This document shows positions 1 through 64,000 of a stretch of DNA of 64,000 nt, piece by piece (within the stretch, counting starts at the first letter, position 1; each line of letters starts with the position of its first letter). The notes under the pieces were generated by a model. It saw nothing but the letters and a program-made list of their open reading frames with translations. It did no database searches and had not been told where the DNA came from. The DNA is taken from positions 1,612,001 through 1,676,000 of the forward strand of contig NZ_CP113915.1 in the NCBI RefSeq assembly GCF_029395435.1, read 5' to 3'. This stretch comes from Bifidobacterium sp. ESL0790 (GTDB lineage: Bacteria > Actinomycetota > Actinomycetes > Actinomycetales > Bifidobacteriaceae). The translations under genes and the position numbers were made by a program.

Positions 1-3000
1 TTGTCTACGAAACGGTGGGCAAGGTCGCTCTTGGACTGCTGCATCTTCAAGATGCGCTCCTCGATGGTGTCCTTGGCGACGATCTGGTAGACGTTGACGT
101 CCTGGGTCTGGCCGATGCGGTGGGCGCGGTCGGTGGCCTGGTTCTGGGCGGCAGCGTTCCACCACGGGTCGGCGTGCACGACGACGCAGGCGCCGGTGAG
201 GTTGAGGCCCGTGTTGCCGGCCTTCAGCGAGATCAGGAAAACCGGGGTGTCGTCGGCGTTGAACTGGTCGACCAGCTCGAGACGCTTGCGCTTGGGGGTG
301 GCGCCGGTGATGACGTTGTAGGCGACGCCGTTCTTGCGCAGGCGTTCAGCGATCAGGTCGAGGAAGCTCGTGAACTGGGAGAAAATCAGCATCTTGCGGC
401 CGGCGTCCTGGCAACTGGAGACCAGCTCCTCGATGGCGTCAAGCTTCGCCGACGAGACCTTGCGAGGCTTGGTGGCGGTGCCGGTTTGGGACGCTCCCGA
501 AGCATTCAAGCCCGTCAAATCGCCATTTCCCACAAGCGCGTTCGCTGACGCATCGGCGGTCTCACTGAGTTCGTCAATCGGTTCGTCGTCGGCACGCTCG
601 ACCTCGCGGCTCGGAGCGCCCCATACGTGCGCGTCCTTCTTAACGACGTTGCTGCCCACGTTGCTGAAGAGCAGGCGCGGGTCGCAGCAGGCCTGGCGCA
701 GGCGCGTGAGTTGGGCGAGCACCTGGATCTTGCCAGTCTTGAACTCGATGTCGCGCTGCTTGTTGAGCGTGGCGCGCAGCTGCTGCTCGAGGGCGGCGTA
801 AAGCCGGCGCTGCTCGCCTTCCAACTGCACGGTGATGACGTTCTCGATCTTGTCGGGCAGGTCCTTCAACACTTGCGATTTGAGGCGCCGCAGGATGAAC
901 GGGCCGACGAACGCCTGCAACTTGCGCTGGGCGTCCTCGTCGCCGCTCATGATCGGCATCTCGAAGCGGTCGCGGAAATGCTTGTAGGCGCCAAGCATGC
1001 CGGGCATGAGGAAGTCGAAGATGCTCCACAGCTCGGAAAGGCGGTTCTCGATCGGCGTGCCGGTGAGGGCGAAGCGGTGCAGCGCGTTGACCTTGCGCAC
1101 GGCGCGCGCGGACTTGGTGGCGTGGTTCTTAATGTACTGCGCCTCGTCGAGCACCATGCAATAACACTCGAGGCCCTCGTAGTCTTCGATGTCGCGGCGC
1201 AACAGGTCGTAGGAGGTGATGAGCACGTCGGGGGGCGTGGTCATCGCGGTATCGTCTTCGTCGATATCAAGTTGCGGGCTGGTGGCGCTCTGCCAGCCGT
1301 CGTCGTCTGGCTCGGTTACAGACGAAGTGACCGCAGGATTATTGACGTTGGCCGCAAAAGCCCCCGAATCATCGGTCTGTTGATCCACAGCGAGCAACAG
1401 ATTAGAAGTCAGTAGGTCCGAACTCGAAGCCGAATTGCCCGAACCTTCCGAATCCCTCTTCCCCTGATACCAAGCCTTCGTGTTCTTGAGGATGGCGCGG
1501 CGCGAGGCCTTGGAGCCGGCGAGCGCCTCCACCTTGAGCGACGGCGCGAATTTGGCGCATTCGGCGGCCCAGTTGTAGACCAGCGACGCGGGGCAGACGA
1601 TGAGGCTCGGCCCGACCTGGCGCTGCTCGGCTTGGCGCGCGACCAACAGCGAGAGCATCTGGACGGTCTTGCCCAAGCCCATCTCGTCGGCGAGGATGCC
1701 GCCGAATCCCTTGTCGCACACGGCGTTGAGCCAGCGGAATCCCTCGACCTGGTAGGGGCGCAGCACCTTGGAGAGCGAGGCCGGCACATGGTAAGTCTTG
1801 GGGTCGATGACGCGCAGATCGTTGAGATAGCTGCGGAACTCGTCGCTTTTGTCGGCGTCGTCCGCCTCGCCGTCGAGATAATAGGCCTCGTAGGCGGGCA
1901 CGGTGACCGAACCGGAATCAAGGTCGACCGGCTTGAGGCCAAGGTCGGCGCTCACCTCGTCGAGTTTGCTGGTGTCGACGTCGGCCATGTTGACGAAGGC
2001 GCCGTTGCGCAGGCGGTGGAATTTGCGGCGTTTGCGGTAGCTGTTGAGCAGCGCGGGAACCTCGGAGGGGTCGATTTCGTCGGCGATCGGCGAGATCTCG
2101 ACCAGGTCGGATTTGACGGAGAGACCGATCTTGAAGACGGGGTGCGGAGATGAGGTGAGGCCGTCGAACGATGGCGTGGAGTAGACCTCGCCCAGGCCGC
2201 GCAGCACGGGCAGTCCCTCGTTCAGGAGCTTGTAGATGGCCTTGTCGTCGTCCTCTTTGATGCGGGCGATGGGGCCTTGCGGCACGGGGAAATAATGGCG
2301 CGCGGCCTCCACGGCCAGGCGCTCGGCGGCGTGGTCGCGGGCGACGGGCTCGTCGGGGCCGATGCCGGAGAAGACGTGGAAACGGTCGTCGCCGTAGCGG
2401 GCCTGGATGTCGCAGGTGATGCCGTATCTGTCGCGGTCGAGGTAGGTCTCGATGACGCAGGGCACGCGGCGCATTTTGATGAGCTCTGGGGGCAGTTTGA
2501 CGGCGATGCCATGATGCGAGGTGCCGCGGGAAGCCCCGGGGACGGATGGCGTCAGCGATGCCTCACCAGCTGGGTTTGCGGTAGTGGTAGCTATATCGGA
2601 AGCGCTATCAGCGACACCATCGGCAACACCGTCAGAACCGTCTTTCGCCATATCACTATCGCCGGAGGCGCCATCCGAAGCGTTCTCGGCCACGGGATCG
2701 AGCGCGGGCAGAATCGTGCGCGAGAACTCCTTGATATCGTCGCCGCTCAGGTAGAGGTCGCCGCGTTCGTCCGCGCCGCACAGCACCGAAAGCAGAGAGC
2801 GGTTGTCCACGAACGCCCTGGAGCAGCGATGAATCTCGGGGACGGCGTCGGCGATATGACGGTCGGCGCGAATCATGGAAAGGACGTCGCTGGAAAGTCC
2901 ATAGTCGTCAGAAGGCTTGCGACGACCGCTGGCGGAACCGTTCGCGGCGCTTCCGGCGGCGTGGCTCTCGGCGGCCTGCGGGTCCTGGTGAACGACGACG

Positions 3001-4244
3001 TAGGACGAGGTGCGTCCCACAATGAAATTGTCGACGATCATGCCATGGCGAATCACATAGCCATCTGACGTACCGCTTGCGGAATCCGCGTTTACGTCAG
3101 CACCATTGCCAATACCGGCGGGCTCCACAGCAAGTCCCAAGTCGGGGTCGCCGTCCACCACCGCGATCGGTATGGCGGAAGTGCGCCAGCTACGTGGCGG
3201 CACGTAATCAACCGTGGCGTCCGCGTCGACGAACAAATCCAATAGTTCGGCCATCTCGTCGTCGGAAAGCCGCATCTCCTGCGACTCGGCCTTGCTCTGG
3301 TAGAACTCGTAGTCGCCTGAGACGCTTTTGCGGATCTCGATGGCGCGGCCCAAAATGGCCAGGATCGACCGCGAGCGTTCGTCAAAGGAATCGCGGGAGT
3401 GCACGAACGCGAGCTTCTTGCCGTAGGTGACGAACTCGCGGTTCTGCACCGCGGCGACCAGCCCGCGCACGTCCTTGATGACGTATGAGATGCCTTTCGA
3501 GGGCACGGCGATATGCAGGCGCAGGTACCAGTCACGGCCGGAATGCTCCACCATCGGGCGCAACACGACCGAGCCGATGGGCATGTGGCGGCTCATCGCC
3601 ACGCCGCTGCCGGTGTCACCCGCGGCCCGGCTGCTGACCTCCTTGAGCAGTTCCAGCTGGCGGTTCTTCGCCTTCTCCTGAAGCTGCGAATCCTCCTGCT
3701 GCATGAACGAGCGCAGGGCGCGGGAGGTGCGGCGGACGATCTTGCGCTGGGGACGGACGCTGAGGCTTGCGGCCGAACCGCTGTTGCCGAATCCAGGAAG
3801 CTCTTCGAAGACCTGCGGCGCATCGTTGTATTGCATGATGAGCGCGATGACGTGCTTGCAGATCGCGCCGAAACGGCCGAACGCCGGGCAGGTGCAGTCG
3901 GAGGAGAGGATCTCGCCATGGTTCTCGTCGATAAGGGCAGAGACGGCGTAATCGTCGGCGAACTCGTCCGCGGGCTCCACGGAGGCGGCCAGCCTGGTGC
4001 CATCCTCGCCTGGGGTGCAGGTGTAGCCTTGCATGCGCTTGCTTTGGATGACCTCGTAGGCGCGGTAAAAGGCTTTACCACCACGTTGGCGGAGCACTTT
4101 CTCGGGGACGGCGGGCTCGTTGCCGCCGTAGGTCACGCCGCCGTCGGGGTCGGCGAAACCACCATACGAGTCGTCGCCGGAACCCAGGCCGAAGCCGCCG
4201 GCGCTACCGGTCCGCGATCCGTACACCGAGGCATGCCAATCCAA
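1..4244 (-). CDS. SNF2/SWI2-family helicase with SWIM zinc finger (3' end outside window)
   Basis: This is an ATP-dependent DNA translocase of the Snf2/HepA superfamily. About 1414 codons are visible and the C-terminus runs off the left edge. A SWIM-type zinc finger lies near residues 110-130 (CTCPAF...ICKHV). The helicase core follows: motif I DEMGLGKT near residue 855, a DEAQ box after a variable linker, TGTPIENR (motif III), and motif VI QATDRAHRIGQ near residue 1370. The long N-terminal half is characteristic of bacterial SNF2 proteins with SWIM domains. The chosen start is TTG at 4244, with AAGGA about 12 bases upstream; there is no ATG in this frame before the zinc finger, and an in-frame stop lies further upstream, so the start is uncertain. 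It is divergent from msrAB. The family is probably involved in transcription recycling or DNA repair; the exact role is unknown. Confidence 0.9.
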   Translation of the reverse strand, partial: MDWHASVYGSRTGSAGGFGLGSGDDSYGGFADPDGGVTYGGNEPAVPEKVLRQRGGKAFYRAYEVIQSKRMQGYTCTPGEDGTRLAASVEPADEFADDYAVSALIDENHGEILSSDCTCPAFGRFGAICKHVIALIMQYNDAPQVFEELPGFGNSGSAASLSVRPQRKIVRRTSRALRSFMQQEDSQLQEKAKNRQLELLKEVSSRAAGDTGSGVAMSRHMPIGSVVLRPMVEHSGRDWYLRLHIAVPSKGISYVIKDVRGLVAAVQNREFVTYGKKLAFVHSRDSFDERSRSILAILGRAIEIRKSVSGDYEFYQSKAESQEMRLSDDEMAELLDLFVDADATVDYVPPRSWRTSAIPIAVVDGDPDLGLAVEPAGIGNGADVNADSASGTSDGYVIRHGMIVDNFIVGRTSSYVVVHQDPQAAESHAAGSAANGSASGRRKPSDDYGLSSDVLSMIRADRHIADAVPEIHRCSRAFVDNRSLLSVLCGADERGDLYLSGDDIKEFSRTILPALDPVAENASDGASGDSDMAKDGSDGVADGVADSASDIATTTANPAGEASLTPSVPGASRGTSHHGIAVKLPPELIKMRRVPCVIETYLDRDRYGITCDIQARYGDDRFHVFSGIGPDEPVARDHAAERLAVEAARHYFPVPQGPIARIKEDDDKAIYKLLNEGLPVLRGLGEVYSTPSFDGLTSSPHPVFKIGLSVKSDLVEISPIADEIDPSEVPALLNSYRKRRKFHRLRNGAFVNMADVDTSKLDEVSADLGLKPVDLDSGSVTVPAYEAYYLDGEADDADKSDEFRSYLNDLRVIDPKTYHVPASLSKVLRPYQVEGFRWLNAVCDKGFGGILADEMGLGKTVQMLSLLVARQAEQRQVGPSLIVCPASLVYNWAAECAKFAPSLKVEALAGSKASRRAILKNTKAWYQGKRDSEGSGNSASSSDLLTSNLLLAVDQQTDDSGAFAANVNNPAVTSSVTEPDDDGWQSATSPQLDIDEDDTAMTTPPDVLITSYDLLRRDIEDYEGLECYCMVLDEAQYIKNHATKSARAVRKVNALHRFALTGTPIENRLSELWSIFDFLMPGMLGAYKHFRDRFEMPIMSGDEDAQRKLQAFVGPFILRRLKSQVLKDLPDKIENVITVQLEGEQRRLYAALEQQLRATLNKQRDIEFKTGKIQVLAQLTRLRQACCDPRLLFSNVGSNVVKKDAHVWGAPSREVERADDEPIDELSETADASANALVGNGDLTGLNASGASQTGTATKPRKVSSAKLDAIEELVSSCQDAGRKMLIFSQFTSFLDLIAERLRKNGVAYNVITGATPKRKRLELVDQFNADDTPVFLISLKAGNTGLNLTGACVVVHADPWWNAAAQNQATDRAHRIGQTQDVNVYQIVAKDTIEERILKMQQSKSDLAHRFVD

Positions 4245-4649
4245 AATCCGCTTCCGTCCTTCACTCGTCTCGTTTTTAAACGTTTGTCCGATGGTCGCCT
4301 GATATCGCGCGAAACGTTTCGGTATCGGCCTCGCGGCCACCGCTGAATCCAATCCCCCATATATTCGGATTCGTCAGTCCGCCACGCGCTCTGTATAGCC
4401 GAATTCGCGTCGAATCGTCGACAACATCGCAAATTTCCAGTTTACTACGTTCGGGCGGAGGCGGGAAACCGGGGACGTGCGAAAACGAGGTCTTGTCTCG
4501 TAGATACGGGGCTTGGCCGCGAGTTTGGCGAATCGCGAAAGACGAGGAATACGCTATAGACCGAATTCGTGGGCTGCATGTCCGGCGCGAATGTGCCATA
4601 CTGGCGGCGATGGCGAATGAGCACGATAACGCCATCGGCAAGAGGTACC
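4245..4649. other. Divergent intergenic region between the helicase and msrAB
   Basis: These 405 bases separate two divergently transcribed genes and must hold both promoters. A plausible -10 hexamer (TATAGA) for msrAB lies around 4554-4559. No additional gene with a good ribosome-binding site was found; the open frames here on either strand lack codon bias or motifs. Confidence 0.5.
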
Positions 4650-5720
4650 ATGACAAGCAAATCCGATATGACGGCAACGACGGACGGCGAGGGTGACGAT
4701 ATGACAAGCGACAATGGACAGACGAACCAGACGGACGGAACCGCATCGAGCTCATCGGCCACCGCGGCCACCTCGGCGCCAACCCAGACGGCGTATTTCG
4801 CGGGCGGCTGCTTCTGGGGGCTCGAGCGCTACATGCAGGGCGTGGACGGCGTGACCGCCACGCAGGTCGGCTACGCGCAGTCACGCAAGGAGAGCCCGTC
4901 GTATGAGGAGGTGTGCTCGGGCGCGACCGACGCGGCGGAGACGGTGAAAGTCGTCTTTGAGCCGACGAAGGTCACCTTGCGCACGCTCACGCTACTGTTC
5001 CTCGACGTCATCGACCCGTTCAGCGTCGACCAGCAGGGCAACGACACCGGGCGGCAATACCGCAGCGGGATGTTCTACCTCAACGACGACCAGAAGGCGG
5101 TTTTCGCGACGGCGCTGCATGAGCTTCAGGCGCGCGAGGGGCGGGAGCCGGCGGTCTTGGTGGAGCCGTTGCGCAACTTCTACCCCGCCGAGACCTACCA
5201 TCAGGATTATCTGGAGAAGAACCCCGGCGGCTACTGCCACATCTCGGTGGCGAAGCTCATGAACGTGCGCAAGCGCCAGCGCTATATCGAGCGCGTCTGG
5301 TCGCTGAACCCGGAGCAGTACGCGGTCACGCAGGAGGCGGCGACCGAGCGGCCGTTCGCCAACGCCTACGACCAGAACTTCGAGCCGGGCATCTATGTGG
5401 ACGTCGTCAGCGGCAAACCGCTGTTCCTCTCGACCGACAAGTTCGACGCGGGGTGCGGCTGGCCGGCGTTCTCCAAGCCGATCGATGGCAAGGCGCTCAC
5501 CGAGCATCGTGACACCTCGATCCCCGGGCGGCCGCGCATCGAGGTGAGGACCGCCGACTCGCAGATTCACCTCGGGCATGTCTTCGACGACGGACCGCGG
5601 GACCGTGGCGGGCTACGCTATTGCATGAACTCGGCGTCGCTGCGGTTCGTGCCGCGCGACCGGATGGAGGCCGAGGGGTACGGCCAGTATGTGAAGCTGC
5701 TGGACGAGGCTACAGAATAA
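4650..5720 (+). CDS. msrAB: Bifunctional peptide methionine sulfoxide reductase MsrA/MsrB
   Basis: The protein repairs oxidised methionine: MsrA reduces the S epimer and MsrB the R epimer. It is about 356 aa. A low-complexity Ser/Thr-rich leader (1-45) precedes the MsrA domain with GCFWG at residues 53-57, whose Cys is catalytic. The MsrB domain occupies the C-terminal third: [11 protein letters not shown] near 267, LGHVFDDGP, and [11 protein letters not shown] near 323 carrying the MsrB catalytic Cys. The start at 4650 is preceded by AAGAGG at good spacing; an in-frame ATG 27 codons upstream lacks a ribosome-binding site. There is no signal peptide, so it is probably cytoplasmic. It fits the oxidative-stress load implied by the cytochrome bd system elsewhere in the window. 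Confidence 0.95.
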
Positions 5721-6056
5721 CTGAAATCTCCAGGAACGAAGGAATACAGGGCCTGATTTTCGCTTGGCCCTGCGATGACTACATTATCTGAAATATTCGG
5801 TGATGTGGATGCTGCGAAAGTTATCCACATCGCCTTTTCATGCCCAAATTGGCTTGATACCAACGTTTATAACCGTTCGACCACATCACCCGTTTCGGCT
5901 TGCCTTCAGACGTATAGCACCAATAGACTGGTTGGCAACGAACTTTAATACTGCTGATGGAAGGTTGATATGGGTGCAATAGATATACAACATGCTGCTC
6001 AGCGTCCTATACTGAAGATACCGAACGCGATGACAGACGACTTCAGGAGGACCATG
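5721..6056. other. Intergenic region between msrAB and the antitoxin gene
   Basis: It contains a weak hairpin, CAGGGCC paired with GGCCCTG at 5750-5774, that may end msrAB transcription but has no T run. A second hairpin at about 5803-5832 has arms GATGTGGAT and ATCCACATC. TTATCCACA (5821-5829) matches the DnaA-box consensus but is single. An imperfect inverted repeat, GTTGATAT with ATATACAAC, at about 5964-5991 precedes a TATACT hexamer at 6008-6013 and could be the autoregulatory operator of the antitoxin. Confidence 0.4.
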
Positions 6057-6368
6057 ATGGCGAAATTCACGATGAACATCGACCCCGAGCTCAAGGAGCA
6101 GGCGGCGGAGCTCTTCGAGCAGATGGGCTTCAACATGACCACCGCCATCACCGTGTTCCTCAAGCAGAGCGTGCGTGACGGCAACCTGCCGTTCCAGCCC
6201 ACGACCGGGATAATTCCTGGCAAACACAAGCGCCCGGGGATTGATTACGACCCGGAAGAGGAAATCGCGAAGGCCAAACGTTTGCGGGCATTGGCGCCGG
6301 AACATTCGTATATCAGGGATTGGGGCCCGGAGGAGATAAGGGAGGATTTGTCTAACCGTGGAAAATAA
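6057..6368 (+). CDS. RelB/DinJ-family antitoxin, apparently orphan
   Basis: This 103-aa protein has the ribbon-helix-helix N-terminus typical of RelB/DinJ antitoxins: a short beta strand (KFTMNIDPELKEQA) followed by two helices ending in MTTAITVFLKQSV. The C-terminal half is charged, as expected of a toxin-binding tail. AGGAGG at 6045-6050 sits six bases before the second of two adjacent ATGs (6057), which is the chosen start. Such antitoxins bind DNA as dimers and repress their own operon. No RelE/YafQ toxin follows: the next gene is convergent and ends 5 bases away. It may be a leftover antitoxin or act in trans. Confidence 0.85.
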   Translation: MAKFTMNIDPELKEQAAELFEQMGFNMTTAITVFLKQSVRDGNLPFQPTTGIIPGKHKRPGIDYDPEEEIAKAKRLRALAPEHSYIRDWGPEEIREDLSNRGK

Positions 6369-6372
6369 CTGA

Positions 6373-9273
6373 TTATGCGGCGCTACCGGCCAGGTGCTTA
6401 GCCAGGTAATGGCCGGTGATGCTGGAGGGATTGTTGGCGATCTCGTCGGGGGTGCCGGTGGCGACGACACGGCCGCCTTCCTCACCACCGCCCGGGCCCA
6501 TGTCGATGACGTAGTCGGCGTTGGCGATCATGTCGAGGTCATGCTCGATGAAGACCACCGTGGCACCGCCAGCGACCAGCCGTTGCAGCACGTCGATGAG
6601 GGTACGGACGTCGAGAGGATGCAGACCCGTGGTGGGCTCGTCGAGCACGAACATCGTGGTGTCCTGCTTCTTGCCGAGCTCGTTGGAAAGTTTGAGGCGC
6701 TGGGCCTCTCCGCCGGAGAGACTTGGAGTGTCCTCGCCGAGGGTCAAGTAACCAAGACCGAGGTCGTGCAATGTGGCGAGCGCCTTGTGGATGCGTTTGA
6801 GCATGGAAGGCGAGATCATGTCGCCGGGGTCGATGGAGCTGCCCACACCAGTCGAACCATGGCAATCTATCGTGTTGGCGGAATTGAGGTGGCTGCTCTT
6901 ACCAGTCGAATCGATAGTACGTTTGGCACTCTGTACTCCCCCGTTGCCGGCCTGTCCTGCTTTAGTCTTGGCTTTCGGATCGAAGATGTCGAGCGCGTCG
7001 TCAATCTCCAAATCCAAGACCTCGGGCAACGTCAGGCCTTGCGGCTGAGCTGGTGTCGTCAACCGCACCTCGTTAGTTTCAGGACGATAGCGACGGCCCT
7101 CGCATGCGGGGCAGGTGATGGTGACGTCAGGCAGGAATTGGATATCGAGGCTGATCTGGCCGGTGCCATCGCACTGCGGGCAGCGCAGCGAACCGGTGTT
7201 GTAGGAGAATGCAGAGACCTTGAGCTTGCGCTTCTTCGCCGACGCCGTGGAAGCGAACGCCCGGCGCAGCATATCCATCACGCCGGTGTAGGTGGCGACG
7301 GTCGAACGCACGTTGATGCCGATAGGCGTCGAATCGACCAGCCGCACACGGGTGATGCCCGCGTCGCCAATCGCATGGACGTGAGCTGGCAGCGCCTTCC
7401 CCGCTTCTTTCGCCTGCAGGGCAGGAATAAGCGATTCCAAGACCATCGTGGTTTTGCCGGACCCTGAGACGCCGGTCACAGCGGTCATCCTGCCACGCGG
7501 AATGGCGATATGCAGCGGATGGACGGTGTGGATTCCGCCGGTGGCCATCGTGATCCAATCAGGTTCGATTAGAACGTCTTGTTGGGCAGAAACTTTTGAA
7601 TTTCTTGGTTCTTCTGAACCCGACGAATCCTTGGAACCGGCAGAGCCTTTTAGCTCATTTGAATCCGAAATAAACCGACAAAGCCTATCGGTCATCGGCG
7701 GCAAGACCTCGCGCTGACGCACGACGACAGGCTCCCGACCATCGAGGAACCCGGCGATACGCGACTGCTTGGAGCGCAGAATCTCATCGGGCGAACCCTG
7801 AGCGAGAATCCTCCCACCACGGCTGCCGGCGCCCGGTCCCATCTCGATGAAATGGTCGGCGGCGTTAAGCACGTGCACGTCATGGTCGACGAACACGACG
7901 GAGTTGCCCGTGGCCAGCAAATCACGCATCACGCCGATAAGCCCCTCGATATTCGCCGGATGCAAGCCGGTCGAAGGCTCATCGAGCACATAGAGCACAC
8001 CCGTGGTCTCATTGCGCACGGCGCGCGAAAGCTGGGCGCGCTGCCGCTCGCCGGTCGACAGCGAGGCGCTGGCACGGTCAAGAGTCAGATAGCCGAGCCC
8101 CAACTGAAGCAACCGACGGCCCATGTCCTCCAAGGTCTCCACCAGGCTGTCGGCCATCTGGCGCATGTCGTCCGGCAGCGAAGACGGCACGGCCTTGGCC
8201 CACGAAAGCACCTGACGCAGCGGCCAGGACGTGACCTCGGCAAGATTGTACTCACCGATTTTCGGCGCACGCGCGGCCGCGTTAAGCCGTGAGCCACCGC
8301 AATCCGGGCAGGTGCGCTCGACCAGGAACTTGGCGACCTTCTTCATCCGCTTCTCGTCGGTGGCCCGGTCGAGCTCCTTGGTGACGGTGAGCCGCGCGTT
8401 GCGGAAGGTGAAGCCGAGATGGTGCACGCCCTTGATCGAGGTGATGGTGATGGGCTTCTTCTCCTCGGGCCCGTTGAAGACGATGTCGCGTTCCCTGTCG
8501 GTCAGCTCGCGGAACGGCACGTCGGTGCGCACGCCGAACTCACGGACGATGTCGGGTTGCACGTTGAAGCCGAAGGTGCGCCATGGCACCACCGCGCCCT
8601 CGTCGATGGTCATGCTCTCGTCGGGCACCAGCGCGGCGTCGTTGACCTCGCGCACGATGCCGGTGCCCTGGCAGGTGGGGCATGCGCCGGTGGAGTTGAA
8701 CGCCAGCTCCTCCGCGCTGGGCGGCGTGACCAGAGCGCCGCACACCTCGCAGTGAATCGGCACCTCGGCGGCCACATCGAACGTCGGCTTGTGGTAGTGG
8801 CCGTTGGGGCAACGGTGCGAGGCGAGGCGGGAGAACATGAGGCGCAGCACGTTGAGCGTCTCGGTGGAGGTGCCAAAAGTCGAGCGCATGCCACCCACGC
8901 CGGGCCTTTGCCGCAACGCCAAAGCGGGAGGCACGAAACGCACCGAATCGACCTGCGGCTTCTCGGCCTGGGTCATGCGGCGACGCGTATACGTCGAGAG
9001 CGCGTCGAGATAACGCCGCGAGCCCTCGGCGTAGAGCACGCCCAAAGCCAGTGACGATTTGCCGGAACCGGAGACGCCGGCGATGCCGACGAGCTTGTTA
9101 AGCGGGATATCGACATCGATATCGCGCAGGTTGTGCACGCGGGCGCCACGCACCTCGATGGCTTGCGGCACCGCGGAATTCCGGGCATTGGTGGTCGTGG
9201 ACGTGTCACTGGCCTTGTTTCGTGGGCCAGTCTCGCCTATCATGCCGTTCGTCTTCTCGTCGCGTTCATTCAC
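6373..9273 (-). CDS. UvrA-like excinuclease ATPase (UvrA paralogue)
   Basis: This 966-aa protein has two ABC ATPase modules of the UvrA type. Module 1 has Walker A GVSGSGKSS near residue 66, the signature LSTGERQRAQLS near 405 and LDEPSTGLHP. Module 2 has Walker A GVSGSGKTT near 603, LSGGEAQRLKLS near 855 and LDEPTTGLHP. CxxC pairs (CPNGH...CEVC, CPTC, CPDC, and CPQC...CPAC) suggest the zinc modules of UvrA. A glycine/serine-rich stretch near residue 545 and an insertion near 775 set it apart from canonical UvrA. UvrA paralogues of this sort are linked to damage tolerance or drug self-resistance in actinobacteria. The start ATG at 9273 has only a weak ribosome-binding site. No uvrB or uvrC is adjacent. 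Confidence 0.88.
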   Translation of the reverse strand: MNERDEKTNGMIGETGPRNKASDTSTTTNARNSAVPQAIEVRGARVHNLRDIDVDIPLNKLVGIAGVSGSGKSSLALGVLYAEGSRRYLDALSTYTRRRMTQAEKPQVDSVRFVPPALALRQRPGVGGMRSTFGTSTETLNVLRLMFSRLASHRCPNGHYHKPTFDVAAEVPIHCEVCGALVTPPSAEELAFNSTGACPTCQGTGIVREVNDAALVPDESMTIDEGAVVPWRTFGFNVQPDIVREFGVRTDVPFRELTDRERDIVFNGPEEKKPITITSIKGVHHLGFTFRNARLTVTKELDRATDEKRMKKVAKFLVERTCPDCGGSRLNAAARAPKIGEYNLAEVTSWPLRQVLSWAKAVPSSLPDDMRQMADSLVETLEDMGRRLLQLGLGYLTLDRASASLSTGERQRAQLSRAVRNETTGVLYVLDEPSTGLHPANIEGLIGVMRDLLATGNSVVFVDHDVHVLNAADHFIEMGPGAGSRGGRILAQGSPDEILRSKQSRIAGFLDGREPVVVRQREVLPPMTDRLCRFISDSNELKGSAGSKDSSGSEEPRNSKVSAQQDVLIEPDWITMATGGIHTVHPLHIAIPRGRMTAVTGVSGSGKTTMVLESLIPALQAKEAGKALPAHVHAIGDAGITRVRLVDSTPIGINVRSTVATYTGVMDMLRRAFASTASAKKRKLKVSAFSYNTGSLRCPQCDGTGQISLDIQFLPDVTITCPACEGRRYRPETNEVRLTTPAQPQGLTLPEVLDLEIDDALDIFDPKAKTKAGQAGNGGVQSAKRTIDSTGKSSHLNSANTIDCHGSTGVGSSIDPGDMISPSMLKRIHKALATLHDLGLGYLTLGEDTPSLSGGEAQRLKLSNELGKKQDTTMFVLDEPTTGLHPLDVRTLIDVLQRLVAGGATVVFIEHDLDMIANADYVIDMGPGGGEEGGRVVATGTPDEIANNPSSITGHYLAKHLAGSAA

Positions 9274-9327
9274 GATGTCAACTCTATTCGCGCCGCCAAC
9301 TTATTTCGCACTCAGCCAGAATAAACG

Positions 9328-9360
9328 CAAAAGGTGCCGCGGAATATCCACGACACCTTC
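9328..9360 (-). terminator. Rho-independent terminator after the DEAD-box helicase gene
   Basis: On the minus strand a stem of AAGGTG-CGTGG pairs with CCGCG-CACCTT around a short ATATT loop. It is followed by TTTTGCGTTT. It sits 75-105 bases beyond the helicase stop codon. Confidence 0.75.
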
Positions 9361-9433
9361 GATAAGCTCGATCTGGCGAACCCGCCTGGCGCAAATCTAG
9401 ACGCTGACGGGTTTCGAGCCAGCCATCACTTCA

Positions 9434-11503
9434 CTAGCGCGAACGGCGGAACGGGGCCGAGTTGCGCTTGCCATGCGAGCGATGGAAGCCATCGGCCTTG
9501 CGCGAACCCTTGCCGCGATTGCCGCCACGGCCTTCGTAGCCCTCGTTGCGCCCACGACCGCCGGACTTGCCGTAACCACCGTGGCGATTCGACTTGCGTG
9601 AGCCGTAGGAATCGCCATAGTCCTCGGAGTATCCGCTATTACGGCCGCCGGAACGCCGGTTGCCATAGTGGTCGTTGCGGTCGTTGCGATTGCTGCGCCC
9701 CTTGCCTTTGCCACCACGATGGCCGTAATCGTCATACTCCGAACGACGCGAGCGCTTGCCCTTGCCGCCACGGAAATCATCGTCATAGAAGTCGCGCGAA
9801 CGATGGCCATCACGACGACCACGGTTCGTGCGCGCGTCAATTGGTCCCTCACCCTCGTCGTAGCGGGGGTTACGGTTCTTATGACCGTCTCGACGACCGC
9901 CTTGGGACCGTGAATCGTTGAAATCGCGGGAATCGCCGAAGCTCTCGCCGGAATCGCCGCGTCCCTTCTTGTCGAAGGAACGGCGCGAGCCCTCATGGCG
10001 ATTGTTGCGGTCACGGCGTCCGCCGCGGTCGCGACGGGAGCCGCCACGTCCGTTGCGCCCGGCCTTGCGGTTGACCACAGGGACGGTGAGCGTCCAGCCC
10101 TCGACCAGCGGAGCGTGCTCGCCCACCAGCTCCTCGAGCTCGGGCGCGCCCGGCACGATCTGCTGGCTCTTGGCCTTGATGCCGGCACGACGCAGCATCT
10201 GACGGGCGTCACGACGCTGCTGAGGCAGCACGAGGGTGACTACGTCGCCGGACTCGCCGGCGCGCGCGGTGCGGCCGGAACGGTGCAGGAACGACTTCGG
10301 GTCCTCCGGCGGCTCGGTCTGCACCACCATCTCCACGTCGCTGACGTCGATGCCGCGCGCGGCCACATCGGTGGCGACCATCACGCGGACGTCGCCCGAG
10401 GTGAAGGCGGCGAGATGGCGGTCACGCTGGTTCTGCGAGAGGTTGCCTTGCAGATCGACGGCGGGAATGCCTGCCTTGACCAGCTTGTCGGCCATCTTCT
10501 TGGCCTGGTATTTGGTGCGGGTGAAGAGGATGCGCTTTCCCATGCCGCTGGCGAGCTCGCGGATGACCTCGTATTTGTTACCCTGCGAGACCTCGAAGAT
10601 GTGGTGGGTCATGGTGTCGACCTGCGCGTCGGCCGGCGCGATCTCGTGGATCTTCGGCTCATGCAGGAATTGCTTCACAACCTTGTCGACGCCGTGGTCG
10701 AGCGTGGCGGAGAAGAGCATACGCTGGCCGTCGGGGTCGACTTGCTCCAGCAGGCGCTGCACGGCGGGCAGGAAGCCCATGTCGGCCATCTCGTCAGCCT
10801 CGTCGAGCACCGCGACCTCGACCGATTCAATCGACAGCGCGCCCTGGCGCAGCAGATCCTCCAGACGCCCCGGGCAAGCGACGATGATCTCGGCGCCGGC
10901 CTTGAGCTGGGAGATCTGACGGCTGTATTTCACCCCGCCGTAGATGGTGGCGGTACGCATGTCGTAGGCGGCGGCGAGCGGGGCGACGACCTCGTCGATC
11001 TGGTTGACGAGCTCGCGGGTGGGTGCCAAAATCATCGCGCGCGGGTGCGGCAGCATGGCGCGGGAGCGGGACTTGCGGTCGCCGCTGCGTTCCATACGCT
11101 CGAAGTCACGCATCGCGGCCTCGCCCTCGCCTTCCTCACCGAGGCGGGCGACGAGCGGGATGGAGAACGCGAGCGTCTTGCCGCTGCCGGTCTCGCCGCG
11201 GCCGAGCACGTCACGGCCGGCCAGCGAATCGCCGAGGGTGTCGGCCTGGATGGGGAACGCGAAGGTCTTGCCATCCTTCGCCAGCACGCGGACGAGCGGA
11301 TCGGGCACGCCGAGCTCGGCGAAGGTGCGCTCGGGCTGGTCGCCGCTTTTCGCGTATGCGGCCGCGTTTTCTGCCTGTTCGCTCGCCTTAGAAGAGTTGC
11401 CAGTGGTGGAATCGGAGGTCTGAGCGTCCGAATAGTCCGAGAAATCGGAGGAATAATCTGAATTTTTACGTTTGTTGTATTGATGAGAACGACGGTTCGG
11501 CAC
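9434..11503 (-). CDS. DEAD-box ATP-dependent RNA helicase
   Basis: A 689-aa DEAD-box helicase that unwinds RNA duplexes during ribosome assembly or mRNA decay. Motifs in order: Q motif (FPIQ), motif I GETGSGKT near residue 100, PTRELV, motif II DEAD near 233, SAT (motif III), and motif VI HRSGRTARAG. From about residue 470 the protein becomes an Arg/Gly/Asp/Asn-rich tail with repeated RGG, RRDG and GGRN motifs, a disordered RNA-binding extension typical of CsdA/DeaD-like actinobacterial helicases. The N-terminal 60 residues are also low-complexity. The start ATG at 11503 is the first in frame. Confidence 0.92.
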   Translation of the reverse strand: MPNRRSHQYNKRKNSDYSSDFSDYSDAQTSDSTTGNSSKASEQAENAAAYAKSGDQPERTFAELGVPDPLVRVLAKDGKTFAFPIQADTLGDSLAGRDVLGRGETGSGKTLAFSIPLVARLGEEGEGEAAMRDFERMERSGDRKSRSRAMLPHPRAMILAPTRELVNQIDEVVAPLAAAYDMRTATIYGGVKYSRQISQLKAGAEIIVACPGRLEDLLRQGALSIESVEVAVLDEADEMADMGFLPAVQRLLEQVDPDGQRMLFSATLDHGVDKVVKQFLHEPKIHEIAPADAQVDTMTHHIFEVSQGNKYEVIRELASGMGKRILFTRTKYQAKKMADKLVKAGIPAVDLQGNLSQNQRDRHLAAFTSGDVRVMVATDVAARGIDVSDVEMVVQTEPPEDPKSFLHRSGRTARAGESGDVVTLVLPQQRRDARQMLRRAGIKAKSQQIVPGAPELEELVGEHAPLVEGWTLTVPVVNRKAGRNGRGGSRRDRGGRRDRNNRHEGSRRSFDKKGRGDSGESFGDSRDFNDSRSQGGRRDGHKNRNPRYDEGEGPIDARTNRGRRDGHRSRDFYDDDFRGGKGKRSRRSEYDDYGHRGGKGKGRSNRNDRNDHYGNRRSGGRNSGYSEDYGDSYGSRKSNRHGGYGKSGGRGRNEGYEGRGGNRGKGSRKADGFHRSHGKRNSAPFRRSR

Positions 11504-11713
11504 AATAGCCTTTCAAAAGATTGAAGCCGACCTGTTTCTCTTGCTTAAAATCGAACACCGGCTTCGTAATGGACAGTTCACTATATCAGACACGCCCAAC
11601 CTGCAAGCCTCGCCCACAGCGGATTTCCAGCCCTATCGTCTGCCAGCGCGGGCAAGCTGGTAGCATCGATCGATTCGAAAACGACGAACGGAACTCATGG
11701 AAAGGCATGATTG

Positions 11714-12130
11714 ATGCAGCGGCCGATAACCACCTCAACGACATTCCTGGCGCGCAAAAGCGAGCCCGCCACGGCTGACGACCTGCCCGTGGCCCGCGAT
11801 CTCAAGGACACGCTGGAGGCGTATGCCGACCGGTGCGTGGGCATGGCGGCCAACATGATCGGCGAGCGCAAGCGCATCATCGTCTTCTTCGACAACCTCA
11901 TCGGGCGCATCGTCACGATGCTCAACCCCGAGATCGTCGAGAAATCCGAGCCGTACGAGACCGAAGAGGGTTGTCTGTCGCTCGAAGGCATGCGCAAGAC
12001 CACGCGTTTCCGCATCATTCGCGTGCGCTACATGGATTTGAGGATGCGCGAGCACACCGCGCGGTTCCAGGATTGGACGGCCCAGATCATCCAGCATGAG
12101 ATCGACCACTGTGACGGGATTCTCATCTGA
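11714..12130 (+). CDS. Peptide deformylase-like protein
   Basis: This 138-aa protein carries two of the three deformylase motifs intact: EGCLS near residues 85-89 (metal-ligand Cys) and QHEIDH near 126-131 (metal-ligand His pair and catalytic Glu). Motif 1, normally GxGxAAxQ, reads CVGMAANM, so its Gln position is Met. That variant occurs in a known deformylase-like subgroup of Gram-positive bacteria. It is shorter than a typical deformylase (about 165 aa). The start ATG at 11714 has GGAAAGG eight to nine bases upstream; a TTG just before it is less likely. A second, canonical def gene is expected elsewhere. Activity on formyl-methionine is uncertain. Confidence 0.8.
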   Translation: MQRPITTSTTFLARKSEPATADDLPVARDLKDTLEAYADRCVGMAANMIGERKRIIVFFDNLIGRIVTMLNPEIVEKSEPYETEEGCLSLEGMRKTTRFRIIRVRYMDLRMREHTARFQDWTAQIIQHEIDHCDGILI

Positions 12131-12248
12131 GCATCACGCCCCCGCCCAAGCACATTCACATCGCATAACACTGTATTGATAAAGCGTCATTAGGGAATAC
12201 CAGTTGGGAATGCCCGGAAAATACTCGCAATAACAACTGAAAACAACA

Positions 12249-12306
12249 ACGCCCTCCGACCCACATTTCGTACAACATACGAGAACATGAGCCGGAGGGC
12301 GTTTTG
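12249..12306. terminator. Bidirectional terminator between convergent genes
   Basis: AACGCCCTCCG pairs with CGGAGGGCGTT, with an inner hairpin TCGTA/TACGA. A T run follows on the plus strand (GCGTTTTG), and T-rich sequence follows on the minus strand. It separates the deformylase-like gene from the convergent TIM-barrel gene. Confidence 0.75.
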
Positions 12307-12322
12307 TGAGACTTTCAGGCCC

Positions 12323-13234
12323 TCACGCGCCGTGGGACTCCACGATGGCACCCTCGCTGGGCGGGGTCTGCTTCTTGTGGCGCGGGCTCGGAGCCTTGGC
12401 CGGCGGCACGTCCGTGTATGGATGGCCCATAGTGGCCGTGGCGGTGTAGAAGTTCTTGCTGGTCGGAGCGGCAGCCGGAGTTCCCGCGGAAGCCGAAGCG
12501 TCCGGTTTCAGGCTGGATGCGGGAGCGGCGGCGGGCGCGGCATGGCCGGTCTCGCCGTTGCGATAGCGATCCATCATGGCCTTCTGCAGATCGGCGGCGC
12601 TAGGCGGTGTCCACGAAAGGGCGTTGGCTCCGGCGGCGATGGTCTCCTCGATGGACTTGGCGGAGCCCCCGGAACTCGCCACGAGCGGAATCTCCGGGTA
12701 ACGGTCCTTGATCTGGGCCACCACCTCGGCGGTGCGCCTGCCAGCGGCCACGTTGATGATGCGGGCGCCGGCCTCGATCTTGCGCGCGACGTTGTCGTCG
12801 AACTGCACCACCGTGGCCATCACCGGCACATGCACAGTCATCGCCACCTCACGCACGATCTCGACGGTGGACGGCGCGTTGAGCACCACCCCGGAGACGC
12901 CCTGCATCTCGGCGAAGACGGCCAACTCGAGCACACGGGTGCCGGTGGTGGTGCCTCCCCCGACGCCCACGAACACGGGCGCCCGGGCCACGGAGAGCAC
13001 GGCCTGGTTGATCACGGGCTGGCCGGTAAAGGGGTAGACGGCGAGGATCGCGTCGGCGTTGGTGTTGTGGATCACGGCCGCGTCGGTGGTATAGGCGAAG
13101 GAGCGCAGGCGGCGGCCCTCGAGCACGACGCCGCTGGACTGCTCGATCTCGGCCGGCACACGCGCGTCGTTCGAGCTCAGTGGATTCTCAATGGGCAGAG
13201 CCTCTGGCAGATTGCTTAGCTGACGTTCCATCAT
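12323..13234 (-). CDS. TIM-barrel protein of unknown function
   Basis: A 303-aa protein. Residues 1-235 have the alternating pattern of a (beta/alpha)8 barrel, with glycine-rich loops VFVGVGGGTTTGTR, VASSGGSAKS and the C-terminal GANALSWTPPSA, which resemble the phosphate-binding loops of ThiG- or NanE-like barrels. Roughly 70 Ala/Pro/Ser-rich C-terminal residues look disordered. No specific catalytic signature is recognisable, so no reaction is assigned. The start ATG-ATG at 13234 is near GGGAGCGG. It is divergent from ettA and converges on the deformylase-like gene. Confidence 0.7.
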   Translation of the reverse strand: MMERQLSNLPEALPIENPLSSNDARVPAEIEQSSGVVLEGRRLRSFAYTTDAAVIHNTNADAILAVYPFTGQPVINQAVLSVARAPVFVGVGGGTTTGTRVLELAVFAEMQGVSGVVLNAPSTVEIVREVAMTVHVPVMATVVQFDDNVARKIEAGARIINVAAGRRTAEVVAQIKDRYPEIPLVASSGGSAKSIEETIAAGANALSWTPPSAADLQKAMMDRYRNGETGHAAPAAAPASSLKPDASASAGTPAAAPTSKNFYTATATMGHPYTDVPPAKAPSPRHKKQTPPSEGAIVESHGA

Positions 13235-13612
13235 GCCGCTCCCTTCGAGTGTCTAAACGCTTGACGACGCCCTGAGACGAAATCGCCCCGGACGCCGAAA
13301 CAAGCACAGTACCAGACCCAACATAACACCTCCACCTGTTGTTCCTCGAAATCGAAAATCTTCACATTTTGTCGCCCGATGCCACATTGTCCGCGTTTCC
13401 CGACACCCGTCGTGCAAACGCTTTGTCCTTTATATTCCGCAAGCGCACTGTCGCCTCGCTATGACAAAATTGACTGGAAATCCGTGGGCTCGGAAAGGCC
13501 GGAACGTCAAGGCAAACCTGATGGCGACGCCACCGAAAACGGGGCCTTCCCAACCACGGCTTGAGCGCCGTGCCCGAGTGCGGCAACCAGAAGACAATGA
13601 AGGAACGAATAC
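13235..13612. other. Divergent intergenic region upstream of ettA
   Basis: These 378 bases lie between the TIM-barrel gene (minus) and ettA (plus) and should contain both promoters. No repeat, RNA gene or supported small gene was seen; the open frames inside have no ribosome-binding site. Confidence 0.45.
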
Positions 13613-15289
<1,677 letters not shown>

Positions 15290-15392
15290 TCCCTATCCCC
15301 ATATCCGCTCCCCAAATCGGTCGCCCTGCTGCCGCTCAGTTAGTTACCGCTAGTATGAAGCGCTTTATCCGGCCTGATGGGTTGCCCTTGAC

Positions 15393-15486
15393 GTGGTGGG
15401 GGTGGAAATATACGATGTCCGACACGCTCCGGGCCGCTCTGGCCAAGTCTTTACGGTCTGACATCGCATATTTCCACCCCCACCAC
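15393..15486. repeat. Palindromic element A (covarying pair with element B)
   Basis: Perfect 19-bp arms GTGGTGGGGGTGGAAATAT (15393-15411) and its complement (15468-15486) extend inward through CGATGTC/GACATCG with single mismatches. The central segment is CGCTCCGGGCCGCTCTGGCC followed by AAGTCTTTACGG. The same centre recurs, inverted, in element B 64 bases away. Confidence 0.85.
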
Positions 15487-15550
15487 TCAACGTATAAGTG
15501 TTAAAGACCTAGCCAATCCCAACTCACTGCCAGAGTCGATTCCGTTAAGT

Positions 15551-15636
15551 TGGTGGTCTGGGATATGCGATGTTCGACCGTATGACTTGGCCGAGCGGCC
15601 CGGAGCGTGTCGAATATCGTATATCCCAGACCACCA
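15551..15636. repeat. Palindromic element B (inverted relative to element A)
   Basis: Perfect 16-bp arms TGGTGGTCTGGGATAT (15551-15566) and complement (15621-15636). Read on the minus strand it shares the central core of element A (GACACGCTCCGGGCCGCT, GGCCAAGTC, TACGGTC). The outer stem sequence differs, with both strands changed so that pairing is kept. Confidence 0.85.
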
Positions 15637-15780
15637 GCGCCAGTTCTAAGGTCACCGTCATAAGCAAGCGACTGCTTGGTAGGCCTGGGGGAAAATAAGC
15701 GGATATAAAAAATGGAGGAAAAAGTTGGGCGGATTGGATAGACTCTCATAAGCGTTAATTCGATAGGAATGAGGAATGAC

Positions 15781-16734
15781 ATGGCGGAAGTCAAGGCGGG
15801 CGACGCGGCACAGCAGGCAGTGAAAGCGCTCGAGTTGAAGCCCGGGCAGCAGCAGGGCGACCGCACCGTCTTCCATGATGCCACCAACCTCTACTACCCC
15901 ACCGAGCGCATCTACGGCGGCCAGATGACCGCGCAGGCCATCATCGCCGCCTCCGACACCACCGACGCCGACAAGGTGCCGAACTCCATCCACGCCACGT
16001 TCATCAAGGTGGGCAAGCTCGACGAGGAGACCCGCTACGAGGTGGAATCGCTGCGTGACGGCCGTTCGTTCTCCACCCGCCGCGTGGACGCCAGGCAAGG
16101 CGACCAGCTGCTCTTCACCGCCACGGTGAGCATGCAGAAGGCGGGCCAGGCTGGCGTGGAGTTCAACGATGACATGCCGCAAAACCTCCCCGATCCCGAG
16201 ACACTCACCAGCGCCAAGGACCTGATGGAGCCTTACGCCGACCAGTCCGGGTTCGCCAAATACTATTCGTCGCAGTCGCCCTTCGACATCCGCCACATCG
16301 GCTCGACCGTCATGCTCGAGCCCGACAAGAAGAGCGCCGACAAGGATTCCGGCAAGCAGATGGTGTGGATGCGCATGGCCAGCCCGATCGAGGCGCCGCA
16401 GAACGTGCACCGCGCGCTGCTGGCGCTGGAGTGCGACCAGGTGATGATGGAGCCGGACCTGCGCCGCGCGGGCCTGAGCATCTCGACGCCCGGCATCTTC
16501 TACGCCTCGATCGACCACTCGATGTGGTGGTACGACAACATCGACATGAACGAATGGCACCTCTACGTGCAGGACGCCCCGGTGGCCGGGCATGGCAGGG
16601 CTCTGGGCATCGCCAAGGTCTACTCGGCGGACGGCAGGCTGCTGGCCGCGATGACGCAGGAAGCCACGATTCGCGTGCCGGAAAAGAAGGATGACAAGAA
16701 CGGCAAGAAGGACGACAAGAAAACCGAGAAGTAA
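15781..16734 (+). CDS. tesB: Acyl-CoA thioesterase II (TesB family)
   Basis: A 317-aa double hot-dog thioesterase that hydrolyses acyl-CoA to free fatty acid and CoA. The N-terminal hot-dog contains the family pattern YPTERIYGGQMTAQA and RRVDARQG. The C-terminal hot-dog contains SIDHSMWW (the Asp of the TesB catalytic triad region) and WHLYVQDAPVAGHGRALG, where the family shows W-x-LY-x-(2)-SP-x(5)-RG. A lysine-rich tail of about 20 residues ends the protein. The start ATG at 15781 is preceded by GAGGA at five to six bases; the ATG at 15769 has worse spacing. It is slightly longer than E. coli TesB (286 aa). Monocistronic, followed by a strong terminator. Confidence 0.92.
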   Translation: MAEVKAGDAAQQAVKALELKPGQQQGDRTVFHDATNLYYPTERIYGGQMTAQAIIAASDTTDADKVPNSIHATFIKVGKLDEETRYEVESLRDGRSFSTRRVDARQGDQLLFTATVSMQKAGQAGVEFNDDMPQNLPDPETLTSAKDLMEPYADQSGFAKYYSSQSPFDIRHIGSTVMLEPDKKSADKDSGKQMVWMRMASPIEAPQNVHRALLALECDQVMMEPDLRRAGLSISTPGIFYASIDHSMWWYDNIDMNEWHLYVQDAPVAGHGRALGIAKVYSADGRLLAAMTQEATIRVPEKKDDKNGKKDDKKTEK

Positions 16735-16768
16735 CATTCCTGGCTTATCGGAACGTATTTCTGATTGT

Positions 16769-16801
16769 TTGCCGGTCGTTCATTCAACGGCCGGCAATTT
16801 C
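16769..16801 (+). terminator. Terminator after tesB
   Basis: Stem TTGCCGGTCGTT / AACGGCCGGCAA around loop CATTC (one mismatch), followed by TTTC. It lies 35 bases after the thioesterase stop. Confidence 0.8.
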
Positions 16802-16946
16802 ATGAGCCGTCAATCGTCTTGATGACGTTTTGTCCAAAACCAGCCGAACAAACAACCGGCTAGACAGCATACAACTATGGTGAATAACCCCATATTTCTT
16901 CTCCGTCGAATGGTTATATGCCGTTTGCCTAATAATAAACAGAATA

Positions 16947-17204
16947 TCAAAAATCAGGAAGCATCAGGTCCTCGCCACCCAGAAAAGTGAAGCCACCCTT
17001 GGCCTCGAGCAGTCGACGGGCGAACGACAAGGCGCACAGCGTCGATTGGACGCCATCGACGCCGCCAATCTCGTGGGACCATATGGTGTCATCACCGCTG
17101 GTCAATGAGACTGTGGTCCAGAATTCCCCTGATTCGGCTCGCTTCGGTTCGGCAACAAGCAAATCATAGGATTCACCGAGCTTTTCGAATGTCCGTTTGA
17201 GCAC
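16947..17204 (-). CDS. Small uncharacterised protein
   Basis: An 85-aa soluble protein starting at GTG 17204, with AAAGGAC about nine bases upstream. The sequence has an N-terminal helix (KRTFEKLGESYDLLVAEPKR), a central strand-rich part (WTTVSLTSGDD, HEIGGVDGVQS) and a helix ending LLEAKGGF. No recognised catalytic motif is present. It follows the DUF3180 gene in the same orientation, 56 bases downstream, so it may be the last gene of that transcript. Function not assigned. Confidence 0.65.
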   Translation of the reverse strand: MLKRTFEKLGESYDLLVAEPKRAESGEFWTTVSLTSGDDTIWSHEIGGVDGVQSTLCALSFARRLLEAKGGFTFLGGEDLMLPDF

Positions 17205-17260
17205 TTCGTTGTGTCCTTTCGTCCCGTTTCAGGCGTTCAAGCCAAACCCTGAAACGAATA

Positions 17261-17806
17261 TCAAATGTCGCTTTTGCCCAGCGAGCCGGCGGCGATCTTG
17301 CGCTGACGCTCACGGCGCTTGGCGGCCTTCATCTTCGGGCTTTCGGGCCCGTCGTTCGGCGGCAGCTGGCAGAGCCACTCCCCCACGATGCCGACGACCA
17401 TGTCGGCCAGGCAGATGATCGCGGTGACCCCGCATTGGATGGACGCGTCGCGGTAGAAGGGCGCGTTGACGTGGCTCAGCATCAGGAACAGCTGGCCGAA
17501 ATACCAGCCGGCCAGGCCCGCCCCGGCAATGCCGAGCGCCTTGCACAGCACGAGCGTGTAGACGGCCTTCGTCGGGTCGATCCAGCTTTTGCGCTTGGCC
17601 GGGTCGGTGGTGGCGTAACGGTGCACCTGCAGCGCCAGGATCAGCACGATCGCGCCCAGGGCGATGAGCACGAAAGCGACGATCCAGGGGGCCCCGACCA
17701 GCGAGAGGCCCGTCATCTCGTCGGATTTGGCGAAGACGATGCCGAGAAACATCCCGAGCCCGAGAGCCACGAGGTAATACCACCATGGGGTGCGACGATT
17801 GATCAT
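17261..17806 (-). CDS. DUF3180-family membrane protein
   Basis: A 181-aa integral membrane protein with four predicted helices: about residues 9-27, 38-60, 87-110 and 126-146. The C-terminal tail is basic (KMKAAKRRERQRK). In actinobacteria DUF3180 genes sit directly after folK, and this one overlaps the folK-like gene by an ATGA junction, so the two are translationally coupled. The function is unknown. It has been retained here although the folate genes around it are missing or degenerate, which argues that it is not purely a folate-pathway accessory. Confidence 0.85.
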   Translation of the reverse strand: MINRRTPWWYYLVALGLGMFLGIVFAKSDEMTGLSLVGAPWIVAFVLIALGAIVLILALQVHRYATTDPAKRKSWIDPTKAVYTLVLCKALGIAGAGLAGWYFGQLFLMLSHVNAPFYRDASIQCGVTAIICLADMVVGIVGEWLCQLPPNDGPESPKMKAAKRRERQRKIAAGSLGKSDI

Positions 17807-18723
17807 TGTGTATCCCCCAATATCCAGCTGTCGGAGAGCAGGCCGACGCGGGCGGCGTCGGAGGCCATGGCGAGCAGGAAGGAGACCGGATCGCCATCAA
17901 ACCTGGCGTCCGGGTCCATGTCGAGCCATGGGGCCAGCACTTCCGCTTCACGTTTGGCCTGTTGCAACGGTAATTGCGGGCCTGTGGCGGTTTCGGCGTC
18001 GTTGCCCTCGCTTTCGCCTTCCATATCAATCAGGCGCAAAGAGACGGCACCCTCGTGCGTGGCCGAAAGCGAATCGAGCAACTCGGCGAGACCGGACGGC
18101 GTGAGCTTCGTGGTCAGTTGGATCACCGCGGCCTCGGCGTCGGCGGTATCCACGCCCATGACGTGGTACAGCGGCGAGATGCCCTCGACTTGGTTGCCAG
18201 GGACTGAATCGAGCGAGACGACCACGGCGCGGAACCGCTGCTCGGCGTCGAGCGCCTTGCTGCGCATGGCGACCACCGCGCGATGAGCGACGGAACCCGC
18301 GGCAGGCGCGCCGGTCCCGGAACCCTCGGCCTTCTTGGCCTCGTCGGCCTGACGCTGGATGTCCGCCGACATATCGGCCCCCGCGAGAGAGGCGTCGGTC
18401 GGCCGCGCGTTGGCATTGGCCAGAGCAAACACAGGTCCACCGAAGTCGCCAATGCCTTCGGAACTATCACCGCCCAAGCCAGTCTCCCCAACAAAGCCAA
18501 TATCGGGGTCGTCGAAACGAATCTCCTCACCGTCGAAATCCACGCTCAGCTGCGCATGCGCACGCCCCGAGGCGATGGCCTCCCGCAGACGCTTGGCAAT
18601 CTGCGCGCCTTGCACAGCAGCAAAGGAATCCTGATCGAAGGAAATCCCGACCCGCGCGTAAACGCCAAGGGGCGTGCCATCCTCTGACATGCCCCTTGCC
18701 GTGGATCGTTGCGAACCAGTCAT
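17803..18723 (-). CDS. Degenerate FolB-FolK-like protein (HPPK homologue lacking active-site motifs)
   Basis: A 306-aa protein whose C-terminal half is recognisable as 6-hydroxymethyl-7,8-dihydropterin pyrophosphokinase by the HPPK N-terminal pattern (AVVAMRSKALDAEQRFRA, ISPLYHV) and the tail pattern VLAPWLDMDPDARFDG. The catalytic signature R-x(2)-DLDLL, with the two Mg-binding Asp, is replaced by VSLRLIDMEG, and the HPR motif before VLAPW is QQAKREA. The N-terminal ~145 residues occupy the place of FolB in FolB-FolK fusions but show no clear aldolase signature. It lies 7 bases after ftsH and overlaps the DUF3180 start. It is probably catalytically inactive or repurposed; a pseudogene in the making is possible although the frame is intact. 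Confidence 0.65.
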   Translation of the reverse strand: MTGSQRSTARGMSEDGTPLGVYARVGISFDQDSFAAVQGAQIAKRLREAIASGRAHAQLSVDFDGEEIRFDDPDIGFVGETGLGGDSSEGIGDFGGPVFALANANARPTDASLAGADMSADIQRQADEAKKAEGSGTGAPAAGSVAHRAVVAMRSKALDAEQRFRAVVVSLDSVPGNQVEGISPLYHVMGVDTADAEAAVIQLTTKLTPSGLAELLDSLSATHEGAVSLRLIDMEGESEGNDAETATGPQLPLQQAKREAEVLAPWLDMDPDARFDGDPVSFLLAMASDAARVGLLSDSWILGDTQ

Positions 18724-18730
18724 GACCGCT

Positions 18731-20857
18731 CTATTCTTCCGGCTTCATGCCGACGGAACGTTTCAGCGCGTCGGGAATCGGCACGGGCGGAATCGAGGAA
18801 TCGGGCCTGGCGTCGTTGGAGAGCCAGAGCTCGCGCTCCGGAGCCTTGCGCATATTGGCGAAGATGGCCGACAGCTCCTTCTCGTTCAAAGTCTCCTTGA
18901 CCAGAAGCTGGCGCACCAGCTCGTCGAGCACGTCGCGGTTCTCGGTGATCACGCGCCACGCCTCGGTGTGGGCGGTCTCGATGAGCTTCATCACCGCCTG
19001 GTCGATCTGCTCGGCCGTCTTGTCGGAATAGTTGTGGACCAGGCCGTTCATCGAATCCTGGTCGTTGTCGGCGTCGCCCCACTTCACCGCTCCGAGCGAT
19101 GAGGACAGGCCGAACTCGAGGACCATCTTGCGGGCGATCTGCGTGGCCTTCTCGATGTCGTTGGAGGCACCGGTGGTCGGGTCGTGGAAGACGACCTCCT
19201 CGGCAGTGCGCCCGCCCATGGCGTAGGCCATCTGGTCGAGCAGCTCGTTGCGTGACTGGGAGTAGCGGTCCTGCGTGGGCATGACGGCCGTATAGCCCAG
19301 GGCGCGTCCACGTGGCAGGATCGTGACCTTGGTGACCGGATCGGTGTGGTGCAGCGCGGCGGCGACCAGTGCGTGGCCACCCTCGTGGTAGGCGGTGTTG
19401 CGCATCTCGTCGAGGGCCATGCCCTTGGACTGGCGTCGCGGGCCAGACTGCACGCGGTCGATGGCCTCGTCGATGGCGCGGTTGTCGATGAGCTGGGCAC
19501 CGGCGCGGGCGCACAGCAGCGCGGCCTCGTTGAGCACGTTGGCCAGGTCGGCGCCGGTGAAGCCCGGAGTACGCACGGCGACGGTGTGCAGGTCGACGTT
19601 CGGCACGAACGGCTTGCCCTTGGCGTGCACCTTCAGAATCGCCTCGCGGCCTTCGAGATCGGGGGCCTCCACGGCCACCTGGCGATCGAAACGGCCGGGG
19701 CGCAACAACGCGGAATCGAGCACGTCGGGCCTGTTAGTGGCGGCGATGATGATGAGGTTGGTGTCGTTGTCGAAACCGTCCATCTCGACGAGCAGCTGAT
19801 TCAGCGTCTGCTCGCGCTCGTCGTGCCCGCCGTTCATACCGCTGCCGCGCTTGCGGCCCACGGCGTCGATCTCGTCGATGAAGATGATGGCCGGCGCGTT
19901 CTTCTTGGCCTCCTCGAAGAGGTCACGCACACGCGAGGCGCCGAGACCGACGAACATCTCGACGAAGTCGGAGCCCGCCATGGCGTAGAACGGCACGCCC
20001 GCCTCACCGGCGATGGCTCGCGCGAGCAGCGTCTTGCCGGTTCCGGGAGGGCCGTAAAGCAGCACGCCACGCGGGATGCGCGCGCCGAGCGCCTTGTATT
20101 TGGACGGGTCCTTGAGGAAGTCCTTGATCTCCTCGACCTCCTGGACGGCCGACTGCTCGCCGGCGACGTCGGAGAACTTGGTGGTGGGCCGCTCGCCTTC
20201 CAGCAGCTTGCCGTTGCCCTTCTTGCCGCCCATGCCGAACATGCCGTTGGCGCCGCCGCTCATGCGGCTCAGCAGCCACCAGCACAGCCCGAATATAAGA
20301 ATCAGCGGCAGAATCGAGGTGAGCAGGTAGCCCCACATGCTGTCGGATTGGATGTCGGCGGTCCAGCCGTTGGCGGCCTTCGTGTCTTTGGCGGCTCTGA
20401 GCACTTCTGGCCCCTCGGCCTCGGTGTAGTAGAACTGCACGTCGCGGCCGTAATCATGGTCGCTGTTGGTCTTGGGATCGATCTTCTTGAAGTTCTTGTC
20501 GAGCTTGAGCTTGACGAGCTGCTTGTTGTCGATGATCTGAATGCGATTGGCCTTGTCGTTGGCGATCAGCGACATGCCGTCCTTGGTGTCGATGGTCTGG
20601 GTGGCGTTCGAGGTGAAGAGCTGGAAGCCGGCCATCACCAGCAGCACGAGCACGACGATCCACAGCAGCGGCGACTGCCACAGAGGGCGCTTGCCGTTGT
20701 TGTCGCCACCGCCGTTGTTGCCATTGCGGTTATTACGGTCATCACGCTTGTTGTTGCGGTTGTCGTCGCCGTTGCGGTTGAAGGGGTTGCCGAATGGATT
20801 GCCGCCTCCGCGGTTGCCGCCACCCATGGGGTTGCGGGGGTTCTGGGGATAGCTCAT
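18731..20857 (-). CDS. ftsH: ATP-dependent zinc metalloprotease FtsH
   Basis: A 708-aa membrane-anchored AAA+ protease that degrades misfolded membrane proteins and short-lived regulators. An Asn/Gly-rich cytosolic leader (1-55) precedes transmembrane helix 1 (about 62-80), an extracytoplasmic domain and helix 2 ([20 protein letters not shown]). The AAA domain follows, with Walker A GPPGTGKT near 270, IDEIDAVG and the second region of homology. The zinc-binding HEGGH lies near 489. The start is fixed at 20857 by AAGGAGGA five bases upstream; this ATG overlaps the hpt stop codon (ATGA). Gene order hpt-ftsH is conserved in actinobacteria; folE and folP, which normally follow, are absent. Confidence 0.96.
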
Positions 20858-21417
20858 GCCTGTCCTCCTTGGTAGACTTCCGGTCTCAGCACCGCTATGC
20901 AATCGAGGTTCCGGTACCGTTCGTCGTAATCGAGCCCGAAGCCCACCACGAACTCGTCGGGCACTTCAAAACCTTTGTACTTCACCGCCACATTAATCTC
21001 CCGGCGTGAGGGTTTCTCCAGCAGCGCAAAGGCCTCGACGCTCGCGGCGCCACGACGTTTCAGCTCGTCCATCAGCCAATCGAGCGTCCTGCCGGAATCG
21101 ACGATGTCCTCGACGATCAGGATGTGGCGGCCTTTCACGTCGCTGGAGAGATCCTGCCGCACGGTGATCTCCCCGGAGCTCGAGGTGCCGGCGCCATAGC
21201 TGGAAAGGCTCATGAAATCCATGCTGACGTTGATGCTCAACGCCTGCGAGAAGGCGGCCATCGTGTTGACCGCGCCCTTGAGCACGGAGACCAGCAAGAT
21301 ATCCTTGCCGGCGTAGTCCTTGCTCACCTGATCGGCGACCTCTTTTATTTTCCGTTCAATCTGCTCTTTCGACACCAATTCGTGGTCGATTTCACCTTGT
21401 ACATCCGCGATCTGCAT
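20854..21417 (-). CDS. hpt: Hypoxanthine phosphoribosyltransferase
   Basis: An approximately 187-aa purine-salvage enzyme that converts hypoxanthine or guanine plus PRPP to IMP or GMP. The PRPP-binding loop reads [14 protein letters not shown], preceded by the flexible loop region ([15 protein letters not shown]), and the C-terminal base-contact motif [15 protein letters not shown] is intact. The ATG at 21417 (MQIADVQG) is chosen; another in-frame ATG nine bases upstream is possible. Neither has a strong ribosome-binding site and both lie within the end of tilS, so coupling to tilS is likely. The stop overlaps the ftsH start. Confidence 0.95.
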
Positions 21418-22528
21418 GGGTACCATTCTCGCACACGCGAATGACGTGTCGCTGTCTGTTTGCTGTGTAACCGCTGGGAAGCGAGACCGGGCCCTGCCCG
21501 TGCCATCGGATGGCCAGCTCGTCGATGCGCTCGACGTGCCGCGAAGTGAAGGGGATGCCGAGGCTAGAGAGGGCTTTGCCGATTACACGTCGGCGAATCG
21601 CGGGGTGCTCGCGGACGAGCGCGTCGACGCGGATTTCCAGCTTTGCGGGGGCTTCATCAACGCCTGTTCGCGGCGTGGCGACGCTGCTCACGATCTCGTC
21701 ATAGACGGCGTCGGCAGCCGAATCGAGATAGTCCTTGTCCTGTTGGGCCAAACGGGTGGCGTCGGCGAGGTGCGAGGCGACGTCGCCCGAGAAGAACGTG
21801 TTGAGATAGGGCACGAGGGTGTGGCGGATTTTGGAGCGCAGGGGAAAATTAGCCGGGAGCGAATCGGAGGCAGGGATGGCGTCGCCGTTGGTCGGGTCGT
21901 CCCACCAATCCAATCCCAAATCCTCACAGATGCCGGTGGTCTCCTCGCGCGTCACATCCAGCAGCGGCCGGGCGAAACGAACCCCATCTCTGGTGAATGT
22001 GGGGGGCATGCCGGCGATGGCGTCGATTCCGGAGGATTTGGCAAGTCCAATAAGCACCGTCTCGGCCTGGTCGTCTTGGGTATGCGCCAAAAAGACCACG
22101 CTGGCCCCGGTCTCTCGCGCCACCTCAATAATGGCCTCATACCGCGCGTCGCGGGCGGCGGCCTCCTCGCCGTGGCCATGGCTCTGCACGTCGATATCGA
22201 CCGTACGCACCTCAACGGGCTCCAACCCCAGCCCATGGCACCGTTGTGCCGCGTCCGCGGCCGCCTTCGCGGACCCCTCCTGCAGCTGATGATCGACCAC
22301 CACGGCCCCGCAGCGCACCCCCAGCGAGGCGCAGACGATATGGCTCAACGCGGCCAGGGCCATCGAATCGCGCCCGCCGGAGCAGGCCACGAGCACCAAA
22401 GGCGCGTCGGCGTCCGGCTCATGCTCGCCGTGCCGCCGGAAACGCTCGCCCTGCGAGGTGATGGAAAGCGCGGCCAAGCTGGCGCGCACGGCGCCGATCG
22501 CCTTCCTGAGTCTTGCAGAATATGCCAT
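21392..22528 (-). CDS. tilS: tRNA(Ile)-lysidine synthetase TilS
   Basis: A 378-aa N-type ATP pyrophosphatase that converts C34 of tRNA-Ile(CAU) to lysidine, switching decoding from AUG to AUA. The PP-loop SGGRDSMALAA lies near residue 52, and VVFLAHTQDDQAETVL near 145 is the TilS-specific HTxDDQAET motif. GIDAIAGMPP and FARPLLDV follow. The C-terminal part is short and ends overlapping hpt by about 26 bases. The start ATG at 22528 lies 21 bases after the PBP4 stop. The order PBP4-tilS-hpt-ftsH is standard for actinobacteria. Confidence 0.95.
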   Translation of the reverse strand: MAYSARLRKAIGAVRASLAALSITSQGERFRRHGEHEPDADAPLVLVACSGGRDSMALAALSHIVCASLGVRCGAVVVDHQLQEGSAKAAADAAQRCHGLGLEPVEVRTVDIDVQSHGHGEEAAARDARYEAIIEVARETGASVVFLAHTQDDQAETVLIGLAKSSGIDAIAGMPPTFTRDGVRFARPLLDVTREETTGICEDLGLDWWDDPTNGDAIPASDSLPANFPLRSKIRHTLVPYLNTFFSGDVASHLADATRLAQQDKDYLDSAADAVYDEIVSSVATPRTGVDEAPAKLEIRVDALVREHPAIRRRVIGKALSSLGIPFTSRHVERIDELAIRWHGQGPVSLPSGYTANRQRHVIRVCENGTHADRGCTR

Positions 22529-22549
22529 AGCCGCGTTCCGTCTTCTCGC

Positions 22550-24034
22550 CTAGAGCTTGTCCATGGCCGCCACGAGCGCGTCGATGGCGTTGCGCGCGGC
22601 GAGCAGGTCCTGTGGATTGTTGACCACGACCGCGAAGGCCAGCACCCCGCCGCCCTTGCGCGAGACGTTGCCCGCCATCGAGGTGACCTCATCGAGCGAG
22701 CCTGTTTTGACGCGCAGCAGTCCGGCGTCGTCCACGTCCTCGATCCGGTTGCGCGCGGTGCCCACCAGGCCGGGCATCGAAAGCCCCTCGGCGGCGGCCG
22801 CGCCATTGCCCGGCTGCAGGTTGTGCGCCTGCACCTCCACAAGCGTTTTGACGCCGACCTTCGAGCCCGGTGAGAGCCCGGAGCAGTCGGCCATGGTCAG
22901 GCCGGTGGTGTCGACGCCGGCTTTCGTGACCTGCGCGGCAACGGCCTTGGTGGCGCCTTCGGGCGAGTTGGCCAGCCCAAGTTTCAAAGCGGTGAGCCTG
23001 CCGAACTCCTCGGCCAGAGTGTTGTCGGAATGACGCAACGTGAAGGCGAGCACCTGCGAGAGCGTGGCGGAACGCACGGCGCCCAGCCGGGCCGAGCCCT
23101 TGGCCGCGCTCCCCTTCGTCGCGTCGCCGTCCACCGTGATGCCTCGGGCGGCGAGCAGTTGCGCGAAGGTGGCCGCCGCGTCCTGCGTGGGCGTGGTGCT
23201 CATGGGCGGGTAGGCCGTATACGTATCGGGGTCGTCGGGGCCATAGCCGCCCCACTGGCGTCCGCCGTCGACGGCCATGGATGAGACGGCGGTGTATTCC
23301 ATATTGCCGTCGTTGTTCTCGGCGATGTTCTCGGGGTACCGAGTCTCGCCGAACAGCGCGTCGTCATAGCGCAGCTTGATCTTGGAGATCTTGCGCGCCT
23401 TGAGCGATTGCGCCGTCTGGTCGGCCAGGGAGGCGAGCCCCGCGCGCCCGTTGATATGGCTGGGGTCGTTCTCACCGGCCCCGAGCAGCATGTCGCCGTC
23501 GCCTTTGAGCGTCACGACGCCCGAGCCGTCATGGACCGAGGAAGGGTCGAGCCAGGCCTCGGTGGAGAACGTGGAGCCCATGTCGAGCGTTGTAGAGGCA
23601 GCCAGGGCCGTCAGGGTCTTCATAGTGGAGGCGGGTTCGCGCGGGGTCCCGTCATTCTGCGAGGCAACGATGGTGCCATGCGCGTCGGCGACCGCCACGG
23701 AGAAATCGGAGCCAACGCCGGGGGCGGCTCCGAGGGCGGAGATAGCGGCCTCGACGCCCTGCTTGTCAATCGGCTTGCCCAGGTCGGCCGCGCCGGCCAC
23801 ATCCTTGGCCTCGCGCACCTCGTCGAGCGTCTGCGCCCGCGAACCAGTACCGTTGCTCAAGGTAAGCGACCCAGGCACCTTGTCATAGATGTCGGCGACG
23901 ACGTATCCGGCGAACAACGCCAGGGTGACCAGCGCGGAGACGACGATGCGCCAGTTGCGGCGCGCGCCGACCGACCTGGCCGAATGTTGCGCGTGCCTGC
24001 CCTTCCCCGAGCCTTGTTCCATCATGCCTCTCAT
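22550..24034 (-). CDS. dacB: D-alanyl-D-alanine carboxypeptidase/endopeptidase (PBP4, DacB-type)
   Basis: A 494-aa class C penicillin-binding protein that trims peptidoglycan peptide stems. A single transmembrane/signal-anchor helix spans about residues 27-46. The active-site triad motifs are present in order: STMK within EPASTMKTL, SDN within RHSDNTLAEE, and KTG within VKTGSLDE. Large Ala/Gly-rich insertions between them are typical of the family. The start is taken at 24034 (MRGMMEQG); the downstream Met-Met pair is an alternative. It lies upstream of tilS in the same operon. Confidence 0.92.
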   Translation of the reverse strand: MRGMMEQGSGKGRHAQHSARSVGARRNWRIVVSALVTLALFAGYVVADIYDKVPGSLTLSNGTGSRAQTLDEVREAKDVAGAADLGKPIDKQGVEAAISALGAAPGVGSDFSVAVADAHGTIVASQNDGTPREPASTMKTLTALAASTTLDMGSTFSTEAWLDPSSVHDGSGVVTLKGDGDMLLGAGENDPSHINGRAGLASLADQTAQSLKARKISKIKLRYDDALFGETRYPENIAENNDGNMEYTAVSSMAVDGGRQWGGYGPDDPDTYTAYPPMSTTPTQDAAATFAQLLAARGITVDGDATKGSAAKGSARLGAVRSATLSQVLAFTLRHSDNTLAEEFGRLTALKLGLANSPEGATKAVAAQVTKAGVDTTGLTMADCSGLSPGSKVGVKTLVEVQAHNLQPGNGAAAAEGLSMPGLVGTARNRIEDVDDAGLLRVKTGSLDEVTSMAGNVSRKGGGVLAFAVVVNNPQDLLAARNAIDALVAAMDKL

Positions 24035-24096
24035 CGCCTAGTGGCAGCGGGTGCCACACGTTTTGTCTCTGACCACCTTAGAACATGGCCTAGTTG

Positions 24097-24187
24097 AAAA
24101 ACGCGCACACCCAAAAGGGGTCATTTAAAACGGGAGGGGCGGAATTCCGCCAAACTGTTTTTAAATGCCCCGCTTTGGGTGTGCGGC
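24097..24187 (-). terminator. Long inverted repeat/terminator after the glycosyltransferase gene
   Basis: Outer arms CGCACACCCAAA (24104-24115) and TTTGGGTGTGCG (24174-24185) are perfect. A middle stem pairs TTTAAAA-type sequence, and the centre is the palindrome GGCGGAATTCCGCC. On the minus strand the outer stem is followed by GCGTTTTTC. It lies between a glycosyltransferase stop and the PBP4 start. Confidence 0.75.
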
Positions 24188-24212
24188 TTTATCACCAACA
24201 CCCGTCGGGCCG

Positions 24213-25436
24213 CTAGCCTTTATGAGCGATCGGCTTCCACTGGGCCTTGGAGAAGATGGCCTGGAAGGAGATGGGGATGTAGCTGGCCATGTAGATCGGG
24301 AAGCTCAGCACGTAGGCGAAGAGCTCCTTGTTGGTCGCGCCCACCTGGTCGCGCTCGGCGAGGATGGTGAGCAGGGCGAGCGCCATCATGCCCAGAAGCC
24401 CCAACACACCGCCGGCGATCCAGCTGACCAGCGAGTTGAGCTGCGAGGCCCACGAGACGAAGCCGAAGAGAGCGAAGCAGACGCCGAAGACCACGCGCAG
24501 CGCGCCGAGCACGGTGAACGGGCAGATGAGCAGGGTAAAGTCGACGGCGGAAAAGTCGCGCTCACGCACCGCGCGCTTGATCAGCTGCGGGCCGTAGTAG
24601 CGGAAGACCTGCAAAAAGCCCTTGCTCCAGCGCAGCCTCTGCCGCCAGCTCTGCCCGAAGGTGACCGGCTGCTCGTCGTAGAGGATGGCGGTGCCGCAGT
24701 AGCCGATGCGGTCGCCGTGCAGCACCGAGTCCATGGTGAACTCGAGGTCCTCGGTGAGCAGGTGGAACTTCCAGCCGTTGTTGCGCTTCATCACCTCGCG
24801 CGAGAACATGAAGCCGGTGCCGCCCACGTGGCAGCTGGAGCCGAAGAGCATGCGCGAGTTGTTGAGGAAGCGCGATTCGCGGATGAACCAGAGCGCCGAG
24901 CCCGAGGAGACCCAGTTGTCGGAGAGGTTCACGGAGTTGCGGTAGCTGGTGAGGATCCTGAAGCCTGATTGGAAGGCCTTGTTCATCTCCTCGATGTAGT
25001 GCTTGTCGAGCCGGTTGTCGGCGTCGAAGACGAAGTAGGCGTCATAGTCGTCGGAGACCCCGCGGCTAATCATCGCGTTCAACAGGTAGGTGAGCGCATA
25101 GCCCTTGCCGATGTGCTCGGTGTCGTGCCGCTCCACCACGTTGCAGCCCTTGGCCCGCACCACCTCGGCGGTGTTGTCGGTGCAGTTGTCGGCCACCAGC
25201 CAGATGTCGACCATGTCGGAGGGATAGGTCTGGGCGCGAATCGAGTCGATGAGGTGGGGCACCACGTTCTCCTCGTTGCGCGCGGAGATGAGCACGGCGT
25301 AGCGCTTGTCCATCGGGGCGGGCGGGAAGGTGATCTTGTGGTGGAACAGCGAGGCGACGATGCACACGCCCTGGTATCCGAGGCTGACGATGCCCAAAAT
25401 CGCCATCAGCACGTCGAGGATGCTGAGCAAGACCAT
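24213..25436 (-). CDS. Membrane glycosyltransferase family 2 (processive-type)
   Basis: A 407-aa GT2 enzyme that polymerises or transfers sugar from a nucleotide sugar at the membrane. A hydrophobic N-terminal helix comes first, then the GT-A domain with AVLISARNEENVVPHLI, WLVADNCTDNT, FVFDADNRLD (DxD-like metal site), LTEDLEFTM and QRLRWSKGF (the Q-x-x-RW motif of processive synthases). C-terminal helices around residues 285-310, 318-345 and 365-390 complete it. The start at 25436 is chosen because AGGTGG lies six bases upstream and the ATG overlaps the preceding stop (TAATG); a GTG nine bases upstream is possible. It is coupled to the permease gene. The product polysaccharide is unknown. 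Confidence 0.85.
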   Translation of the reverse strand: MVLLSILDVLMAILGIVSLGYQGVCIVASLFHHKITFPPAPMDKRYAVLISARNEENVVPHLIDSIRAQTYPSDMVDIWLVADNCTDNTAEVVRAKGCNVVERHDTEHIGKGYALTYLLNAMISRGVSDDYDAYFVFDADNRLDKHYIEEMNKAFQSGFRILTSYRNSVNLSDNWVSSGSALWFIRESRFLNNSRMLFGSSCHVGGTGFMFSREVMKRNNGWKFHLLTEDLEFTMDSVLHGDRIGYCGTAILYDEQPVTFGQSWRQRLRWSKGFLQVFRYYGPQLIKRAVRERDFSAVDFTLLICPFTVLGALRVVFGVCFALFGFVSWASQLNSLVSWIAGGVLGLLGMMALALLTILAERDQVGATNKELFAYVLSFPIYMASYIPISFQAIFSKAQWKPIAHKG

Positions 25437-27028
25437 TAGTTCCACCTGCTTCGCGGATTGTCGATTGATGTGTCGTCTTCATCTTTCCCACGCGCCTCGA
25501 CGTCGGGCTTGCGCTGGGTCGCGCCGCTCTTGGCATCACGAGATGAATCGTGGGTATGAGAGGTATCGGCATCGCCGGGCTCGGCCTCGTCGGTGCCGCG
25601 GAGCTTCCTTTTACCATTTTTATTATTGACGCTATTAGAGCCCTTGCTGCCACTGCCGCCGCCCATGGGCACGACGCCCTTGGGTATGGCCACCGTCTCG
25701 GACTCGTCGAGGTCGGAGGACGTGGCTTTGCCCAGGCCCTCGGTGAGATGGTAGACCTGGTCGCGCAGCGCCTTGACCTCGTCGTTGACCGGCACGCGGG
25801 CGCTGGAGCCCTTGGCGGCGCGCGGCATATGGTCGGCCACGGGCTTGATGACCTTCTCGTTGAACGCCTCGGCGCCCTCCACCACCTTGGATTTCTTAAC
25901 CGGCACGGGGTCGTTCATCAGAGGCGACTCCACGAGCTCGTAGCGCTTGGTGTACACCTTGAAGATCGCCTGCAGGCTGGCGGTGATCGGCAGCGCCAGG
26001 AACGCGCCCAGCGCCCCGAACAACGCGCCCAGCACGAGCACGGAGAGGAAGGCGATGGCCGGGTTCAGGTCCATGGTGCGCTGCGAGACCTTCGGCGAGA
26101 TGATGAGGTTCTCGACCTGCTGGTAGATGACGATGAAGACGACGACGGCCACCGCGTAGACGATGCCGCGCGAGCTCCAGGCGAAGATGACCGGCAGCGC
26201 CCCGCCGATGTAGGTGCCGATGGTGGGCACGAACTGCGAGACGATGCCGCAGAAGAGGGCCAAGGGCAGCCAGTTGGGCACCTTGATGACCATAAGGAAT
26301 ATGGAGGTGAAGAACGCGTTGAACGCCGCGAGGATGGTGCGCGAGAAGAGGAAGCCGGAGATCTGGTTCTGCACGATGGTCCAGCCGAGCAGGAAGCGGC
26401 GCTGCGTCACCGGCCCGAGCCACTGGCACAGGCTGCGGCGCATCTTGGGCCCGGCGGCGGAGACGTAATAGGTGACCATGACGATGGTCAGCAGGTTGAT
26501 GATGAAGCTGAAGAGGCCCATCGTGGTGCTCAGCGCCTGCCCGGCGAAATCGGTGACCCACGAGGTCTGCACGTTCTTCATGATCTCGTTGCCGAGGTTG
26601 CTCATCTCGGGCAGCTTGAAGTTGAGGTATTGCGAGACCAGCCCGCGCGCCTGCTCGTAGAGGTCGGGGATGCCTTTGATCATCGAGATCATCTGCTGGA
26701 TGAACATGTTGCCGAAGAGGGCCATCAGCGCCAGCACGATGATGATGAGGCCCACCAGGCTTGTCGCCGAGGCCACGCCGCGCTTCCAGCCGTGGCGCAC
26801 CAGGCGCACGACGAGCGGCTCGATAGCCAGCGCTATGAAAATCGATATGACGACGTCGAGGACGACGAACTCGACCTTGCTCCACGAGCGCCACACGAAG
26901 ATGCACAGGAAGACGGCGATGGCGGCGTAGAGCAGCGCGCGCCCCCACCAATCCGGCGGCCGGCGCGAGTCGCCCTTTTGCGGAAACACCGAGGCAAAAT
27001 CGATTTTCTGATCATCGCGTTCTTCCAT
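25436..27028 (-). CDS. AI-2E (PerM/UPF0118) family transporter
   Basis: A 530-aa membrane protein. Residues ~30-365 contain about eight helices with the family's central soluble region and the conserved PNWLPLALFCGIVSQFVPTIG and GALFGALGAFLALPI stretches. Residues 370-530 form a charged, low-complexity cytosolic tail unusual in length for the family. Members export or import small molecules (AI-2, indole, ions); the substrate here is unknown. The gene is translationally coupled to the downstream glycosyltransferase (TAATG overlap), which may suggest a role in envelope polymer export. It is divergent from a second GT2 gene. Confidence 0.85.
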   Translation of the reverse strand: MEERDDQKIDFASVFPQKGDSRRPPDWWGRALLYAAIAVFLCIFVWRSWSKVEFVVLDVVISIFIALAIEPLVVRLVRHGWKRGVASATSLVGLIIIVLALMALFGNMFIQQMISMIKGIPDLYEQARGLVSQYLNFKLPEMSNLGNEIMKNVQTSWVTDFAGQALSTTMGLFSFIINLLTIVMVTYYVSAAGPKMRRSLCQWLGPVTQRRFLLGWTIVQNQISGFLFSRTILAAFNAFFTSIFLMVIKVPNWLPLALFCGIVSQFVPTIGTYIGGALPVIFAWSSRGIVYAVAVVVFIVIYQQVENLIISPKVSQRTMDLNPAIAFLSVLVLGALFGALGAFLALPITASLQAIFKVYTKRYELVESPLMNDPVPVKKSKVVEGAEAFNEKVIKPVADHMPRAAKGSSARVPVNDEVKALRDQVYHLTEGLGKATSSDLDESETVAIPKGVVPMGGGSGSKGSNSVNNKNGKRKLRGTDEAEPGDADTSHTHDSSRDAKSGATQRKPDVEARGKDEDDTSIDNPRSRWN

Positions 27029-27070
27029 GCCTCCCCATCGTACCCGCCCCCATGTGTAGGGCTCATGGCT

Positions 27071-27076
27071 TATCCT
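27071..27076 (+). promoter_or_regulatory. Putative -10 hexamer for a leaderless GT2 mRNA
   Basis: TATCCT ends eight bases before the ATG at 27085, and no ribosome-binding site precedes that start. The spacing would place the transcription start at or next to the initiation codon. Confidence 0.4.
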
Positions 27077-27084
27077 TGTGCATT

Positions 27085-27948
27085 ATGCTGAAGGTCTCAA
27101 TCATCATCCCCGCCTATAACGAGGAGGCGCATATTGTCAATTGCCTCATGAACGCAATTCGGCAAACCGTCGCGGCCTTCGAGATCCTTGTGGTCGACAA
27201 TCGTTCCACCGACAAGACCCCCAAACTGGTCGAGCATTTCATTGACGAGCACCCCCAAAGCGGCGTGCGCCTGCTGAGCCAAAGCGATGAGCAGGGGCTG
27301 ATCCCCACGCGCAATTTCGGCTTCGCGGCCGCCTCGGGCGACATCTACGGGCGCATCGACGCCGACTGCATGCTCAAGCCCGACTGGGTTGAGGTCGTCA
27401 CCTCCATCTTCACCGACGACCCGAAGGCCATGGGCGCCACCGGCCCCGCGGTCTACTACGACATGCCCGCCAAGCACGTGGCGCTCGAGGGCGACGACAA
27501 GGTGCGCCGCACCACCTACCGCGCCGACGGCGACCAGGTGCTGCTCTTCGGCTCCAACATGGCCCTGCGCGCCAGCGCCTGGGAGGCCATCAAACACGAC
27601 GTGTGCCGCGACAGGCGCGACGTGATGCACGAGGACATCGACGTCTCCCTGCACATGATGGATCACAACCTGAAAACCGTCTACTCCTCGAAGATGATCA
27701 CCGGCGTCTCGGCCCGCCGCATGGACACCTCGTTCTCGTCGTTCCACCGCTATATGCAGCGCTTCCAGAACACCTTCGACGCCCACCCCAACCATTCGCG
27801 CCGCCACAACACCGAGCGCACACTCTACGCGCTCTACCCCGCGCTGCGCGCCTTCTATCCGGTCTACCAGAAGTACCTCGGGCACAAGGACATCAATCCC
27901 GCCGCCACCATCTGGAGCCGGGAGCAGAGCGAGATTCCCAGCCGCTGA
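27085..27948 (+). CDS. Glycosyltransferase family 2
   Basis: A 287-aa soluble or peripherally attached GT2 enzyme. The GT-A fold motifs are clear: VSIIIPAYNEEAHI at the N-terminus, ILVVDNRSTDKT, RNFGFAAASGDIYGRIDADC with the DxD metal site near residue 93, and MHEDIDVSLHMM toward the C-terminus, a likely catalytic-base region. No transmembrane helices. No ribosome-binding site precedes the ATG; a TATCCT hexamer eight bases upstream suggests leaderless translation. It is divergent from the AI-2E permease. The acceptor is unknown. Confidence 0.85.
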   Translation: MLKVSIIIPAYNEEAHIVNCLMNAIRQTVAAFEILVVDNRSTDKTPKLVEHFIDEHPQSGVRLLSQSDEQGLIPTRNFGFAAASGDIYGRIDADCMLKPDWVEVVTSIFTDDPKAMGATGPAVYYDMPAKHVALEGDDKVRRTTYRADGDQVLLFGSNMALRASAWEAIKHDVCRDRRDVMHEDIDVSLHMMDHNLKTVYSSKMITGVSARRMDTSFSSFHRYMQRFQNTFDAHPNHSRRHNTERTLYALYPALRAFYPVYQKYLGHKDINPAATIWSREQSEIPSR

Positions 27949-29118
<1,170 letters not shown>

Positions 29119-29182
29119 GTCATATGAGTCTTGGCTGATTCGGGCCGGTTCCGCCTGTTTCAGCCGGGTTTGAATATCGGAC

Positions 29183-29230
29183 AATGGCGCGTATTCCTTG
29201 CAAAGGTGAGGGATACGCGCCATTTCGTAT
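29183..29230. terminator. Terminator shared by the reductase gene and the convergent TIM gene
   Basis: Perfect 12-bp arms AATGGCGCGTAT (29183-29194) and ATACGCGCCATT (29213-29224), followed by TCGTATT. It lies between convergent genes. Confidence 0.75.
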
Positions 29231-29312
29231 TGAATAGGTGGGTTACAGGAACTTAAGCATGGTGCGGAAAACGGACGAATTGCTCCACAAACCACGTCTG
29301 AAGCACGCCGGC

Positions 29313-30116
29313 TCAGCCGAGCAGATCGATCGCCTCGTGCACCACCGACATGAAGGCCTCGGGCTTGTGGGCGAAGCGCCCGAGGAAGAGCCCGTCGACG
29401 CTCGGCCACAGCTCCGTGAGCAGCCCGGGCCCGGCCGAGCCGCCATAGATGACGGCCGAATCGCCCGGCCTCTTGGCCAGCTCCTCCTTGAGGCTGCCAC
29501 ACACCTCCTTGACGTACGAGGTGGGCGCGGGCTCCGAAGCCCCGATGGCCCACCTGGGCTCGTAGGCGATCCATAGCGGCAGCCCCTGGCTCGTCTTCAA
29601 GGCCTGCGAGGCGGCCTGGCCCTCGGGCGCGCCGCCGCTCTCGGCCGACTCGATCTGGCGCAGGCAGAGCCGCACGGCCTCCTCGGGCGTGCCGCGCTTC
29701 TGCTCGCCGACGCACAGCAGCGGGGTGAGCCCGTTGCGCCAGGCGGCCTGCACCTTGCGCGCCACCATCACGTCGTCCTCGTGGAAGATCGTGCGCCGCT
29801 CCACATGCCCGATCTCGGCGATCGAGGCGCCCAGCGAGGCGATGTCGACGCCCGACACCTCGCCGGTGAAGGCCCCGTGGTCGTCGGTGGCGATGTTCTG
29901 CGAGCCGACCTCGACGTCCAGTGGCCGCAACGTGTCGGCGGCGCTCGGCAGCGTCAGGAAGTCGGGCAGCACGGCCATCGTCAGCTCGCTTGGGCGGTTC
30001 ATGGCCTCGTCGAGCCCGTCACTCCGCAGCAGCTCGGCCAGGTCCTGGCAGTAGCGCAGCGTCTGCTGCCGTGAAAAATACATTTTGAGGCTCAACGCCA
30101 CTATCGCTTTTCGCAT
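29313..30116 (-). CDS. Triosephosphate isomerase-family protein (TpiA2/EryH-like)
   Basis: A 267-aa TIM homologue divergent from housekeeping TpiA. Catalytic positions are kept: the Lys in SLKMY (GNWKMN in normal TPI), the His in IGHVERR, and the Glu in YEPRWAIG. The substitutions around the Lys and the His-Ser pair (GHVERR) resemble isomerases that act on tetrulose phosphates (EryH-type) or secondary TPIs in sugar-acid operons. It is last in the locus pdxA2-rpiB-tpi and would process DHAP from PdxA2 or isomerise L-erythrulose 1-phosphate. The start at 30116 has GGGAG six bases upstream. Exact substrate uncertain. Confidence 0.8.
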   Translation of the reverse strand: MRKAIVALSLKMYFSRQQTLRYCQDLAELLRSDGLDEAMNRPSELTMAVLPDFLTLPSAADTLRPLDVEVGSQNIATDDHGAFTGEVSGVDIASLGASIAEIGHVERRTIFHEDDVMVARKVQAAWRNGLTPLLCVGEQKRGTPEEAVRLCLRQIESAESGGAPEGQAASQALKTSQGLPLWIAYEPRWAIGASEPAPTSYVKEVCGSLKEELAKRPGDSAVIYGGSAGPGLLTELWPSVDGLFLGRFAHKPEAFMSVVHEAIDLLG

Positions 30117-30435
30117 GTTCATCTCCCAGCACCATCATCCATTGATTGGCGACATTCGTTCTTCGTTGGTTTCACCGTTGATTCTTCGTTGGTTCTTCGT
30201 TGATTCACCATTCACCGTTCACGCTTCATTCGCTCCTCAGCAGATACCCAACAGGCACTCCCCCTCAGGCTCCCCGCTCAAACGACGGGGCCGAAAACCC
30301 ATGACGGTCTTCGGCCCCGCGCTTCTGAAACAACCGGCCGCCGCCTTCAACAGGCGAGGGACGGCACAACTTGAAAAGGAAACCCTGAAAGCTACTCAAG
30401 AACTGCCCGAGAGCTACTAAAGAGCTGCTTGAAGG
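30117..30435. repeat. Intra-locus spacer with short tandem repeats and a hairpin
   Basis: Bases 30155-30236 are degenerate copies of TTCTTCGTTGRTTC and TTCACCGTT. A hairpin at about 30291-30326 pairs CGGGGCCGAA with TTCGGCCCCG but lacks a T run in the direction of transcription. It could be a processing or attenuating structure between rpiB and the TIM gene. Confidence 0.5.
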
Positions 30436-30879
30436 CTACTTGGTCACTTCTTCCTCGTACTCGCAGATGCGGTCGACCTTCGGCTTGCTTCTGGAGCCGG
30501 GGTCGAAATCGTTCTTCAAGTACTCGAGCATGAGGCTCCGCGCGGTCTTCTCGCCAAGCACCTGCGCCCCCATCGAGATGAGGTTGGCGTTGTTGCTCAG
30601 CGTGGCGCGCTCGGCCTGGTAGATGTCGGCCACGCAGGCGCAATAGGCGCCCGGCACCTTGTTGGCCGCGATGGAGACGCCGATGCCGGTGCCGCACAGC
30701 AGCACGCCTCGGTCCTCCTCGCCCTTGACCACCGAATTGGCCACCGCGATGGCCACGTTGGCGTAGATCGGGTCGTCGGAGGGGAAGTCGACCACCTCGT
30801 AGCCGGCCGCCTTGGCCTCTTTCATCAAATATTCCTTGAGGTCGGTGGCGTTGGGATCGCAACCGAAAGCAACCTTCAT
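30436..30879 (-). CDS. rpiB: RpiB/LacAB-family sugar-phosphate isomerase
   Basis: A 147-aa aldose-ketose isomerase of the RpiB family. The active-site loop LLCGTGIGVSIAANKVPG with the catalytic Cys is intact, and the N-terminal MKVAFGCDPNA fits the family, with CDP in place of the usual SDH. The start at 30879 is set by AAGGAG six bases upstream. In erythritol pathways an RpiB paralogue (EryI) interconverts D-erythrulose 4-phosphate and D-erythrose 4-phosphate, and its position next to the TIM paralogue suggests a similar task here. Ordinary ribose-5-phosphate isomerase activity is the alternative. Confidence 0.85.
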   Translation of the reverse strand: MKVAFGCDPNATDLKEYLMKEAKAAGYEVVDFPSDDPIYANVAIAVANSVVKGEEDRGVLLCGTGIGVSIAANKVPGAYCACVADIYQAERATLSNNANLISMGAQVLGEKTARSLMLEYLKNDFDPGSRSKPKVDRICEYEEEVTK

Positions 30880-30893
30880 GATTCGCTCCTTAT

Positions 30894-30966
30894 TAATAGC
30901 GCGTTGATAGCACACAGCTATCGCATAGATAGCGCGCAGCTACCGCGTCAATATCGCATTGATATA
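30894..30966. repeat. Short tandem/inverted repeat tract between pdxA2 and rpiB
   Basis: Multiple imperfect copies of GATAGC(GCG) and GATATCGC-like words, including a small hairpin GATAGC-acaca-GCTATC. It sits immediately upstream of the rpiB ribosome-binding site. Confidence 0.5.
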
Positions 30967-31028
30967 ACCGGCGCCGCCCATGTCGCCATGACATCAACAT
31001 CGGCGACGCCAGCCAAATGAATTCCCGC

Positions 31029-32066
31029 TTACTTCTCGACTTCCGCGAGCGCCGCCTGGTGGTCCATGCCCATCTTGGCGTAGACGGAGGCGACCCTAGT
31101 GGCCTCGATCATGCTGCGGCCCTGGGCGATGCCCTTGCCGGCGATGTCGAAGGCGGTGCCATGGTCCACGGAGCTGCGCATGAAGGGCAGCCCGAGGGTG
31201 ATGGTCACGGCGTGCTCGAAGTCGAGCGTCTTGCAGCCGATATGGCCCTGGTCGTGGTACATCGAGAGGATGCAGTCGTAGTGGCCGTCGAGGTTCAGCG
31301 CGAAGATCGCGTCGGCGGAATCGGGCCCGTAGGCCTTGATGCCGAGCTTCTGCGCGTCCTGCACGGCCGGGGCGATGTCGGTGATCTCCTCGGTGCCGAA
31401 CATGCCGCCCTCGCCGACGTGCGGGTTCAACGCGGCCACATCGATGGTCGGGTGCTCGAAGCCGAGCTTCTTGAACTCGGTGTCGATGTTCTTGATGAAC
31501 TCGAGGATGCGGTCGTGGTTGGCCAGGTCGCAGGCGTGGCGCAGCGAGACGTGGCGGCTGACGAAGAAGACGCGCAGCTTGTGCACGTTGAACATCGTCA
31601 GGGCGTAGGGCGAGTGCGTCAGCGACTGGTAGATCTCGGTGTGGCCGATGTAGGGCACGTTCGCGGCCTTGAGCGCGGCCTTGTTGATGGCGGCGGTGGA
31701 GACGGCGTCGATCTTGCCGGCCAGGCCCAGTTCGATGGACTTGGTGAGGTAGGAGTAGGCGCGCACGGCCGCGTCCTTCTGCACCTTGCCATATTCGATC
31801 TTGGCGTCGTTGGCCGCGTCGGTCTGCAGGAGGTCGACGGTGCCATGGCGGTATTCCGCCTCGCTGGGGTCATTGATCACATGGATGTCGAAGTGGGCCC
31901 CCAGAAGATCGGCCGCCTTCTCGAAACTATCGCGATGGCCGATGACGAACGGGTGGCAGAACTCGTAGACGTCCTTCGATTCCATGGTTTGCACGACCGT
32001 CTCCGGACCGATGCCTGCGGGATCCCCCAATGTGATCGCGGTGATCGGCTTGTTGTCTTTCTGCAT
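31029..32066 (-). CDS. pdxA2: 4-phospho-D-threonate 3-dehydrogenase (PdxA2)
   Basis: A 345-aa PdxA-family NAD-dependent oxidative decarboxylase. Conserved segments: GDPAGIGPE near residue 14, YIGHTE, NPHVGEGG, MYHDQGH (metal-site His) and SVDHGTAFDIAGKG. PdxA2 enzymes convert 4-phospho-D-threonate to DHAP and CO2 when paired with a DUF1537 kinase. Here the ATG follows the kinase stop directly (TGA then ATG), with AAGGAG inside the kinase end, so the two are co-translated. The absence of other vitamin B6 genes nearby supports the catabolic rather than the PdxA role. Confidence 0.85.
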   Translation of the reverse strand: MQKDNKPITAITLGDPAGIGPETVVQTMESKDVYEFCHPFVIGHRDSFEKAADLLGAHFDIHVINDPSEAEYRHGTVDLLQTDAANDAKIEYGKVQKDAAVRAYSYLTKSIELGLAGKIDAVSTAAINKAALKAANVPYIGHTEIYQSLTHSPYALTMFNVHKLRVFFVSRHVSLRHACDLANHDRILEFIKNIDTEFKKLGFEHPTIDVAALNPHVGEGGMFGTEEITDIAPAVQDAQKLGIKAYGPDSADAIFALNLDGHYDCILSMYHDQGHIGCKTLDFEHAVTITLGLPFMRSSVDHGTAFDIAGKGIAQGRSMIEATRVASVYAKMGMDHQAALAEVEK

Positions 32067-33461
32067 TCAGACCAACTCCTTCTTGGTGTCTGATAGATGA
32101 ACGTGTTGCTCATCGAATACTCTGTTGACCCCCTGCACGGCGGTGAGCTCCATGCCGGTGAGGCCACCCTTGCAGATGACGGGCAGCCCGGCGTAGGGGC
32201 CGCCGACGAGCACGGACTGGTCGACCTGCGGGATGAGGTAATCGGTCATCCTCAAGCCGCTGGTCTCCAGGGCCTTGCACACGGCGAGCATGGTGTCGCC
32301 GCCGGTGAGGTAGAACCCGGCGCAGCGCTCGGGGCCGATGATGTCGGCCAGCACGCGCGCCAGTTCGCTGAAACGCTTGGTGATGAGGTTGGAGGCGTCG
32401 TTGGCCGAAAGGCCGCTCGCCACGGCGAGCTCCTCGGCCGGCAACGGCTCCTTGTCGAGGTAGGCCACGTCGGTGGCCAGCATGAGCACGCGGGGCGCGG
32501 CGCCCGCCGAGAAGAGCTTGTGGGCCTTGTCGATCACACGGTCGAACTCGGCCTGCGACTTGCCGCGATCCGATGAGATGAGTAGCAACGGATCGGCGGT
32601 GAGCACTTCGGTGCCCTTCTCGGCGCCCAGGCGCACCATCTGCTGGTGGGTGACGGCCGTGGCGCTGCACGCCACCACCATCACGGTGCCGGCCTCGCCC
32701 GCGCTCTGCTCAAGCCTGATGGGCTTGTCGACGTGCGGCAGCGGGGTGATGACGTGGCGGTGGATGGCGAGGCTGACGGTGAACGGGCCCGGATCGACCG
32801 CGATGGCGTGCCAGTCGAGCCCGGCGACGGCCTCCGCGATCCAATCGATGTGCTCGTCGGTGGCCGCGTCCACCACGAAGATGCGCGAGCCCTTGCAGCG
32901 TTGCAGGCGCATCTGGGCGGCGATCACTTCGGAGCCACCCAATACGTCGTCCAACGGAATATATGACACTGGCTCGTCGCACTGCGATTGCAGCAGCTTG
33001 CGCACGTCCGAGGTGAGCACGGGGGTGCGCACGTCGTGGGCGACGTCGGTGCTTGAGAGCGGCACGGAGTTGATCAGCGAGAACCCGCCGACCACCACCT
33101 TCTTCGACTGGGGCATCGCCGGCACGACGACGGCCACATGGTCGTCGCCCAGAGCGTCGAGCATGCCCTCGACCTCATGGCCGATGCCACCGCGCAGGGT
33201 GGTGTCGATGCGCTTCGAGAACTGCACCGCGCCGAGCGCCATCAGCGCCTTGGTGGCCTCGTTGACCGCCTTGTAGCTTTCCTCGGCCGAGAGGGCGCGC
33301 GAATCGGTGCTGACGATCACCGCGTCCTGGTCGGCGCAGGCGTTCCGCGCGATCAGGTCCGGGCTGTAGAACACCGTGGGCGAAGTCCCCACGCGGGCCA
33401 GCAGGGCCCCGACCGTCGTTCCCCCGGTCACGTCGTCACTGACAATACCGAGCAACGTCAT
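32067..33461 (-). CDS. dtnK: Four-carbon acid sugar kinase (DUF1537), likely D-threonate kinase
   Basis: A 464-aa ATP-dependent kinase of the DtnK/OtnK family. The N-terminal substrate domain begins with LLGIVSDDVTGG (family SDDxTG) and has FSKRIDTTLRG. The C-terminal nucleotide domain has FYLTGGDTMLAVCKALE and VGGPYAGLPVICKGG. The pairing with PdxA2, with no aldolase (OtnC), isomerase (OtnI) or dehydrogenase nearby, points to D-threonate rather than L-threonate or D-erythronate. The start has AAGGAG at good spacing and the gene is directly coupled to pdxA2. Confidence 0.85.
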   Translation of the reverse strand: MTLLGIVSDDVTGGTTVGALLARVGTSPTVFYSPDLIARNACADQDAVIVSTDSRALSAEESYKAVNEATKALMALGAVQFSKRIDTTLRGGIGHEVEGMLDALGDDHVAVVVPAMPQSKKVVVGGFSLINSVPLSSTDVAHDVRTPVLTSDVRKLLQSQCDEPVSYIPLDDVLGGSEVIAAQMRLQRCKGSRIFVVDAATDEHIDWIAEAVAGLDWHAIAVDPGPFTVSLAIHRHVITPLPHVDKPIRLEQSAGEAGTVMVVACSATAVTHQQMVRLGAEKGTEVLTADPLLLISSDRGKSQAEFDRVIDKAHKLFSAGAAPRVLMLATDVAYLDKEPLPAEELAVASGLSANDASNLITKRFSELARVLADIIGPERCAGFYLTGGDTMLAVCKALETSGLRMTDYLIPQVDQSVLVGGPYAGLPVICKGGLTGMELTAVQGVNRVFDEQHVHLSDTKKELV

Positions 33462-33582
33462 TATTTCTCCTTAAAACTTCAGGTGTGCACTTGAGGTGTG
33501 CTTGGGTTGCGCGTGGTCCGACCGGCGCGACACCACATCATCGCGGCGTCGCGCCGTTCGCATCATGGCCTCATCGCGCCGT

Positions 33583-34959
33583 TCAGGCCGCGACTTCCTT
33601 TGGGGCGTCGGCCGGCTTGACCTTCGCGAGCGTCTCCGCGGGGCGGAACTCGGTGAGCGTCATCAGGATGATGAACGCCAGGATGAGCACGAACACGAAG
33701 TAGCTGAAGGCCACCGTGTAGTTGTTGTGGGTCATATCCAGCAGGCCGCCGATGATGATCGGGGCGAAGAAGCCGCCGAGGTTGCCGCCGCTGTTGATGA
33801 TGGAGATGGCGAACGGGTAGGTCTTGTCGGTCGTCATGTTCATGGCGATCGAGGTGAAGCCGGACCAGCCGATGTTCAGGAAGAAGCCGGCGAGGATGAG
33901 CACGAGGGCCAGCAGCGCCGAGTTGTTCGGGGTCACCAGGAGCACGGCCATCATCACGGCGGTGCACAGCGAGGTGATGAGCATCAGCGGCTTGCGGCGT
34001 CCGTGGAAGACGCGGTCGGAGACCACGCCACCGAGCACGGCGCCGAAGAGGCCGCCGATGTAGGGGGTGGAGGCCATCCAGCCCATGCCGATGTTGCCGT
34101 ATCCACGCGCGCTCTTCAGGTAGGCGGGGATCCAGGTGATCATGCCGTAGAGCACGTTGTTCATGCAGAAGTAGGCGAGGGTGGTGCCCCAGATGTTCCA
34201 GGACTTGAGCACCTGGCCGTTCTTCTCGAGGCGCACGCCGTTCTTCAGGCGGATGACCTTGTCGATCCAGCCCATATCGCCGAAGTCGGAGCTCTTTGCC
34301 GTGGCCTGCGCGCCGACCTCATGGATGTAGTCGGTCTCGGCCTGGTTGACGTGCTTGCTCTGCTCGGGCTTGGAGCGGATGACCAGGTAGAAGACCAAGG
34401 CCATGATGAAGCCGGGCACGGAGAACCAGATGAACACGGAGCGCCAGCCGAAGGACTGGGCCAGGTACATCGAGACGATCGGCACGAGGATCGGGGCCAC
34501 CATGGTGGAGCCGATGTAGACGCCGGTGGCGATGCCCTTCTCCTTGGTCGGGAACCACGCGTTAATCGTCGAGGTCATGCCCACGGGCGTGGGGCCTTCG
34601 ACCAGGCCGAGCAGCAGGCGCAGAACCAAGAGCACCAGGGCGGTGCCGACGTGGCCCATCAGGAAGGTGATGATCGAGAATCCGAGGATGGCGATCGAGA
34701 CGATCCTACGGGTGCCGTACTTGCCCATGATGAGGCCTGCGGGAATCTGGGAAATGGCGTATCCTAGGAAGAAGAAGCTCGAAACCGCGCCGGCCGCGAA
34801 GTTCGAGATTTGGAATTCGCCTTTCATCATCGGCAAGACGGCGCCGATGTTGGATCGGTCGGCCATGCAGATGACATAGCCGACGAAGATCGTCGAGAGG
34901 ACGACCCAACGGTAGTTGCTCCTTCTGGCAGAGCCTGGTTTTATCGTCTCCGTTGACAT
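33583..34959 (-). CDS. MFS transporter of the anion:cation symporter (ACS) family, probable sugar-acid importer
   Basis: A 458-aa permease with 12 predicted helices. The ACS-type signature near helix 1 (YVICMADRSNIGAVLPMM) and the loop MGKYGTRR between helices 2 and 3 fit the GudP/ExuT/DgoT group, which imports hexuronates, glucarate or galactonate with protons. Next to dtnK and pdxA2, a C4 aldonate such as D-threonate is the likely substrate. The start at 34959 is set by AAAGGAGAG seven bases upstream; an in-frame ATG seven codons earlier lacks a ribosome-binding site. First gene of the catabolic transcript and divergent from the regulator. Confidence 0.88.
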   Translation of the reverse strand: MSTETIKPGSARRSNYRWVVLSTIFVGYVICMADRSNIGAVLPMMKGEFQISNFAAGAVSSFFFLGYAISQIPAGLIMGKYGTRRIVSIAILGFSIITFLMGHVGTALVLLVLRLLLGLVEGPTPVGMTSTINAWFPTKEKGIATGVYIGSTMVAPILVPIVSMYLAQSFGWRSVFIWFSVPGFIMALVFYLVIRSKPEQSKHVNQAETDYIHEVGAQATAKSSDFGDMGWIDKVIRLKNGVRLEKNGQVLKSWNIWGTTLAYFCMNNVLYGMITWIPAYLKSARGYGNIGMGWMASTPYIGGLFGAVLGGVVSDRVFHGRRKPLMLITSLCTAVMMAVLLVTPNNSALLALVLILAGFFLNIGWSGFTSIAMNMTTDKTYPFAISIINSGGNLGGFFAPIIIGGLLDMTHNNYTVAFSYFVFVLILAFIILMTLTEFRPAETLAKVKPADAPKEVAA

Positions 34960-35030
34960 GTATGCACTCTCCTTTGACATGCAGGATGGATATCGGACAA
35001 GAGAAGATATAGCAGAATTCGATGGTTCTT

Positions 35031-35065
35031 TGACACATCAAACGGCTTTGTGGGAATATGTGTCA
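35031..35065. promoter_or_regulatory. Candidate operator for the SorC-type regulator
   Basis: TGACACAT (35031-35038) and ATGTGTCA (35058-35065) form a perfect 8-bp inverted repeat with a 19-base spacer in the divergent control region. A related half-site, TTTGACATGCA, occurs at about 34973-34983 near the transporter start. Confidence 0.5.
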
Positions 35066-35090
35066 GAGGTTCAAGGGAGAAATGATTCAA

Positions 35091-36137
35091 ATGACGAACA
35101 ATCAGTCAAATACGACATCAAAGGAAAATTCGTCTAACGCAACACAAAACGATACAACAACAAAACACACCACGCGCCACCACGACGCCGAATGGGGGCG
35201 CATGGCGATGGTCGCCGAGCTCTACTGGGTGGAGAACATGAAGGTGGAGAGCATCGGCCACAAGCTCGGCATCTCGCGCTCAACCGTCTCCCGCCTGCTC
35301 TCCCAGGCCCGCAAGCACCACGTCGTGGAGTTCAAGATACGCCACGAGGACTGCTCCACCACCAAGATGGAGAACGCCCTCAACGAGCGCTACCACGTCT
35401 ACGCGCAGGTGGTGCCCACGGCGGCCAACGCCGACAAGACCATGCGCGAGCAAGCGGTGGGCCGGGCGGCCGCCACCCTGTTGGACCGGCTCGTGCGGCC
35501 CAACATGGTCTTGGGCGTCACCTGGGGGCGCACCATCGAGGCGCTCTCCCTGAACCTCAACAACCACCCGGTGCGCGGCGTGCAGATCCTGCAATTGCAC
35601 GGCTTCGGCGACTCCCTGCTCTACGGCGAGGACTACGTCACCCAGATCCTCACCCGCTTCGGCAACGCCTTCGACGCCAGCGTGCACCTGCTGCCCATGC
35701 CCGCCATCTTCGACTCCGAGCACACCCGCCAGCTGATGTACCAGGAGCGCAGCATCAGGCGCCTGCTCACCCTGCGCGACAACCTCGACCTCATCATCAC
35801 CTCGGTGGGCAGCCGCGAGGGCCCCAAGCCCAGCCCGCTCTTCGCCCCGGGCATGCTCACCAACGACGACCTGAAGCAGCTGGAGAAGGACAAGGTGGTG
35901 GGCAACCTGGCCTCCACCTTCTTCCGCGCCGACGGCAGCACCGAGGACGTGGCCATCAACCGGCGGTCCACGGGCCTGACGCACCGGGAGATTTTCAAGG
36001 TGCCGATCCGCCTGTTCATCGCCGGCGACAGCAGCAAGGCCAAGGCGCTGCTGGTCACGTTGCGCTCGGGGTTCGTCACGCATCTGGTGGTCGACCAGAG
36101 CACGGCCGAGCAGCTGCTGCCCTCCCCCAAGCGCTGA
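35091..36137 (+). CDS. SorC/DeoR-family (SorC-type) transcriptional regulator
   Basis: A 348-aa regulator. An N-terminal disordered Asn/Thr-rich stretch (about 1-30) precedes a helix-turn-helix (VESIGHKLGISRSTVSRLLSQARKH, split here as LGISRSTVSRLL) near residues 50-75. The SorC sugar-binding domain follows, with VLGVTWGRTIEAL, SVGSREGPKPSP and a C-terminal GDSSKAKALL that resembles the phosphosugar effector pocket. It is likely to sense a phosphorylated intermediate (phospho-threonate or DHAP) and control the divergent transporter operon. The start is 35091 (AGGGAGA about ten bases upstream) or 35082. Confidence 0.85.
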   Translation: MTNNQSNTTSKENSSNATQNDTTTKHTTRHHDAEWGRMAMVAELYWVENMKVESIGHKLGISRSTVSRLLSQARKHHVVEFKIRHEDCSTTKMENALNERYHVYAQVVPTAANADKTMREQAVGRAAATLLDRLVRPNMVLGVTWGRTIEALSLNLNNHPVRGVQILQLHGFGDSLLYGEDYVTQILTRFGNAFDASVHLLPMPAIFDSEHTRQLMYQERSIRRLLTLRDNLDLIITSVGSREGPKPSPLFAPGMLTNDDLKQLEKDKVVGNLASTFFRADGSTEDVAINRRSTGLTHREIFKVPIRLFIAGDSSKAKALLVTLRSGFVTHLVVDQSTAEQLLPSPKR

Positions 36138-36305
36138 GGGCGCGGGCGGTCGCGGCGACAAACGGAATCGCCCGAGTCGCCGAATCCGCAAAATCCGCCA
36201 CATTTCAGCCGAGAGATGTCCAATGTTCGAAAGGGGCACTAAAATTAGGACACCTAAAAACGTATATGGCCGCAAAGCGCGGCGCGCGCGGGCGGAAGGT
36301 GGACG

Positions 36306-37019
36306 ATGACACAGTTTGAGTTGGGCATGTGGGGCTGGCAGGCCCTCTATCTCTTCGAGGCGTTCATCCTCTCCACCTCCATCGGCGTGGAGCGCCAGGC
36401 CCGCCACAAGGACGCCGGCACCAGGACCCACGCGCTGGTGGGCGTGGGTTCGGCCCTCTTCGTCATCATCAGCAAATATGGCTTCATGGACGTGCTTTCG
36501 TCAAACGTTAAACTTGACCCTTCCCGCGTGGCCGCCCAGATCGTCTCGGGCATCGGCTTCATCGGCGCGGGCGTGGTGTTCACCCAGCGCTCGCATGTGC
36601 GCGGCCTGACCACGGCCGCCTCGATCTGGATCACCGCGGCCATCGGCGCGGCGTGCGGCGCGGGCCTCTTCCTGCCGGCGCTGGTGTGCACCGTGCTCTA
36701 TTTCATCGCGGTGCTGCTCTTCCCCGCCCTCATGCGCCTCATCTCCCCGCACCTGGGCTATAACGACGTGTTGCGCCTTCGCTACGTCGACGGCCACGGC
36801 ACCCTGCGCCTCATTCTCTCGGTGTGCGCCGCACACGACATCTCGGTGGAGGGCTTCGCCACCCACAAACCCAAGAACGACAAGGCGCAAAGCGCCGGCG
36901 GGGAGCGCATCGTCTCGGCCAACCTCGAGATACGCGGCAGGGAGAATGCGGAGCTCATCAGCGACCTGAGCGACCTGGACGGCGTGATTTCGGTCACTCG
37001 CATTGACGGAAACGAATAA
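36306..37019 (+). CDS. MgtC/SapB-family membrane protein
   Basis: A 237-aa protein with four to five helices in residues 1-145: about 11-24, 43-60, 75-90, 105-122 and 122-140. Conserved MgtC features are GVERQARHKDAGTRTHALVGVGSAL and GIGFIGAGVVF. The C-terminal ~90 residues form an ACT-like cytosolic domain. Family members modulate ATPase or magnesium physiology in low Mg or acid, but the function outside pathogens is unclear. The start at 36306 has GGAAGGTGG upstream. The 168 bases upstream are AT-rich around 36225-36260 and probably hold its promoter. Confidence 0.88.
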   Translation: MTQFELGMWGWQALYLFEAFILSTSIGVERQARHKDAGTRTHALVGVGSALFVIISKYGFMDVLSSNVKLDPSRVAAQIVSGIGFIGAGVVFTQRSHVRGLTTAASIWITAAIGAACGAGLFLPALVCTVLYFIAVLLFPALMRLISPHLGYNDVLRLRYVDGHGTLRLILSVCAAHDISVEGFATHKPKNDKAQSAGGERIVSANLEIRGRENAELISDLSDLDGVISVTRIDGNE

Positions 37020-37130
37020 TTTCGCGCTGATATTCGTCAGATAGACAAAAACGTTTGCTCCATCCGGCTAAGAAATAGGCCGCGATTGCTATATTGGGTA
37101 CGTCCGATACATCAAACAAGAGGTCCCAGC

Positions 37131-38099
37131 ATGCCATTTCGACAAGAACACCTGCTACGCGCGGATATGCAGCGTGTCGTCGATGCCTTGCACCACGAGG
37201 AAAGCAACGTCACCCCGTATCGGCAGGATTACCGCAATCTGCTCGACAACCATGGCAAGATGATCCGAGCCTCGCTGGTGCTGCTCTTCTCCTACGCCAT
37301 CCAGGAGCGCCCGGAGCCGGCCCCCGAGGCCATCGTCACCGGCGCCAAGGCCATCGAGATGCTGCATCTGGCCACCCTCGTGCACGACGACGTGCTCGAC
37401 AACGCCCCCATCCGCCGCAACAAGCCCACCGTGCACACCATGCGCGGCAACAAGGCGGCGATTTACCTGGGCGATCTCATCCTCTCGCGCTATATGGAGG
37501 TGATGGCCAGCGTCGCGCCCAACACGGCCTTCGTCACCTACCAGGCCCACACGGTCAACGAGATCGTGGCCGGCGACCTCTTGCAGGAGAGCGCCCGCCA
37601 CAACACCGGCATCACCGAGGAATACTACACGCGCGCCGTCAGCGGCAAGACCGCCGCGCTCTTCCGCCTGGCCTGCACCACCGGCCTCGAGCTTTCCGGC
37701 GTCGACCCGGCCAACCCGCTCATCACGCTCGCCAGGGATTACGGCGAGAACCTCGGCGTCGCCTTCCAGATCATGGACGACATCGAGGACTTCAACGTCG
37801 AGCACGACACCGGCAAGCCCAAGCTCGAGGACATCCGCGACGGCATCTACACCCTGCCGGTCATCCTCGCCATGAAGGAGGACCCGTCGTTCATCACCTT
37901 GGTGAAGTCCGACGACCCGGCCAAGGCGCTCGATTACCTCGACGTGCACCCGGAATACATCGAGCGGTCCAAAGACACCGTGCGCGAGCGTTGCGGCAAG
38001 GCGCGCCAGGCGCTCGGCGAGCCCGCGGGCGACAAGCTGAACGCGGACATCAAGGCCCTGCTGGTCAAGACGCTCGACAAACTGGTCGCCTCGCTCTAG
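37131..38099 (+). CDS. Polyprenyl diphosphate synthase (trans, all-E type)
   Basis: A 322-aa prenyltransferase that elongates allylic diphosphates with isopentenyl diphosphate. The first Asp-rich motif is DDVLDNAPIRR and the second DDIEDFNVEHDTGKPKLEDIRDG; both Mg-binding sites are intact. There is no bulky residue block typical of geranylgeranyl enzymes just before the first motif (LHLATLVH), so a medium or long chain product is plausible. It could supply the quinone side chain needed by the NDH-2/cytochrome bd chain or other isoprenoids. The start at 37131 has AAGAGG seven bases upstream. Confidence 0.88.
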   Translation: MPFRQEHLLRADMQRVVDALHHEESNVTPYRQDYRNLLDNHGKMIRASLVLLFSYAIQERPEPAPEAIVTGAKAIEMLHLATLVHDDVLDNAPIRRNKPTVHTMRGNKAAIYLGDLILSRYMEVMASVAPNTAFVTYQAHTVNEIVAGDLLQESARHNTGITEEYYTRAVSGKTAALFRLACTTGLELSGVDPANPLITLARDYGENLGVAFQIMDDIEDFNVEHDTGKPKLEDIRDGIYTLPVILAMKEDPSFITLVKSDDPAKALDYLDVHPEYIERSKDTVRERCGKARQALGEPAGDKLNADIKALLVKTLDKLVASL

Positions 38100-38433
38100 A
38101 GTGGCGGCTGGCGCTGGGCTTTGCATAGACGGGCGTCTTGCGGCAATAATATTTCGGCGCCGCGGAATTTTCGTGCTTACAAGGCGTAAGACACGCCGGG
38201 GCGGGATGTAGAAACGCCTTCGCAACATGCATTTTAGGTCATACGAATCGCTTGAATCTGGCTCTTTCGTCGGACGAATTATCGCTCAAACGCAAGATTA
38301 ATTAGACTGTGGTCACTCGGACGTTATAATATTGACCCATCTTCGGCAATGCGACACATCCGCGCGCCCTCCTTGGGTTGCGCCCGGAAGCGTGGTCGTG
38401 GAGCCGGTAACGGTGTCTTGAAGGGGTTATCCG
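38100..38433. other. Upstream region and 5' leader of surface-protein gene 1
   Basis: It contains a palindrome TTCGTC-G-GACGAA (38266-38278), the promoter at 38302-38330, and a roughly 95-base 5' leader. From about 38280 onward it is almost identical to the region before gene 2. No other gene is supported. Confidence 0.6.
38302..38330 (+). promoter_or_regulatory. Sigma70-type promoter of surface-protein gene 1
   Basis: TTAGAC (38302-38307) and TATAAT (38325-38330) are separated by exactly 17 bases. The same promoter is conserved upstream of gene 2. Transcription should start near 38337. Confidence 0.8.
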
Positions 38434-41102
38434 ATGTTGAACGTGGTGGTGTCCGTCCTCGCGTGCGCGGCGATGCTCGCGCCCTTGACCGGCAACCTAT
38501 CGAATGTGGACAACCAAAAAAGCACCGAGATCGACCCCCCCCCGCAGTCCTAACGACCAATTCTTATCACAACTCACCAACTAAGAGTAATCATCTCTCA
38601 CTTCCCTCTTTAACGTCATTTTCATTGTTGGAACATGACGCATCGTCGCGCCCGTCCGCAAACTCACGTCCCGACCGCAAATCCGATTCGAAGCAACACA
38701 GTTCCACACGTTCCGCCTCCCGTAGTTCCACCCGTTCCAACCGTCAAGGTACGCGTTCGGACTCAATCCATGAGGCCTCGTTGACAGGTACCTCGAAAAA
38801 GACCCAAGCCAGCAAGACTCCGTCCGTAATCCACCAGGCGGATCCGGCCAGACAGCCGCAGGTGGGCCCGCAGAGCTCGTGCACGCCAACTACCGAGAGG
38901 TGGCAGGGTAGCGACCACGGCGGCCCCACCACCGATTACATGAACTGGACCATCGACGCCGACTGCAACATGACGATAACCGACGGGATACTCAGCTATG
39001 ACTATTTTTACGCTTCTTCGCCTTTCCCCTGGTCTCAAGCCAGTACTTATGGGACTAAAGTCGTCTCGCTGACCATCAGTAGTTCACTGCAGCTTACGAG
39101 CGGAGTAACCGACATACAATACTGGTTCCAATATATGACTGAAATGAAGTCTTTTTCGGCACCTAGTTTGAATACCTTGGGTATATCCCACATGCAAGGC
39201 ATATTCAACCAATGCCATAAGCTGAAGAATGTCGATCTGAGTAGCTGGGACACAAGAAACCTGCAAGACGTAAGTTATATGTTCAACTGCTGTTACGCCC
39301 TGGTCTCAGTAAACCTCAACAGCTGGGACACCAGCAAAATCACTAAAACATACGCGATGTTCGACGACGCCTCCTCGCTCGTCAGCCTCGATCTGAGCGG
39401 CTGGAACACCAGCAGCCTCACCAACGCAACCAACATGTTCGATGGAGCATCCTCGCTCACCACCCTCGACCTAAGCGGCTGGACGACGCCGCAGCTAACC
39501 AGCACGCACGGGATGTTCAGTGGTGCGGAATCACTCGTCTCCCTTGACATTAGCGGCTGGGACACCAGCAACGTCACCGACATGCGCTACATGTTCGAAC
39601 ACACGTATCTCAAAAGGCTGCGCCTGGGCGCGAACACCGCGAATCTGGCATCGGAGGTACAGGCGGAGGCGTTCCCCGCAAGCCCCGCACAAACCATCTA
39701 CGTCGATGGGGCCTTCGAAACTACCACGCTTCCGGACAACTCGACCGTGTACGCGCTGAAACACTTCCGGTCCAATGCGGTGCCAGCTGGCTCCTACTCG
39801 ACCGCGGTGACCAAGCCCACTTGGTTCGGCAACGCCAAACGAAGCATCCAGTACAACCACGACGACGGAACCGTGGGCGACTACCCCCGCCCCTGCCTCG
39901 ACTGGGACGGCACGGGAACATGCACCATAGCCGGAGACACCGGCCTGACCGGATCCGCCACCCGCCGCCTCAACTGGATCGACGCCAACAACAACGCCTA
40001 CATCCCCGGCGACACACTCACCCACGACGGAACCCTGACCGTCACGCCCCAATGGAACCCCATACCCGTCCCCACGGTCGACTCGGTTACTTGGCCGCAT
40101 GATTTGGGCGGAGGGTCACGTAGCATCCGCGCCACGGGCACCGCCAGCCTCCTGCGCCACGACGACACCATCCCCGTGCGCTACACCTGGACCGACGCGA
40201 CCGGCACCGAACAACACAAGGACACCACCGCCACCGTCAACGGCGGCAACTGGACCGCCGACCTTAACGACGCGCCCAGCTTCGCCAGCATCGCGGCCGC
40301 CGATCTGAAAGGCACCGGCACAAAGATTACCGTCACTGCGCAGGTCAAGGACGCCGGCGGCCCCACCGGCCTCTGGTCGGACGGCAAGGACGGTTATGCG
40401 GACATGGTCGCGCCGGAACTGTCAAGCTCTTACGCCAACCGCGACGGCGCGGGCGGCATCGCCATGAGCTCCAACCGAAGCCAGGCCGTCGCCGAGCCGG
40501 GCGACACGGTCACCATCAGCTGGCTCGACAACACCGACACCCCCATCAGCTGGCCCGACGGAGGAGGCACCACCACGACGCTCACCGTCACCGCCGGCCC
40601 CGGAGGCCGGTTCACCGCCACCAAGCCCCTAGCCGTCACCGGCGCCAAAAAAGTCCAATACGTCCTCAGCGACGGCATCAACACCAGCGAGCCGGTCACC
40701 AAGAAGATCACCGACCCCATCACCGCCATCCCCCTCACCGGCGGCCCGGCCCAAGTCTGGTCGAAGCTCCTGCTCATCCTGCTAGCCGTGATGCTCATCG
40801 GAGCCACCACCCTGCTGCGCAACCGCCGCAACCACGCCCTCCGCCTCGTCACCACCAACGGCCACACCATGCCAATTTTCCATAACCTCACCACCAACGG
40901 CAAAACCACGAGTGGAACACCGACGCGCAACCATCACGCCAACCGCCATACCATGAATCACCACGCCGCGACCCATCAAGCCAACGACCACCGCGCCGCA
41001 GTCATGCGGGCCAGCCTCTCGCAGGCCTCCCCCACCCCATCGCACGTCAAGCTCCGCCACGCCGCCAAATACGCCGCCCACGGCCCCCGCCACACCAAGT
41101 AA
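38434..41102 (+). CDS. Sortase-anchored BspA-like LRR surface protein, phase-variable, OFF in this sequence (frameshift at C9 tract)
   Basis: Translation should start at ATG 38434 (GAAGGGG upstream; an in-frame TGA at 38419-38421 excludes earlier starts), giving a hydrophobic signal peptide (MLNVVVSVLACAAML...). A run of nine C (38535-38543) then leads to a stop at TAA. With ten C the frame continues to 41102 as an 889-aa protein: Ser/Arg/Thr-rich stalk (~45-150), six BspA/DUF285-type leucine-rich repeats (SLDLSGWNTSSLTNATNMF-like, ~240-396), Ig-like region with DDTIPVRYTWTDATGTEQ, sorting motif IPLTGG near 766, a membrane helix and an RNRR stop-transfer. About 95 His/Asn/Thr-rich residues follow, longer than usual after a sorting signal. 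Adhesion is the likely role; OFF state and phase variation are inferred from the tract. Confidence 0.75.
38535..38543 (+). repeat. Poly-C tract (C9), putative phase-variation switch, gene 1
   Basis: Nine C between the signal-peptide frame and the body of the protein. C9 closes the frame at the next TAA; C10 or C7 would open it. Confidence 0.8.
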
Positions 41103-41233
41103 CCACCACGCCCAACGCCACTAAACCGCGCCACAACTCTCACCACCACACAACTGACCCACGCCGCAACTCGCAGCCACACAGCCCAAACCCACCACGC
41201 CACCACATAAGTCAGCAACAGCCTTCGAGCATG

Positions 41234-41263
41234 AAAAATCCGGCGGCACAGGACCGCCGGATC
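41234..41263 (-). terminator. Terminator after the small membrane-protein gene
   Basis: On the minus strand ATCCGGCGG pairs with CCGCCGGAT, followed by TTTTTC. It lies about 40 bases past the stop of the 50-aa gene at 41304. It may also serve surface-protein gene 1 in the opposite direction. Confidence 0.75.
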
Positions 41264-41303
41264 ATCCCGCCATGCCGACTTTCACGTCAGCATGGTGCTG
41301 GCA

Positions 41304-41456
41304 CTACCCCATCCTGCGAATCGCGTACAACAAGCAAATCAGCAGGATCGCCGCGGCCAAAGGCGGACTTACCTTCGGCGCGATCGCGAGCAACACCGTC
41401 GCCACGAGCCAGCAGAGCCCGGAGTTCCCGGGTCTTTTATTCTTATTGGACGGCAT
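41304..41456 (-). CDS. Small 50-aa membrane protein
   Basis: A 50-codon gene supported by a strong ribosome-binding site (GGGAGG five bases before ATG 41456) and a rho-independent terminator just downstream. The product starts with a basic, polar stretch (MPSNKNKRPGNS), followed by two hydrophobic segments (LCWLVATVLLAIA and LAAAILLICLLYAI) separated by PKVSPP, and ends RRMG. It is probably an integral membrane hairpin. It lies antisense between the two surface-protein genes. No family is recognised. Possible roles include a membrane toxin-like peptide or an accessory to surface display; both are speculation. Confidence 0.65.
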   Translation of the reverse strand: MPSNKNKRPGNSGLCWLVATVLLAIAPKVSPPLAAAILLICLLYAIRRMG

Positions 41457-42295
41457 AAGAGCCTCCCATTCTTGTTATTTTCAGCCGGCCTTATGGTCCA
41501 AGCCGACCGCACGCACGTTTCGGCCTTCCGTCTCAAGGGAAGCCCACCGCATGCGCGCGGCACGACAAACACTATCGGTTTGTACAAGAAAAGCCAAATG
41601 AAAACCTAAAGATTCAATAAAATTGGACATTTCTTCAGGATATTTCTTTAGGACATTTGAAGATTCTCACGCAATATGATAAGTTCAGTTTGTCGGTCGA
41701 AGTGGTCTCACTTCGAGACAGTTGCCGGGTCATTTAACGCTTTGTCTCGTTGGACTTCACCGATAGGGCGACTATTCTTACGTCCTTCTCGTTATTTGGT
41801 TTGTGTGGGCCGCTGGTTCCGACCAGTGGTCCACATGAGCTTTCTTTTCAGCTAGCCATTGGCTCATCGCCCCTTCATGATTCCCGACGCCCCAGATATT
41901 CGGCGAGACAATGCCACGCCAACCGCTTGGGCAAAATATGACGCGCAAGCCATAAATCGAAAAGCCGTGCAGCGAAGCCGGCGGTGACATCGAAGAAAAG
42001 ACAAGTGCTTTGCGGAAACAATATTGTCGGATCCACAAAACATGAGACACACCAGGCGAACAGGCCGGGCGCGACACGCTGCCACAAGATTTTAAGTCAT
42101 ACGAATCGGCCAGATTCGGCGGTTTCGTCGGACGAATCATCACCGGAACGCAAGATTAATTAGACTGTGGTCACTCGGACGTTATAATATTGACCCATCT
42201 TTGGCAATGCGATACGTCACGCGCGTGGCTCCTCTTGGGCTGCGCCCGGAGGCGTGGTCGCGGGGCTTGGAACGGTGTCTTGAAGGGGTTATCCG
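41457..42295. other. Spacer and duplicated 5' region before surface-protein gene 2
   Basis: Bases 41600-41780 are AT-rich with no supported gene. An open frame on the minus strand across 41778-42143 has no ribosome-binding site or family match. From about 42095 the sequence parallels the region before gene 1, including the palindrome TTCGTC-G-GACGAA (42124-42136), promoter and leader. Confidence 0.5.
42160..42188 (+). promoter_or_regulatory. Sigma70-type promoter of surface-protein gene 2
   Basis: TTAGAC (42160-42165) and TATAAT (42183-42188) with 17-base spacing, identical to the promoter of gene 1 including the spacer. Confidence 0.8.
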
Positions 42296-44586
42296 ATGTT
42301 GAACGTGGTGGTGTCCGTCCTCGCGTGCGCGGCGATGCTCGCGCCCTTAACAGGCAACCTATCGAATGTGGACAACCAAAAAAGCACCGAGATCGACCCC
42401 CCCCCGCAGTCCTAACGACCAATTCTTATCACAACTCACCAACCCAAACTAATCACTTCTCACTTTCATCTTTACCGTCACTTTCATCGTTATTGAAATA
42501 CGACAACCCGTCGCGACCATCCGTAAACTCACGTCGCGACCACAAAACCGATTCGAAGCATCGCAGCCCCGCACCTTCAGATTCTCGTGACTCCACACGT
42601 TCCAGCAGTCAAGGCACACGTTCAAATTCAATCCATAAGGCCTCGTTCACAGGCACCTCGAAGAAGATGCAGGCAGGCAAGACCCCGTCCGTAATCCATC
42701 AAGCGGATCCGGCCGGACAGCCGCAGGTGGGCCCGCAAAGCTCGTGCACACCGACGACGGCGACCTGGCAGGGCAGCACGTACGGCGGCCCCGCCACGGA
42801 CCATTTCGATTGGACCATCGACTCCGCCTGCAACATGACCATCACCGGAGGAATACTCAGCCAGAACTACAGCGCCTACTATTTCCCATGGAGAGGCTAC
42901 GACTACAGCGATAAAGTCGTCTCGCTGACCGTCGACAGCCTGACCCTTCAGCCCACAGTCACCAGCATGGCTAGCTGGTTCGGGAGCATGACCGCGCTTA
43001 CGTCTTTCTCCGCGCCGAACCTCGATACCAGCCACATCACCGACATGACGTACGTGTTCCTCTACACCCAGTCGCTCGCAACCCTTGACCTGAGCGGCTG
43101 GGACACCAGCAGTGTCACCGCTACGACCTTCATGTTCAACGGCACGCATATCAAACGCCTGCGTCTAGGGGCGGGCACCTCCAAGCTGGCACCCTTAGTG
43201 CAGTCAAGCGTGTTCCCCGCCAGCCCCGCACAGACCATCTACATGGAGGGCGCCGTCGAATCGACCTCGCTGCCGGACGGTTCGACCGTGTACACGCCGA
43301 AGCACTTCCAATCCAACGCCACGCCCACAGGCGCGTACTCCACCGCGGTGACCCAGCCCACCTGGTTCGGCACACCACAATCCCAACTGATCTACGCGCA
43401 CGACGACGGGACCAAGGGCGACTACCCCCACCCCTGCCTCAGCTGGACCGACACGGACACCTGCACCATCGCAGGAGACACCGGCCTGACCGGATCCGCC
43501 ACCCGCCGCCTCAACTGGATCGACGCCAACCACAACGCCTACATCCCCGGCGACACCCTCACCCACACCGGCAATTTGACCATCACGCCCCAATGGAACC
43601 CCATACCCGTGCCCGACGTCAACTCGGTCACCTGGCCACACGACCTCGGCGGCGGATCCAAAAGCATACGGGCCACGGGCACCGCCAGCCTCCTGCGCCA
43701 CGACGACACCATCCACGTACGATTTACTTGGACCGACGCGACGGGAACAGAACAACACCAGAACGTAGTCGCCACCATCAATGGGAGCAACTGGGCCGCC
43801 GACCTTACCAACGCGCCCAGCTTCGCCAGCATCGCCGCCGCCGACCAGATCGGCACCGGCACGAAGGTGACCGTCACAGCGCAGGTGAAGGATGCCGGCG
43901 GCCCCACCGGCCTCTGGTCGGATGGCAAGGACGGCAACGCCGACATGGTTCCACCCTCCATCATCGACATGTACGCCGCACCCAGCAGCGCGGGCGGCGT
44001 GGTCATGAGCTCCGACCGCTTGCAAGCCGTCGCCGAGCCGGGCGACACGGTGACCATCAGCTGGCTCGACAACACCGACACCCCCATCAGCTGGCCAGAC
44101 GGTGGAAGCACCACCACGACGCTCACCGTGACTGCCGGACCCGGCGGCCACTTCAGCGCCACCAAGCCAATCGCCGTCACCGGAGCCAAGAAAGTCCAAT
44201 ACGTGCTGAGCGACGGCATCAACACCAGCGAGCCGGTCACCAAGAAGATCACCGACCCCATCACCGCGATACCTTTCACCGGCGGCCCGGCTGAACTGTG
44301 GTCCAAGCTCCTGCTCATCCTCATGGCCGCGATGTTCATCGGCATCACCACCACGTTGCGCAACCGCCGCAACCACGGCCTCCGCCTGATCACCACCAAC
44401 GGCCACACCATGCCGGTTCCCCACGGCTTCACCACCGTCAACCACCGCATCGTCAATCACCAAGCCACCAAGCACCACACCATGGCCACGCAGGCCAGCC
44501 CCTCGCCGGCCTCCAACAGGCCGTCGCACGCCAAGCTCCACCACGCCGCCAAACACACCGCCCATGGCCCCCGCCACACCAAATAA
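42296..44586 (+). CDS. Second sortase-anchored BspA-like LRR surface protein, phase-variable, OFF in this sequence
   Basis: A paralogue of the gene at 38434 with the same layout: ATG 42296 after GAAGGGG, the same signal peptide, a C9 tract at 42397-42405 and an immediate stop. C10 would give a 763-aa protein. It carries a Ser/Thr/Arg-rich stalk, only two complete leucine-rich repeats (TLDLSGWDTSSVTATTFMF and the preceding unit), the same Ig-like domains, sorting motif IPFTGG near residue 659, a membrane helix, RNRR, and an approximately 75-residue His-rich tail. The C-terminal half is close to copy 1, while the stalk and repeat region have diverged. The two leader differences from copy 1 (Leu and Thr codons) are silent in the signal-peptide frame. 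Confidence 0.75.
42397..42405 (+). repeat. Poly-C tract (C9), putative phase-variation switch, gene 2
   Basis: Same position and length as in gene 1. One added C joins the signal peptide to the surface-protein frame. Confidence 0.8.
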
Positions 44587-44753
44587 ACCCGCAAACCACA
44601 CTCACCACCACGCCACCACTCACCACCACACAGGCCAATCCCACAAAACAGCAGCAATCACCCGCGACAACAATGACGGCAGCAGTCCCGCAATCATCTC
44701 CGCCCCATCAAACGCCGCAACACCACAACTCACCGCCGCGCCGCGCAACTTAC

Positions 44754-44823
44754 CGATAGAAAACGTCCACCCACAACGAAAAACTATCGCTGACTTGCAA
44801 TCAGCGATAGGAAACGTACATAG
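44754..44823. repeat. TATCGCTGA-family palindromic repeat (one partial, one full unit)
   Basis: The full unit has perfect arms CTATCGCTGA and TCAGCGATAG (44784-44810) around loop CTTGCAA, then GGAAACGTACAT. A partial unit, CGATAGAAAACGTCCAC, ends 50 bases earlier. The same family recurs at 59410-59552. Confidence 0.75.
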
Positions 44824-44876
44824 ATGGACAGAACTACAGCCGGGGGGGATCGGCGCGTCAATGCAACAACAAGACA

Positions 44877-44914
44877 AGGGCCGGAACATGAAGCAACATG
44901 TTCCGGCCCTTTGC
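44877..44914. terminator. Bidirectional terminator between surface-protein gene 2 and cydC
   Basis: AAGGGCCGGAACATG pairs perfectly with CATGTTCCGGCCCTT around a six-base loop, followed by T on the plus strand; the minus-strand tail is CTTGTCTTGTTGTT. Confidence 0.8.
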
Positions 44915-44972
44915 CGATGCCTTCAAAGCAGGACTCTAAGCGAACCGAGCCAAGTCCCGCCCCGCCGCAATC

Positions 44973-46862
44973 TCACACGGCCTTCAGCGCCTCCAGATCG
45001 CCGACGTCCAGCTTGTAGAGGGTGCGGAAGCGGTCGTTGTCGCGGTAGAGTTCGGCGGGGGCGCCGTGCATGGCGATGCGGCCATCCTCCAGGAAGATGA
45101 CCTGGGTGGCGTCCTCCACGCCCTGCAGGTGGTGCGTCACCCACAGCAGCGTCCTGTCGCCGACGGCCGAGAAGATCATCCGCATCAGGTCTCGCTCGGT
45201 GATCGGGTCGAGGCCGATGGTGGGCTCGTCGAGCAGGATCACCGGGGTGTCCTTGAGCACCACGCGCGCCAACGCGATACGCTGCCGCTGGCCGCCCGAG
45301 AACCGCTGCCCCGCCTCGTCCACCACGGTGTCGAGGCCGTCGGGAAGCGCGCGCACGGTCTCGTCGAGGCTCACGGCCTTCAATGCGGCCCACACCTCCT
45401 CGTCGGTGGCGTCAGGGGCGCCCAGGCGCACGTTCTCGGCGATGGTGGAGTTGAAGAGGAACGCCTCTTGGTTGAGGTAGCCGAAGATGCGAGGCCGCTC
45501 GTCCTGCAGCTGGGCCACAGGCACGCCGTTGATGCGAATCTCGCCGCTCTGCGGCTGCAAGTCGCCCAACAAGAGCTGCAGAATCGTCGTCTTGCCCTCG
45601 CCGCTGGGGCCGAGCAGAGCGATCTTCTCCCCCGCCGCCACATGCAGCGTGAAGTCGTCGAGCAGCACCGGCTGCCCCGGCCCGTAGGCGAAGGTGACGT
45701 GGTCGAAGTCGACGCTCTCGATGGGGCCTTCGAGCTTCATCTGCTTGGCGGGCTCGGCCTGGCGGGACTCGACGCGGCTGGTCAGGTCGTTCAGATGCTT
45801 GAGCGAGTCGCTGTAGAGCGGAATCTCGGCGGCGGCCTGCGCCACGTTGATGAAGCAGTCGACCAGCGGGAAGACGGCGAGCACGATGGAGGCGGACCAG
45901 TTGGCCATCGATTTCGTGCCGGTCATGGTCATCCCCGCGCCCACCATCAGGCCGATGGCGATGATGCCGAAGACCACCTGGATGGCGAAGTTGCGCCAGC
46001 GCTCGAAGCTCTTCTGCTGCGCCTTGCTGCGCTGAATCTCACGGTATTCGTCGGCGCCGATGGAAGTGAAGGCGTCACCCTTGTGGGTGATCACCCAGTC
46101 GCTCAGGCCGAGGTAGCTTTCGGTGACCTTGGTGTATTCGGCCTGCTGACGCTGCTTCTCGAGCGCGTAATGGTCGGTGGAGAAGCTCAGCGAGATCAGC
46201 GGGATGAGTATGAGCACCAAAGCGAGCATGACGAAGAGCAGCAGCGCGCCGGACCAAGAGAAAACGCCCATGGCGATGGTGACCACGATCCAGAGCACAT
46301 AGGCCACCACGGTCGGGAAGATGGTGCGCAGGTAGAAGTTCTCGAGGTGGTCGAGGTCGTCGGCCAGAAGGCTCAGCACGCTGCCGGTGCGCTCGTGCTC
46401 GTTCAAGAACGCGGCGTCCTTGGAGAGGGTGCGGTAGAGCTGCACGCGCAGCTTGGAGATGACGTGGAGAACCCAGTCGTGGCTTTTGAGCTGCTCGACG
46501 TATTTGAACACCGGGCGGCCGATGCCGAAGGCGCGGGTGAGCACGATGGGCACGTAGACCATCAGGATGTTATAGGGCATGCGCGCCGAACGGTTGATGA
46601 GGTAGCCGGCGGTGAACATGAGGGCCGCGGCGCACACGAAGGTCATCGAGCCGAGGAAGAAGATGAAGGCGAGCTTGCGCTTGTTCTCGCGCAGGTAGGG
46701 CCAGAACCAGTGGTCGTGGTCCCAGATCTTGAGGTAGTCGCGCAGCCTGCCGCCCTTGACGGGTGTGCCCTTTGCTTGTTCGTCGTTCATATTCGCCATG
46801 TCTGCCGTCGGATTCGCGTGGAGGTCGGTGTTGGTCTCAGTAACGGTTTCAGTACTGGTCAA
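44973..46862 (-). CDS. cydC: ABC transporter CydC, cytochrome bd assembly
   Basis: A 629-aa half-transporter with an N-terminal six-helix membrane domain (about 48-330) and a C-terminal ATPase: Walker A GPSGEGKTT near 432, signature FSGGQRQRIALAR, Walker B ILLDEPT. With CydD it exports thiols and supports heme insertion into cytochrome bd. Translation begins at TTG 46862 inside the end of cydD, supported by GGGAGG eight bases upstream. The overlap with cydD indicates coupling and a heterodimer. Helices match the CydC pattern (FTAGYLINRSA, FGIGRPVFKYVEQL). Confidence 0.92.
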   Translation of the reverse strand: MTSTETVTETNTDLHANPTADMANMNDEQAKGTPVKGGRLRDYLKIWDHDHWFWPYLRENKRKLAFIFFLGSMTFVCAAALMFTAGYLINRSARMPYNILMVYVPIVLTRAFGIGRPVFKYVEQLKSHDWVLHVISKLRVQLYRTLSKDAAFLNEHERTGSVLSLLADDLDHLENFYLRTIFPTVVAYVLWIVVTIAMGVFSWSGALLLFVMLALVLILIPLISLSFSTDHYALEKQRQQAEYTKVTESYLGLSDWVITHKGDAFTSIGADEYREIQRSKAQQKSFERWRNFAIQVVFGIIAIGLMVGAGMTMTGTKSMANWSASIVLAVFPLVDCFINVAQAAAEIPLYSDSLKHLNDLTSRVESRQAEPAKQMKLEGPIESVDFDHVTFAYGPGQPVLLDDFTLHVAAGEKIALLGPSGEGKTTILQLLLGDLQPQSGEIRINGVPVAQLQDERPRIFGYLNQEAFLFNSTIAENVRLGAPDATDEEVWAALKAVSLDETVRALPDGLDTVVDEAGQRFSGGQRQRIALARVVLKDTPVILLDEPTIGLDPITERDLMRMIFSAVGDRTLLWVTHHLQGVEDATQVIFLEDGRIAMHGAPAELYRDNDRFRTLYKLDVGDLEALKAV

Positions 46863-48789
46863 TCTGGTTGCCTCCCATCTCGTCGATCAGCTGGTCGAGC
46901 TGGCCGCCCGTGCCGATGAGACCCTGGGGCGTGCCGGCTTCCACCACGCGGCCCTTGTCGAGCACGACCACCTGGTCGACGTTCTCGAGCCAGTGCAGGC
47001 GGTGCGTGGCGAAGACCACCAGGTGGTTCTCCATCACCGGCAGCAGCGTCTTCTTGAGGTCGTATTCGGTCTCGATGTCGAGGTGGGCGGTGGGCTCGTC
47101 GAAGAGCAGGATCTCGCGGGACTTGTCGATGAGCACGCGGGCCAGGGCCACACGCTGGGCCTGCCCGCCGCTGATGCCGCGGTTGCCTTCGCCGATCAGC
47201 GTGTCGAGCCCATCGGCGAGCTGGGCGAGCCAGTCGTCCAGACCCGCCTCGTGGGCGGCCGCGCGCACCTGCTCGTCGCTCGCGTCGCTCACGTAGAAGC
47301 GGATGTTGTCGGCGATGGAGCCACTGAAGATGTATGGGGTCTGCGGAATGTAGCTGATGTGGCGCTGCCAGGCGGCCACGTTGAAGTTCTTGAGCTCGTG
47401 CCCGTCGAGCTCGATGCTGCCGGCGTGCGGGGCGTTGAAGCCCGCCAGCAGGTTGATGAGGGTGGATTTGCCGGCTCCGGACTTGCCGATGACGGCGATC
47501 TTGCCATAGCCCTTGAAGGTCATCGTAAGGTCGTGCAGGGCGTCGGGGCCAAGGGCCTGGGCTTCGGACGTCTTGCTGACAGCGACGCCTTTGGAAGCGT
47601 CTTTCTTGCCCTTGCCTTTACGCCTACGCTTACTTTTGCCTTTGTTCTTGTCATTGGCGTCGCCATCGTCACCATCGCGCTGCTGCTCGACGGCGTTCAT
47701 CGCCACATTGTGGCCACCAGCCACCGCGGCCTCGCTGTCGCCGTTCGCCTTGCTCCCCGCGGGATAGGCGAAGTCGACATGCTCGAGCTTGAGCTCGCTG
47801 TCCTTGGTCCAGCCGTCCCACTGGGTCTCGTCGTCCTGCGGCGTCTCGGGGCTGTTGATGAAGCCCATGATGTCGTGCAGGGCGTTCTTGCCGTCGAGCG
47901 TGGCGTGGTAGTTGTCGCCGAACTGACGGACGGGCAGGAAGTAATCGGGGGCCATGATCAGCGCGAACATGGCCGGGAAAAGCGGCATGGTGCCGTTGAC
48001 CAAACGCAGGCCGAGGAAGACGGCCATGATGGCGATGCCGAGCGTGGTGAACCAGTCCAGCGCGAAGGTGGAGGTCATGGCCACCTTGAGCACGTCGATG
48101 GTGCGCTTGCGGAAACGCTCGCTCACGCTGTAGATCTCGCCCTCGTATTCCTTGTCGACGCCGAGCATCTTCAGGGTGGGCAGGCCGAGGATGCTGTCGA
48201 CGAACTTGGTGTTGAGGATCTTGAATTGGTCGTATTGCTTGTTCGACCTGTCGCGCGCCGCGAGGCCGAGGATGACCATGAAGAAGATGATGAGCGGGTA
48301 CATCAAGAGCAGGATGAGCCCGCTGACCCAATCCTGCGTCCACACCGCCACGAGGATGACCAGCGAGATGATCATCATGTCGGTCATCTTGGGCAAGAGA
48401 ATCTCGATATAGGTCTTGACCTGGTCGAGCCCGTCGATGAGCATCGTCACCGTCGAACCGGTGCCACGCGAGGCGAGGGCCGAGGGGCCGAGGCGGAAGA
48501 TCTTGCTCTGCAGCTTCGGGCGGATCTCGCCCGCTACCTTCTCGCCGAAACGGGTGGAGATGGACTGCTTGGCCACGTCGCACAGGTGCCGCAGCAGGTA
48601 GAAGCACAGGAATTCGATGACCGGGCTCACCAGCGCGGAGGCCGCCTGCTGCTGCCAGATGGCCACCAGCCCTCTCGCCAGGCCATGCGCCTGCCCCGCG
48701 ATGAACAGCGCCTGCAGCAGCGAAAGCAGGGCCAGGAGCCCCATCCGCGCCCGGACGCCTGAGAACTCGAATAAGCTTTTGTCAATCAC
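46849..48789 (-). CDS. cydD: ABC transporter CydD, cytochrome bd assembly
   Basis: A 646-aa partner of CydC. The start GTG at 48789 gives VIDKSLFEF, the usual CydD N-terminus; an ATG 12 codons upstream has no ribosome-binding site. Six helices fill residues ~15-310. The ATPase has Walker A GKSGAGKST near 440, signature ISGGQAQRVALAR and Walker B ILLFDEPTAHLD. Between the A-loop region (FAYPAGSK) and Walker A lies an insertion of about 70 residues that is Lys/Arg/Asp-rich (NKGKSKRRRKGKGKKD), not usual in this family. It is encoded 165 bases after cydB, with a terminator-like hairpin in between. Confidence 0.92.
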   Translation of the reverse strand: MIDKSLFEFSGVRARMGLLALLSLLQALFIAGQAHGLARGLVAIWQQQAASALVSPVIEFLCFYLLRHLCDVAKQSISTRFGEKVAGEIRPKLQSKIFRLGPSALASRGTGSTVTMLIDGLDQVKTYIEILLPKMTDMMIISLVILVAVWTQDWVSGLILLLMYPLIIFFMVILGLAARDRSNKQYDQFKILNTKFVDSILGLPTLKMLGVDKEYEGEIYSVSERFRKRTIDVLKVAMTSTFALDWFTTLGIAIMAVFLGLRLVNGTMPLFPAMFALIMAPDYFLPVRQFGDNYHATLDGKNALHDIMGFINSPETPQDDETQWDGWTKDSELKLEHVDFAYPAGSKANGDSEAAVAGGHNVAMNAVEQQRDGDDGDANDKNKGKSKRRRKGKGKKDASKGVAVSKTSEAQALGPDALHDLTMTFKGYGKIAVIGKSGAGKSTLINLLAGFNAPHAGSIELDGHELKNFNVAAWQRHISYIPQTPYIFSGSIADNIRFYVSDASDEQVRAAAHEAGLDDWLAQLADGLDTLIGEGNRGISGGQAQRVALARVLIDKSREILLFDEPTAHLDIETEYDLKKTLLPVMENHLVVFATHRLHWLENVDQVVVLDKGRVVEAGTPQGLIGTGGQLDQLIDEMGGNQIDQY

Positions 48790-48830
48790 CTGCGCACATC
48801 CCAACCCAAGATGGATACGAAACACAAAGA

Positions 48831-48900
48831 AAGCCCGATGCTCCCCGTCATGCCGGTGGATATTATCTCACATCCACCGGCATGACGCCAAAACATCGGG
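48831..48900 (-). terminator. Strong hairpin between cydB and cydD
   Basis: Perfect 15-bp arms GTCATGCCGGTGGAT (48847-48861) and complement (48872-48886) sit inside a second stem pairing GCCCGATG with CATCGGGC. On the minus strand the outer stem is followed by TTTCTTTGTGTTT. It probably terminates ndh-cydAB transcription or attenuates read-through into cydDC. Confidence 0.75.
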
Positions 48901-48953
48901 CGGGGTTCAGTGTTCGCCCTGAAGCTCACGCCGAATCATAAAACCAGGATTCA

Positions 48954-50024
48954 TCATCCGGCGACGACGGCCTTGATCGAAGCCGGCTGCGAGTCGGTGA
49001 TCAGGCGCTTGCGCTGGATGAAGTAGCTCCAGGAGAAGTAGATCAGCACGATCGGCAGCAGGCAGCACAGCACGATCGTCATGACCTGCAACGTGTACTG
49101 CGAGGCCGAGGCCGTGGCGATGGACAGGCTCATCGACGGGTTCTTCGCCGGAATGACATTCGGGAAGAGACCGTTGAAGATGAAGGCGATGATGCCGGCC
49201 AGCGTGACGCCCGAGGCGATGAACGCCCAGCCGCCATGCTTCTTCATGTCGGCCACGTGCCCGCAGACGGTCGCCAGCAGGATCACGATGGTGATCAGCA
49301 GGGTCGACCAGGTGCGACGCTGGTAGAAATCGGTGAAGAAGAAGGCGAGAATCACGAAGACGACCAGCGCCGGGTAGGCGATCCAGTAGGTCTTCTCGGT
49401 GGTGTTGAGCAAGCGGCGGGACTCCGTCTCGTTGAGCTTGAGGCTCAGGAAATGGACTCCATGCTGGAAGCTGAAGAACACCACGGCGACGCCGCCGACC
49501 ACGGAAAGCAGGTTGACGTAGTCGAAGAAGCCACCGAAGATGTCGCCCTTCGTGTTCATCGGGACGCCCTGGATGAGGCTGGTGAGCATCATGCCCAGGA
49601 AGAACGGCGGCAACACGCTGCCGATGAAGTTGGCCCACTGCCACACGTTGCGCTCACGGTCGCTGACCGCATGGCTGGCGAACTCAAAGGAGACACCACG
49701 GAGGATGAGGCCGACGAGCACCAGGAAGAGCAGCAGGTAGTAGCCCGAGAAGAGGCTCGCGTACCACAGCGGGAACGCCGCGAACATCGCGCCGCCACCG
49801 GTGATGAGCCAGACCTCGTTGCCGTCCCAGTGCGGGCCGATGGCGCGCATGTAGAGCGCGCGCTCGTCGCCGTTGCGGGCCAGCACACGGGTGGCCATGC
49901 CGACACCGAAATCGATGCCGTCAAGGAAGAGGAAGATGGCGAACACCAGCGCGATCACGAAGAACCACAGCAGCTGAAGGAAATTGTTGCCATCAATCAA
50001 TGGTTTGGCGAGGAACTCACTCAT
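48954..50024 (-). CDS. cydB: Cytochrome bd ubiquinol/menaquinol oxidase subunit II
   Basis: A 356-aa subunit with about eight to nine helices. Family motifs are FLDGIDFGVGMATR near residue 33, IGPHWDGNEVWLITGGGAMFAAFP and FNGLFPNVIPA. CydB partners CydA in the heme-containing oxidase that reduces oxygen to water and builds proton-motive force without pumping. The start overlaps the cydA stop (ATGA), giving co-translation. Confidence 0.95.
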   Translation of the reverse strand: MSEFLAKPLIDGNNFLQLLWFFVIALVFAIFLFLDGIDFGVGMATRVLARNGDERALYMRAIGPHWDGNEVWLITGGGAMFAAFPLWYASLFSGYYLLLFLVLVGLILRGVSFEFASHAVSDRERNVWQWANFIGSVLPPFFLGMMLTSLIQGVPMNTKGDIFGGFFDYVNLLSVVGGVAVVFFSFQHGVHFLSLKLNETESRRLLNTTEKTYWIAYPALVVFVILAFFFTDFYQRRTWSTLLITIVILLATVCGHVADMKKHGGWAFIASGVTLAGIIAFIFNGLFPNVIPAKNPSMSLSIATASASQYTLQVMTIVLCCLLPIVLIYFSWSYFIQRKRLITDSQPASIKAVVAG

Positions 50025-51493
50025 GCCAGCGCCACCTTTCTTGCGGATCCCTTGACCGGTGCGTGGGCGGGAGAGGTCTTGGCCTCAGCCTTCACCTCCG
50101 CGTCGGACGCGGGTTCAGGGCCCTGGTGCAGCACACGGCGGGAGTAGAAGATCATCACGCCGCCCATGAGGCAGAAGAGCAGGAAGTAAACGATATTGGT
50201 CGTCAGCAAACCGGCGACGGTCGAGGTCGGCGAGACCGCGTCCTGGATGGTCTGCAGGCCGTAGACGATCCACGGGTAACGGCCGAGCTCGGTGATGAGC
50301 CAGCCACCGGTGGTGCCGACGAACGGCAGATAGGTGCAGACGCCGAGGATCCAGAGCTTCCAGCGGCTGTCCGCCAGGGTGTTCTTGGACTTGCGGGTGA
50401 ACCACAGCACGCAGATCGAGAGGATCAGGATGGCGAAGCCGACGGCCGCCATGAAGCGGAAGCTCCAGAAGAGCACGTTGGCCGGCACGTAGTAGTTGGA
50501 GATCTCCGGATGGGCGATGCCGTTCTGGATGATCTTGCCACCCTCACCCTTGAACTGCTCGTTCAGGGTGTTCATGCCTTGGATGGTGCCGCCATAGAGC
50601 TTGTGGAAGGCGAGCAGCGAAAGCATGCCCGGGATCTCGAGACCGCTGGAGGTGTGGTTCGTCTCGTTCATGAATCCGACGACCATCCAGGGCGCCGGGC
50701 TCTTGAGGTCATCGTAGATGCCCTCGGTGGCGGCGAACTTCATCGGCTGGTCCTTGATGACCTCGAGGGTCTGCAGGTCGCCGGTGATGATCACCAGAAT
50801 GGAGGAGACGAGGGCGATGATGGCCGCCACACGGATGGAGCGGGTGAAGAAGGCGCGGTCGCCGTTCTTGCGCATCATGCCGAAGGCGCTCATGCCCACG
50901 ATCACGAAGGCACCGGTCATCAGCGCGCCGGTGGCCACGTGCGGGAACTGACGCCACAGCTGCGGATTGCTCACCACAGCCGCGAAGCTCGTCATCTCGG
51001 CATGGCCGGTCTTCTTATTGATGCCGTAGCCGACAGGGTTCTGCATGAAGCTGTTGGCCGCGAGGATCCAAATGGCGGAGCAGGTGGAACCGAGCCAGGT
51101 CAGCCAGATGAAGATGACGTGCACGCCCGGCTTGAACCGCTTCCAAGTGAACATCCAGACGCCGATGAACGTGGACTCCATGAAGAAGGCCAACAGCGCC
51201 TCGATGGCGAGTGGCGCGCCGAAGATATCACCCATGAAGCGGGAGTAGTTCGACCAGTTCATGCCGAACTGGAACTCCTGGATGATTCCGGTGACCACAC
51301 CGACGGCGAAGCTCAGGAGGAATACCTTCCCCCAGAACTGGGCCATACGACGGTAAACTTCTTTTCTCTTCGCTACGTATAACGTTTCCATAACGGCCAC
51401 GGAAAATGCCAGGCCGATGGACAACGGAACGAAGAAGAAGTGGAAGACCGTCGTCATCGCGAACTGAAAACGCGACAACCCCAAGATAGTCAT
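50021..51493 (-). CDS. cydA: Cytochrome bd quinol oxidase subunit I
   Basis: A 490-aa heme-carrying subunit. The conserved N-terminus LSRFQFAMTTVFHFFFVPLSIGLA holds the heme ligand His. EFQFGMNWSNYSRFMGDIFGAPLAIEAL and GWLITELGRYPW (the Q-loop/heme b595-d region) are intact. The Q-loop is of the short type. About nine helices are predicted. AAAGGA lies five bases before ATG 51493. It lies 42 bases downstream of ndh (52717), which suggests an ndh-cydA-cydB operon. Heme synthesis genes are not in this window, so heme may come from elsewhere in the genome or the environment. Confidence 0.95.
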   Translation of the reverse strand: MTILGLSRFQFAMTTVFHFFFVPLSIGLAFSVAVMETLYVAKRKEVYRRMAQFWGKVFLLSFAVGVVTGIIQEFQFGMNWSNYSRFMGDIFGAPLAIEALLAFFMESTFIGVWMFTWKRFKPGVHVIFIWLTWLGSTCSAIWILAANSFMQNPVGYGINKKTGHAEMTSFAAVVSNPQLWRQFPHVATGALMTGAFVIVGMSAFGMMRKNGDRAFFTRSIRVAAIIALVSSILVIITGDLQTLEVIKDQPMKFAATEGIYDDLKSPAPWMVVGFMNETNHTSSGLEIPGMLSLLAFHKLYGGTIQGMNTLNEQFKGEGGKIIQNGIAHPEISNYYVPANVLFWSFRFMAAVGFAILILSICVLWFTRKSKNTLADSRWKLWILGVCTYLPFVGTTGGWLITELGRYPWIVYGLQTIQDAVSPTSTVAGLLTTNIVYFLLFCLMGGVMIFYSRRVLHQGPEPASDAEVKAEAKTSPAHAPVKGSARKVALA

Positions 51494-51535
51494 ACTTTTC
51501 CTTTCTTCCCTATCCTAACTATGCGTTTAGTAGGA

Positions 51536-52717
51536 TTAGTTGCTTTCAAGCATAGTACGAATATTGGCCAATTCCAGCACGGAACGGTCATTCACGATCT
51601 TCTTGACGATGGAGACCTTGGAACCTTTGAGCTTCCAATGACCCATCATGTCAATCGACGCAATCCCGGCGTGGGGGCCGAGAGAGCAAACGGTTCCCAT
51701 AGGCTTGAAAACGAACTTGCTCGTCTGGCCGCCTTTGAGTAGGGCGATGAGGTTCGCGGCGGCCGTGTCGGCCAGGGCGATGGAGATCTGGGCGGTGGTG
51801 GGATACAGGCGGCCGTTGCTCGGGTTCGGCACCGCGGAGACGTCGCCGATCAGGAACTGGTCGGGGTGGCCGGTGATGCGCAGATCGTCCTCGACGACCA
51901 CGCGATTACGCTTCTGGTCATAATCGGAGTCGGCGATCACGTGGCTGCCGCGCACGCCGGTGGTCCAGATGATGGTGTTGGCCGGGAACTCGACGTCGTT
52001 GCTGACCACGGCGTTGGGCTTCACCTCGGTGATCGGGGTGGCGACGTGGAAGTTGACGCCCTTGCTCTCGAGGTACTTCACGCCCCAGTCCGCCAGGTTC
52101 GGCTCGAACATCGGCAGGATCTTCGGCGAGGCCTCGATGCAGTCGATCTTGACCTTATCAAGCGGGAAGCCATATTCCTTGGCCATCTTGGGCATGCGGT
52201 AGACGAGCTCGCCCAGATATTCGATGGAGGTGAAGCCGGCGCCGCACACCACGACGCGCAGGTCGTTGGGGTCCTGGCTGGTCTTGTAGCGGCGCAGCGT
52301 GTCCTCGAGGTGCTTGCGCGCGGCCAGGGCGGTGTCGATGTCGACCAGCGGCCAGCCGTTCTCCTCGGCGCCCTTGATGCCGAAGGTCTCGGACTCGAAG
52401 CCCAAGGCGTTCACCAGGTAGTCATAGGAGATGGGCTCGCCGTTCTTGAGCTCGACCTTCTTGGCGTCCTGGTCGACGCGGGTCACCTCGTCGATGACGA
52501 CCTCGACGTTCTTCCTGCCGGCCAGCAGCGGACGGATGTCGAAGGTGATGTCCGCGGCCTCCTTGGTGCCGGCGGCCACCTGGTGCAGCTGCGTGGCCTC
52601 ATAGTGGTACGGGTTCTTGTTGACCAGCACGATCTGCGCGTCGGCGTGGCCCTGCACCAGCTTCTTGACGACCCTCATACCGGCGTAGCCAGCACCCAGT
52701 ACGACAATTTTCTTCAT
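51536..52717 (-). CDS. ndh: Type II NADH:quinone oxidoreductase (NDH-2), copy 1
   Basis: A 393-aa non-pumping flavoprotein that passes electrons from NADH to membrane quinone. The N-terminal FAD Rossmann motif is VVLGAGYAGMRV; the second dinucleotide-binding site is VVCGAGFTSIEYLGEL near residue 165. LIGDVSAVPN is the FAD-contacting motif near the C-terminus. No long C-terminal membrane helix; association with the membrane would be peripheral. It is immediately upstream of cydA in the same direction, feeding the bd oxidase. A close paralogue lies upstream at 53173-54345. Confidence 0.9.
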   Translation of the reverse strand: MKKIVVLGAGYAGMRVVKKLVQGHADAQIVLVNKNPYHYEATQLHQVAAGTKEAADITFDIRPLLAGRKNVEVVIDEVTRVDQDAKKVELKNGEPISYDYLVNALGFESETFGIKGAEENGWPLVDIDTALAARKHLEDTLRRYKTSQDPNDLRVVVCGAGFTSIEYLGELVYRMPKMAKEYGFPLDKVKIDCIEASPKILPMFEPNLADWGVKYLESKGVNFHVATPITEVKPNAVVSNDVEFPANTIIWTTGVRGSHVIADSDYDQKRNRVVVEDDLRITGHPDQFLIGDVSAVPNPSNGRLYPTTAQISIALADTAAANLIALLKGGQTSKFVFKPMGTVCSLGPHAGIASIDMMGHWKLKGSKVSIVKKIVNDRSVLELANIRTMLESN

Positions 52718-53061
52718 AAGGAAATACCCTTCTTTTACTCATGGTTTATCGCTTTGAAAGCCTCTTGATGATCCCTTGAAAGGCTTCTGCGTTATCAAAA
52801 TACATCCATTAGGATATCTTCAACGCCAAACAAAAAACGTTTTAAGTACAGCGAAATCCCTTCTGTGACGCAATTTTTCCGCAACTATTGGCTATCTCAC
52901 ATTTTCGATTGCCGCAGCCCCCACAACTGGACCACAAAAATCATTTCATGTCATGACGCGAGGGTTTCCGGCGAGTCAGCCAGGCACCCAGGCGGCAAAG
53001 GGAAAGCGAAAAGTTCACTACCAATAAAATACATCATAGTGTCAATGTGATACGAACAAGA
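52718..53061. other. Control region upstream of the ndh-cydAB operon
   Basis: AT-rich 345 bases. An inverted repeat AAGCCT...AGGCTT spans about 52758-52788 near the start of ndh and could be an operator. No small gene with a ribosome-binding site was seen. No clear TTGTGA-N6-TCACAA Rex site was found by eye. Confidence 0.45.
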
Positions 53062-53101
53062 AAGGCGCGGCGTGGGAATCGACCCTCGCCGCGCCTTTCG
53101 C
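53062..53101 (-). terminator. Terminator after NDH-2 copy 2
   Basis: GAAAGGCGCGGCG pairs with CGCCGCGCCTTTC around a 14-base loop, with CTTG after it on the minus strand. It separates the two ndh genes into distinct transcripts. Confidence 0.75.
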
Positions 53102-53172
53102 CCCATCGCAAGATGGAAGGCAACCTCAATCTTTCGTGGGCGGGCCCATGACCGGCCCACCCGCGAAGTCTG

Positions 53173-54345
53173 TTACTTCTTCATGATGCCGGGCACATCC
53201 GTCAGCTCGGTGACGGAGCGGTCGGCGACGGCCTTCTTGGCCACCGACGCCTTCGCGCCCTTGAGCTTCCAGTGGCCGCCCATGTCGACCTCGGCGATGC
53301 CTGTCTTGGGCCCGAGCGAGCACAGGGTGCCCAGGGACTTGTAGACGAACTTCTTCGGCTCCTTGCCCTGGATGCGCGCCACGATGTTGTCGGCGGCGGT
53401 GTCGGCCTGGGCGATGGAGATCTGCGCGGTCGTCGGGTAGAGGCGGCCGTTGTCGGGGTTCGGCACGGCGGAGACGTCGCCGACGAGGAACTCCTCGGGA
53501 TGGCCCTTGACCGAAAGATCGTCCTCGACGACCACGCGGTTGCGCTTCTGGTCGTAGCCGGAGTCGGCGATTACGTGGCTGCCGTGCACGCCGGTGGTCC
53601 AGATGATCGTGTTGGCCGGGAAGGCGGTGTCGTTGCTCATCACGGCGTTCGGCTTGACCTCGGTGATCGGGGTGGCCGGATGGAAGGTGACGCCGTGGTC
53701 CTCGAGGTATTTGACGCCCCAGGCGGCCAGCTTCGGGTCGAACATCGGCAGGATCTTCGGGGTGGCCTCGATGCAGTCGATCTTGACCTTGTCGAGCGGG
53801 AAGTCATATTCCTTGGCGAGGTCGGGCAGGCGATACACGAGCTCTCCCAGGTACTCGATGGAGGTGAAGCCCGCGCCGCAGACCACGATGTGCAGGTCGT
53901 TCTCGTCGTGGCTGGTCTTGTAGTTCTTCAGGGTGTCTTCGAGGTGCTTGCGCGCCGCGACGGCGGTGTCGATGTCGATGAGCGGCCAGCCGTTCTCGTC
54001 GGCGCCCTTGATGCCGAAGGTCTCCGACTCGAAGCCCAGCGCGTTGACCAAGTAGTCATAGGAGATCGGGTCGCCGTTCTTCAACTCGACCTTCTTGGCG
54101 TCCTGGTCGACCTTGACGACCTCGTCGATGACGACGTCGACCTTGTCGTCGACGGCCTTGCGCACGTCGAAGGTGATCTCGTCGGGTTCCTTGGTGCCGG
54201 CCGCGACCTCATGCAGCTCGGTGGACTGATAGTGATACGGATTCTTGTTCACCAGGATGATCTTCGCGTCCACATTGGCCTTGACCAGCTGCTTGGCCGT
54301 ACGCAAACCGCCGTAACCCGCGCCCAGAATAGCAATCGTTGTCAT
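53173..54345 (-). CDS. Type II NADH:quinone oxidoreductase (NDH-2), copy 2
   Basis: A 390-aa paralogue of the ndh gene at 51536, sharing long identical runs such as SYDYLVNALGFESETFGIKG. FAD motif ILGAGYGGLRT, second Rossmann motif VVCGAGFTSIEYLGEL and LVGDVSAVPN are intact. The start at 54345 is preceded by GGAGGGGG; an upstream in-frame ATG at 54360 overlaps that site. It has its own terminator and probably its own promoter in the AT-rich 250 bases upstream (54346-54595). Having two isozymes may allow different expression under oxic and microoxic conditions; this is inference. Confidence 0.9.
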   Translation of the reverse strand: MTTIAILGAGYGGLRTAKQLVKANVDAKIILVNKNPYHYQSTELHEVAAGTKEPDEITFDVRKAVDDKVDVVIDEVVKVDQDAKKVELKNGDPISYDYLVNALGFESETFGIKGADENGWPLIDIDTAVAARKHLEDTLKNYKTSHDENDLHIVVCGAGFTSIEYLGELVYRLPDLAKEYDFPLDKVKIDCIEATPKILPMFDPKLAAWGVKYLEDHGVTFHPATPITEVKPNAVMSNDTAFPANTIIWTTGVHGSHVIADSGYDQKRNRVVVEDDLSVKGHPEEFLVGDVSAVPNPDNGRLYPTTAQISIAQADTAADNIVARIQGKEPKKFVYKSLGTLCSLGPKTGIAEVDMGGHWKLKGAKASVAKKAVADRSVTELTDVPGIMKK

Positions 54346-54595
54346 CGCAACCCCCTCCATTGGGAATTAAGGTGAGGGAAATGCATTGACATCATCGTGC
54401 TAATGCATATCCTTCATTGATAAGTAACACCTTTAGAATATTCGCAAAACGTGCGAAATAATGGCAGAATTGCAGAATCAGACACTTTTATGCACAAAAC
54501 GACTATCGAATATGAACTAATTCACATTTATCTGGCACTCGGCGTTATCGAAACCTTTTTAGAAGGAAGCGATGACGCCGAAGATAAGACTCACG

Positions 54596-57500
54596 TCAAA
54601 CGGTTCGCTTTTCACCCTCCACGACCAGCGAGACCGGGTCGCCGGAGAGGCGCTGGATGTCGACGCCGCCGGCGCGCACCGTGACCTCGAGCAACGAGCC
54701 ATGCACGCGGATGCGGTAGGTGAGCGACTTCCACTCCCCCGGCAGACGCGGGTCGAGGGTGAGGCCCTGGCCGCCCGAGTCGCGCAGGCCGCCGAAGCCG
54801 GAGACCACGGAGAGCCACACGCCGCCGGCCGAGGCCAGATGGATGCCGTCGGAGGTGTTGCCGTGCAGGTTGGCCACGTCGGCGTAGAGCGCCTCGTCGA
54901 AGTATTTCATGGCCAGCTCGTCATGGCCCACCTCGGCGGCGATGATCTGCTGGGCCGAGGCCGAGAGCGAGGAGTCGCCGGTGGTCAGCGGGTCGTAGAA
55001 GTCGAAGTCGCGCAGCTTGGAGGGCAGGTCGAACTGCTGGGAGAGCAGGTAGAGCGCCAAGACGGTGTCGGTCTGCTTCAGCACCTGGTGCCGGTAGATC
55101 ATCATCGGATGGTAGTGCAGCAGCAGCGGGCGCAGGGTGTTGTGCTTGAAGTCCCAGGTCTGCCGGTTGAGGAAATCGGCGTCCTGCAGGTGGATGCCCG
55201 TCTCCGAATCCACGGGCAGGGTCATCGCGTCGGCCACCTCGAGCCAATGGCTGGATTCGTCGGAGAGGATCTGCAGGCGCTTGACCGCCTCGGAACGCTG
55301 TTGGTCGTCGAGGTCGCCCAGAGCGCGGACGGCGGCCCGCAGGTTGTATTGGGCCATGACGTTGGTGTAGTAGTTGTCGTCCACCAGCGCGCTGTATTCG
55401 TCAGGCCCGGTGACCGTGTTGATGTGGAATTGGCCGTCGGGGCCCATGTAGCCCAGGCTCGCCCACATCCTGGCCGTCTCGACAAGGATGTCGATGCCTT
55501 TCTCACCCATGAACTCCATGTCGCCGGTGGCCGAGACGTACTGGCAGACCGCGTAGGCGATGTCGGCGTCGATGTGGTATTGGGCGGTGCCGGCCTCGAA
55601 GAAGGCGGAGGCCTCCTCGCCGTTGATCGTCCTCCAGGGGAAGAGCGCCCCGTCGACGTTCATCGTGGCGGCGCGCTTGCGGGCCGCGGGCAGCATGCGG
55701 TAGCGGAAGTCGAGCGCGTCCTTGGCGCGGTCGGGCGAGTTGTAGGTGAGGAACGGGACGATGAAAGCCTCGGTGTCCCAGAAGTAGTGACCGGAATAGC
55801 CGGTGCCGCTCAGGCCCTTGGCCGCGATGCCGTTGGGCACAAAGGCGGTGGTCTGCGCCAGCTGGAAGATCTCCCAGCGCAGCACCTGTTGGGTGCGCCC
55901 GCCGTCATCGGCCTCCACGTTGATGTCGGCCTGCGACCAGAAGCGTTCGAGCCACTGGCGCTGCAGGGTACACAGGGAATCCAGGCCCTCCCGCTCGGCC
56001 CAGGCCAGGGTGGAGGCGCAGCGCTGGAAGAGCACCACGGAGTTGCGCCCGTTGCGGCCCACGGCCTTCAGGCCCTTGCGCACGCCGATGGGGGTGACGC
56101 GGTGGTTGTTGTAGGCGGAATAGCGCACGACGGTGGCCGTCTGGCCGTTGACGACCTCAATATCGAAGGTCTGGGGCACGGAGGCGCCATCGGCGCGTTG
56201 GGCCACGCCCACGGCCATGGTGCACCCGGAGTGCTTGCAGTGGTAGGCGCCGAAGGTCTCGTTCTTGTCGCTTTGCGAGACGGCGTCGACCTCGAGCTTG
56301 CGTAGGCCGCCGTCGGCGATGAGGTCGGCCTTGCGCGGATCGACGTCGCGCGAGACCTCGGGATGCTGCACGTTGATCGGTGCGGCCACATGCACCTTGA
56401 GGCTCTCGCCCACGGCATGCAGCTTGATCGTGTTCACCAGAAGGTCCGCGCGGAAGAGGCAGGCCATGGTCGTGATCTCGACCTCGAGGCTGGCGTTCTC
56501 CCCCACCTCGTAACGATAGCTGCGGGTGGCCGTGCCCTGCTTGAAGTCCACGCTCTGCTTGTAGCAGCCGGGCGCGGTGAGCACCCTGCCGCCGACGCTG
56601 AAACGGAAATCGGAGGTGTCGGGCACACCCTGCACCACCTGGCCGATCCTGGCGAAGCCGTAGGCCTCCTCGGCGTGCCTGATGGCGAAAGTCTCGTGGA
56701 ACCCGCTGATGAACGTGCCGGAGCCCAGGTCCCTCGGCTGGCCGGATTCGGCCCTGACGCCGATGGAGCCGTTGGAGACGGAGAACAGGGTGGCGCTCTC
56801 CTCGCTCGGCTCGCCGTATTGCGTGAAGCTCCACGGGTCGATCGGGTATTTCTCGGTGTCGAGATGGCCTGGTGTGGTGGGGTCGGAAGTCTCGTATTTG
56901 CCGTCGAGCAGCTGGCCGAGCTCGGTGACGACGATGTTGGCGCCGGCGTCGAGCAGTGCCTGCCGCCCCGCGCCGCGATCGACGCCGACGACCAGGCCGA
57001 AGTGGCCGGCCGCGCCCGAGGCCACGCCGGAGAGCGCGTCCTCCAGGACGATCGAGCGGGAATAGCGCACCCTGAACGAACGGGAGGCGTATTGGTAGGT
57101 GTCGGGGGCCGGCTTGCCCGCCAGGTTGTGCTGGGCGCGCACGTTGCCGTCGACCACAATGTCGAAATATTTGAGGATGCCGGCGGCGAGCAGCACCTCG
57201 CGGGCGTTGCGGGAGCTGGAGACCACGGCGAGCTTCTTGCCCACGGCGCGCAGATGCTGCAGCACGTCGACCACATCGTCGTAGGGCTCGATGCCCTGCT
57301 CGTGCAGCAGGCGCTCGAACTCCTCGTTCTTGCGGTTGCCGAGCCCGCAGATGGTGTTCTGGTCGGGGGTGTCTTCCGGATTGCCGTGCTCGAGGACGAT
57401 GCCACGGCTGCGCATCAGCGCGTCGACGCCGTCGTAACGCGGCTTGCCGTCCACGTATTTGAAATAGTCCTCGTCGGTATAAGGCGCCACATCGTCGGGG

Positions 57501-57733
57501 AGCACCGAGATGAAAAGCCGCTTCCAGGCCTCCTTGTGCAGGTTGACCGTAGGGGTGAGCACGCCGTCGAGGTCGAAGAGGGCGGCGTCGAAATCCTCCA
57601 GGCGCCAGGTGAAGGGCTTGTCGGGCTTACTGGGCTCGCTGCCATTGCCTGCCATTGCGGGATTCGTATTCGAAATGTTTTGGGCCACCATGCCCTCAGC
57701 CTTGTTTTCGGTCTCGTTCTGCTCCACGCCCAT
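54596..57733 (-). CDS. Fused beta-phosphoglucomutase (HAD) and GH65 disaccharide phosphorylase
   Basis: A 1045-aa two-domain enzyme. Residues ~20-265 form a HAD hydrolase of the beta-PGM group: DxD nucleophile motif FDLDGVLTP, VVSSSRNAREVL and VLEDALSGVASG. Residues ~290-1045 form a GH65 (alpha/alpha)6 phosphorylase: GHYFWDTEAF, GALFPWRTINGEEAS and TVTGPDEYSALVDDNYYTN with the likely catalytic acid Glu in GPDEY. GH65 releases beta-glucose 1-phosphate from trehalose, kojibiose, nigerose or maltose, and the fused mutase would convert it to glucose 6-phosphate. The linkage specificity cannot be told from the sequence alone. The start at 57733 has AGAGGAG about eight bases upstream; two earlier Met codons lack good sites. 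Confidence 0.88.
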   Translation of the reverse strand: MGVEQNETENKAEGMVAQNISNTNPAMAGNGSEPSKPDKPFTWRLEDFDAALFDLDGVLTPTVNLHKEAWKRLFISVLPDDVAPYTDEDYFKYVDGKPRYDGVDALMRSRGIVLEHGNPEDTPDQNTICGLGNRKNEEFERLLHEQGIEPYDDVVDVLQHLRAVGKKLAVVSSSRNAREVLLAAGILKYFDIVVDGNVRAQHNLAGKPAPDTYQYASRSFRVRYSRSIVLEDALSGVASGAAGHFGLVVGVDRGAGRQALLDAGANIVVTELGQLLDGKYETSDPTTPGHLDTEKYPIDPWSFTQYGEPSEESATLFSVSNGSIGVRAESGQPRDLGSGTFISGFHETFAIRHAEEAYGFARIGQVVQGVPDTSDFRFSVGGRVLTAPGCYKQSVDFKQGTATRSYRYEVGENASLEVEITTMACLFRADLLVNTIKLHAVGESLKVHVAAPINVQHPEVSRDVDPRKADLIADGGLRKLEVDAVSQSDKNETFGAYHCKHSGCTMAVGVAQRADGASVPQTFDIEVVNGQTATVVRYSAYNNHRVTPIGVRKGLKAVGRNGRNSVVLFQRCASTLAWAEREGLDSLCTLQRQWLERFWSQADINVEADDGGRTQQVLRWEIFQLAQTTAFVPNGIAAKGLSGTGYSGHYFWDTEAFIVPFLTYNSPDRAKDALDFRYRMLPAARKRAATMNVDGALFPWRTINGEEASAFFEAGTAQYHIDADIAYAVCQYVSATGDMEFMGEKGIDILVETARMWASLGYMGPDGQFHINTVTGPDEYSALVDDNYYTNVMAQYNLRAAVRALGDLDDQQRSEAVKRLQILSDESSHWLEVADAMTLPVDSETGIHLQDADFLNRQTWDFKHNTLRPLLLHYHPMMIYRHQVLKQTDTVLALYLLSQQFDLPSKLRDFDFYDPLTTGDSSLSASAQQIIAAEVGHDELAMKYFDEALYADVANLHGNTSDGIHLASAGGVWLSVVSGFGGLRDSGGQGLTLDPRLPGEWKSLTYRIRVHGSLLEVTVRAGGVDIQRLSGDPVSLVVEGEKRTV

Positions 57734-57894
57734 CGTCCCGCTCCTCTTCGCTGACATCAGGAACCACAACAACCAACTCGTTCATTCGACTTGGCACAAG
57801 ACAGGCAAAACCACAGCCAAACTGCGTCACACATGCTAGAAGTCCATCCATGGATCAGCCCATGCATACACGCGGTGGAAAAACCCTAGGAAAG

Positions 57895-57966
57895 TACCCC
57901 CTGAGAGAGTCGAACTCTCGTTGTCAGATTGAAAGTCTGGTGTCCTAACCGTTAGACGAAGGGGGC
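57895..57966 (-). tRNA. tRNA-Glu (anticodon TTC)
   Basis: Cloverleaf on the minus strand: acceptor GCCCCCT/AGGGGGT, D arm GTCTAACGGTTAGGAC, anticodon loop CTTTCAA with TTC, T arm GAGAGTTCGACTCTC. CCA is not encoded. Confidence 0.93.
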
Positions 57967-58231
57967 CAACAACCTTTTTAGGTTACGTGAGAAGGCAGAC
58001 CGAAAAGCCCCTCGGCGTGTTGTGTTTCCGGGGCCGGGCGGCCTTGCGGCACAAAGGGCGCGGAACCGCCCGCCGCGAGCGCCTTTTCGACGATTTCGCG
58101 GCGGGTTTGCGGCCCGATTTTGCGACGTTATCCGTGGGCTCTATCGGGGATGCCATACGGCGAAGGTTGGCGTGCTCCGATCATGCCTTTCCTCGCTGAG
58201 TCATGGACTGGAATGTTTGGTTTTTCAGATT

Positions 58232-58396
58232 GTTCTTCGGCATGAATAGTCAGGAATGCCGAAAACCGTTCACCTGGCAACCGCCAGTAAGCGTTCTTCG
58301 GCATAGGATATCGGGGATGCCGAAAACCGTTCATTGAGGAGCCCTCAGTGATTGTTCTTCGGCATAAGCGAGTAGGCGTGCCGAAGACCAATCAGA
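58232..58396. repeat. 61-bp tandem array of double hairpins (2.7 units)
   Basis: Units start with GTTCTTCGGCAT at 58232, 58293 and 58354. Each has hairpin 1 TTCGGCAT/ATGCCGAA (TTCGGCA/TGCCGAA in unit 3) with a variable loop. In units 1 and 2 a second hairpin follows: CTGGC-AACC-GCCAG in unit 1, TGAGG-AGC-CCTCA in unit 2, which changed on both sides. AACCGTTCA between them is conserved. Confidence 0.85.
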
Positions 58397-58466
58397 ATCA
58401 CCCACACCCCGAATTCCCAAAGAAAAGCAACGGGACGAGACACCTACGTCCGCAAGACAAGACCAA

Positions 58467-58497
58467 GGTCATGGACCAAATATTCCGGTCCATGACC
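58467..58497 (-). terminator. Terminator hairpin after trmB
   Basis: Perfect 11-bp arms GGTCATGGACC and GGTCCATGACC around AAATATTCC; the minus-strand tail is TTGGTCTTGTCTTG. It lies 50 bases after the trmB stop. Confidence 0.7.
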
Positions 58498-58546
58498 ACC
58501 GTGGATATGGAACCCTTGGTTGGATTTGGGTTTGGACGCGGCCGTT

Positions 58547-59347
58547 TCAGAGCGCCTGATAGGTGAAATCGTGGATCAGGCGGCCGGCGGCGAGGCCCTT
58601 CTTCTCGAAATTCGTCAGCACGCGGCCGCCGAACCGCTCGGATTCCTTGAAATCGGCGTGAGGCAACGAAGCGGCCTCCCCCGCCGTCCCCTTGCCCACA
58701 TGCTCGGTAGGCAGCGAGACCGTGAACGTGCCGACATTGCTGAAGTCATCGCGGCCGTCCATCACCTCGTGGACATGCAGCGCATAGTCTTCGATATCAG
58801 TCGAGAGACGCCACAAACCTTGCGGCTTCAACGATTGGTGGATGTCGCACGCCAGGTCGGGCTGCACGATGCGGCGCTTGTGGTGGCGCATCTTGGGCCA
58901 CGGGTCGGGGAAGAACGTCCACACCTCGTCGATCGCTCCCGGCTCGGCCACCGCGAACAATTCGGGGGCGTTGACCTGGGCGATACGGAGGTTGCACAGG
59001 CCGCGCTTGCCCGCCATCAACATGGTGTGCGCCACGCCCGGATCATAGACCTCCACCGCCAAGAAGTTCACATCGGAGCGCGCCTCGGCCGCCGCCACCA
59101 CGTTCTCGCCCTGCCCGGTGCCGATCTCGACGATCACCGGATGGCCGTTGCCCCAGGCCTCCCGGGCGAAGGCGGCATCGAAGACGAACCCCGGCCTGAT
59201 GTCGAGCGAGCCTGGCGCGGGGTTGATGTCGAGCAGGAAGTCGGGCGAATACTTGTCCCACGCGCGCTGGAGCCGGTCGGTCAAGCGCCCGGTGCGCCTC
59301 ACAAACGAAAGGACATGATGAATCTGCGTCTTGTTGTTCTCTTGCAC
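58547..59347 (-). CDS. trmB: tRNA (guanine-N7-)-methyltransferase TrmB
   Basis: A 266-aa SAM-dependent enzyme that methylates G46 in the tRNA variable loop. SAM motif I is [11 protein letters not shown] near residue 73, motif [13 protein letters not shown], and the TrmB signature [15 protein letters not shown] lies near 145; [12 protein letters not shown] follows. The start GTG 59347 has TAGACT six bases upstream (59354-59359) and no separate leader, which suggests a leaderless mRNA. Confidence 0.93.
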
Positions 59348-59353
59348 CCCGCC

Positions 59354-59359
59354 AGTCTA
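59354..59359 (-). promoter_or_regulatory. Putative -10 hexamer for leaderless trmB
   Basis: TAGACT on the minus strand ends six bases before the GTG start of trmB. Confidence 0.4.
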
Positions 59360-59409
59360 TCGTCAGCCCCACCACCATCCACCGCCCGTCCATAGGCCTC
59401 TCCCACCGA

Positions 59410-59552
59410 TTTTCTATCGCTGATTCGCACTCACCAACAGAAAACGTCCATTGGGGTACTTTTCTATCGCTGAGTGATGCTCACAGATAGGAAATGTCCA
59501 TATCAGAACATTTTCTATCATTCAGCGTGAGTCAGCGATAGGAAACATGCAT
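59410..59552. repeat. Array of three TATCGCTGA-family palindromic repeats
   Basis: Units begin TTTTCTATC at 59410, 59460 and 59511 (50-51-base period). Unit 2 pairs CTATCGCTGAG with CTCACAGATAG, unit 3 CTATCATTCAGCG with GTCAGCGATAG less regularly. Each ends in (G)GAAA-N-GTCCAT or a close variant. Same family as 44754-44823. Confidence 0.8.
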
Positions 59553-59734
59553 GGGCCGGTGATTTTCCCGGGTGTATGGCAAACGATATGTGTGGATGGA
59601 TTTTGTGCGCTTGCTGAGACCCGTCAAAGCCGCATGACAATGCGAGACTGGCGGAAGCACAACGAAAAGCATAGAACGTTGCAAATTCCGTGATGAAATC
59701 CGCCACAGATTGGCGCGGGCGCGCCGGTGACATG

Positions 59735-59740
59735 TAGACT
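59735..59740 (+). promoter_or_regulatory. Putative -10 hexamer for a leaderless membrane-protein mRNA
   Basis: TAGACT ends seven bases before ATG 59748; TTGGCG at 59710-59715 could be the -35. No ribosome-binding site precedes the start. Confidence 0.45.
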
Positions 59741-59747
59741 GATACCT

Positions 59748-60698
59748 ATGAACAACTATAGTTCCAGCAGCACAAACGACCCGCAGCCGAGCCAAGGCGC
59801 CACCGGCTCACCGAACCCCGGCCAGCAGGGCGGCCCGCAATACAACGCGAACGGCGCGTGGCAGAAGCCGACGCAGACCTTCAACGCCAACGCATCCGCC
59901 GCGAGCCAGCCCTCGGCCAACACCAACCGGCCGGCCGCCGGAGCGGGCCAGCAGGCGCCGGGCGTGAACCAGCAATCGCAACCCCAGCAGCCTCAGCAAC
60001 CTCAATCCGCCAACCAGGCCAGCTCACCATATGAGTCGCCCTACGGCACGCCGACGTCGTCATATTCCTTCGACGGCTACATCGGCGGGCAGGGTGCCGG
60101 GAATCCGGGCAACGGCCAGTACCAGCAGAGCCAGGGCAACCCGCAGCCGAACTACAGCGCCCCGGCCGCGCAGCCATACGCCGGGCAATACCAGCCGTAC
60201 ACGCCGAGCTACCAAACCCAGCCGAACACGGCGGCGAACGGCGGATACGTCCCCTACGTCCCCGTTGAGAGCAACCGCTGGAACACGCTGTGCATCGTGG
60301 GCTTCGTCCTCTCCTTCATCTTCGCTCCCGTCGGCCTGGTCCTCTCGATCATCGCGATGAACCAAATCAACAAGACCGGCGAGCAGAGCAAGGGGCTGAG
60401 CATCGCGGGCATTGTGATCAGCGCGATCGGCACCGTCTCGCTCATCATCGTGGTCGTCCTCATCGTCGTGGCCATCTCGATGGCCGGCGACTCCTCATAT
60501 TCGGACGATGACGACTGCTATTACGACGAGGATTGTTCCTCGGAGCAGACATACCTCGACACCGACCACGGCATCCAGGCCAGCACGCAGGACACCGCCG
60601 ATCTCATCTGGGCCAAGCCCTCCATGCTCAGCGGCGCGGATGGCAACGTCGCCGAGACCCTGTATCTGCAGACCACCGGTCTCTCGCAGTGGCTCTGA
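59748..60698 (+). CDS. DUF4190-like membrane protein with Gln/Pro/Asn-rich N-terminus
   Basis: A 316-aa protein. Residues 1-175 are low-complexity, rich in Gln, Asn, Pro, Ser and Tyr (PQQPQQPQS, YAGQYQPYTPSYQTQ). Two transmembrane helices follow, NTLCIVGFVLSFIFAPVGLVLSII and a second of about 24 residues ending VVVLIVVAIS, separated by MNQINKTGEQSKGLSIAG, which is the DUF4190 pattern. An acidic stretch (SDDDDCYYDEDC) precedes a short C-terminal region. Such proteins are common in actinobacteria and of unknown function; a scaffold role at the cell envelope is only a guess. Probably leaderless. Confidence 0.75.
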   Translation: MNNYSSSSTNDPQPSQGATGSPNPGQQGGPQYNANGAWQKPTQTFNANASAASQPSANTNRPAAGAGQQAPGVNQQSQPQQPQQPQSANQASSPYESPYGTPTSSYSFDGYIGGQGAGNPGNGQYQQSQGNPQPNYSAPAAQPYAGQYQPYTPSYQTQPNTAANGGYVPYVPVESNRWNTLCIVGFVLSFIFAPVGLVLSIIAMNQINKTGEQSKGLSIAGIVISAIGTVSLIIVVVLIVVAISMAGDSSYSDDDDCYYDEDCSSEQTYLDTDHGIQASTQDTADLIWAKPSMLSGADGNVAETLYLQTTGLSQWL

Positions 60699-60867
60699 AG
60701 ACGCGTGGCCATCAGGACGTTAGTTTGACGGCGCTTGCCGACGTTTTGTATGACGACACGGAAAAATCGCTGGAACACTAGGCGACACGCTGTGCCTCAT
60801 CCAAGACTTGCGCATTTCCCGGTTTTCAGTAATATAGATACTCGGCTGCTTGATGAAAGCAAGCCAC

Positions 60868-60941
60868 GGCTCCGTAGCTCAGTTGGTTAGAGCGCCGCCC
60901 TGTCACGGCGGAGGTCACCAGTTCAAGTCTGGCCGGAGTCG
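60868..60941 (+). tRNA. tRNA-Asp (anticodon GTC)
   Basis: Acceptor GGCTCCG/CGGAGTC (one G-U), D arm GCTCAGTTGGTTAGAGC, anticodon stem CCGCC/GGCGG with loop CTGTCAC, T loop TTCAAGT. CCA not encoded. One mismatch at the base of the T stem. Confidence 0.93.
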
Positions 60942-60954
60942 CTCGAATGGTCTT

Positions 60955-60976
60955 AAGCCCGGTTCGCCGGGTTTTT
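60955..60976 (+). terminator. Terminator after tRNA-Asp
   Basis: CCCGG-TTCG-CCGGG followed by TTTTT. Confidence 0.8.
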
Positions 60977-60987
60977 GATTTATTCAT

Positions 60988-61063
60988 GGCTCTGTAGCTC
61001 AGTTGGTAGAGCGAACGACTGAAAATCGTTAGGTCAGCGGATCGATGCCGCTCGGAGCCACCA
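60988..61063 (+). tRNA. tRNA-Phe (anticodon GAA)
   Basis: Acceptor GGCTCTG/CGGAGCC, D arm GCTCAGTTGGTAGAGC, anticodon stem ACGAC/ATCGT region with loop CTGAAAA, T loop TCGATG. CCA follows the discriminator A at 61061-61063. Confidence 0.93.
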
Positions 61064-61067
61064 CTCA

Positions 61068-61107
61068 GGTCTCGAAACCAAGTCATCACGGTTTCGAGAC
61101 TTTTTCA
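61068..61107 (+). terminator. Terminator after tRNA-Phe
   Basis: GTCTCGAAACC pairs perfectly with GGTTTCGAGAC, followed by TTTTT. Confidence 0.85.
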
Positions 61108-61456
61108 TTCTCACCGACGAGCTGGTCCTCACCAAACCCAGCATTTACCCAGCAGATTCAAGAAACAGGATGCAGAGGACTTGCTTCCTGTAAAAAAGGA
61201 ATATCCTAAATCAGGTGATATATTGTTCTTGTCGGTTGCGGCATCGCAAACCTTTCGAAGATTAGGCGGCAATAAAGCTTTATCGGAAGGGGTCGCAACT
61301 GATACTAGACATTACATGTCTTTCTCAATATGGCCGTCGGCCCCGATGTTTGGAAACAGACACCGGGGCCGAGGTGTATCGCCTTCCCTGTCTCCGCTAA
61401 TGCAACGCGGCAAGAACACTTAAAGATGACGCCGCGGCCACCGCTCCCTGCTCTGT
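61108..61456. other. AT-richer region between tRNA-Phe and the phosphatase gene
   Basis: 61140-61330 is notably lower in GC than its surroundings and contains an open frame without a good ribosome-binding site or family match. A hairpin GGCCCCG...CGGGGCC at about 61338-61371 may end the phosphatase transcript. The tRNA-flanking position makes a decayed integration remnant possible, but no integrase piece is visible. Confidence 0.4.
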
Positions 61457-61966
61457 TCAGAGCTGCCTGGCGACCCAATCGACGATGTAGGGGGCGACGC
61501 CGTCGATCTGGTCGATGGCGATGTCGAAGTCGCGCGGACCGCCGTACCACGGGTCCACCAGGTCGATCTCGCTTTCGTGCCCCTTCGCGGGCTTCGGGAG
61601 GTCCGGGTCGAAACTGCGATAAAGGTGGACCTCGGAGCGCTTCTCCTCGGGCAGCTGCCACAGCAGCTCGCGCATATGCGAGGCGGTCATCGGCAGGAAG
61701 AGGTCGGTCTCCTCGATCTCCTCGGGGGTGATGCGGTGCGCGAAATGGTGCGCCGGAATCTCGTAGCCCCTGGCCTTGAGCACCCGCACGGCCCTGCGGT
61801 CGATGGGATTGCCGTGCTCCTCGTCACTCACCCCGCTCGACATCACGCGCACGCGGTCGGCCAGGCCCGCGTCCTCGAAACGGGCGCGCAGGATGATCTC
61901 GGCCATGGGCGACCGGCAGATATTGCCGGTGCAGACGGTCATGACGGTGTAAGGCTTCTTGGACAT
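61457..61966 (-). CDS. Low-molecular-weight protein-tyrosine phosphatase
   Basis: A 169-aa phosphatase. The P-loop VCTGNICRSPMAE (C-x5-R-S) is near residue 12, and the general-acid loop has LVDPWYGGPRDF near 139. These enzymes dephosphorylate tyrosines on tyrosine kinases of polysaccharide synthesis or act on small phosphorylated substrates. The Met at 61966 (MSKKPYT) is chosen because homologues start just before the P-loop; a GAAGGAA sequence lies further upstream than usual. No tyrosine kinase is nearby. Confidence 0.9.
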   Translation of the reverse strand: MSKKPYTVMTVCTGNICRSPMAEIILRARFEDAGLADRVRVMSSGVSDEEHGNPIDRRAVRVLKARGYEIPAHHFAHRITPEEIEETDLFLPMTASHMRELLWQLPEEKRSEVHLYRSFDPDLPKPAKGHESEIDLVDPWYGGPRDFDIAIDQIDGVAPYIVDWVARQL

Positions 61967-62235
61967 TGTTCTGGCAACTTTCCTTCGGGAATACAGGCTT
62001 TCGAAATACAAAGTTCTGGGACGCATTATACGGAACACGAACTACAGCCGCCCGAATAAATGCTGCGACCCAAGCGGATATGAATAGGCAAATATTCGAA
62101 ACGGAACGCGACGGCACACCGACGCAGCCCAGCAAGCACCTCAAATCACCGCTATATGCAACGACGCGGATACCGCCGCGAAACCGGCGATACCCGCGTC
62201 ACTGCGCTAAACGCATCAGCAAAAGCCAGGTAGAC

Positions 62236-62895
62236 TTAGAGGTTCTTCTTGTAGGTGGCGAAGCGGAAGGCCTCCACACCCTTCTCGTGCTTCTTGGGGC
62301 TCATCCAACGCCCGTCGTCCACCACGCTCCAGGCACCGGAACGCAGCATCTCGCCCATGTCGGGCGCGTAGGTGTCGGCGTCGAAACGGCCGCGGATGTA
62401 GGTTACATAGGCCTTGTTGGCGAACGGCATGATCTCGCGGAAGATCTGCGCCCCGCCGATCACCCAGATCTCGCTACGGTCCAGGCCGTCGTCGGGAATG
62501 GCCTCCTGACGGGCGAAATCGAGCGCCGCCTCGATGTCATTGGCCGTGGTCGCACCGGCGGCCTTGAATTGCGGGTCGCGCGTGACAACGATGTTGTCGC
62601 GGTTCGGCAACGGACGGAACTTGGGGTTGAGTGAATCCCAGGTCTTGCGGCCCATGATCACCGGGTGCGAGACGGTGAGCTCCTTGAAACGCCGCATGTC
62701 CTCGGCCAAATGCCAAGGCATGCCACCCTGGAATCCCATCGCGTTGGGGCGGCCCTGCATATCGGAGGCGCACACCCAAATCAGATTGACCGAGAAGGTT
62801 TTGACGACATCGTCACCCCAGTCCTCGACCACTCGTTGCCCGGCGGATCCGGGCACGGGTTCGTGATAGCCACTGCGACTACTGTCATGCTCCAT
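62236..62895 (-). CDS. folA: Dihydrofolate reductase
   Basis: A 219-aa NADPH-dependent enzyme that regenerates tetrahydrofolate. Conserved parts: NLIWVCASDMQG, GMPWHLAEDMRRFKELT with the substrate-binding Asp, IMGRKTWDSL, IWVIGGAQIFRE. An approximately 36-residue N-terminal extension precedes the usual start of the fold. The ATG at 62895 has AAGGAG eight bases upstream; an in-frame GTG three codons earlier overlaps that site. It follows thyA in the same direction, forming the thymidylate cycle pair. Confidence 0.93.
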   Translation of the reverse strand: MEHDSSRSGYHEPVPGSAGQRVVEDWGDDVVKTFSVNLIWVCASDMQGRPNAMGFQGGMPWHLAEDMRRFKELTVSHPVIMGRKTWDSLNPKFRPLPNRDNIVVTRDPQFKAAGATTANDIEAALDFARQEAIPDDGLDRSEIWVIGGAQIFREIMPFANKAYVTYIRGRFDADTYAPDMGEMLRSGAWSVVDDGRWMSPKKHEKGVEAFRFATYKKNL

Positions 62896-62944
62896 TTCAT
62901 TCACTCCTTGAATACGGCATTTGGCACCAAGTCTATCGACCGGT

Positions 62945-63814
62945 TCAGACGGCCACCGGCGCCTTGATGGACGGGTGATGCTGGTAGTTCAAAATCTCGA
63001 AATCCTCGTACTTATAGTCGAAGATCGAGTCCGCCTTTTCAATCCTGATCTGCGGATACGGATAAGGCTCGCGGCCGAGCTGGGTGAGCACCTGCTCGAT
63101 GTGGTTGTCGTAGACGTGGCAATCGCCGCCGGTCCAAACGAACTCCCCCGGCTCGAGGCCTGTCTGCTGCGCCATCATCAACGTAAGCAGCGAATAGGAC
63201 GCGATGTTGAACGGCACTCCTAGAAACATGTCGCAGGAACGCTGGTAAAGCTGGCATGAAAGCTTGCCATCGGCCACATAGAACTGGAAGAGCGCATGGC
63301 AGGGCGGCAACGCCATTTCCTCGACCTCGGCCGGGTTCCACGCAGTGACGATCATACGGCGTGAGTCCGGATGTGTTTTGATAAGATCCAACACATTGGA
63401 AATCTGGTCGATGGTGCGATTTGGATCATCCTTGGTCGGTGCGGGCCAACTGCGCCACTGCACGCCGTAAACCGGACCCAAGTCACCGTTTTCGTCGGCC
63501 CACTCGTCCCAGATGTGCACGTTGTGCTCCTGCAGCCAGCGCACGTTGCTCGAGCCTTTGAGGAACCACAGCAGCTCGTAGGCGATGCCCTTGAAGAACA
63601 CGGTCTTGGTGGTCAGCAACGGGAAGCTCTTCGACAGGTCGAAGCGCATCTGCTGGCCGAACAGCGAGATCGTGCCCGTGCCGGTGCGGTCAGTCTTGAG
63701 CGTCCCCTCGCGCAGGATCTTGCGTACGAGGTCCTCATAGGGCATCGGGATGTCGGTTTGCGGACGGTCGGGAATCTCGCGACGAATTTCTTCAAGCTGT
63801 TCTTGGTTCAACAT
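62945..63814 (-). CDS. thyA: Thymidylate synthase
   Basis: A 290-aa ThyA that makes dTMP from dUMP with methylene-tetrahydrofolate, producing dihydrofolate for Fol[13 protein letters not shown] at the N-terminal Arg loop, [12 protein letters not shown] with the catalytic Cys, [17 protein letters not shown] and [10 protein letters not shown] are all intact. The start ATG 63814 has no ribosome-binding site, but TAGAAT lies eight bases upstream on the minus strand (63823-63828), so a leaderless mRNA is likely. The thyA and folA genes are 49 bases apart. Confidence 0.95.
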
Positions 63815-63822
63815 AACCAACC

Positions 63823-63828
63823 ATTCTA
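63823..63828 (-). promoter_or_regulatory. Putative -10 hexamer for leaderless thyA
   Basis: TAGAAT on the minus strand ends eight bases before the thyA ATG. Confidence 0.45.
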
Positions 63829-64000
63829 GCAACCCGGGTCGGCCTTGCGCTCGCGACGAATACCATGTCCACCGCACCACCGCATTCGTTTCACCGAGGG
63901 AAAACGCGCCGGATTGGATGTATCCTGTTCGCTCACCAACACCTCGCCCGTACGACGGGGCTTGGGGTTAGATTGGTAGGGATACGCCTTGACACCAGCA

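Follow-up and report, generated by a model that had tools for sequence, protein, structure and literature searches.

The two inverted hairpins, A and B, that separate the genes called ettA and tesB in the window (the whole stretch of 64,000 nucleotides of Bifidobacterium sp. ESL0790 that was analysed; contig NZ_CP113915.1, positions 1,612,001–1,676,000) together make up one composite unit, A being its left half and B its right half, and this unit is a single copy of a repeated palindromic element. In the explanation that we consider probable, this unit belongs to a family of non-autonomous miniature palindromic elements. Its building block would be a hairpin of ~85–140 nt, in which an invariant apical core is carried by a long outer stem whose sequence changes freely. 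Two inverted hairpins make up the bifidobacterial unit, which measures ~230–260 bp and lies between genes, and in Candidatus Saccharibacteria single hairpins stand just downstream of genes or inside them as in-frame inserts. The core would probably be recognised by a trans-acting factor, perhaps as a single-stranded hairpin.

Hairpin A spans positions 15393–15486, its core reads on the minus strand, and it matches the covariance model with an E-value of 2.4e-20. Its arms (15393–15423 and 15456–15486) are 94% complementary, and its core at 15421–15458 (GACCGTAAAGACTTGGCCAGAGCGGCCCGGAGCGTGTC on the minus strand) is near-identical in the Bifidobacterium and Saccharibacteria copies of alignment A3. 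Hairpin B spans positions 15551–15636, with its core on the plus strand (E-value of 3.3e-23), arms at 15551–15578 and 15609–15636 that are 93% complementary, and a core at 15576–15611 (GACCGTATGACTTGGCCGAGCGGCCCGGAGCGTGTC) located by pattern and model searches. The outer stems of A and B are variable and unrelated, each matching itself alone, and the core is common to both. The 64-nt spacer between the hairpins (15487–15550) begins with TCAACG (15487–15492) and ends near CCGTTAAG (15542–15549), and these inner flanks recur in other pairs. Beyond the variable stems, the left outer end TTGAC (15388–15392, the boundary being approximate; CTGAC in other copies) and the right outer end GCGCCAGTT (15637–15645; CGTCAGTT in other copies) are also found in other copies and species, so that the composite can be written as TTGACG[A]CTCAACG ... 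CCGTTAAG[B]CGCCAG. The unit is flanked by open reading frames on the plus strand for a putative ABC-F protein (13613–15289; named ettA in the sequence-only reading) and a putative acyl-CoA thioesterase-like protein (15769–16734; named tesB there). The latter served as the synteny anchor and has matches in 100 of the 112 genomes of the genus at E ≤ 1e-30. The sequence-only reading had reported two inverted hairpins 64 nt apart with a common core and differing outer stems, and the coordinates agree with that report. It had taken them for two copies of an element; both hairpins are real, but they are two halves of one composite.

Folding energies were computed in the B orientation, in which the core is read as GACCGTA...GGAGCGTGTC (the minus strand for A and the plus strand for B). 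They were -66.6 kcal/mol for A (z = -10.1) and -62.6 kcal/mol for B (z = -10.6), and 0/200 shuffles folded as well as either hairpin. The opposite strands fold more weakly (-59.3 for A and -51.2 for B), because a G.U pair becomes an A.C mismatch when the complementary strand is folded. Such structures could be those of a regulatory RNA, a 3′-end stabiliser or a terminator under selection for RNA folding, with the copies being domesticated gene-end hairpins, an explanation that we regard as unlikely. The better-folding strands of the two hairpins of the pair are opposite DNA strands, and neither A nor B has a T-tailed terminator: a GC stem-loop followed by a run of T was not found anywhere at 15250–15800, which lends no support to a ready-made terminator as the barrier between the two genes that had been suggested. 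In an Rfam scan no family was matched beyond chance, the only hits being two miRNA models far under the gathering score.

A covariance model, R1, was built from ten copies of the element in the same genome. In these ten copies, aligned by sequence, 96.1% of the cells were paired and 20 of 39 pairs had two-sided changes. The covariation was 0.504 compared with 0.162 in shuffles, none of which reached the observed value (0/500), and this strong signal speaks for the RNA explanation. R1 gave 45 matches in the genome, 21 of which were the same places on the other strand, leaving 24 places. Together with one more hairpin at 1568082–1568255, the pattern, BLAST-type and model searches identified 25 hairpins. 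Sixteen of the 25 make eight pairs, one of which is A and B, and in all eight (8/8) the left hairpin is on the minus strand and the right one on the plus strand in the B orientation. Among 150 places listed for the genus, 17 sets of neighbours are less than 600 nt apart, and 16 of these 17 have the same arrangement. Some Bifidobacterium pairs have the same outer ends, AACTGACG...CGTCAGTT, and the same inner ends, CTCAACGG...CCGTTGAG, and pairs of other species have the ends AGTTCCAGCG...CGCTGGAACT instead. R1 matches at E ≤ 0.01 were present in 71 of 112 genus genomes (the match counts cover both strands), and the bare core with up to two mismatches in 74 of 112. Other copies, the lack of which would have spoken against the first interpretation of the hairpins, are therefore plentiful. 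In the additional hairpin at 1568082–1568255 the apical loop holds an insert, ~80–110 nt of another repeat (L020:1501–1660), and the spacer of locus L130 contains letters related to this repeat in inverted form.

The bifidobacterial copies are located between genes. Many copies of the element lie ~11–35 nt past gene ends, and 10 of 24 hairpins of the own genome are situated between mechanically called converging ORFs, both of which speak for gene-end RNA structures. None of the 24 is in a convincing gene; an ORF of 129 codons spans one of them. Titled or fetched 8-kb loci contain 67 bifidobacterial copies. Nine of these are spanned by an ORF, and most such ORFs are evidently spurious in DNA this rich in GC. 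The ORF of locus L178 (2713–5404, reverse strand of the B-oriented locus) provides the only convincing case, among bifidobacteria, of a copy inside a gene; here, the element is possibly inserted in frame in the linker of an ABC transporter, and this may be a real gene copy. At locus L111 (G090 C1:1713000–1716500), three hairpins flank an apparent tRNA-dihydrouridine synthase gene, as judged from its sequence, which shows that one gene can also have hairpins on both sides. The collection gathered with the copy pattern comprised 194 distinct accepted copies, 154 of them bifidobacterial, after copies near locus ends and four chance loci had been dropped.

The core of ~38 nt is common to Bifidobacterium and Candidatus Saccharibacteria. 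A scan of genome contigs with the core pattern returned at least 119 stretches. Among the matches listed, 80 rows were titled: 51 from Bifidobacterium/Bifidobacteriaceae, 25 from Candidatus Saccharibacteria and 4 from other taxa, with none from rickettsiae. The four others lack the hairpin and look like chance matches. A second model of the core, R2, was derived from alignment A3, which contains 14 Saccharibacterial and 8 Bifidobacterium copies. It matched all 21 Saccharibacterial genomes that were reached through the scan loci (3–22 matches each), 57 of 392 genomes sampled from the Saccharibacterial class and 5 of 379 sampled from the phylum, three of the five being already known carriers. 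Only one of 394 genomes sampled from the class of the window was matched, namely the own genome, and the other 393, which served as a negative control, had no match. These counts indicate that chance does not account for the shared core, whose taxonomic spread is very uneven. The core pattern had no match in viral contigs, and window positions 15380–15650 had none in plasmid and phage collections, so carriage by a phage or plasmid was rejected.

In Saccharibacteria, 93 matches yielded 92 distinct copies after one duplicate was dropped. An ORF was mechanically taken to contain a copy when it was open for at least 60 nt past the stem on both sides, and by this definition 36 of the 92 copies are in frame inside long ORFs, among them those for GatA, TsaD, IleRS and a glycosyltransferase. 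The first three were named by PDB searches, and the other gene names come from a reading of the translations. Two further copies are located at ORF ends (L310 and L320). The remaining ones are intergenic, mostly within ~130 nt of the ends of flanking ORFs. Relative to the mRNA, 19 of the 36 gene copies are in the A and 17 in the B orientation, which speaks against a structured RNA. No frame- or gene-breaking copy was present among the Saccharibacterial gene copies read, and none of the four inspected copies that overlap but do not span an ORF breaks the gene (0/4). The reading frames are used unevenly (A0 9, A2 8, B1 16 and B2 1; three of the 92 copies, which had no anchor, were left out of this tally).

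The insert peptide, exemplified by ACPSDTLRAALAKSSCSAEH and CSAEHKDLARAARSVSEGHA, would be made as part of the protein. When compared with solved homologues, the insert corresponds to a gap at 123→156 in TsaD and 219→250 in IleRS, and in GatA, where the alignment is loose, to a gap within ~230–268. In a model of the glycosyltransferase (mean pLDDT of 77, four sequences) that is confident elsewhere, residues 193–222, which are the insert, have pLDDT values below 50. The in-gene insert of ~32–40 codons is probably translated as a disordered surface loop. The alternative, that intron-like splicing before translation or ribosome bypassing during it removes the element, would fit the conserved cores and paired arms of shared sites in essential genes, but we regard it as very improbable, as the frame is kept in all gene copies read, the frames are used unevenly, and the inserts lie at short loops of solved homologues, the one that was modelled being predicted to be disordered. 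IleRS of L296:1–2760:- contains a second insert relative to solved structures, at residues ~717–784, which is unlike this element.

The ends of the element were compared among Saccharibacterial copies. Fourteen copies from several genomes have the same ends, AATGTCATTAACTTAAGCAT...ATGCTTAAGTTAATGACATT, which implies that whole stems were copied together with the core. No target-site duplication was obvious by eye in these 14 copies. A search for these ends in 697,690 bases of Saccharibacterium G118 yielded ten units in which the core is enclosed by such terminal repeats, one unit whose core is a variant and one palindrome that has no core, and no transposase-like gene was found between ends in the odd-end stretches that were read there for an autonomous partner. 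Palindromes with the outer ends of the Saccharibacterial element and no core were noted in G118 at L473:9560–9600 and L454:5680–5740. The earlier proposal of a mobile palindromic element fits these several same-end copies in one Saccharibacterium, as well as the 25 hairpins of the own genome, the occurrence in 71 of 112 genus genomes and the presence or absence of the unit at the same site in close relatives.

That site was compared at 16 loci with the ettA–tesB interval. The pair is present in five of them (G000, G087, G088, G089 and G092), a single hairpin in G086 and a decayed-looking hairpin in G025. Nine loci have no element, with synteny shown for part of these nine. The spacer at 15487–15550 can be partly aligned with those of G088, G092 and G087 and with the inverted one of G089. 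The whole pair of G089 is inverted: it aligns better in the reverse sense both with G000 (119 vs 85) and with G088 (144 vs 97.5). Intergenic regions that lack the element align too loosely for an exact empty site to be obtained. Four of the element-free species (G082, G085, G090 and G091) have an ordinary-looking hairpin after ettA, as would be anticipated if the copies were domesticated gene-end hairpins. We infer that copies move, with one genome per species having been compared.

Sites shared between species were also identified inside Saccharibacterial genes. The glycosyltransferase gene was found in 31 of 34 genomes searched. In the 30 loci that were read, its loop contains the element in five, a different palindromic insert in two and a stem without the core in one (G112), and many of the 30 have a short loop only. 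At four shared sites (glycosyltransferase, IleRS, MurJ-like and aminotransferase-like), the arms are 55–75% identical between species, and pair comparisons of the arms gave 35 double changes, 18 single changes and 2 of other types. This tally covers four of seven orthologous site groups, with three of five glycosyltransferase copies and two of three aminotransferase-like copies, and leans towards similar pairs because stems that could not be gaplessly aligned by eye were left out. The core faces the opposite way with respect to the gene at two of the seven shared sites: at the aminotransferase-like site in L297 compared with L329 and L343, and at the TsaD site in L313 compared with L338 and L360.

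These sites bear on the question of whether core and stem form one element. The core could instead be a module that is inserted in the loops of hairpins already present, with the outer stems being unrelated older hairpins. The stems are unlike at nearly every site, palindromes with the same ends can lack the core (L473 and L454), as does the glycosyltransferase stem of G112, and apical loops in bifidobacteria can hold further inserts, all in keeping with such a module. However, the arms at shared gene sites are homologous between species and have kept changing together, and the repeated Saccharibacterial copies include the whole stem and the ends. This arrangement is accordingly rather improbable, and a palindromic element comprising both core and stem is the preferred reading.

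The sequence-only reading held that changes on both arms imply selection for structure. This conclusion is unsafe, since template switching yields the same pattern and two-arm changes are therefore weaker as proof of selection. Template switching between the arms of inverted repeats has been described to homogenise the arms and invert the spacer (PMC8604942). According to another proposal, it can generate hairpins and maintain them with no need for selection on every step (PMC8794818). Both signatures, two-arm changes and inverted cores or pairs at shared sites, are present here, and the complementarity of the arms would be kept largely by template switching between them during replication. 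In gene copies, mismatches on the mRNA strand are 30 A.C and 12 G.U (split by orientation, Fisher p = 0.011, an optimistic value as the copies are related and the counts small). This excess of A.C is the reverse of what would be predicted from selection for mRNA folding. It argues against mRNA folding as the process that keeps the arms paired, and selection on mRNA structure as the sole cause of pairing is disfavored for these copies. In bifidobacterial outer stems, wobbles favor the B strand (G.T 39 vs A.C 13, p = 0.0004), as selection on an RNA would predict, and the corresponding counts in Saccharibacterial intergenic stems (34 vs 23) do not differ significantly. In bifidobacteria, DNA or RNA may thus be under a strand-specific constraint, and the one-strand bias of non-coding copies indicates that neutral arm-copying alone is not a sufficient explanation.

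Among known systems, the inverted doublets with a short spacer resemble REPINs (PMC3116915), and a REPIN/BIME-type element could be moved as single-stranded DNA by a RAYT (TnpA_REP) transposase. The strand bias of the hairpins and the intergenic location of the bifidobacterial doublets agree with this possibility, for which a REP-type transposase had been proposed as the enzyme to look for. However, the RAYT domain PF01797 (Y1_Tnp) has no match in the own genome, which has 25 hairpins, and is present in only 7 of 112 genus genomes, so a RAYT was rejected as the mobiliser in the own genome. The hairpins are also longer (86–94 bp) than REPs, which are described as 20–40 bp (PMC3733652), their conserved part is apical and the stem varies, and the Saccharibacterial copies are single and often inside genes. 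Taken together, a REPIN-type origin is highly unlikely. The element shares with MITEs (ERIC, RUP and Correia/NEMIS) its small size, non-autonomous nature and long stem-loop, and terminal inverted repeats recur in some Bifidobacterium pairs and in the one Saccharibacterial subfamily with repeated ends. It differs from them in that most copies have dissimilar outer stems and in that no autonomous partner was found in the G118 stretches read; target-site duplications were not obvious by eye in 14 copies. Long inverted repeats inside protein-coding genes have been described in mitochondria of Nematomorpha (PMC6649704), but their arms encode conserved protein, whereas the present insert is an addition with a shared core.

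The closest analogue, compared by description, appears to be the Rickettsia palindromic element (RPE), and this is a likeness rather than membership. RPEs and the related Wolbachia elements are described as palindromes of ~100–150 bp that lie in intergenic DNA or, with the frame kept, in conserved genes; orthologous genes have their inserts at one and the same position, and these are exposed to solvent (PMC2229807, PMC3767692 and PMC10969869). Saccharibacterial copies are likewise palindromic, occur within and between genes (36 in ORFs and two at ORF ends) and leave the gene in frame and unbroken. They differ in that other phyla are involved, with one core in Actinomycetota and Saccharibacteria, and in that an intergenic inverted-pair form exists in addition to the intragenic single form. 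Palindromic selfish elements are a known kind, and in the open literature, as far as the accessible parts of it go, in-frame palindromic selfish DNA in conserved genes is presented as something peculiar to Rickettsia and Wolbachia. In open-licence PMC, which covers few of the subscription papers, no published account of an element of this kind was found for either bifidobacteria or Saccharibacteria. New features are the single core in two phyla, one of which has it as intergenic pairs and the other in protein-coding copies, and the continued change of stems that nonetheless stay paired.

Saccharibacteria are obligate epibionts of Actinomycetota. It is possible, rather than probable, that Saccharibacteria and bifidobacteria exchange a single living family of palindromic selfish DNA, spread by a recombination activity that reads the core as single-stranded DNA, and that after insertion, even in essential genes, template switching rewrites the stem and inverts the core. 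If so, Rickettsiales would not be alone in having a system of coding palindromes, and the element would record, at the molecular level, that an epibiont group and a group of possible hosts have exchanged DNA. A comparable Saccharibacterial system with the bifidobacterial core would demonstrate that coding palindromes are not specific to Rickettsia and Wolbachia, and the shared core would serve to trace DNA passing between Actinomycetota and the phylum of the epibionts. The homologous in-gene inserts with co-changing arms and inverted cores would offer a natural test bed for selection on RNA structure against template switching, which matters for all covariation-based claims of RNA structure, because both processes create 'compensatory' changes. 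Palindromes with other cores were observed in Saccharibacterial genes as well. A variant subfamily with the core GGGCGAGCGCCC has three copies (L360:2348–2402, L320:642–696 and L355:3552–3606), two of which are inside TsaD- and Tgt-like genes. The glycosyltransferase loops of L412 (G758) and L420 (G816) hold in-frame palindromes with yet another core (GGTCGCTCCGGCCCGTC...-like), which suggests that several families of coding palindromes exist in Saccharibacteria.

What the first reader, a model, noticed from the sequence alone, without database searches (positions are those of the whole stretch)
38434..41102. Surface-protein gene 1 looks phase-variable through a C9 tract and is OFF here
A consensus promoter, ribosome-binding site and ATG (38434) open a signal-peptide frame that hits nine C at 38535-38543 and stops right after. 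Adding one C joins it in frame to an uninterrupted 2.5-kb frame encoding a stalk, leucine-rich repeats, Ig-like domains, IPLTGG and a membrane anchor. The long frame itself has no usable start or signal peptide. Homopolymer slippage controlling surface proteins is established in several pathogens; here it would control a bifidobacterial adhesin-like protein. Transcriptional slippage on C9 is an alternative that gives a low constant level.
Basis: partly seen in the sequence, partly recalled or inferred. Interest (0 to 1): 0.88.

Follow-up and report, generated by a model that had tools for sequence, protein, structure and literature searches.

The report
Poly-C switch on bifidobacterial surface proteins
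A surface-protein gene carries a run of nine Cs that puts its secretion signal and the rest of the protein out of step by one letter, and 19 sister genes in the same genome carry the same kind of run, almost all switched off in the same way, which looks like a large slip-controlled repertoire of surface proteins.

Summary
ATG 38434 opens a 39-codon signal-peptide frame through C9 (38535-38543) and stops 7 nt later. One extra nucleotide in the tract gives one 889-aa frame. The genome has about 40 PARCEL/DUF285 surface-protein genes; of 38 examined, 20 carry a C/G8-10 tract just after the signal peptide and 18 do not. Every tractless gene reads in frame. Of the 20, 18 need exactly +1 nt, one needs +2, and one is in frame. 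Three other species of the genus follow the same 'one short' rule at tract lengths 7-10. Long frames are intact and under purifying selection (dN/dS 0.33-0.64). Best reading: replication-slippage phase variation with a strongly OFF-biased default, as shown for B. breve pili; a shared, conserved 5' cassette may add to the uniformity. Switching itself is not shown. The uniform phase also fits -1 ribosomal frameshifting on C_CCC_CCC or, less likely, a systematic one-base undercall. Ig-like domains were not confirmed. Sister systems are known (bifidobacterial pili, Gardnerella, mycoplasma PARCEL genes), so this is a new variant of a known kind.

The parts
38303..38330 (+). promoter-like TAGACT-N16-TATAAT, also present in gene 2
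   Evidence: (10 of 12 consensus positions; chance level alone)
38421..38426 (+). Shine-Dalgarno-like AAGGGG, 7 nt before the ATG
   Evidence: equivalent purine-rich sites before most tract genes
38434..38553 (+). leader ORF (39 codons plus TAA): signal-peptide-like start ending right after the C tract
   Evidence: a tractless paralog at G000:C1:2041278 has a similar leader (MLVKMAVSALLCAATL...) in frame with its body
38535..38543 (+). C9 tract; C10 would join leader and body
38544..41102 (+). body frame of surface protein 1, out of frame with the leader at C9
   Evidence: dN/dS 0.33-0.42 against six family-A paralogs
39309..39605 (+). DUF285/PARCEL leucine-rich repeat region
   Evidence: PF03382 119.6 bits (cut-off 25); TIGR02167 110.9 bits (cut-off 30)
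40728..40745 (+). IPLTGG, LPXTG-like anchor motif
   Evidence: read from the sequence
40761..40835 (+). hydrophobic membrane segment followed by RNRRN
   Evidence: read from the sequence
42161..42188 (+). promoter-like site of gene 2
42296..42415 (+). leader ORF of tandem paralog (gene 2), same 39-aa product
42397..42405 (+). C9 tract of gene 2, same phase as gene 1
42406..44586 (+). body frame of surface protein 2 (DUF285/PARCEL), out of frame with its leader

Best explanation
This is one of about 20 slip-controlled surface-protein genes in a bifidobacterial genome. The promoter, start site and signal peptide are always present. The C9 tract at the signal-peptide/body junction sets the reading frame. 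At C9 translation stops 7 nt after the tract, so no surface protein is made, and the untranslated, C-rich, G-poor downstream RNA may be cut short by Rho-type polarity (inferred). When replication slippage makes the tract one C longer, the signal peptide is joined to an 850-residue PARCEL/DUF285 body with an LPXTG-like anchor and the protein can be exported. The default is strongly OFF: nearly every copy sits one nucleotide short of ON, so a few cells with one or a few members ON would arise in a mostly bald population. Shown: the frames, the tract, the family-wide phase, selection on the bodies, and length differences between paralogs. Inferred: slippage in living cells, the rates, export and adhesion.
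For: Layout. Family: 20 of 38 examined PARCEL-type genes have a C/G8-10 tract behind the signal peptide; the 18 tractless ones open in frame with a signal-like start (signal judged by eye). 18 of 20 need +1, one +2, one in frame. Long frames are intact in all but one of the 20 (a mosaic copy) and dN/dS is 0.33-0.64 between paralogs, so the bodies have been translated over evolutionary time. Tract lengths differ between near relatives: own C9 versus C8 (299756/605489), G088 C8 versus C7, G089 C10 versus C7. Tracts are C in some leader families and G in others, as in contingency loci. Precedent: B. breve pilus genes have the same split layout, and DNA tract-length mixtures were measured directly (PMC9187656). 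Gardnerella surface-gene tracts vary in vitro (PMC11287997), and Gardnerella-sized draft genomes in the same genus show mixed phases.
Against: No reads, no second strain and no expression data: switching is not observed. The phase is too uniform for free switching (18/20, P 2e-7 by gene; 8/9 by leader family, P 0.001, assuming equal phases), so a strong OFF bias, cassette homogenisation or another mechanism is needed. C8 and C7 tracts should slip little. In B. breve pili ON needs one base fewer, here one more.
Confidence: 0.62

Rival explanations
1. Programmed recoding: the OFF-looking phase is the designed state, and a small fixed share of ribosomes slips -1 on C_CCC_CCC (or RNA polymerase adds one C), giving constant low expression of all members.
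For: The shift needed is exactly -1 in 47 of 52 tract genes over four species; any C9 contains an in-frame C_CCC_CCC; C_CCC_CCC is listed among the most efficient -1 motifs in E. coli (PMC4066793); the zero-frame stop follows 7-16 nt after the tract in all 18 own genes of this phase; family-A DNA around the tract is 0.91-0.99 identical while the bodies diverge.
Against: No stable RNA structure directly after the tract (z 0.30 and 0.17; -1.98 for one offset window of gene 1); without stimulators heptamers slip at most about ten fold above a background near 0.05%; three genes sit in the +2 phase and one C7 gene lacks the full heptamer in frame; tracts are G as well as C, and G_GG.G_GG.U was the weakest motif tested; RNA-polymerase slippage is established on A/T runs (title of reference 2 in PMC1088944).
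Confidence: 0.17
2. Sequencing artefact: the assembly undercalls long G/C runs by one, so the genes are really in frame and expressed.
For: All four assemblies with the uniform phase are single contigs, and a uniform -1 error would give exactly 'one short' at any length; no run of 11 or more G/C was found in this genome, while other genus genomes have longer runs; Penno et al. warn that annotated tract lengths can be wrong.
Against: Frame check over 515 kb: 112 of 130 simulated single deletions detected, no unexplained frame change in the real sequence; run-length distribution up to 7 is like that of other genus genomes; the error would have to hit C7, C8, C9 and C10 alike in four assemblies; paralogs with C9 and C8 are distinguished in the same assembly.
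Confidence: 0.12
3. Retired genes: the tract genes were switched off by slippage and are now dying pseudogenes or silent recombination donors.
For: 18 of 20 are OFF in one phase; one (1402935) is a mosaic broken further downstream; conserved blocks and repeats could feed recombination into expressed copies.
Against: 19 of 20 long frames are intact, 600-1430 codons, and dN/dS is 0.33-0.64; promoter-like site, SD and leader are kept.
Confidence: 0.09

Closest known systems
Bifidobacterium breve UCC2003 sortase-dependent pilus genes bbr_0113 and bbr_1889 (Penno et al. 2022, PMC9187656)
   Same: Signal-peptide frame and LPXTG-type body frame split by a homopolymeric G tract near the 5' end; annotated state is OFF; one-nucleotide change fuses them; likely polarity in the OFF state.
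   Different: Two pilus operons with their own sortase and G10-11 tracts, ON by one base fewer; here about 20 PARCEL surface genes, mostly C9, ON by one base more, and no length mixture has been measured.
Homopolymer-tract surface genes of Gardnerella (PMC11287997)
   Same: About 20 G/C tracts of 8 or more per genome, many at surface proteins with LPXTG sites; length variation shown in vitro for one GA-module gene.
   Different: Different protein families (Rib, GA, FIVAR); tract genes in Gardnerella-sized draft genomes of this genus are in mixed phases.
PARCEL lipoproteins of Mycoplasma agalactiae and M. capricolum (Roske et al. 2010, PMC2996958)
   Same: PARCEL-repeat surface proteins; two M. 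[quoted passage not shown]
   Different: Mycoplasma lipoproteins; in the passages read, no family-wide one-phase set; bifidobacteria not mentioned in the text.
-1 ribosomal frameshifting heptamers (Sharma et al. 2014, PMC4066793)
   Same: The tract contains an in-frame C_CCC_CCC and the needed shift is -1.
   Different: No stimulatory structure found; some members are in the other phase.

Membership tests
Contingency locus (slipped-strand phase variation) | Homopolymer of about 8 or more that sets the reading frame of a surface gene | tested here: met
   C9 between signal peptide and body; +1 joins, +0 and +2 stop early
Contingency locus (slipped-strand phase variation) | Tract length differs between closely related copies | tested here: met
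   Paralog pairs C9/C8, C8/C7, C10/C7
Contingency locus (slipped-strand phase variation) | Tract length differs between strains at this same locus | not testable with these tools
   Leader found in none of the other 111 genus genomes except one weak 36-nt match; only one genome per species held
Contingency locus (slipped-strand phase variation) | Length mixture within a clonal population and reversible ON/OFF expression | not testable with these tools
   No reads or expression data
Contingency locus (slipped-strand phase variation) | Members of the set found in mixed phases (usual, not strictly defining) | tested here: not met
   18 of 20 in one phase here, 47 of 52 over four species; hence 'works like', with an OFF bias
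PARCEL / DUF285 (BspA-like) surface proteins | PF03382 and TIGR02167 above curated cut-offs | tested here: met
   119.6 versus 25 bits and 110.9 versus 30 bits; gene 2 32.1 and 31.9 bits
Sortase-anchored wall protein | Signal peptide, LPXTG-like motif, membrane segment, positive tail | tested here: inconclusive
   IPLTGG, hydrophobic segment and RNRRN are present by eye, but about 90 further residues follow and the leader has no K/R near its start; processing not tested
-1 programmed ribosomal frameshift | Slippery heptamer in the zero frame with the product in the -1 frame | tested here: met
   gaC_CCC_CCC_CCg; -1 gives the body
-1 programmed ribosomal frameshift | Stimulatory downstream structure | tested here: not met
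   z 0.30 and 0.17 directly after the tract in genes 1 and 2

The most novel reading that the evidence does not exclude
The 'one short' phase is a designed default: a 5' cassette (promoter, signal peptide, C/G tract, early stop) used by dozens of surface-protein genes in several bifidobacterial species keeps the whole repertoire OFF but always one slip, in DNA or in decoding, from ON, so each cell shows none or very few of about 20 adhesin-like proteins.
Probability: 0.25. Interest if true: 0.72.

Novelty: new variant of a known kind. Interest (0 to 1): 0.57.

Why it matters
If right, a presumably commensal bifidobacterium keeps a silent reserve of about 20 switchable surface proteins beside some 18 constitutive ones, on the scale of pathogen contingency sets. 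That would bear on gut colonisation, strain differences and reproducibility of cultures, and such genes are likely to be filed as pseudogenes. The uniform 'one short' phase is also a clean test case for telling DNA slippage from ribosomal recoding on poly-C.

Tried and rejected
Random free switching in the assembled state: rejected by the phase counts. Gross assembly error: no support from the frame check, run-length spectrum or C7/C8 cases. Lipoprotein reading of the leader (conserved Cys 11): rejected by judgement, the Cys is too early and the leader lacks a positive start. Ig-like domains: no Pfam hit even at E 1, AlphaFold model of the region useless (pLDDT 40). No PDB relative by sequence. 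Leader DNA in viral contigs: none. The genome-contig search gave only a distant Muribaculaceae protein. A draft genome (G056) shares a 29-nt tract motif but in a dispersed non-coding-looking repeat, not a surface gene.

Full report
Observation. Window 38434-38553 encodes MLNVVVSVLACAAMLAPLTGNLSNVDNQKSTEIDPPPQS and stops 7 nt after a C9 tract at 38535-38543. The body frame 38349-41102 is open. One more nucleotide in the tract gives a single 889-residue product, two more give 50 residues. The count of C9 runs in the window is not unusual (2 against 0.95 expected); their position is. Gene 2, 3.9 kb downstream, repeats the whole layout with a C9 at 42397-42405.

The wider set. The window lies in a single-contig genome of 2,254,804 bases. 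It holds 112 matches to the body, from about 40 genes. Of 38 genes examined, 18 have no tract and start in frame with a signal-like sequence (judged by eye), and 20 have a C or G tract of 8-10 behind the signal peptide (two further genes were not covered). Tract sizes: C9 or G9 in 18, one C10, one C8. The C10 is a flanking A-to-C change and keeps the phase. Genome-wide there are 12 runs of exactly 7 G/C, 10 of 8, 24 of 9, one of 10 and none longer, so nine is in excess; 18 of the 24 are at surface genes, and the other six were in apparently intergenic DNA.

Phase. In 18 of 20 own genes the leader needs exactly +1; 605489 (C8; its close paralog 299756 is C9) needs +2; 1752550 (G9) is in frame and encodes 734 residues. 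In three other genus genomes the same holds at other lengths: G085 9 of 9 (C10, G10), G089 8 of 9 (C10, G10, C7; one G11 in frame), G088 12 of 14 (C9, C8; two C7 need +2). Together 47 need +1, 3 need +2, 2 are in frame. G085 and G089 share orthologs, and paralogs share ancestry, so gene counts overstate independence; by leader family 8 of 9 share the phase (P 0.001 against equal phases, my grouping).

Are the bodies alive? dN/dS between family-A and family-B paralogs is 0.33-0.64, and long frames are intact in 19 of 20. One, 1402935, is a mosaic broken downstream. Family-A DNA from -90 to +30 around the tract is 0.91-0.99 identical while flanking blocks fall to about 0.65-0.85 and bodies have dS 0.48-0.74. 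So the leader-tract cassette is either homogenised by conversion or conserved at the nucleotide level; either would help keep one phase within the family, but not across unrelated leader families.

Could it be an artefact? A codon-usage frame scan found 112 of 130 simulated 1-nt deletions, and in 515 kb of real sequence only ordinary gene junctions (the stricter no-start filter found 59 of 130). Short-run spectra resemble other genus genomes. Runs of 8 and 7 obey or break the rule by whole steps in the same assemblies. I judge a blanket undercall unlikely but not excluded, because I cannot see reads and do not know the platform.

Mechanism. B. breve UCC2003 pilus genes have the same split layout. 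There tract lengths were measured in DNA (37% G11 and 59% G12 at bbr_0113; 93% G10 and 6.5% G9 at bbr_1889), in-frame strains made pili, and transcription fell after the leader stop (PMC9187656). By analogy C9 here would slip rarely, contraction would favour OFF, and ON cells would be a minority; this is inference. It accounts for few ON loci but does not by itself explain why OFF is nearly always one short and hardly ever two. Selection for loci that remain one slip from ON, plus cassette homogenisation, would. The rival, -1 ribosomal slippage on C_CCC_CCC, explains the phase directly, and that heptamer is efficient in E. coli (PMC4066793), but no downstream structure is predicted, some members are in the +2 phase, and G tracts are used too.

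Product. PF03382 DUF285 and TIGR02167 PARCEL repeats are firm. IPLTGG, a hydrophobic segment and RNRRN are followed by an unusual His/Arg-rich tail. Pfam and an AlphaFold attempt did not support Ig-like domains. Adhesion is a guess from family resemblance.

What is new. Slip-controlled surface genes in this genus are known (pili; Gardnerella), and poly-G in PARCEL genes was proposed in mycoplasmas. I found no paper in the held library on PARCEL genes with tracts in bifidobacteria (open-access papers only). The size of the set and the one-short rule appear new.

Noticed in passing
G000:C1:1402935-1405814 (L089): A tract-bearing PARCEL gene is broken inside its repeat region by what looks like a fused internal duplication rather than a homopolymer slip.
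   Followed up: partly
G000:C1:1752550 (L095): A PARCEL surface gene with a G9 tract that is in frame (734 aa): the only tract gene of the 20 that is ON in the assembly.
   Followed up: partly
window 40821-41099 and paralogs: About 90 His/Arg/Ser-rich residues follow the membrane segment of family-A proteins, unlike the short positive tail of ordinary sortase substrates.
   Followed up: no
family-A cassette, window 38434-38575 and 42296-42440: Leader plus tract is nearly identical between paralogs whose bodies have dS near 0.6, suggesting local gene conversion or nucleotide-level selection.
   Followed up: partly
window 38544-38743: The 200 nt after the tract hold 73 C and 29 G; similar C excess after most tracts, which could act as a Rho-type site when untranslated.
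   Followed up: no
G056 contigs C2, C4, C9, C16, C34 (L334, L336, L338, L345, L348): A dispersed repeat with a near-identical C9 context (gaaaactaCCCCCCCCCgcgacagcgag) in at least five places, not at surface genes.
   Followed up: partly
G085 L208-L210, G089 L199, L200, L205: Genes with G10/G11 splitting the signal peptide itself (between charged start and hydrophobic core), like B. breve pilus genes; one is in frame.
   Followed up: partly
G000:C1:399314, 792557, 907394, 947143, 1511420, 126935: Six C9/G9 runs in apparently intergenic DNA, possible promoter-spacing switches.
   Followed up: no
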